Of a DNA stretch of 22,528 bases, positions 1 through 22,528 are shown piece by piece (position 1 is the first letter of the stretch; every line of letters begins with the position of its first letter). The notes beneath the pieces were generated by a model. The model worked only from the letters and a program-made list of their open reading frames with translations. It was not told the DNA's origin and made no database searches. Position numbers and translations under genes: made by a program. The DNA is from a virus. The stretch is from positions 1 through 22,528 of the IMG/VR virus record IMGVR_UViG_3300009474_000704. The stretch is one strand, 5' to 3'.

Positions 1-2070
1 CGTGTCGAGGGTGAACCCGTACTCAATGACGGCCAACGCGCCGTCACTTTGCGGAACGCCCGCCGTCACATTGTCGCCCAACACGGTTGTCCCGAGGTCC
101 AAAAATTCCGTGTTCGCGGATTGCTCAACGAAAAAATCAATGTCGGCGTCATCGGAGTTGTTGCCCACCCCGACGACGAGTTCCTCGACGCGGTCCTCGG
201 GTGCGGGTAACGGTGTTCCCGACACGTTCGCGCCCGTGTGGTCGTAGTCCACAAATGCCACGGTGTGGAAAATGTTGTCCAACTCGGGGAACGTTTGTCG
301 GACCGTCCCATTGCGGGTGACCACGATTCGGTCCACGGTGCATGTGACGCCGTTGTACGATGACGAGTTGTTGGGCAACGGGACCGTCATGAAATCAAAA
401 TCGTGGGCCACGTCGTCCTGTTGCGTTTGGTTGACCCTGTATTCGAATTCGTTGTTGTCCGTTGCGCGGATGTGCAATCCCCCCACGCGCGCCCACCCGT
501 CCCCATCCTCAACGACTTCCGCCGCGGGTGTCGAATGAGTCCACGGGACAATGATGTCGTAAAACTTTTCCTCCGTGGTCCATTGAGGGTTCGGGACGTG
601 GACGGTGTTGAACGACAAATTGGGGTCGGTGAAATCACCGTTGAATCCCGTGGGCATGTCAATTGCCGTTTGTTGCGAGGTGTCCACGTTGTATTCGCTC
701 GAATAGTACAGGTTCCCCACCTTCAATTTGAGGCGGACGATGATTCGCGCGCCGATGCGGTCCGTTCCGTGGTTGTTGTACGCCGCCCCTCCAATGGTTG
801 CCCCAAATTCCTTGACGAGGTCACCCGACAAATACCGACCGCGAACGTTCAGGGTGTCCCCCTCCGAAACGGTCATGTCGTTGTTGGCGAACGTTTTGTT
901 TCCGCCACCGCTGTTTGGATAGTCCAAATAGAAACTCCGAGGCGACCCAAACGCGGAACGTTGGCCCGCGTCCGTCAATTGGATGGTGGCCCGCTTGACG
1001 GGCAACAAATACGAGTTGGTCCAACCATCACCCAAGGCGTGGTCGGCTTCGAGGTCCTTTTCGAAATTGACCGTGGACGAAACCCCAACGTCCAAGTTTA
1101 TCCCCCCAATCATTTGGGTGTCGAGGTTTAACGACGCGCAATTGCTCCGTGTGTACGAAACCACATTGAGCGAATGCGACCAATTCAACGCGTTGATCGG
1201 CATGAACCAAAACCGCCCACGCGACAAAAGGAACCGCCCACCAAACGCCGTGGCGATGTGTTCCAACACGTCACCGCATGAATTGAAGTTCAACGGGTAA
1301 TGGGCGCGCCGTCCAAAATCGTCCTCCTTTGGTTCCTTCTTTTCGTAAAACGCCGCGGTACTCACCACGGTCCTTTCGAGGGCCGCGAATGGGTAAACAT
1401 CACCCGCGTTGGTTGGACTCCATTGGAGGGTGTTGGTGGCGTGTCCTTCGTTGAACAAATCAACGACCTCCGAAAACTGTTTGTCGTTTGCCAACCAAAA
1501 ATCCGAGGTGGGGATACTGTTGATGCACTTGGCCACACAATTGGCCAACGACGTGGTCGTCAACCACGGCCCGCCATTGTGGGCGAATTCGATGTTGTTG
1601 AGGCGGCGCAATCCACATGACGCCTTTAATGTGACGAGGTACGGTCGGTCTTTGGTTTCGTACTCGATGGCCTCATGGTTGAGGATGCCCACCCACCACG
1701 GGTTCCAATACGGCCCCCCGTTGTCGTAGTAAACCGCCAAACCGAAACGGTCGTCATCGGATGTTTTGATGACGTCCACCAACGGTTCCATCGGCGCGGT
1801 TCGAATGGCCAATGTCACCTCACATGAGGACGGCACGATTGACCCGCCAACGTGGTCCGTTGGACCGTCCCATGACAACGTGAACCCATTTTCGGCCAAC
1901 TCGACCTCATGGATTCCCGTGGGGAAAAAATTGAATTCAGCGGCGGCGGGGTTCGATGTGTCGTGGTCGATGACTTCGACCCGCCATTTGCGGCCTTGGG
2001 CATCGAAAAACTCGGCGAAATATCGCGCCCGCCAATTGCCCGTGGCGGTTGAGGGATGTTGAATCGGCAT
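1..2070 (-). CDS. Tail-tip / baseplate-type protein, 5' part (gene runs off the left edge)
   Basis: The minus strand is open without a stop from an ATG at 2070 to base 1, giving 690 residues and no end. The start overlaps the TGA of the tape measure gene by one base. The gene directly after a tape measure gene in siphoviruses normally encodes distal-tail (Dit) or tail-associated (Tal) proteins. The N-terminal ~190 residues look Dit-like: a beta-rich stretch with FAEFFDAQGRKWRVEV near the start, then FGLAVYYDNGG and WWVGILNHEAIEYETKDRPY, and ending around LKASCGLRRL. A second segment (VLEHIATAFGGRFLLSRG...FWFMP) resembles hub-type domains. The remainder is beta-rich with Asn/Asp/Thr, as in receptor-binding or carbohydrate-binding tail parts. 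The family assignment comes from position and general pattern. The true C-terminus, often the host-recognition end, is not in the window. Confidence 0.8.
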   Translation of the reverse strand, partial: MPIQHPSTATGNWRARYFAEFFDAQGRKWRVEVIDHDTSNPAAAEFNFFPTGIHEVELAENGFTLSWDGPTDHVGGSIVPSSCEVTLAIRTAPMEPLVDVIKTSDDDRFGLAVYYDNGGPYWNPWWVGILNHEAIEYETKDRPYLVTLKASCGLRRLNNIEFAHNGGPWLTTTSLANCVAKCINSIPTSDFWLANDKQFSEVVDLFNEGHATNTLQWSPTNAGDVYPFAALERTVVSTAAFYEKKEPKEDDFGRRAHYPLNFNSCGDVLEHIATAFGGRFLLSRGRFWFMPINALNWSHSLNVVSYTRSNCASLNLDTQMIGGINLDVGVSSTVNFEKDLEADHALGDGWTNSYLLPVKRATIQLTDAGQRSAFGSPRSFYLDYPNSGGGNKTFANNDMTVSEGDTLNVRGRYLSGDLVKEFGATIGGAAYNNHGTDRIGARIIVRLKLKVGNLYYSSEYNVDTSQQTAIDMPTGFNGDFTDPNLSFNTVHVPNPQWTTEEKFYDIIVPWTHSTPAAEVVEDGDGWARVGGLHIRATDNNEFEYRVNQTQQDDVAHDFDFMTVPLPNNSSSYNGVTCTVDRIVVTRNGTVRQTFPELDNIFHTVAFVDYDHTGANVSGTPLPAPEDRVEELVVGVGNNSDDADIDFFVEQSANTEFLDLGTTVLGDNVTAGVPQSDGALAVIEYGFTLDT

Positions 2071-4871
2071 CAGCGGCCACGGTTTCGTTTTGCGCGTTCA
2101 TGGGCCAACACGATGTCGTGTCCTTGGATTTTGCCCGTGACGTTCATGTTTTGATTGGTTTGGGCGACCTGACCGAGGAACGCGCCCATTCGTTCCATTG
2201 GGATGATGGCTTCGCGTCCCGAGGGGTTGTCACCGATGAGGGCGAGTTGGGGACCGAGGGTCATTCCACCCGTTTTGAGTTTGGGAACCGACGCCAACAA
2301 CGCGGCGATTTGTGCTTTGAATGTGGCCGCCTTTGCCGCGCCTGAAATGCCACCCGTGGCGACGTTGTCAGGTGTTGGGCTGAACGCCAACATGACCGCG
2401 TTGGCGATGGCCCCTTTGACGGCGTTGAGGATGATGTTTTTGAAAATGCCCGCGACGGCTTGACCAAACGATTGTCCCTCCCCTGTTGCGGCGGCAAATC
2501 CCGCGCCGATGATGTCGGCGGCAACTTGGCCCGCATCCGCGGCGGTGAACAACTCATTGGCCGTTTCGGTGGCCGCCTCCGTGTTCGTTCCCAACAACTC
2601 ACGCAACGCCACCATTTTTTCGTTGAGGACGTCGAATTGTTCCGTGTTAATGAATTCAGGATTGGCCAACAACGAATTGGTCAAAAACGATTCGAGTTCG
2701 GCGAGGGTCCGTTTGGCCAACTCCATGTCGTCAATGATTCCCAACCCTTTTTGTGTTTGGAGGGTGGCGACGGCGTCATTGAAATCCTCGGCCAACTGTT
2801 CCGATGTGGTCTTGGTCGTTTCGGCGAACTGTTGCATTCGCAACACCAACCCCGTCAACGTTTCATCGGCATTGGCGAAATCCGCCTCGACAATTTCTTT
2901 GATCGCCGATTCAATCGCGCCAAACTTTTCCGAATCGAAGTTTTCCCCGAACAACGTTTCCAACTCCCCAAGGTCGGTGAGTTGTTTTTCGAGGTCGGTG
3001 ATGACGTCGGCGAGGGTCTTGGGGACCTCGACATCGCCGCCGATGAGCGAACCCACATCCACCGACGAACCGTCCCCAGTATCCAACGCCTCATTGAGGG
3101 CCGATTGTAGGTCGTCACGTTTGGCCTCCAACCCCGAACGGTACTCGGCGACCGTGGCGTCCACCACCTTTTGGAGGTTGGATTGTACAAATGCGATGGC
3201 ATCGTCACCGAACAAACCTTGTTGAATGGCTTGGGCGGTGAGGATGTTGATTTGGGTTTGGAGTTTGTTTCCGAGTTCCTTTTTGAGCAACGGCGACAAC
3301 TCATCGCCGATTTTGCCAATGTCCTTGACCCTGAAACCTGTTTGGTCCAACTCGACGGACACTTTGGATGACACCGCCGTGGTGTTGAACCTGTCCAACT
3401 GGGCGTTGATTTGCGACACCCCATCCCTCAATTCCTTGATGGACGCCGTGTTGACGTCGAGGTTGAGGGCGTTTCGCAACAACCCAATTTGTTTGGCGAT
3501 TTCAAGGTTGGCCGCGCGTGTTTGTTCGGCCAAATCCCTTTCCTCGTCCGACATGCGCCCCATGTTCGAAATGAACGGGATGGCGAGGGCGGTGACCGCG
3601 GTGATGGCGGTGACCAACAACCCAAGCGGATTGGCCCGAACCGCACGTGTCAAGGTCCTCACAACGACGGCCATTCGTTTGAACCTCATGGACGCCGTGA
3701 ACCCACGGGCCGCGACGAGGGAAAACGCCTTGGACAAATTCAAAACCACACGCGTGACACCACCTCCAATGGAGGCGACGGGGCCGATGGCGGCAACGAA
3801 CGCGGCGGCCTTGACAATGCTTTTTTGGGTTTCCCGTGACATGTTCCCAAACGATTGGGCCATGTCCGTGATTTTGTTGATGATGTCGAGGACAACAGGC
3901 GCGAGGGCGTTTCCGATTTGGATTTGTGCGCCTTCAAGCGCGGAACGCATGGCGGCAATCCCACCCGACGCCGAATCGTCCATTTCGGCGGCCATGTTTT
4001 TGGCGCGCCCTTCCGCCGTTTTCAGTTCGACCCCCAGTTCCCCGAGGGCGTCGGTGTTCTTTCCAAAGATTGGCGACAAAATCGCCGCGCGTTTCCCAAG
4101 GATGTTGATGGCGTCGGCGTACGACACCGAACCGTTGATGATCCCCGTGAACGTTTCTTTGACGTCAACCCCCGAGGCGGCCAACTCGGAAAACGCCATT
4201 TTGAGTTTGGTTCCCGCGTCGGTTCCCTCGATGCCATTGTTGGCGAGGACACCCAACAACGCGGTCGTTTCCTCCAAGCTGAACCCAAATTCCTTGGCAA
4301 CTGGGGCCACGTTGCCCATCGACCCCGCGAATTTTTCGAGGTCCAAGGCGGACGCACCAAACGCGGTGGCCATGACGTCCGCAACCTTTCCCGCATCCTC
4401 GGCATCCAACCCAAATTGGTTGATGGTTTTGACCACCGTTTCGGCGGTCGGCCCGAGGTCGTTTCCAAACGCTTGGGCCAATGCCAACGTGGAATCGGTC
4501 GCCTTGACGATTTCGTCGGCGGACAACCCCAATTTGGCCATTTCCAATTGGAGTTCGGACACGCTTGACGCGCTGAACACCGTGGATTTCCCAAGGTCCA
4601 ACGCGTTTTTTTCGAGTTTGTCAAACTCCGCACCCGTGGCCCCTGACACGGCTTTCACCTTTTTCATCGCCAATTCAAAATCGGCGGCCACCTTGAACGA
4701 TGACGCGCCGATTGCGGCGAGGGGTGCGGTGAGGCCAATGGACAATCCGCGGCCAACCTGCGACAATGATGTTGACGTCGCTTTGAGTTTGCGTTGGGCC
4801 GACGTCAAGCCCCGTTCAAATTTGTCGGCTTTTAGTCCGAGGACAACGCTGAGGAGGGATTGACGCGCCAT
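2070..4871 (-). CDS. Tail tape measure protein
   Basis: This is the longest gene here (933 residues). It sits after the tail chaperone pair and before the tail-tip gene, the standard place for a tape measure protein. The protein scaffolds tail-tube assembly, sets tail length, and is ejected with the DNA. Residues ~1-330 match the TP901-type core: a basic start (MARQSLLSVVLGLKADKFERG), then alternating Ala-rich helices with DFELAMKKVKAVSGATGAEF and repeated STVFSASSVSEL / GLSADEIVKATD / NNGIEGTDAGTKLKMAF units. Around residues 370-430 there are Ala/Val/Ile-rich hydrophobic stretches. These are followed by long charged helices that probably form coiled coils, and by a Gly/Ala-rich region near 750-850. 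The ATG at 4871 lies inside the 3' end of the G-T frame (40-base overlap). By the usual ~0.15 nm per residue rule, the tail would be about 140 nm, which is an inference. Confidence 0.95.
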   Translation of the reverse strand: MARQSLLSVVLGLKADKFERGLTSAQRKLKATSTSLSQVGRGLSIGLTAPLAAIGASSFKVAADFELAMKKVKAVSGATGAEFDKLEKNALDLGKSTVFSASSVSELQLEMAKLGLSADEIVKATDSTLALAQAFGNDLGPTAETVVKTINQFGLDAEDAGKVADVMATAFGASALDLEKFAGSMGNVAPVAKEFGFSLEETTALLGVLANNGIEGTDAGTKLKMAFSELAASGVDVKETFTGIINGSVSYADAINILGKRAAILSPIFGKNTDALGELGVELKTAEGRAKNMAAEMDDSASGGIAAMRSALEGAQIQIGNALAPVVLDIINKITDMAQSFGNMSRETQKSIVKAAAFVAAIGPVASIGGGVTRVVLNLSKAFSLVAARGFTASMRFKRMAVVVRTLTRAVRANPLGLLVTAITAVTALAIPFISNMGRMSDEERDLAEQTRAANLEIAKQIGLLRNALNLDVNTASIKELRDGVSQINAQLDRFNTTAVSSKVSVELDQTGFRVKDIGKIGDELSPLLKKELGNKLQTQINILTAQAIQQGLFGDDAIAFVQSNLQKVVDATVAEYRSGLEAKRDDLQSALNEALDTGDGSSVDVGSLIGGDVEVPKTLADVITDLEKQLTDLGELETLFGENFDSEKFGAIESAIKEIVEADFANADETLTGLVLRMQQFAETTKTTSEQLAEDFNDAVATLQTQKGLGIIDDMELAKRTLAELESFLTNSLLANPEFINTEQFDVLNEKMVALRELLGTNTEAATETANELFTAADAGQVAADIIGAGFAAATGEGQSFGQAVAGIFKNIILNAVKGAIANAVMLAFSPTPDNVATGGISGAAKAATFKAQIAALLASVPKLKTGGMTLGPQLALIGDNPSGREAIIPMERMGAFLGQVAQTNQNMNVTGKIQGHDIVLAHERAKRNRGR

Positions 4872-5209
4872 TGTGCGATGAGGTTTTTTTGTTCTTCGGT
4901 CACTTCATTTGAACCCGTTGTTGTGGTGTCGTCGTCGTCCCTGTATGGGGTGAAATCCGCGGGTTCAAACGGAGTTGGACGGCGTTTTGGGTCACGGTTG
5001 GCGTTGGCCATCAATGCCATCACGCTTGACGTGTGGTTCCACATCATGCGGTCGCGGTCGATCACCCCTTTGTTGAAGGCGAAAAACTCGAAAAACGTGA
5101 ACGACCAAAACTCATTGGGGCGCAACCCGAGGGCCAACCCGTGGCGGTACAAATCCGCCCATGTTTGGAGGGTTGAGGGGGCGGAATCACTCCCACCCCC
5201 TCCCGTCAG
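4832..5209 (-). CDS. Tail assembly chaperone T-part, expressed by -1 frameshift from the G gene
   Basis: This 125-codon frame begins at CTG (5209-5207) immediately after the slippery heptamer and ends at 4832, inside the tape measure start. It lies in the -1 frame relative to the upstream G gene. It starts LTGGGGSDSAPSTLQTW and continues with an aromatic segment (NEFWSFTFFEFFAF), typical of the T region that binds the tape measure protein. It ends with an acidic DDDDTTTTGSNEVTEEQ stretch. The open frame extends upstream to 5296, but that part overlaps G, is Arg-rich and has no convincing start. The expected product is therefore a 240-residue G-T fusion (115 + 125). The G/G-T arrangement is well established for lambda and many long-tailed phages. 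Its presence here rests on position, frame relation and the slip site. Confidence 0.85.
   Translation of the reverse strand: MTGGGGSDSAPSTLQTWADLYRHGLALGLRPNEFWSFTFFEFFAFNKGVIDRDRMMWNHTSSVMALMANANRDPKRRPTPFEPADFTPYRDDDDTTTTGSNEVTEEQKNLIAQWRVNPSSALSSD
5175..5202 (-). promoter_or_regulatory. Putative frameshift-stimulating stem-loop
   Basis: On the minus strand, GAGGGGG (5202-5196) can pair perfectly with CCCCCTC (5181-5175) across a 14-nt loop. The stem starts 6 nt after the slippery heptamer, within the 5-9 nt usual for -1 frameshift stimulators. The same stretch has several G-runs, so a G-quadruplex is an alternative structure. Confidence 0.55.
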
Positions 5210-5553
5210 TTTCCCGACTTTGCGTCCGTTGATGCGGTCCCGAGGGACGTTCCAATGGCGTCGGACAATTGGGCGAACTGTTCCATGTCCGCACACACGA
5301 CCGCGGCGAGGCGGTCGAATGAAATGTCAGGACGTGGGGTTCCCGCGAAATCCGCGGCGTTCATCATGCCCCAAAACACCACCGTCGGCACAAACTCCAA
5401 TGGGTTGGCGTTGACGAACTCATCGAGGGCGGCCAATTCCATGTCCCGCGCCTGACACATGAGGCGAAACGCGTTCATGTTCAACAACACGTCGTGGGTG
5501 TCATCCCCAATTTGGACCGTGGTTTGGCCCCTCAAATTGTTCGCCATGCTCAT
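5206..5553 (-). CDS. Tail assembly chaperone G-part
   Basis: A 115-residue protein between the major tail protein and the tape measure gene, the position of lambda gpG or HK97 gp13-type chaperones. These coat the tape measure protein during tube assembly and are not in the virion. The ATG at 5553 shares one base with the TGA of the major tail gene; a second ATG (MANN) lies two codons later. The sequence is mostly helical (NMNAFRLMCQARDMELAALDEFVNANPLEF...), consistent with the family. Its last sense codons are TCG GGA AAC followed by TGA. They contain the slippery heptamer GGGAAAC, so some ribosomes should shift into the T frame. The family call rests on context and size more than on residue motifs. 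Confidence 0.85.
   Translation of the reverse strand: MSMANNLRGQTTVQIGDDTHDVLLNMNAFRLMCQARDMELAALDEFVNANPLEFVPTVVFWGMMNAADFAGTPRPDISFDRLAAVVCADMEQFAQLSDAIGTSLGTASTDAKSGN
5209..5215 (-). other. -1 ribosomal slippery heptamer GGGAAAC
   Basis: On the minus strand the zero-frame codons read TCG GGA AAC TGA, so the heptamer G-GGA-AAC fits the X-XXY-YYZ rule exactly. It lies directly before the G stop codon. After a -1 slip the next codon is CTG, opening the T frame. GGGAAAC is a recognised slippery type; lambda uses GGGAAAG in the same gene. Confidence 0.85.
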
Positions 5554-5981
5554 CAAGTGAATTGACCCGTGGTCATGTTGTCACAATCGAACGACACGTT
5601 GAATGACGTGGAATCGTTCAACGGTGCGGATTCCTCAAATGAGGTGATGAACGCGTCAACTTGGACGTATGGGTCACCGCTGACACCCGACCCGTAACGG
5701 AGGGTCAATTGGGTTTTGTTTTTTGCGGCGGCGAAAAGTTCGGTTCGCCCGTGGTTGTCGTAGGCGGTCAAACCTTCGATGGTCATGTTGACGGACTGTT
5801 GCCCAGGCAACACGGACCGCGCGCCGTCGTTGTCTTTGCAAACCGTTTCAATCATTTCGTTGGTGATGCTCAACGACGCATTGGTCCCGCATGCAATGAG
5901 CGAATAGGCGGGTGTGGGTGTCGCCCCATCGGAAATGTAAATCCCGACGAGGTTTCCCTTTACTGTTCCTGTTGTGGCCAT
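5553..5981 (-). CDS. Major tail (tube) protein
   Basis: A 142-residue protein directly upstream of the tail chaperones, the usual place for the tail tube subunit that polymerises around the tape measure. It opens MATTGTVKGNLVGIYISDG, has the ASLSITNEMIETVCKDNDGARSVLPG segment typical of TP901-1/Bacteroidota-type tube proteins, and ends FNVSFDCDNMTTGQFT. Alternating beta strands and Gly/Asn/Thr richness fit a tube beta-sandwich. The upstream Cys-cluster gene ends 3 bases before the ATG, so the two are probably co-transcribed from the element at 6270-6288. Confidence 0.88.
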   Translation of the reverse strand: MATTGTVKGNLVGIYISDGATPTPAYSLIACGTNASLSITNEMIETVCKDNDGARSVLPGQQSVNMTIEGLTAYDNHGRTELFAAAKNKTQLTLRYGSGVSGDPYVQVDAFITSFEESAPLNDSTSFNVSFDCDNMTTGQFT

Positions 5982-5984
5982 GTT

Positions 5985-6236
5985 TTATTTGTTGGAGTTG
6001 GTTGGACGTTTCCGTGTGGACCGCTTTTTGGCGGCCTTCTTTTTGTCGCATTCCTCACACGGTTCGTTTTTGTCCTCACACGGACACGGACGTGACGGTG
6101 GCGGATCGGTGACGGTCGGGTGGTGAATGGCGACGCCCGCGTCAATGAGTTCATGTCCCAACTTGGCGTCAACCAAAATGGTGTGGCCTACTGGCCACGA
6201 ACGTCCTTCAACGGGTGCGATTGTTTGGATTTTCAC
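5985..6236 (-). CDS. Small Cys-cluster, Lys-rich-tail protein (unknown)
   Basis: An 83-residue protein that I do not recognise as a named family. The start is GTG at 6236; no in-frame ATG gives a better N-terminus. The GTG is supported because it lies exactly 33 nt after the 19-nt element, as does the portal ATG. Residues 1-45 look like a small folded domain (MKIQTIAPVEGRSWPVGHTI...DAKLGHELIDAGVAIHHP). Then comes a Pro-rich linker, four cysteines spaced C-x-C-x6-C-x2-C (positions 51, 53, 60, 63), and a basic tail (KKKAAKKRSTRKRP). The cysteine spacing could bind a metal ion. Genes at this position in related phages are often small unannotated head-tail or tail proteins. Confidence 0.75.
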   Translation of the reverse strand: MKIQTIAPVEGRSWPVGHTILVDAKLGHELIDAGVAIHHPTVTDPPPSRPCPCEDKNEPCEECDKKKAAKKRSTRKRPTNSNK

Positions 6237-6242
6237 AACGCC

Positions 6243-6266
6243 AAAAATCCCGCCTCAATGACGGGA
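6243..6266 (-). terminator. Hairpin plus T5 (intrinsic-terminator-like) just before the 6236 gene
   Basis: On the minus strand, TCCCGTC-ATTGA-GGCGGGA forms a 7-bp stem (one G-T wobble) with a 5-nt loop, followed by TTTTT. It lies between the tail-completion gene (stop at 6295) and the GTG at 6236, ending 6 nt before that start. It could end transcripts arriving from the head module, or it could be an RNA structure in the leader of the next gene. It overlaps the region downstream of the 19-nt element. Confidence 0.5.
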
Positions 6267-6269
6267 TGA

Positions 6270-6288
6270 CGTTGACGTTGTCAAGTTC
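6270..6288 (-). promoter_or_regulatory. Late-promoter-like 19-nt element, copy B
   Basis: The minus strand reads GAACTTGACAACGTCAACG, identical to copy A at 11464-11482 except for one base (A for G at position 10). It contains an imperfect inverted repeat (TTGAC...GTCAA). It lies exactly 33 nt before the GTG at 6236, as copy A does before the portal ATG. I read it as a phage-specific promoter or activator/repressor site for the tail module. Confidence 0.6.
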
Positions 6289-6294
6289 CTTGGG

Positions 6295-6699
6295 TTACGT
6301 GTGCGCGCCTTGGGCGGTGCGTTTCACCGTCACCACGAATTCGGCGATGGTGATGAATGTTTCGTCCTCCGATGACATGCCCGTTTCGAGGTCATCAAAT
6401 CGGATGTCCACGTCCTCACCGTTGACGACACCCACGTATTTGTCCAACTCGTCGCGGACGTATCCCGAAATCACAAACGATTCCCGTGGGTTGTCGGCGT
6501 ACGTGGCCACCTGAATGGTGACAAAATCCAACCCCGAGGATTTGTCCTTGGTTTCCGACGTTTTCACGTCGATGAGGTCCACCGTGATGGCGGGCAATCC
6601 TGAACCCTGTTTCCGTTGGATTGGGAAAATGTTGTCGGTCCCAACGGTGTTTCCAATGGCGAGGTCGTTTTTGAGGATGGTGACAATCTCTCCAATCAT
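6295..6699 (-). CDS. Tail completion / terminator protein (DUF3168-like)
   Basis: A 134-residue protein following the gp10-like gene and preceding the tail tube gene, the place of tail-terminator proteins that cap the tube and join it to the head. It starts MIGEIVTILKNDLAIGN, a short helical start common in this group, then ITVDLIDVKTSETKDKSSGLDFVTIQVATYADN (beta strands), VRDELDKYVGVVNGEDVDIRFDDLE, and a final strand (FITIAEFVVTVKR). The pattern of an N-terminal helix, strands, and a helix with a final beta strand agrees with the gpU/DUF3168-type fold. The ATG at 6699 overlaps the upstream stop (ATGA). The family call is by order and pattern. Confidence 0.78.
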   Translation of the reverse strand: MIGEIVTILKNDLAIGNTVGTDNIFPIQRKQGSGLPAITVDLIDVKTSETKDKSSGLDFVTIQVATYADNPRESFVISGYVRDELDKYVGVVNGEDVDIRFDDLETGMSSEDETFITIAEFVVTVKRTAQGAHT

Positions 6700-7169
6700 G
6701 TCGTGACGGCTTTGTTGATGTGGTCAAAAATTTTGCGTTCCGCCTCACCCCGCTTGGCTTGGAATGCGCGGTCGATGAATCCGACGCCTTTGACACCACG
6801 CCGTGTGATGGACTTGACGCGGATGTTTCCACCGCCCGCCACGAACACGGAAAACAACCCACGTTTGGCGGTGTACGTTCCGCCACGTGAACCCAACTCG
6901 ACGATGTGCGCGTACGGTGCGCCCTTCTTTCCTCCCCTCGGTCCCACCACGACCGTTTCACCCACGGCGCGGTTTTTCTTTCCCCGTCGTGTGACGATGC
7001 TTTTGTGGAGGCGGCCCGACTGTTTGGGGGCCAATTTTTTCATTTCCCGTTTGATCGGCGGCGCGCCCTTTTTCAAAACCTTGACGGCCTCTTTGCGGCC
7101 CAACTTGGCCTCCAACCGTTTGAGCCGTTGCGACAACTGTTCCACCCCTTCAATTCGAATGTCACTCAT
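6696..7169 (-). CDS. HK97 gp10-like head-tail / tail-completion protein
   Basis: A 157-residue basic protein starting MSDIRIEGVEQLSQRLKRLE. The family signature is clear: an N-terminal helix ending in L.RLE, then APPIKREMKKLAPKQSGRLHKSIV (the A..k..AP...G.L..si motif), followed by VGPRGGKKGAPYAHIVELGSRG (the yA..vE.Gt segment) and GFIDRAFQAKRGEAERKI at the end. HK97 gp10 family proteins act at the head-tail interface or in tail assembly. The ATG at 7169 overlaps the upstream stop by 8 bases (ATGAGTGA); an earlier in-frame start would lie further inside the upstream gene and adds no family-like sequence. Confidence 0.9.
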   Translation of the reverse strand: MSDIRIEGVEQLSQRLKRLEAKLGRKEAVKVLKKGAPPIKREMKKLAPKQSGRLHKSIVTRRGKKNRAVGETVVVGPRGGKKGAPYAHIVELGSRGGTYTAKRGLFSVFVAGGGNIRVKSITRRGVKGVGFIDRAFQAKRGEAERKIFDHINKAVTT

Positions 7170-7485
7170 CGTTGTCGCGTTTGGTGGTGATGAGGCGCAA
7201 ACCACACCCGCGTCCAATGGTTTCGATGGACTCGATGTCGTAAAACCCGCCCGCGTACTGGATGCGGTCGGTGACGCTCACGTTACGGTTGGGGCGGATT
7301 GAAAAAAACACGCGGTCAACATTGACGCGTTGTTGTGCGGACTGGGTTTCCCTCCCACTCCGAAAATTCACGGACGCCCAAAAGTTCCCGACGGTCGCGT
7401 ACGACACCACGGGGTGGTTCCATGCGTCCACCGTGTTTTGGCGACGTTGGATTGTGATTCGTTTGTCGAGGCGTCCGATGTTCAT
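7162..7485 (-). CDS. Head-tail adaptor (SPP1 gp16 / HK97 joining-protein family)
   Basis: A 107-residue protein with the typical opening MNIGRLDKRITIQRRQNTVDAWNHPV, followed by FWASVNFRSGRETQSAQQRVN and VTDRIQYAGGFYDIESIETIG. The 'G.ld.ritiq' start and 'W.a......g.e...a.q' segment are characteristic of the phage head-tail joining family, which forms the stopper ring below the connector. The ATG at 7485 overlaps the upstream stop (ATGA). Size and order (connector, adaptor, gp10, terminator) agree with HK97-type phages. Confidence 0.9.
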   Translation of the reverse strand: MNIGRLDKRITIQRRQNTVDAWNHPVVSYATVGNFWASVNFRSGRETQSAQQRVNVDRVFFSIRPNRNVSVTDRIQYAGGFYDIESIETIGRGCGLRLITTKRDNDE

Positions 7486-8066
7486 GCGAATGATTTGAGG
7501 CGGTACGGTTCCATCAAATACCGTGACGCCAACGGGGTGGCGTGGGTTTTGTGTTGCCCGACATCCTGTCGGTTTTCGTACAAATGGCCGATGATGAGCA
7601 ACATGGCGGCAACGAGGGCGTCGGGCCTGTCGGCTTGGGTGTGGCCAACGGTGACGTCGATTCGAACGGCGTTCAAACTGTCGGATTCCACGTCACTTGG
7701 CGTGTCCAACATCCTCAACCGCGCGGGGTATCCTTTGCCCTCCAACACGTATTTGTCAAGGTCCACGACTGTTTGTCGTCCCGCGGTGTCGAGGTACGTG
7801 ACACCCTCGGCGGAATTTGAATTCCTCAACGCGAGGTTTGGCCCCGCGTGGAGGTTCATGAACTCATGGAAATCGTCGAAGTAAAACGACCCCTCGACCT
7901 GTTGGAGGAATCGTCCCGTGTATCCCTCAACCACATTTTGGGCCACGCCGATCAACGTTTCAATCAAACTTTCGTCGTCCGAATGTTCGACCCTCAAATG
8001 GGCTTTGGCTTGAATCAATGACACCACGTTGGTGGCGGTGGGGAATGTGGTTTGTTCGAATTTCAT
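7482..8066 (-). CDS. Head-tail connector (phiE125 gp8 / HK97 gp6-like)
   Basis: A 194-residue protein. Its N-terminal third, VVSLIQAKAHLRVEHSDDESLIETLIGVAQNVVEGYTGR, is the hallmark of this family: '..l.eaK.hLr.d...dd..i..li.aA...ve..tgr'. It forms a ring below the portal. The C-terminal helix region (RPDALVAAMLLIIGHLYENRQDVG) and the end LASRYLMEPYRLKSF also match. The ATG at 8066 (MKFEQTTFPTA) is preferred; the open frame continues upstream to 8102, but that part runs through the terminator hairpin. The gene is the first after the MCP terminator, so its expression probably depends on read-through. Confidence 0.9.
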   Translation of the reverse strand: MKFEQTTFPTATNVVSLIQAKAHLRVEHSDDESLIETLIGVAQNVVEGYTGRFLQQVEGSFYFDDFHEFMNLHAGPNLALRNSNSAEGVTYLDTAGRQTVVDLDKYVLEGKGYPARLRMLDTPSDVESDSLNAVRIDVTVGHTQADRPDALVAAMLLIIGHLYENRQDVGQHKTHATPLASRYLMEPYRLKSFA

Positions 8067-8083
8067 GAGGGGGTTGGGTTGTG

Positions 8084-8112
8084 AAAAAAGGGACCGACCC
8101 ATTGTCGGCCCC
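8084..8112 (-). terminator. Intrinsic terminator after the major capsid gene
   Basis: On the minus strand GGGGCCGAC (8112-8104) pairs with GTCGGTCCC (8098-8090) across a 5-nt loop (9 bp, one G-T wobble) and is followed by TTTTTT (8089-8084). It lies about 55 nt after the MCP stop and 17 nt before the connector ATG. Partial termination here would give more MCP than connector mRNA. Confidence 0.85.
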
Positions 8113-8167
8113 CTTTCTCAATTTCATGGTTGAATCATGCCACCATGTTGGTGGTCATGTGGTGGGA

Positions 8168-9547
8168 TTAGTACGTCGTGTCCTGTGCCAATCCCGCGGC
8201 AATTGCACCCGAACCAACGCGGCGGATGTTGCCGTCCATGTAACCATCGGCGATGACACGGACCACCCCTTTGAGGGCCTCGGTGTACACGTCAACATTG
8301 ATGGAAAGCCCCGCCCACGTACACATGAAAATGTCGGAGGCGTCAACACACATGATTGGCGACGCGGTCACCGTGTCGGCGGTGTCGGTGTCCCCAAAGT
8401 ATTCGAGGGTTTCAAACGACGCGTTTTTCACGTTGGTGGTCACAAATGCGGGGTGTCCCAACAGTTGTTCACCCGCGGCGGCTTGAATCATACCACCCGC
8501 GTCGGCGGTTTGACCCAACAGGTGGCCGTAAATCTCGGGCGCGAGGAAAAACGCACGGTTAAGGTCGTCGGGGTTGCCTGCGAGGTACACACCCATCAAA
8601 CGGGCGACATCGCTGAAATCGGTGGCCAATCCCGCCGTGTTCGTGCCGTTGCTTCGGCCCGTTGAGTGACGGTCCGCGGCTTGCAAACGCGTCAGAATTC
8701 TCCCCAACACGTGTTCGTCAAACTTGGACGCGATGGCGTTTCCAAGGTCACGTCCGAACAAATCATCCAATTGGCCGTTGGCCGAATACATGAGGTGTTT
8801 GGACACATCAACCGCACCCGCAAAACGGGTTGGTTTCAACGTTACGGATTGGAACGCGGACGTTCCCACGCTGATTTCGTCACCTTCGTTGGCGTCGCCG
8901 TTGCCGCCGTCGGACACCACGGAATTCCCTGGCATCGTCGGCAACTTGACATCACCCGCAAAACCACTCAATTGGGTGGCCCCTGCTTGGGCGACAACGC
9001 TTTTTCCCTGCAAGCTCAACGCGGCTTCCAATGCGTTTTCCTGAACCATCCCATTCGAGTTGGTGGAATTGGTGATGTTGGCGTCCCCGTCGTTCACGCC
9101 GTACGCGGTACGCTTTCCCCAACTCAACGCGGCGGGGATGTTGAATTCACCACGGAGTGAAATTCCGCTTTCGTTGGCCTCTTTGCGGGCCTCTTGGTCC
9201 ATTTCACGCAACACGCCTTCAAGCGGGCGACCCTGCGCGAGTGAACGGATGCCCTCGGTGAGTGAAAAACGCTTGGCGATTTCACCCATTTCGCGTTCCT
9301 CGGACTTGGATGAACTCATGTCCACGGCGACGGCCTTTTTGGTGGCCTTCTTTGTGAACACGGCCTCATTGTTTTTGGCCCGTTGGATCGCGTCATCGAG
9401 GTCCACGATTTTGGCGTGGATTTCATCTTGGCGTTCATTCTCCGTGTCGGTGAAATCACGCTCGTCGGATGCGACGGTGTCGAGGATGTTTTCGAGTTCC
9501 TCGACCAACGCGCCGCGTTCCTCCATCAATTTGTTTGATGTTTTCAT
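8168..9547 (-). CDS. Major capsid protein (HK97 fold)
   Basis: A 459-residue protein following the prohead protease. Residues ~1-110 are highly charged and helical (LMEERGALVEELENILDTVASDERDF..., AKIVDLDDAIQRAKNNEAVFTKKATKK). This is the delta/scaffolding domain that the protease should remove. The remainder has HK97-type features: DVKLPTMPGNSVVSDGG, SFQSV-like strands with VTLKPTRFAGAVDVSKHLM (the 'k..a..v.vS.ell' E-loop/spine region), LGNAIASKFDEHVLG, and a C-terminal domain (INVDVYTEALKGVVRVIADGYMD). ATG 9547 overlaps the protease TGA (ATGA); the frame is open upstream, but that extension lies inside the protease gene. No separate scaffold gene is seen, consistent with the HK97 type. Confidence 0.95.
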   Translation of the reverse strand: MKTSNKLMEERGALVEELENILDTVASDERDFTDTENERQDEIHAKIVDLDDAIQRAKNNEAVFTKKATKKAVAVDMSSSKSEEREMGEIAKRFSLTEGIRSLAQGRPLEGVLREMDQEARKEANESGISLRGEFNIPAALSWGKRTAYGVNDGDANITNSTNSNGMVQENALEAALSLQGKSVVAQAGATQLSGFAGDVKLPTMPGNSVVSDGGNGDANEGDEISVGTSAFQSVTLKPTRFAGAVDVSKHLMYSANGQLDDLFGRDLGNAIASKFDEHVLGRILTRLQAADRHSTGRSNGTNTAGLATDFSDVARLMGVYLAGNPDDLNRAFFLAPEIYGHLLGQTADAGGMIQAAAGEQLLGHPAFVTTNVKNASFETLEYFGDTDTADTVTASPIMCVDASDIFMCTWAGLSINVDVYTEALKGVVRVIADGYMDGNIRRVGSGAIAAGLAQDTTY

Positions 9548-10164
9548 CGGTTTGTTTGTTTGAGTTTTGCGAGGGCGAGTTTGGACCGCCACCATTTTTT
9601 TCGGTCCGTCGTTTCCCTTTCCTCGACTTGGGTTTGTTGTTGTGTTGGTGGTGCTTTTGGAACCTCGGGCAACGACCGCGCCATGACTTCCGTGGCGGCG
9701 TTGGCGGGGTACGTGACGACGGACAAATCCGTCAACGACCCGAGGCGTGTGATGTGTCGGTGTGGTTTTCCGTCCCTTTCCTCCCACTCGTCGGATTCGA
9801 CGGTGAACGCGAACGACGCTTGGTCAACGTCACCGCGTTTGATGGATTCGTGGAGGTCCTTGGCGTACGACTGGGGACCAACGGGGAATGAAAAAAACAC
9901 CCCGCGGTCATCGACGCGCATTTCCAACGTCCCCTCACCGTTTTTGGAACGGGCCAATGGGAAATTGGGGTCGTGGTTGAACAACATTCGCACGTCGTCA
10001 CCCATGACATTTTTGAAGGCGGAACGGTCAATGGATTCGGTGAATGGTCCCAAATCGTAATTGTCACCAAACGTGGTGGCGTAACCCTCAACCCTCGGTT
10101 CGTCCGTGGACTCGGGGTCGTTTTGTCGCGCCTCAATGATGGTTGTTCGGAATCGTCGTTCCAT
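9544..10164 (-). CDS. HK97-type prohead maturation protease
   Basis: A 206-residue protein between portal and major capsid genes, the conserved place of the U35/S78 prohead protease. It opens RVEGYATTFGDNYDLGPFTESIDRSAF (the 'egya..f......g.f.E.i...af' start), has the His motif LFNHDPNFPLAR with His64, and the Ser motif DVDQASFAF with Ser117, followed by LGSLTDLSVVTYPANAATEV. The His and Ser positions nearly equal those of HK97 gp4 (65 and 115). The Pro/Gln-rich tail (APPTQQQTQVEERETT) is probably removed by self-cleavage. The protease cuts the capsid delta domain after prohead assembly. Start ATG 10164 lies 12 bases after the portal stop. Confidence 0.95.
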   Translation of the reverse strand: MERRFRTTIIEARQNDPESTDEPRVEGYATTFGDNYDLGPFTESIDRSAFKNVMGDDVRMLFNHDPNFPLARSKNGEGTLEMRVDDRGVFFSFPVGPQSYAKDLHESIKRGDVDQASFAFTVESDEWEERDGKPHRHITRLGSLTDLSVVTYPANAATEVMARSLPEVPKAPPTQQQTQVEERETTDRKKWWRSKLALAKLKQTNR

Positions 10165-10176
10165 GATTGTTTCGGT

Positions 10177-11430
10177 TTACTGGTTTGAATCACCCATTTC
10201 GGTGAGTTTGTCGCCGTACGCCTCGGCGGAACCCAACGGGATTTGGTTGACCTGAACGAAATGTTGGTCACCCATTTCCCCAATGCCATTGAGGTCCTCG
10301 GCCTTTCTCACTTCGTTGATGGACATGAACCCGTGTTGGATGGCGGTGGCGTAGTATTCGCGGCGTGAATCGAGGTCGCCGCGCAACAATGACCGCATGT
10401 CAAAACGGGTGTGGAATTCACCGCGCTCACGTTCGGGGATCAACTTTCGGTCGAGTTCCATTTCGAACCGACGCGCCCACGGGATGAGGGTTTGTTGGGT
10501 GAATGCGATGAGGATTTGTTCGACGTTGTTGTACGTCGTGGCCCCGTCCGCCTGAATGAGGATTGGCGGGATGCCAAAAATTCGGGCGACCTCCTCGACC
10601 TGAAATTTGCGCGTGGCGATGAACTGGGCCTCGTCGGGTGGGATGGTGGACCGTTCAAACTTCAACCCGTGTTCCAAAATCGCCGTTTCATGGGCGTTGT
10701 GGATTCCTTGATGTTGGGCCGACCATGTGTTTTTGAGGCGGAAATACTGGTCGTCCGTCAATGATTTGTCGGTCATGAGGAACCCACCGATGTTTCCACC
10801 CGTCCCAAAAAACCGCGCGCCGTATTCCATCGCCGCGGCGGTGATGCCCAAATTTTCCATGTGGAGGCGGATGGGCGATTTGCCGCGGAAACATTCAAGG
10901 ACAATGAGGTCGTCGGGGTAAAACACGAACCCCGTGTCCGTTTGGCGGAAAATGCGTTGGCCGTCCACGAACTCGGCCCGAATCATTGTCGGATCGAGGG
11001 GGTGCAAATTGGAGGCGCGCCCCGTTACCTCACCCCTTTCGATTTCCGCGTACGCGCAACCGTACATGAGGGCATCCGACAACATGCGTTCGATGAATGT
11101 GAACGACGTGTCGTCACCGTTGGGTTCGGAGTTGACGAGGACAAACGCGGGGTGTTCCTTGGCGAGGACATTTCCATCCGCGGTTTCGCGGTACAGGTTG
11201 AGGGGCAACGACGCGAGGGTGGACGAAATTTTGTTGATGGCCGCGTACACGGCGGACAATGACAACGCGCCATCCTCGGTGATGCCCACGCCCGATTTGG
11301 TGTTCCGACCAAACACACCCATGAATGGGGATTGTGGTGGGTGCGGTACGTTGTGGCGTTGTTCGGCGGTGTCGTTGCCTTTGTTGCGGCGGAACCGCGA
11401 CAACAAATCGAGTTCGAAGGAAAATCGCAT
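10177..11430 (-). CDS. Portal protein (HK97 family)
   Basis: A 417-residue protein with clear HK97/phage-portal features: GITEDGALSLSAVYAAINKISSTLASLPLNLY (the 'a...savyaci..is..ia.lpl..y' motif, ~50-80), FIERMLSDALMYGCAYAEI, LHPLDPTMIR, and DDLIVLECFRG.SPIRLHMENLG. Further on are FGTGGNIGGFLMTDKSLTDDQ, RKFQVEEVARIFGIPPILI (the 'qeiar.fgvPp.ll' motif) and NNVEQILIAFTQQTLIPWARRFEMELDRKL. It forms the dodecameric ring for DNA entry and exit. Start ATG 11430 is preceded by a 110-nt gap with the 19-nt element (copy A), so this gene probably begins a separate transcript from the terminase genes. Confidence 0.97.
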   Translation of the reverse strand: MRFSFELDLLSRFRRNKGNDTAEQRHNVPHPPQSPFMGVFGRNTKSGVGITEDGALSLSAVYAAINKISSTLASLPLNLYRETADGNVLAKEHPAFVLVNSEPNGDDTSFTFIERMLSDALMYGCAYAEIERGEVTGRASNLHPLDPTMIRAEFVDGQRIFRQTDTGFVFYPDDLIVLECFRGKSPIRLHMENLGITAAAMEYGARFFGTGGNIGGFLMTDKSLTDDQYFRLKNTWSAQHQGIHNAHETAILEHGLKFERSTIPPDEAQFIATRKFQVEEVARIFGIPPILIQADGATTYNNVEQILIAFTQQTLIPWARRFEMELDRKLIPERERGEFHTRFDMRSLLRGDLDSRREYYATAIQHGFMSINEVRKAEDLNGIGEMGDQHFVQVNQIPLGSAEAYGDKLTEMGDSNQ

Positions 11431-11449
11431 TGGGGCGAAATTCCCTCAC

Positions 11450-11478
11450 CAAATACGCGGGGGCGTTGACGTCGTCAA
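11450..11478 (-). promoter_or_regulatory. Candidate portal-operon promoter (TTG-N18-CGTATTTG)
   Basis: On the minus strand TTG (11478-11476) is followed after 18 nt by CGTATTTG (11457-11450), a partial match to the Bacteroidota -7 box TAnnTTTG. The TTG lies inside the palindrome of copy A. The start codon follows 19 nt later. The match is incomplete, so a phage-encoded activator or sigma factor is possible. Confidence 0.35.
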
Positions 11479-11482
11479 GTTC
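11464..11482 (-). promoter_or_regulatory. Late-promoter-like 19-nt element, copy A
   Basis: The minus strand reads GAACTTGACGACGTCAACG. It contains a perfect inverted repeat, TTGACG-A-CGTCAA. The same element with one change is at 6270-6288. Both end exactly 33 nt before a start codon (here the portal ATG at 11430). It is likely a promoter/activator element for the head module. Confidence 0.6.
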
Positions 11483-11485
11483 TTC

Positions 11486-11540
11486 AACCCATTGGGTTTT
11501 GGTCTTTTTTTTACTTAATTGCCAACGAAAACCAAATCAA
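11486..11540 (+). promoter_or_regulatory. Leader / promoter region of the moron cassette
   Basis: On the plus strand AACCC-ATT-GGGTT (11486-11498) forms a small hairpin, followed by TTGGTC and a run of eight T at 11504-11511, then an A-rich leader up to the ATG at 11541. No Shine-Dalgarno sequence is visible. The T-run and A/T-rich stretch fit a promoter region for the plus-strand genes, but I see no full TAnnTTTG box. The hairpin plus T-run could also stop antisense transcripts. Confidence 0.3.
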
Positions 11541-11837
11541 ATGAAAATCGTTTTGACACTTTTTTGTGTGGGGATGCTTTCCACACTGGCATTGGACCCA
11601 TGTTCGGAGTCCGACAAACACCAAGCCGAATACCTGAAAACGCAATCCGCCGTCAGTTTTGGCCTGTACATGCACAACATGGCGTTGTGTTTTGGGACGG
11701 AATCGACAATTGACATGCCTTCATGCCGCCGCGCTGAAACGCACCGCCTCAACTACTTGAAATCAATGAAACCATCGGACATGAACAAATACATGACCGA
11801 GTTGGAATACTGCATGGACAAAAACAAAAAACGCTGA
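11541..11837 (+). CDS. Small secreted cysteine protein (moron 1, unknown)
   Basis: A 98-residue protein with a clear signal peptide: MKIVLTLFCVGMLSTLALDP, with likely cleavage near residues 17-18. The mature part holds four cysteines (positions 21, 50, 62, 91), enough for two disulfides. It is otherwise charged and helical (SESDKHQAEYLKTQ..., THRLNYLKSMKPSDMNKYM). No family was recognised. The ATG at 11541 follows an A-rich leader (AACGAAAACCAAATCAA), typical of Bacteroidota genes without Shine-Dalgarno. It is encoded opposite to the surrounding virion genes and ends 3 bases before the TM2 gene, so the three plus-strand genes probably form one transcript. The protein should be exported to the periplasm. 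Confidence 0.85.
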   Translation: MKIVLTLFCVGMLSTLALDPCSESDKHQAEYLKTQSAVSFGLYMHNMALCFGTESTIDMPSCRRAETHRLNYLKSMKPSDMNKYMTELEYCMDKNKKR

Positions 11838-11840
11838 ACG

Positions 11841-12107
11841 ATGGACACTTCAAAAATGCTGGCATACCAAAACGACGCTTGTAACAAAACGACAACGTGG
11901 TTGCTTTTCCTTTTCCTCGGTTGGTCATACGGATCAATGGGAAAAATCGGCCTTCAAATTCTGTACTACATCACATTTGGTGGGCTTGGCGTGTGGACCC
12001 TGTTTCGTTTGTTCACGCTCAACGGGGCCATCAAGGAATACAACCGAGGCGTCGCGGCGCGTGTGGGAATGGACAACCAAGAAATGGCCGCGTTGGGCCT
12101 CATGTGA
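11841..12107 (+). CDS. TM2-domain-like inner membrane protein (moron 2)
   Basis: An 88-residue protein with two hydrophobic segments, about 19-33 (TWLLFLFLGWSYGSMG) and 38-60 (LQILYYITFGGLGVWTLFRLF), joined by a short Gly-containing turn. The order 'K..tWLL.lFLG....S.GKiGlQilyyiT.GGlGvWtl.rlf' follows the TM2 domain pattern (two helices around a Gly-rich turn, then GG.G.W). The C-terminal ~25 residues are cytosolic-looking and polar. TM2 proteins are common in bacteria and some lie in prophages, with poorly known roles. A superinfection-exclusion role here is inference. It starts 3 bases after moron 1 and ends 1 base before the lipoprotein gene. Its leucine codons (many CTT/CTG) differ from the TTG/CTC preference of the virion genes. 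Confidence 0.85.
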   Translation: MDTSKMLAYQNDACNKTTTWLLFLFLGWSYGSMGKIGLQILYYITFGGLGVWTLFRLFTLNGAIKEYNRGVAARVGMDNQEMAALGLM

Positions 12108-12108
12108 A

Positions 12109-12669
12109 ATGAAACACACGTACATCATCCCCGCCATTTGTTTGGCTTTGATGTCCTGCGGTGGGGCAACCAATGACACCGCAAACAATGTTGAACCCGA
12201 GGTTGTCGAGGCCCCAAAAACGGATGACGAATTGATCCGCGAAACCATCGACGCCACGTTGAACACCATGTTGAACGACCCGTCATCGTACGAATTCGTT
12301 TCCCTCGACCTACAAAAGGAATTCACCTTGGGTGAAAACATCCAATACCGTCGGGACATGTTCAACGGTTGGAGTACAACCCCACAATCGGAAAAGGATT
12401 TGTGGAATGCCGTGTTGGATTCACTTGAAACGGTCCACGCCAATGAGTTGGACCGCATCATGGGCCGAACCTACATCATGAAATACCGCGCCAACAATGC
12501 GTTTGGGGCGTTGGTCATGAATGAAACGTACGTCCAAATCGAGGGTGATTCGCCCAATTTTGAGGTCGCCAAAATGACAACGGAACGGAAAAAACTGTTT
12601 CTCAACTTGGGTGACATTCCAAATTGGACCGCCATTTACACCAATGTGAAATCGAGGTTGGACGATTAA
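12109..12669 (+). CDS. Lipoprotein (moron 3, unknown)
   Basis: A 186-residue protein with a lipoprotein signal: MKHTYIIPAICLALMSCGG, with lipobox L-M-S-C and the lipidated Cys at residue 17. An acidic, flexible linker follows (NDTANNVEPEVVEAPKTDDE). The folded part contains DPSSYEFVSLDL near residue 60 and YIMKYRANNAFGALVMNETYVQIEG near residue 125. A 'dPdSYef ... Y.v.yRa.N.fG' pattern occurs in Bacteroidota secreted proteins of unknown function. The ATG at 12109 is chosen because it gives the lipobox; the frame is open upstream, but inside the TM2 gene. It would be anchored in the inner or outer membrane. Its TAA (12667-12669) shares TTA-A with the stop of the convergent 82-residue gene. Confidence 0.87.
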   Translation: MKHTYIIPAICLALMSCGGATNDTANNVEPEVVEAPKTDDELIRETIDATLNTMLNDPSSYEFVSLDLQKEFTLGENIQYRRDMFNGWSTTPQSEKDLWNAVLDSLETVHANELDRIMGRTYIMKYRANNAFGALVMNETYVQIEGDSPNFEVAKMTTERKKLFLNLGDIPNWTAIYTNVKSRLDD

Positions 12670-12914
12670 AGGTCGGACCGTCGTTTGTTGTTCCAACGGC
12701 TCAAAACCGAGGCGAAAACCTCATGGCCGTTGTACCGTGTACGTCCGAAAATGGACATGTGGTCGTGTTCGACCGACCAATACGCGTTGGCGCGTGTTTC
12801 GTGGTGTTTGAGGCGGACAAAGTATTCGTCCACGAACCCGTCGCGGGTTGACAATTTGGGGGCCAAATCCAAAAGGCGGACAAGCTGTTTGGGGTCTTTG
12901 GGTGGGATGCTCAC
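12666..12914 (-). CDS. 82-residue protein after terminase (unknown)
   Basis: A short gene directly after the large terminase: its GTG start (12914-12912) overlaps the terminase TGA as GTGA, a coupled stop-start. The 82-residue product starts SIPPKDPKQLVRLLDLAPKLS and contains RANAYWSVEHDHMSIFGRTRYNG, ending with a basic KRRSDL. I do not recognise a family. The upstream extension of the frame (to 13109) is Arg-rich and lies within terminase, so it is rejected. It is the last gene of the terminase transcript and converges with the lipoprotein gene, their stops sharing the palindromic TTAA. A head or packaging role is possible from position only. Confidence 0.75.
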   Translation of the reverse strand: MSIPPKDPKQLVRLLDLAPKLSTRDGFVDEYFVRLKHHETRANAYWSVEHDHMSIFGRTRYNGHEVFASVLSRWNNKRRSDL

Positions 12915-14611
12915 AATGTTCGGATGATGTAGTTGTCGGGGATGGTGTTTTGGGGGGTTGATTGTTCCGTCATGGCTTGACCGATGGCCATGACCAAGGC
13001 CACGACGCCGTCGATTTTGTCGCCGCTTTTTTCTTTGTCGGGTTTCAAATTGGATGATGGGTCCATCCTCAACACGACGTTCCCGAACATCCATCGGAGG
13101 ACGGGACAACCTCCGTGATGTATTCGGCCCTCACTCATGAGGCGTTCCAATTCCTTGGTGGGTGCTGACATGCTGACAAACCCTTGGCCAAATGGGGCCA
13201 TTGACATCCCGTCCGATGAAAGGTTCAACACACATTGCGATGAGTTGAAACGGTCAAACGCGATGGACTGGATGTTGTACCGTGTGGCGAGGGACTGGGC
13301 GTCGTACTTGACGCGCCCGTCCTCGACGTGGTAACCCGTGACAAACCGTCGGATTGAATCGTAGTCCGTGACGTTGCCATCGGTGATGAACACGTTGTCG
13401 AGGTTTTGGAATTGGTCGTACATGTGCGACCCCGTGGACTGGATGCGTTTTTCAACCGTGTCCGCGGGCAACCAAAACCATGACCGTGTGATGTATCCAC
13501 CTTCGTGGGGCCACACCAAATTCAACGCGGTGATGTCGCCAACGGAGGCGAGGTCAAGCCCACCCCAACACGGTTGTTGGGGGTCGGGTTCGATGTCGGT
13601 GTCACCCAACATGACGATGTCGTCGGGAATCCATGTCGCCGATGACGACACCCATTCGTTCATGTGTTTGGTCCTGAAATTGACCAACATGGACCCCCCG
13701 TAGTTGCGGGCCTGTTGGAGTTCCTTGGCCAAATACGATTGGGGGATGGACACGTCCAATGACGGGTTCGCCTTGATCCACACGTCGGGGTCGGTGAAAT
13801 CGTCGTCGTCGTCGAGGGTGTACACCAACGCGAACAACGAATCATCGGTTTTGATTCCCTCCAACACCTCACACGATGATTTCATCATGTTGAAACACGG
13901 TCCGTTGATGTTGAACCCTGCGGTGGTGATGATGGCGATGAGGGGGTTGGTTCGTGCGCCTGTTGCGGACTTCAACACGTTCAACAAATCGGCGTCCTTA
14001 TGTGCGTGGAACTCGTCGAGGACCGCACACGACACGGACAAACCGTCGGCGGACTTGGCATCCGACGACAACGGTTCGGCGGTTGAATGCGTGGATTTGA
14101 CCGTGAGGTTGTTTCGAAGTACGGTGACCCGCTTTTTGAGTGCGGGCGACGCCTTGACCATTCGGGTGGCCTCGTCATGGGCGATTTTGGCTTGGTCCCT
14201 TTTGGTGGCCGCGAACACAACCGAGGCGGCGGGTTCGTTGTCGAAATCCAACATGGCCAAACCAATCCCCGCCAACAATTGGGTTTTCCCGTTTTTGCGT
14301 CCGACCTGACAATACAGGGTCGAAAACCGCCGCGATCCGTCGTCCCATTTCCAACCGAAAATGGACGCGATGGTGAATTGTTGCCACGGCAAAAGGTGAA
14401 ACGGTTGTCCCGCCCAACGGCCTTTGGTGTGGCTCAAAAACTGTTCGAAAAACTGGATGAAACGGTTGGCGTCAACCTCATCAAACCACAACCCGCGTTC
14501 ATGCCCATCCACCAAATCATTGAGGTGGCGTTGGCATGCAAGGCGGACCCACTTGGACGCGACGATGGTTCCATCAACCACGTCGTGGGCGTACTGGTTC
14601 CACGGCGTCAT
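12911..14611 (-). CDS. terL: Terminase large subunit
   Basis: A 566-residue packaging motor. Walker A is GRKNGKT at 104-110, the Terminase_1/HK97-type form. Walker B is AVLDE at 196-200, followed by FHAHKD. The coupling motif is TTAG at 229-232. The C-terminal RNase H-like nuclease starts with GLDLAS (Asp353), and the last acidic residues lie in GDKIDGVVALVMAIGQAM (near 535). The N-terminal half cleaves ATP to drive DNA into the portal, and the C-terminal half cuts concatemers. The ATG at 14611 overlaps the TerS stop (ATGA). Full family length, no sign of damage. Confidence 0.97.
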   Translation of the reverse strand: MTPWNQYAHDVVDGTIVASKWVRLACQRHLNDLVDGHERGLWFDEVDANRFIQFFEQFLSHTKGRWAGQPFHLLPWQQFTIASIFGWKWDDGSRRFSTLYCQVGRKNGKTQLLAGIGLAMLDFDNEPAASVVFAATKRDQAKIAHDEATRMVKASPALKKRVTVLRNNLTVKSTHSTAEPLSSDAKSADGLSVSCAVLDEFHAHKDADLLNVLKSATGARTNPLIAIITTAGFNINGPCFNMMKSSCEVLEGIKTDDSLFALVYTLDDDDDFTDPDVWIKANPSLDVSIPQSYLAKELQQARNYGGSMLVNFRTKHMNEWVSSSATWIPDDIVMLGDTDIEPDPQQPCWGGLDLASVGDITALNLVWPHEGGYITRSWFWLPADTVEKRIQSTGSHMYDQFQNLDNVFITDGNVTDYDSIRRFVTGYHVEDGRVKYDAQSLATRYNIQSIAFDRFNSSQCVLNLSSDGMSMAPFGQGFVSMSAPTKELERLMSEGRIHHGGCPVLRWMFGNVVLRMDPSSNLKPDKEKSGDKIDGVVALVMAIGQAMTEQSTPQNTIPDNYIIRTL

Positions 14612-15087
14612 CCCATCGCGGCGTGTTTGAGGGTTTCGTATGGGTCGGCCTTTTCGTTACGCGATGCGGCGAACGACATGAGTTTTTCGCGGTCCGCGGG
14701 CGACAACCCCAGTTTGGACGACAACGTCAACACGTTTTTGGTGGCGCGTTCAAAGGCGGTGAACATGCCCGTGATGTTGGTGGCCCCGCTTTCGAATTCT
14801 TGGACCACATCGTCAAGGCCATTGATTTGGTTGGCCGCCTCGACCATGATGTCAAGGTTTTTGGCCAACACCGACAACAACATGGCGTCCACGGGATACA
14901 ACACCGACGCGTCGTTGAGGTGGTCAATGGTGAGGTCGTAAAACGTCCGCGCCGTTGGGTTGAGTTCCAACACGGGTTCGGGGAACTCACCACGGTCCAC
15001 GGTGGATTGGCGCGGCATGATGTCGCGGTCGGGCCGTGTGGTTCCTTGTATGGCCTTCAATGCCTTTGATTTTGGTGGGCGTCCCAT
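14608..15087 (-). CDS. terS: Terminase small subunit, P27 family
   Basis: A 159-residue protein with the P27/Terminase_4 opening MGRPPKSKALKAIQGTTRPDR, then FPEPVLELNPTARTFYDLTIDHL, VDAMLLSVLAKNLDIMVEAANQI, and a conserved end KLGLSPADREKLMSFA. The protein recognises the packaging site and positions the large subunit. The ATG at 15087 directly follows the stop of the 96-residue gene, and the stop overlaps terL. P27-type small terminases with an HNH protein nearby are typical of cos-type HK97-like phages. Confidence 0.93.
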   Translation of the reverse strand: MGRPPKSKALKAIQGTTRPDRDIMPRQSTVDRGEFPEPVLELNPTARTFYDLTIDHLNDASVLYPVDAMLLSVLAKNLDIMVEAANQINGLDDVVQEFESGATNITGMFTAFERATKNVLTLSSKLGLSPADREKLMSFAASRNEKADPYETLKHAAMG

Positions 15088-15378
15088 TCAGTCAAAAAAA
15101 TCCTCGATGTCGAAACCACCGCCCGTTTCCTCATGGTCGATGATTTCCATTTCCAATTCGTCAATCACTTTGGCGGACACCAACTCCCACATGAGGTTGG
15201 TGATGTCCACCCCCTTGAAACGGAACCGCACAATGTCCACCGATGGTGGTGTTGCGGGTTGTCCTGACCCGTCGTTGTAGTACCTCACCTCGGGTTCGCC
15301 GTGGTCGAAACTGTACTCGACCTCGATGGGGTCCGAAACCGTGGTTTCGCCGTCAAAAAACCATTCCCACACCCTCAT
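15088..15378 (-). CDS. Small acidic protein between HNH and TerS (unknown)
   Basis: A 96-residue protein read from ATG 15378, which overlaps the HNH stop (ATGA). It starts MRVWEWFFDGETTVSDPIEVEY, is rich in Asp/Glu, and ends ELEMEIIDHEETGGGFDIEDFFD. The middle IVRFRFKGVDITNLMWELVSAKVIDEL may form strands and a helix. A longer frame to 15522 exists, but that extension is Arg/Gly/Pro-rich sequence inside the HNH gene. No family is recognised. The position suggests a packaging accessory or DNA-mimic-like role, which is unproven. Confidence 0.75.
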   Translation of the reverse strand: MRVWEWFFDGETTVSDPIEVEYSFDHGEPEVRYYNDGSGQPATPPSVDIVRFRFKGVDITNLMWELVSAKVIDELEMEIIDHEETGGGFDIEDFFD

Positions 15379-15824
15379 GACCCCCCCTCCAAAGTTTCGC
15401 GGCGGTTTACGCGGCTGGACCCGATGGTCTTCTGTTGATCGGCCACATTGATTTGGACACCCCTTCCCCCCTTGACGCGTTCCAAACCGTGTGATTCGCG
15501 CCCGCTTTTGTGGTTGTGGCATGCGTCACACAATGTTTGGAGGTTTTCGAGGGACCAAAAGGACCCACCGCGACGGACTGGGGTGATGTGGTCAACGACG
15601 CGGGCGGGGGTGACCCGCCCAACGTCGCGACAATGAACACACAATGGGGATTTGGACAACGCGATTTCACGGATGCGTTGCCACCTTCGTGTTTTGTACC
15701 TCGGTTCGTATGCGTGGGATGACCGACCCCGCGATGAGTTCGCGTCGGATTTGGACTTGGGCGTGACCCAAGGTCGTTGAGGCGGTTTCCAATTGAACGT
15801 TGGCACACACAAAAATCCGAACAT
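15375..15824 (-). CDS. HNH endonuclease beside terminase
   Basis: A 149-residue HNH protein. Zinc-binding cysteines lie at 62 and 65 (SPLCVHC) and at 99 and 102 (LCDAC). The ββα-metal core is RVVDHITPVRRGGSFWSLENLQTLCDACHNHKSG, with His79, Asn94 and His103 as the HNH residues. The region before it (SHAYEPRYKTRRWQRIREIALSK) is the usual 'yks.rW...R...l' lead. HNH proteins next to terminase genes stimulate cos cleavage in HK97-type phages. The start is ATG 15824 or GTG 15806 (giving VPTFNWKPPQRPW); the latter resembles many relatives. The non-coding stretch just upstream is a candidate cos site. Confidence 0.93.
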   Translation of the reverse strand: MFGFLCVPTFNWKPPQRPWVTPKSKSDANSSRGRSSHAYEPRYKTRRWQRIREIALSKSPLCVHCRDVGRVTPARVVDHITPVRRGGSFWSLENLQTLCDACHNHKSGRESHGLERVKGGRGVQINVADQQKTIGSSRVNRRETLEGGS

Positions 15825-16059
15825 TTACACCCCGATTGACGGGTTGTTGACGGGTTGGGGTACAACTCACGTTCGCGTTTGGATACACCACGCGCCCGTT
15901 CGGAACTGTTGGATGATTGTGTCGTCGGCCCCGTTTAAGCGGGGGCCGACTGTCAACGTGTGGGGGTTGTCAAGGAACCGCCGTTGTTGATGGCTTCGAA
16001 GTTCGGAACCCTGCCGACACCATCGACGCGTTGTTGATGGATTGGGGCATGACTTGACC
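15825..16059. other. Intergenic region with short repeats; candidate packaging or regulatory site
   Basis: A 235-nt stretch without a credible gene, between the 445-residue regulator-like gene and HNH-terS-terL. On the plus strand GTTGTTGAYGG occurs three times (15843-15853, 15983-15993, 16030-16040), and the palindrome GTTCGGAAC twice (15898-15906, 16001-16009). There is one strong hairpin (15924-15950). Its place, directly before HNH and terminase, is where cos sites occur in HK97-like phages. A promoter for the packaging genes should also be here, but no clear TAnnTTTG box is seen. Confidence 0.45.
15924..15950. repeat. Strong hairpin (9-bp perfect inverted repeat)
   Basis: GTCGGCCCC (15924-15932) pairs with GGGGCCGAC (15942-15950) across a 9-nt loop. 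No T-run follows on either strand, so it is not a typical intrinsic terminator. It could still stop minus-strand transcripts from the 16060 gene or be a protein site near the packaging start. The 9-mer GTCGGCCCC also forms one arm of the MCP terminator at 8090-8112. Confidence 0.6.
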
Positions 16060-17397
16060 TCACATCCCTTGGATGGTGAAACCGCCTTTGGGATTGTGGA
16101 CCACGACCGAACCCGTGGGTTTGTTGTTGTCGTCGAGTTGGATGACCACGTTGAACGCCACTTGGTTTTGTCCGTTGATCATGTGGGGCAACACCTCGGT
16201 CCGTGGCAACTGGACCCAAAAACCTCCGATGTCGGCGTTGGGTGGTGTACCGTCGTCACGTTTGATGGTGACGCCGCTTCCCAATTTGTGGTTTTGTTCC
16301 TGTGGCACTTCCACCAATCGCCCATCCTCGGTGTGGTGTAACTCCATCCCCTTTTGCCGTGGGCCGCTGAAATTCAAAAATTCGCTCGGTTGGTGTTGCG
16401 CCTTCGAAATGGCCTCCAACCTCGTCAGGTCCTCACGGTTTTGTTGGCTCGGTGTCTTTGCAACCTCACCATCGCGGAATTGGTTGGGGTCGGTGGGGAC
16501 GGGCATTTCGTCGAAGTACTGTTCCGCGTTGTTCATGTGTTCCCAGTACTCACGGGCGGTTTTCGCCTTGGGCGACGGTTCCTCGGTTTCCTCGTTGGCG
16601 TAACCGTACGCGGCCAACTCAACGTCCATGTCGTATTCCCACACGTTGTGTTGGTCCACGCTGAATTCGTCGATTCCCAACAATGGCATTTGGTCGAGGG
16701 TCTTGACACCGCCATCAAACGTTTCAATGGCCGTGAACCAATCCTCGGACACGCCTGACATTTCGTCCACGTATTCGCGCCCCTCCTTTCCCAAACGCTC
16801 ACACACGTATTTGTCCCGAGGGGCCAAAATCAAATCGTTGTTCCATGCGGTGAGGCCATGCGTGAACATGCGGGCGAAATGCTTGGTGAACACGGTGTAT
16901 TCGTTCGCCTCGATGGATTCGCACACACCACGGATGAACCCGTTGGTGACGGGCCTGTACCGTTCCTCTTTGATGGCCTGTTGCCGCTTGGGGTTGTCGG
17001 TGGGCAATTGCAACACCTCGTCGGTCACGTAACCCGAGGACGTCACGTTGTTCCAAGTTTGGCGGGTTTTGCCCGTGAGTTTGCGGATGCCCTCCCAACT
17101 GAACCCGTGGTCCTGCATGTTCGCCAACAAAGTGATGGCCCACATGCGTCGGATGTGGAATTCCATTTCGGCGCGTTCCTCGTTTGATGGCTTGACCAAT
17201 TCACCCCGCACCCATACGGATCGGCCAACGGTCAACGCGGCCACGTGTGGGTTGCGCGCGCTTTTAATTGCCTCACGTTTGGCGATGGACTGGGGGACGA
17301 TGCCTTTGACCGCATCGGCCACGGTGTGGCCCATTTCCTCCATGTCCTCCCGCGCCTCCACCCACGTCCTGTTTTTGTTCGCGTCGTTGTTGCTCAT
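16060..17397 (-). CDS. 445-residue regulator-like protein with HTH-like segment (unknown)
   Basis: I do not recognise a named family. The start ATG at 17397 (MSNNDANKNRTWVEARED) fits the promoter 25 nt upstream; the frame extends to 17484, but through that promoter. A helical region at residues ~75-125 ends in FSWEGIRKLTGKTRQTWNNV, resembling a helix-turn-helix with the recognition helix at TGKTRQTWNN. Residues ~135-230 are mixed alpha (RYRPVTNGFIRGVCESIEANEYTVFTKHFARMF). An acidic linker (EETEEPSPKAK) follows, and the C-terminus is beta-rich (GGFWVQLPRTEVLPHM...AFNVVIQLDDNN). It is divergent from the early operon, as lysogeny regulators often are, and its promoter contains an inverted repeat. 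A repressor or switch role is inference; it is longer than typical CI proteins. Confidence 0.78.
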   Translation of the reverse strand: MSNNDANKNRTWVEAREDMEEMGHTVADAVKGIVPQSIAKREAIKSARNPHVAALTVGRSVWVRGELVKPSNEERAEMEFHIRRMWAITLLANMQDHGFSWEGIRKLTGKTRQTWNNVTSSGYVTDEVLQLPTDNPKRQQAIKEERYRPVTNGFIRGVCESIEANEYTVFTKHFARMFTHGLTAWNNDLILAPRDKYVCERLGKEGREYVDEMSGVSEDWFTAIETFDGGVKTLDQMPLLGIDEFSVDQHNVWEYDMDVELAAYGYANEETEEPSPKAKTAREYWEHMNNAEQYFDEMPVPTDPNQFRDGEVAKTPSQQNREDLTRLEAISKAQHQPSEFLNFSGPRQKGMELHHTEDGRLVEVPQEQNHKLGSGVTIKRDDGTPPNADIGGFWVQLPRTEVLPHMINGQNQVAFNVVIQLDDNNKPTGSVVVHNPKGGFTIQGM

Positions 17398-17421
17398 GTC
17401 CGTTGATGTGTCAATATGACG

Positions 17422-17452
17422 CAAATGTACTGACGTTTTTGTCAGTTTCCAA
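17422..17452 (-). promoter_or_regulatory. Bacteroidota-type promoter of the regulator-like gene
   Basis: The minus strand reads TTG (17452-17450), then 20 nt, then TACATTTG (17429-17422), a full match to the -7 consensus TAnnTTTG. Transcription would start near 17415, giving a leader of about 18 nt before the ATG at 17397. Confidence 0.7.
17429..17446. promoter_or_regulatory. Operator-like inverted repeat inside the promoter spacer
   Basis: ACTGAC (17429-17434) and GTCAGT (17441-17446) form a perfect 6-bp inverted repeat across 6 nt, lying between the -33 and -7 boxes. A protein bound there would block RNA polymerase, suggesting repression or autoregulation of the 16060-17397 gene. Confidence 0.6.
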
Positions 17453-17634
17453 GTAATTCGACGGCAACGGCGCGGGTTTCGCAACCTGACACGGATGGCA
17501 TGACCTCGGAAAAACCTTCAACGCCTCATCCACAATTGGGCCGTCACCAAGGAAATTTGCGTACATTTACAAGTTCGCTGACATTGGCGCGGCTTTTGTT
17601 CATACCAACCCCGAAATCACAAAAATCAAAATTC
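17453..17634 (+). promoter_or_regulatory. Divergent control region, early-operon side
   Basis: This stretch has no credible gene. TACATTTA at 17562-17569 is a 5/6 match to TAnnTTTG and may be the -7 box for the early operon. The nearest upstream TTG (17536-17538) is 23 nt away, longer than usual. The leader before ATG 17635 is A-rich (ACAAAAATCAAAATTC), with no Shine-Dalgarno. Confidence 0.4.
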
Positions 17635-17877
17635 ATGATTCCACCCAACAAATTCCCGCAACTACTCACCACCGACGAGGTCGCGCGACTCCTTCGCGTG
17701 TCCCCTGCAACGGTGAGGAACATGATTCGCGACGGGCGAATCACGGCCATCCCCACGAACGGGGGCGGCAAAAGGACCAACTACCGAATCCCCGTCACGG
17801 CTTTGGAAACTCTCATGGGCATCGACCAAACCCAAGCACAACGCGAAACGCGGTCATTCACCCCGAAAAACAATTGA
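17635..17877 (+). CDS. Excisionase-like HTH protein
   Basis: An 80-residue protein with the MerR/excisionase-type winged HTH of the HTH_17 kind: LLTTDEVARLLRVSPATVRNMIRDGRITAIPTNG..., then NYRIPVTALETLMG. The 'lt.eeva..L.vs..tvr.mi..G.i.a......yrip...l..l' pattern is classical. It is the first gene of the plus-strand operon, whose far end meets the integrase. It could be a recombination directionality factor for that integrase, or a Cro-like control protein. The ATG at 17635 is the first Met of the conserved part; the upstream open frame is through the promoter region. Confidence 0.87.
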   Translation: MIPPNKFPQLLTTDEVARLLRVSPATVRNMIRDGRITAIPTNGGGKRTNYRIPVTALETLMGIDQTQAQRETRSFTPKNN

Positions 17878-17881
17878 ACAC

Positions 17882-18445
17882 ATGGGGATTTCACAACCTT
17901 CGTTCGCCTTCGACGGCGACCAAAACAACTTTGTCGAACAGGTCACCCGAGGCATCACAGGACCGCCCAAAGGCGTGTTCCCTCACATGCCCAACCGCAC
18001 CCAATGGAACGCAGATTTTCCGCACCTCCACACGATCAAATCGGCCATCGAATTCATCGTCCGCGACTGGAATGAATCGTTGGTTGGGCCTTCCGCCCTT
18101 TGTGTGGCGCGTGAACTGGACCTCATGGGATTTGACGTCCCTGACGTTCACCGTACCATCGCGTCGGTCCTCGGCAACCGCCGACACGGGTTTGTCAAGC
18201 TGAAAACACGGTACTATCCCGACCTCATGGACTTTGACCAATTCGAGTTCATCAACGGCCCGCGGAAAAAATCATGGGCAACGTACGCGTTGAACCAATC
18301 GTGGGCGGACACCATCGACGACAAACACACGCGGTTGGCCAAATGGCTTGAAAACGACTCCGAGTCCGCGCGGCACATGCTCAAAATGGTTGAGGCCAAT
18401 TTGTTTTACAAGGGGCTGCGGCCCTACTGCGACCGCCGCCGATGA
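17882..18445 (+). CDS. Early-operon protein, 187 residues (unknown, winged-helix-like middle)
   Basis: It starts at ATG 17882, 4 bases after the HTH gene, and its stop overlaps the next ATG (ATGA). The middle, GPSALCVARELDLMGFDVPDVHRTIASVLGNRRHGFVKLKTRYY, has the helix-helix-wing arrangement of winged-helix DNA-binding domains. The C-terminal third is helical with basic residues (LAKWLENDSESARHMLKMVEANLFYKGLRPYCDRRR). Lying just before a DnaA-type DNA-binding protein and the helicase suggests a role in replication start or early control. No family is recognised. Confidence 0.8.
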   Translation: MGISQPSFAFDGDQNNFVEQVTRGITGPPKGVFPHMPNRTQWNADFPHLHTIKSAIEFIVRDWNESLVGPSALCVARELDLMGFDVPDVHRTIASVLGNRRHGFVKLKTRYYPDLMDFDQFEFINGPRKKSWATYALNQSWADTIDDKHTRLAKWLENDSESARHMLKMVEANLFYKGLRPYCDRRR

Positions 18446-18846
18446 GCGCGGGTTTTTGTTACGGCGAACCGTCCACGGAATCGGTCGTGGGCGCGTTCAA
18501 CGCCCAATGCACGGCGTACCTCGACGCGGTTTGTGCTGAACTGGACATCAACGTCACCGATGTCATTGGGTACAACAACCACCGCCCCATCGCCGACCTC
18601 CGACATGTCCTCATGTACGTCTTCAAACACGAATTCCACATGACGTTCATGGAAATCGCCCAATTCATGAGGCGGAACCATGCGTCCATCATCCACGGGG
18701 AAAAGAAAATCGGCGTGTTGCTGAAAACCAATCAAATCAACGTGTTCCTCGGTCAATGCCTCCAAGCGGCGGAACACGTTTACATCGAACAATGGGGGCA
18801 AACGCCAAAATCAATTTCATGGCACACGACAAAAAAATTTCCTTGA
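18442..18846 (+). CDS. DnaA domain IV-like DNA-binding protein (no ATPase domain)
   Basis: A 134-residue protein whose middle matches the DnaA C-terminal DNA-binding domain: VCAELDINVTDVIGYNNHRPIADLRHVLMYVFKHEFHMTFMEIAQFMRRNHASIIHGEKKI (~30-90). In DnaA the equivalent run ends 'EIG..FG.rDHStV.hA..kI'; here NHASIIHG replaces DHSTVLHA. Residues 66-90 would form the HTH. There is no AAA+ domain, and the protein is too short for one. Such proteins occur in Bacteroidota phages. It may bind the phage origin or DnaA boxes on the host chromosome. The gene overlaps both neighbours: the upstream one by 4 bases and the downstream one by 28. Confidence 0.87.
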   Translation: MSAGFCYGEPSTESVVGAFNAQCTAYLDAVCAELDINVTDVIGYNNHRPIADLRHVLMYVFKHEFHMTFMEIAQFMRRNHASIIHGEKKIGVLLKTNQINVFLGQCLQAAEHVYIEQWGQTPKSISWHTTKKFP

Positions 18847-19112
18847 AAATCAAGGTGGACAAAATCGACAAAGGCCATTTGTACAAAGGGGAAAAGGCCA
18901 CGTACCTCACCCTCACCGTGGTCCCGACACCGAACAACCAATACGGTGACGACTACATGGTGACCCAGTACAGGGGGCGGGATGCCGAATCCGTCATCCT
19001 CGGCAACGGACGCGACCTCAACTTTGGGAACGACGCCGATTCAAGTTCGGCCCCAATGCCCTCGGCAATGGCCGCCGATGTTCAACCCAAAACGGAGGAC
19101 CTCCCGTTCTGA
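18819..19112 (+). CDS. Small ssDNA-binding-type protein with SSB acidic tip
   Basis: A 97-residue protein. Residues 5-60 are beta-rich (KISLKIKVDKIDKGHLYKGEKATYLTLTVVPTPNNQYGDDYMVTQ), followed by a low-complexity linker (NDADSSSAPMPSAMAADVQ) and the last residues KTEDLPF. An acidic ..(D/E)DLPF end is the hallmark of Bacteroidota SSB proteins, used to dock replication and repair partners. Its place beside the helicase fits. ATG 18819 (MAHDKKISLK) is preferred; ATG 18792 (MGANAKINF) is possible and would deepen the overlap with the previous gene. It is shorter than a full SSB, so the OB fold is inferred. Confidence 0.8.
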   Translation: MAHDKKISLKIKVDKIDKGHLYKGEKATYLTLTVVPTPNNQYGDDYMVTQYRGRDAESVILGNGRDLNFGNDADSSSAPMPSAMAADVQPKTEDLPF

Positions 19113-19130
19113 CCACGCCAACGTTGAACC

Positions 19131-19167
19131 AAAAAAGGCCCGTGGGAATCGCCTGTGGGCCTTTTTT
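19131..19167 (+). terminator. Intrinsic terminator between SSB-like and helicase genes
   Basis: AAAAAAGGCCC (19131-19141) and GGGCCTTTTTT (19157-19167) form a perfect 11-bp inverted repeat across a 15-nt loop, with T-runs readable on both strands. It begins 18 nt after the SSB-like stop and ends 14 nt before the helicase ATG. It could separate or attenuate two parts of the early operon. Confidence 0.8.
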
Positions 19168-19181
19168 ACCTCCAATCGTCA

Positions 19182-20153
19182 ATGATTCCACCACACCCAC
19201 CGAAAACCACCACCGCCCCCATTTTCAGGCCCGAGGAACGGTCCTTGGAAACGGACGTGTCGCGACGCCAAACGGTCCGCGGCGGCGTTTCCACAGGATT
19301 CACAAACCTCGACGAATACATGACCGTCAAACGGGGGTTCCCCCTGTTCGTTGCGGGCGCACCGCACCACGGAAAAACCCAGTTCATCAAACAATTGTTG
19401 GTCAACCTTTCCCGACTGCATGGATGGAAACATTGCGTGTACCTCGGCGAGGATGGGTCCATCGAGGACATCGCCATCGAGTTGGTTGAAATTTACACGG
19501 GCCAACCCGTCCGCCACCACGACGACAAAGGCCGTGAGGTTGAGGGGTATTTGTCCGACGCGGCGTTCACGGCGGCGTTCCTTTGGGTGAACGAACATTT
19601 TTACATCGTATCCCCCGACGACGCCGACGTTGCCAATTTCGACGTGGAAACCTTTTACCGTTGGGTTGACGAATACTCGGTCCGTGAGGGCGTCAAGTTC
19701 GACACCACCGTCATTGATCCGTGGAACGATTTGTCGATGGACCTTTCCTCCAAAGGTGGACGCGAGGACCTGTTTTTGTCGGACGCCTTAAAAACGGTTC
19801 GTGTGTCGTCCCGCAACAACGACCGAACGGACATCATCATCACCCACATCGCGGCCCCATACGCCAAACACCGAACCGAGGGTGGCCAACGGTACGCCGC
19901 CCCCGCGGAACCCTACGAATGGCGAGGTGGTCAAGAGGTTCACCGCCGCGCGTACACCATGCTTTTGGTGTACCGTCCACCCGCCCCCGACACCCTGCGG
20001 TTTGGAAAAGTGACGTTCGACACCCACGTGGGCGAAACATGGCTCATGGTCCAAAAATCCAAGCCCCGTGGCGTGGGCAAACTGGGGCGCGCCGTCCTGT
20101 ACTACGACAAACGGACGAACACGTACTCACAAAACGTTTTGACCGATGCGTGA
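19182..20153 (+). CDS. DnaB/RecA-fold replicative helicase-like ATPase
   Basis: A 323-residue protein with one RecA-type core and no primase or DnaB N-terminal domain. The order is GVSTGFTNLDEYMTVKRG (~35-52), Walker A GAPHHGKT (59-66), YLGED with likely catalytic Glu90, Walker B VID (177-179) in FDTTVIDPWNDL, and the sensor loop IIITHIAAPYAKH (His222). Further on are AEPYEWRGGQEVHRRAYTMLLVYRP and a C-terminal QKSKPRGVGKLGRAVLYYD, matching DnaB 'v.K.R.G..G...l.f'. These parts are typical of DnaB/Twinkle C-terminal helicase domains that unwind the fork. The start ATG 19182 lies after the terminator; an open extension to 19155 crosses it. Confidence 0.9.
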   Translation: MIPPHPPKTTTAPIFRPEERSLETDVSRRQTVRGGVSTGFTNLDEYMTVKRGFPLFVAGAPHHGKTQFIKQLLVNLSRLHGWKHCVYLGEDGSIEDIAIELVEIYTGQPVRHHDDKGREVEGYLSDAAFTAAFLWVNEHFYIVSPDDADVANFDVETFYRWVDEYSVREGVKFDTTVIDPWNDLSMDLSSKGGREDLFLSDALKTVRVSSRNNDRTDIIITHIAAPYAKHRTEGGQRYAAPAEPYEWRGGQEVHRRAYTMLLVYRPPAPDTLRFGKVTFDTHVGETWLMVQKSKPRGVGKLGRAVLYYDKRTNTYSQNVLTDA

Positions 20154-20526
20154 CAAACCCAAGGTCCGCCCCTTCAACCCCGTCGGGAATTGGTCACCGC
20201 TTGACCTCATCGTCCTCCGAAACGATTGTCACGCGGGGATGTGTCGCATGGAAAACGCCTTGGACCGCTACGACGAAAAAAACATGGAGGTTGACCCCTC
20301 GGTCCGTAAAAACACGGCGGTGTTGATTGACACATTGCGGTCCGCCATGATTGCGTTGGGGGACCTCGAATCGGAACGCAACATCGCGATCCATGACGCG
20401 ATGACCGAAAAGGCATCCCACGCCCGCACCATTGGCCAACTGGACGAGGCCAACAAAACCGTCCAACAACTCACCATCGAGGGTGAACGCATGCGCGCCG
20501 CCATCGAAAAACTCATGTCGAAATGA
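20146..20526 (+). CDS. Coiled-coil early protein (unknown)
   Basis: A 126-residue protein. The first ~40 residues are compact (VRPFNPVGNWSPLDLIVLRNDCHAGM), and the last ~60 form a likely coiled coil (DLESERNIAIHDAMTEKASHARTIGQLDEANKTVQQLTIEGERMRAAIEKLM). The start ATG overlaps the helicase stop by 8 bases, and the stop overlaps the next start (ATGA), so it is translationally coupled to both. A helper role for helicase or recombination is possible; no family is recognised. Confidence 0.8.
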   Translation: MRDKPKVRPFNPVGNWSPLDLIVLRNDCHAGMCRMENALDRYDEKNMEVDPSVRKNTAVLIDTLRSAMIALGDLESERNIAIHDAMTEKASHARTIGQLDEANKTVQQLTIEGERMRAAIEKLMSK

Positions 20527-20918
20527 AACAATTGACCGAAACCGAACGCGCACAATTGCGCCACCTATTCGAGGCCAACGGCCTTTCCCGCGACGACATT
20601 TTTGTCCATCGCAATTTCACCATCGTCAAACGCTCGGGCATTGAAAAGGTCCAAGCGGCCCAAAACATCCACGTCGAATTCGAGGTCATCCAATGCGACC
20701 GCGACTTTGTGGTGATGAAAGCCCACGGACACCGTGTCGGCGACGAAACGGGACGCAAGGTCGAAACCTTTGGTTCGGCCACCTCGGACAACTGCATGTC
20801 CAAACACCTCGTCGAAATGGCTGAAAAACGCGCATTGTCACGGGCGGTGTTGAAGTTGACCAACCTGTACGAACACGGCGTGTTTGGCGAGGACGAGGAC
20901 GTCCACCGCGATGGGTGA
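20523..20918 (+). CDS. Possible single-strand annealing / recombination protein
   Basis: A 131-residue protein that I do not firmly recognise. After a helical start (LTETERAQLRHLFEANGLSRDDIFVHRNFTIVKRSGIEKV), it has beta-type sequence, IHVEFEVIQCDRDFVVMKAHGHRVGDETGRKVETFGSA. It then has a conserved-looking helix, SKHLVEMAEKRALSRAVLKLTNLYEHGVFGEDED. The 'etfGsA...n....hlveMAEKRAlsRAvLKL' run recalls phage ssDNA-annealing and Rad52-like proteins, whose strand-strand-strand-helix core has this Ala/Lys/Arg-rich helix. Its place behind helicase and SSB fits. Other DNA-processing roles remain possible. Confidence 0.75.
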   Translation: MKQLTETERAQLRHLFEANGLSRDDIFVHRNFTIVKRSGIEKVQAAQNIHVEFEVIQCDRDFVVMKAHGHRVGDETGRKVETFGSATSDNCMSKHLVEMAEKRALSRAVLKLTNLYEHGVFGEDEDVHRDG

Positions 20919-21180
20919 TTGGATTGACGACGTATTTGATGAACTGGACGGGCGGGTGGTCGATGAGGCCACCCGTTACCGTTTGGAGGACCTTTGCGAA
21001 ACGGCCATGATGGAGGACGGCGAGGAACGCGCGTTCATGGACCGCATCCACGCGGATGACTTAACCCGTGAGGGCGTCACGGAGTTGTTCCGACAACTGA
21101 ACGACCGCCAACCCCGAACCCCCGAGAAGTACGCCCCCAGTCAAACCGAGTTGGCGAGGTGGATTCGGTCGTTTTGTTGA
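20911..21180 (+). CDS. Small acidic early protein (unknown)
   Basis: An 89-residue, strongly acidic protein read from ATG 20911, which overlaps the preceding stop by 8 bases. It contains WIDDVFDELDGRVVDEATRYRLEDLCETAMMEDGEERAFMDRI and ends QTELARWIRSFC. The acidity could indicate a DNA mimic or regulatory partner. It is the last gene of the plus-strand operon: its TGA (21178-21180) lies 1 base from the integrase stop on the other strand. No family is recognised. Confidence 0.72.
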   Translation: MGDWIDDVFDELDGRVVDEATRYRLEDLCETAMMEDGEERAFMDRIHADDLTREGVTELFRQLNDRQPRTPEKYAPSQTELARWIRSFC

Positions 21181-21181
21181 A

Positions 21182-22528
21182 TCACAAATCGAGTTCCGCG
21201 GCCTTGGCCCGCAAACGGTCCGACGCCCTTTTGGTGACCTCGGATCGAGTGACGTTCAAATACGTCATGAGGGACGATTCGGATTCGTGGCCCGTCAACG
21301 ACATCAACTCCCCAAGGGACATGATGTCCATGTTGTACACGTTGGTCGCAAACGTTCGGCGGCCTGTGTGGTTGCTCACCATTTCCCAAAGGTGTTTCCG
21401 TTCAACGCCTTTGGACTGGACACGCGTGGATGGGTTTTCGATGACGCGGTCCAACCCCGCCGCCTGACAAACCTGTTTCAGCACGGTGTTCATTTTTTGG
21501 ATGTTGGGCAACTTGGGCATGTTGCCACCATGACGGTTGACAATTCGTTTGACTGGGTCCAACAACGGGACCGTCACTTTGGAATTGGTTTTGGCTTGGA
21601 CGAACTCCAACTCGTCGGGACACGTCCCGCCGTTTTCCTTGTAACGGATGGCGATGAGGTCGCGGAATTGTTGGAGGTCCGAAACACGGGCCGCGGTCCA
21701 ACAGGAAATCACAAACCAATCGCGCACCGTTTCCCATGAGGTTCGTTCCACGCCATTGTTGTGGACCTTTTTGGGGATTTCAAACGTTTCCAATTGCTTG
21801 ACCTCATCCAATGTGAGGTGGGGTTTGGTGACCTTGATTTCGCGCGGTTTGAACGCGTCGGATTCCCATTTTCGGTTGTCATGGACCTCACGTTGAAACG
21901 CGTTTTTCATCCACGTTTTCAGGACGGCCAAATCTTTGGCGATGGTGTTGATTCCAACGCCTTTGATTCCCGCGGCTTTGTCACCCTCCGAACGGAATTT
22001 GGTGTATTTGCCCACGAACACATCGTTGAGTTCATCGAAACGGATGGGCCGACCCCACACCCGTTTTGAGAAACGGTCCAACACCTTTTGGACGGTGCGG
22101 TACTTCTGAACGGTGCGGGGATCAATGGCGAACCCCTTTTGGTTCATGCGCTCACCCCGTTCGGTTTCTTTGATGAACTCATCGACCCATTGGTTGAAGG
22201 TCAACACCTTTTCGGCGACCCCCTGTTTGCCGTCCCTCATGCGCTTGACCCCTTCGCGCATCGCCTCGACACTCAATTCCACCCCGTCGTTGACCACCAA
22301 TTGGTTGTGGAGGTTGATGATGGCTTGGACGGAATTGTCCAATTCGCTTTGGAGGGCGATGAGGTTTTTGGATGTCCCCGTTTTGATGCGTTGGTTGGCT
22401 TTGTCCCACGCCTTTGTCGGCACGGTGACACCCGTTCCCGTTTTCAATCGGCGTCCATTGATGAACGCGATGAGTTGGACCACCGTTTCGTCGGTGTTCG
22501 GACGGGCCAATGTGAGGTTGAATTTCAT
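21182..22528 (-). CDS. int: Tyrosine recombinase integrase (Bacteroidota type)
   Basis: A 448-residue integrase. The N-terminal arm-binding domain opens MKFNLTLARPNTDETVVQLIAFINGRRLKTGTGVTVPTKAWD, typical of Bacteroidota phage and transposon integrases. A SAM-like core-binding domain follows (~105-215). The catalytic domain has Arg281 (TAARVSDL), Lys313 (VQAKTNSK), the His387-x-x-Arg390 box (NHTGRRTFAT), His414 (LTGHESESSLMTYL) and the nucleophile Tyr423. It inserts the phage DNA at an attachment site. Its ATG is the very last three bases of the window, so upstream starts and attP cannot be judged. It converges with the early operon. Confidence 0.96.
   Translation of the reverse strand: MKFNLTLARPNTDETVVQLIAFINGRRLKTGTGVTVPTKAWDKANQRIKTGTSKNLIALQSELDNSVQAIINLHNQLVVNDGVELSVEAMREGVKRMRDGKQGVAEKVLTFNQWVDEFIKETERGERMNQKGFAIDPRTVQKYRTVQKVLDRFSKRVWGRPIRFDELNDVFVGKYTKFRSEGDKAAGIKGVGINTIAKDLAVLKTWMKNAFQREVHDNRKWESDAFKPREIKVTKPHLTLDEVKQLETFEIPKKVHNNGVERTSWETVRDWFVISCWTAARVSDLQQFRDLIAIRYKENGGTCPDELEFVQAKTNSKVTVPLLDPVKRIVNRHGGNMPKLPNIQKMNTVLKQVCQAAGLDRVIENPSTRVQSKGVERKHLWEMVSNHTGRRTFATNVYNMDIMSLGELMSLTGHESESSLMTYLNVTRSEVTKRASDRLRAKAAELDL

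What the first reader, a model, noticed from the sequence alone, without database searches (positions are those of the whole stretch)
11541..12669. Three-gene plus-strand moron: secreted 4-Cys protein, TM2-like membrane protein and lipoprotein inside the virion gene block
Seen: three tightly packed plus-strand genes (3-base and 1-base gaps) lie between the terminase transcript (ending 12666) and the portal transcript (starting near 11443), both on the minus strand. Their products together cover periplasm, inner membrane and lipid-anchored surface: a signal-peptide protein with four Cys, a two-helix TM2-type protein, and a lipoprotein with lipobox LMSC. Known: phage morons sit at transcript borders, are expressed in lysogens, and often change the cell envelope or block superinfection. 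Inference: the three may form one envelope complex that stops DNA entry of related phages or alters the host surface. I know of no named system with this trio.
Basis: partly seen in the sequence, partly recalled or inferred. Interest (0 to 1): 0.78.

Follow-up and report, generated by a model that had tools for sequence, protein, structure and literature searches.

The report
Phage cargo genes likely excluding rivals
Three small genes slotted backwards into the virion genes of a Bacteroidota phage encode cell-envelope proteins, and one belongs to a cross-phylum phage protein family whose coliphage 186 member is recorded as blocking phage infection, so the cassette probably keeps competing phages out of the infected cell.

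Summary
In detail: three packed plus-strand genes (98 aa secreted, four mature Cys; 88 aa TM2-like; 186 aa lipoprotein) lie antisense inside the late block. Among close relatives, at least eight have nothing at this site, and three unrelated occupied modules carry other antisense genes. Of 11 cargo genes, 10 pass a crude signal-peptide/membrane rule (the 11th is the TM2-like protein), against 1 of 28 other window genes. Insertion is always between an 82-aa gene and a conserved dyad before the portal gene. A sister phage has a fourth cargo gene. Each of the other three modules has a Bacteroidota-type promoter; the window's own has none recognisable. The relatives' endolysin lies elsewhere, so this is not a lysis cassette. 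The lipoprotein domain (DPxSYExV ... YRAKNxFGA; no Pfam or PADLOC model) also occurs behind phage repressors (phi AR29, L152) and, with a two-helix membrane hairpin, in coliphage 186 Orf97, whose GenBank note reads "expression from plasmid blocks 186 infection". Best reading: an envelope moron whose lipoprotein, perhaps with the TM2 protein, excludes superinfecting phages. Moron status is well supported; exclusion is inferred by distant homology. The full trio recurs only in the sister phage.

The parts
11541..11837 (+). cargo gene 1: 98-aa secreted protein, four Cys in the mature part, no relative outside the sister phage
   Evidence: no Pfam/NCBIfam/PADLOC hit (3, 68, 70), no phage or Bacteroidota genome hit (50, 56); AF2 low confidence, helical (83)
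11841..12107 (+). cargo gene 2: 88-aa TM2-like predicted two-helix membrane protein
   Evidence: PF05154 17.5 bits, below cut-off 27.9; phrog_22651 1.5e-5, phrog_32725 3.9e-5
12109..12669 (+). cargo gene 3: 186-aa lipoprotein with a domain homologous to coliphage 186 Orf97 C-terminal domain
   Evidence: phrog_21933 2.1e-6; phi AR29 1e-16
12666..12914 (-). 82-aa conserved gene overlapping the terL stop; cargo is always inserted just after its stop codon
   Evidence: present in all close relatives read here
11464..11481 (-). conserved dyad AACTTGACnnnGTCAACS 35 nt before the portal ATG; fixed portal-side border of all cargo insertions
6270..6287 (-). second exact copy of the dyad, also 35 nt before a late gene (5985-6236)
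12104..12109 (.). point where sister phage L002 carries a fourth cargo gene (455-bp indel, 145-aa secreted protein)
   Evidence: alignment
12911..14611 (-). terminase large subunit (upstream flank)
10177..11430 (-). portal protein (downstream flank)

Best explanation
The insert is a moron cassette of cell-envelope proteins in a variable site between two late gene groups of a temperate Bacteroidota phage (shown by comparison with empty and differently occupied relatives). Its most likely job is superinfection exclusion (inferred). The lipoprotein is tethered in the envelope and exposes an alpha/beta domain homologous to the C-terminal domain of coliphage 186 Orf97, which in 186 sits on a two-helix membrane hairpin. 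The neighbouring TM2-like protein may supply a comparable membrane part, so the pair may be a split version of Orf97 (inferred from gene neighbourhood). I propose that it interferes with DNA entry of related phages at the inner membrane or periplasm. The 4-Cys protein is a separate or accessory secreted protein of unknown role.
For: Empty site in L007, L009, L042, L013-L016 and L046 (280-300 bp), occupied in window/L002, L006, L010 and L012 (L130 carries the L010 cargo). Cargo envelope-like 10/11 vs 1/28 other window genes. Fixed insertion border. Own promoters in three other modules (background expectation 0.014). Lipoprotein family: phi AR29 prophage L140, downstream of an S24 repressor with a 55-aa lipoprotein and a two-TM protein; L152, 17 bp downstream of an S24 repressor; P. 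gingivalis prophage; about 1% of Bacteroidota genomes. An HMM built without any Orf97-type protein recovers the Orf97 family as the only further relatives among 16,733 six-frame ORFs at E<=1: LPM4 3.6e-10, VHML 6e-5, 186 Orf97 8.6e-4; hhalign 94.6% over 27 columns; phrog_21933 hits VHML and LPM4. GenBank U32222 note on Orf97: 'expression from plasmid blocks 186 infection'. Orf97 family members lie beside gene A in P2-like phages, the A-Q locus described as an anti-phage hotspot (PMC9122126).
Against: The functional link rests on distant homology (window to 186 Orf97, two short motifs) and on one GenBank note without a paper found. The Orf97-type loci were fetched through intermediates, so they were present in the searched set by design. 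186 orf97 lies on an SOS transcript, so exclusion there may act during induction, not lysogeny. The window cassette has no recognisable promoter. The three genes recur together only in the sister phage. No PADLOC model matches convincingly. Pairing of a TM2 protein with this lipoprotein was not seen elsewhere.
Confidence: 0.55

Rival explanations
1. Envelope moron for host fitness, not exclusion: the secreted and lipid-anchored proteins change the lysogen's surface (adhesion, nutrient or inhibitor binding, stress).
For: Other cargo at the same site includes a FISUMP-domain lipoprotein (PF09603 4.3e-30), an EF-hand-like secreted protein and a SHOCT-tailed secreted protein, none with an exclusion link; gene 1 is unique.
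Against: The lipoprotein domain recurs in temperate phages of several phyla, sits by repressors/integrases, and its 186 relative is annotated as blocking infection.
Confidence: 0.28
2. Exclusion acting during lytic growth: the cassette is made in induced or infected cells and stops secondary infection of a cell already producing phage.
For: 186 orf97 lies on the LexA-controlled p95 transcript with tum; the window cassette abuts a putative late control dyad.
Against: Relatives in L140 and L152 follow the repressor gene; three other cargo modules at this site carry host-type promoters.
Confidence: 0.2
3. Lysis cassette: the TM2-like protein is a holin and the lipoprotein an outer-membrane spanin.
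For: Small two-helix protein next to a lipoprotein; the window ends inside the tail gene so its own lysis genes are not seen.
Against: Longer records of relatives have an Amidase_2 endolysin after the tail genes; most relatives lack the cassette; it is antisense to late genes.
Confidence: 0.03
4. Virion or morphogenesis proteins encoded on the opposite strand.
For: Position between terminase and portal genes.
Against: Relatives with ~83-86% identical portal and terL lack them entirely; signal peptide and lipobox point to export.
Confidence: 0.03

Closest known systems
Coliphage 186 Orf97 (phrog_3403; U32222.1 29604-30335) and P2-like relatives
   Same: Homologous C-terminal domain; envelope-anchored by sequence; accessory gene in a variable phage locus; two-helix membrane hairpin in the same chain (186) vs a TM2-like gene beside it (window)
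   Different: One chain of 243 aa, no lipobox, SOS-controlled transcript, different place in the genome, ~80-aa domain without the helical insert
Prevotella phage phi AR29 lipoprotein AAB32259 (annotated 'excisionase homolog')
   Same: Full-length homologue (29% identity, 1e-16), lipobox, next to a two-TM protein
   Different: Lies after the repressor next to attP; partner membrane protein unrelated to TM2
Gordonia phage Bunnybear gp15
   Same: Small lipoprotein on the strand opposite to the virion genes, inside the structural block; weak match to the same domain
   Different: Between tail assembly chaperone and tape measure genes; single gene; HMM E 0.069 only
Ltp of S. thermophilus phage TP-J34
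   Same: Phage lipoprotein in the envelope that stops DNA injection and is expressed in the lysogen (PMC3952083)
   Different: Different family; no Pfam match of the window protein
P22 SieA
   Same: Prophage envelope protein blocking DNA entry of related phages (PMC10883804)
   Different: Unrelated inner-membrane protein

Membership tests
Phage moron / lysogenic conversion cassette | Accessory: absent from close relatives at the same site | tested here: met
   at least eight relatives with a 280-300 bp interval, others with different cargo
Phage moron / lysogenic conversion cassette | Own promoter | tested here: inconclusive
   TTG-N18-22-TAnnTTTG in the L006, L010 and L012 modules, none in the window or L002
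Phage moron / lysogenic conversion cassette | Expression in the lysogen | not testable with these tools
   no RNA data; homologues in L140 and L152 lie downstream of the repressor
Phage moron / lysogenic conversion cassette | Base composition differing from the phage | tested here: met
   48.5% vs 55.8% GC, lowest 0.7% of windows
Orf97 (186) domain superfamily | Both sequence motifs in order (DPxSYExV, then FRxxNxxGA) | tested here: met
Orf97 (186) domain superfamily | Membrane tether next to the domain | tested here: met
   lipobox in the window protein; TM hairpin in 186 Orf97 read from sequence
Orf97 (186) domain superfamily | Blocks phage infection | not testable with these tools
   only a GenBank note for 186
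TM2 domain (PF05154) | Pfam gathering score | tested here: not met
   17.5 vs 27.9 bits; GHRFY motif missing
T4 Imm-type superinfection immunity (PF14373) | Profile match | tested here: not met
   no hit at E<=1
Ltp lipoprotein (PF07553) | Profile match | tested here: not met
   no hit at E<=1
Holin/spanin lysis cassette | Sole lysis genes, conserved in relatives | tested here: not met
   endolysin elsewhere; cassette absent in most relatives

The most novel reading that the evidence does not exclude
The lipoprotein defines an unnamed, cross-phylum family of envelope-tethered superinfection-exclusion domains (phrog_21933, phrog_3403, phrog_2320 and relatives) found in phages of Bacteroidota, Pseudomonadota, Helicobacter and Actinomycetota, in which the membrane part may be fused (186 Orf97) or split into a neighbouring gene; and the terL-portal gap of these Bacteroidota phages is a dedicated hot spot for swapping envelope genes in antisense.
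Probability: 0.45. Interest if true: 0.78.

Novelty: new variant of a known kind. Interest (0 to 1): 0.62.

Why it matters
Phage exclusion in Bacteroidota is little studied, and most small phage envelope proteins have no assigned role. The finding links an unannotated lipoprotein family, through coliphage 186 Orf97, to a recorded infection block, so one simple plating test in E. coli with an existing laboratory phage can show whether this uncatalogued family is an exclusion family. It also shows a small swap site for envelope genes between the terminase and portal genes, flanked by a conserved control-like dyad, where more such genes can be looked for.

Tried and rejected
Close-relative searches with the lipoprotein and TM2 protein in viral contigs found only the sister L002. 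Plasmids: none with the AR29 lipoprotein. PDB by sequence and by fold: nothing significant. The 4-Cys protein model is too poor to use (mean pLDDT 54.6) and was not searched by fold. NCBIfam: no relevant hit; PADLOC: only weak hits judged chance. The weak Cor hit of an L006 lipoprotein (phrog_1119 E 0.3) was dismissed as signal-peptide similarity. Sigma-70 scan was at chance level and the terminator scan only slightly above it. Genome scan with terL: no close prophage in sequenced hosts, best hits ~44% in Bacteroidales, then mostly Firmicutes, so the host species stays unknown. A minus-strand ORF (11934-12461) overlapping genes 2 and 3 was rejected as a shadow frame because the plus frame has the lipobox and homologues; the substitution counts there are too few to decide on their own. 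L142 was dismissed as a chance hit. Literature on 186 orf97: none found.

Full report
Observation. The three plus-strand genes are present as described: 11541-11837, 11841-12107 and 12109-12669. The flanking late genes are on the minus strand. The lipoprotein stop codon overlaps the end of an 82-aa gene (12666-12914) that itself overlaps the terL stop. Compared with the near-identical phage L002 (~98% identity; terL protein 99.8%), the three genes carry 15 synonymous and 3 non-synonymous differences, 16 of 18 at third codon positions, so the frames are coding. The window is a whole 22,528-bp IMG/VR record; it is cut inside a tail gene at the left and ends with the integrase gene at the right.

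The site. Terminase and portal searches gave many relatives. In the group with terL at least 70% identical, the interval between terL and portal is 280-300 bp and holds only the 82-aa gene in L007, L009, L042, L013, L014, L015, L016 and L046; L132 looks the same where its contig begins. It is enlarged in the window and L002, L006, L010 and L012; L130 carries the L010 cargo. All extra genes run antisense to the late genes. The cargo sets are unrelated: L006 has a 106-aa lipoprotein, a secreted EF-hand-like protein and a FISUMP lipoprotein (PF09603, 4.3e-30); L010 has a secreted protein (phrog_1848, 4.6e-6), a 61-aa membrane protein and an 81-aa lipoprotein; L012 has one secreted protein with a SHOCT-like tail. 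By a crude hydropathy rule 10 of 11 cargo proteins look exported or membrane-bound (the exception is the TM2-like protein) against 1 of 28 other window genes, Fisher 1.8e-7; the rule is home-made, not SignalP, and genes of one cassette are not independent. Cargo GC is lower than the rest in all four modules.

Insertion border and control signals. Cargo lies between the stop of the 82-aa gene and a dyad AACTTGACnnnGTCAACS that stands about 30-50 nt before the portal start in every relative of this group. The close pair L009 (empty) and L010 (occupied) diverges near the end of the 82-aa gene and rejoins at the dyad. The dyad occurs at two places in the window, at the same 35-nt distance before two late genes, and relatives long enough to show it have the same two sites, one of them in L007 with a single mismatch. 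I read it as a late control site (inference). In L006, L010 and L012 the first cargo gene is preceded by TTG-N18-22-TAnnTTTG, the Bacteroidota housekeeping promoter pattern (own knowledge); three such matches were seen where 0.014 were expected. The spacing was set after looking at the sequences, so that probability is optimistic. The window and L002 lack it.

Gene turnover. L002 carries a further 145-aa secreted protein gene exactly between genes 2 and 3, a 455-bp indel without long repeats. So the cassette changes gene by gene, which speaks against an obligatory three-part complex.

What the lipoprotein is. It matches phrog_21933 (2.1e-6) and the phi AR29 protein AAB32259 (1e-16), deposited as 'excisionase homolog' but a lipoprotein by sequence. 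In a prophage copy of AR29 (L140) it follows an S24-type repressor gene, a 55-aa lipoprotein and a two-TM protein. In L152 it lies 17 bp after an S24 repressor; in L149 the domain is joined to two N-terminal hydrophobic helices near an XRE gene; L151 has two copies side by side, one lipid-anchored and one TM-anchored. A P. gingivalis prophage has it among structural genes. Chromosomal occurrence is about 1% of 396 Bacteroidota genomes. The AlphaFold2 model is good outside the first 30 residues (mean pLDDT 79): a helix, then a four-stranded sheet with a helical hairpin inserted after strand 1. Foldseek finds phage proteins, first a Gordonia phage Sidious lipoprotein (E 1.4e-4, probability 1.00), but TM-scores are modest (0.34 by query), and nothing significant in the PDB.

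Link to an infection block. Searching annotated phages with the L149 protein found coliphage 186 Orf97, VHML ORF47 (annotated as similar to 186 orf97), Aeromonas LPM4 beside the integrase, and several P2-like phages. The 186 record says of Orf97: 'expression from plasmid blocks 186 infection'. A profile from the Bacteroidota lipoproteins alone, with the helical insert cut out, recovered the Orf97 family and Bunnybear gp15 and no other new family among 16,733 six-frame ORFs at E<=1: LPM4 3.6e-10, VHML 6e-5, 186 Orf97 8.6e-4, Bunnybear gp15 0.069. Profile-profile comparison gave 94.6% over 27 columns. phrog_21933 itself matches VHML (1.4e-4) and LPM4 (1.3e-7). These loci were chosen by similarity to intermediates, so the chain is transitive, but the profile did not contain them. 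In 186 and P2-like relatives the gene lies after gene A; Rousset et al. describe the A-Q interval of P2-like phages as an anti-phage hotspot that holds old and tin in P2 (PMC9122126).

Mechanism proposed. Shown: envelope-type cargo in a variable site; lipoprotein homologous to the Orf97 domain; 186 Orf97 carries two N-terminal hydrophobic helices before the domain (read from sequence). Inferred: the TM2-like neighbour plays the part of that hairpin; the domain interferes with DNA entry, as P22 SieA (PMC10883804) and TP-J34 Ltp (PMC3952083) do with unrelated proteins. Not known: when the cassette is expressed. 186 orf97 is on an SOS-controlled transcript, whereas the AR29 and L152 homologues follow repressors.

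Alternatives. A lysis cassette is unlikely because longer records of relatives have an Amidase_2 endolysin after the tail genes. Virion proteins are unlikely because relatives with very similar terminase and portal lack them. A host-fitness moron without exclusion remains the main rival.

Novelty. The moron site is a new case of a known kind. The domain family has PHROG entries of unknown function but no Pfam model and no convincing PADLOC match in my searches; its possible role as a wide exclusion family is the most novel reading.

Noticed in passing
window 11464-11481 and 6270-6287 (minus strand): Exact dyad AACTTGACnnnGTCAACS 35 nt before two late genes, conserved at the same two places in relatives; candidate late promoter or operator.
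   Followed up: partly
L003 (S75733.1) 40-801 and 812-1342: Phi AR29 'integrase homolog' has no integrase match and reads as a two-TM protein; 'excisionase homolog' is a lipoprotein. Both look misannotated.
   Followed up: yes
L154 11663-12357 (record G006): The relative with an empty terL-portal gap carries a 138-aa lipoprotein and a DUF4236 protein next to its integrase, so envelope cargo may use a second site.
   Followed up: partly
L162 3435-3740 (Gordonia phage Bunnybear gp15): Small lipoprotein antisense inside the virion block between tail assembly chaperone and tape measure genes, the same layout in an unrelated phage.
   Followed up: partly
L002 863-1300: Fourth secreted cargo gene present in the sister phage and absent from the window.
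   Followed up: yes
L149 7653-8240: The domain joined to two N-terminal hydrophobic helices in one protein near an XRE regulator gene.
   Followed up: partly
L010 4033-4542: Secreted cargo protein of phrog_1848 (4.6e-6), unknown function.
   Followed up: no
window 17422-17452 (minus strand): Only full Bacteroidota-type promoter match in the window, before the gene at 16060-17397.
   Followed up: no
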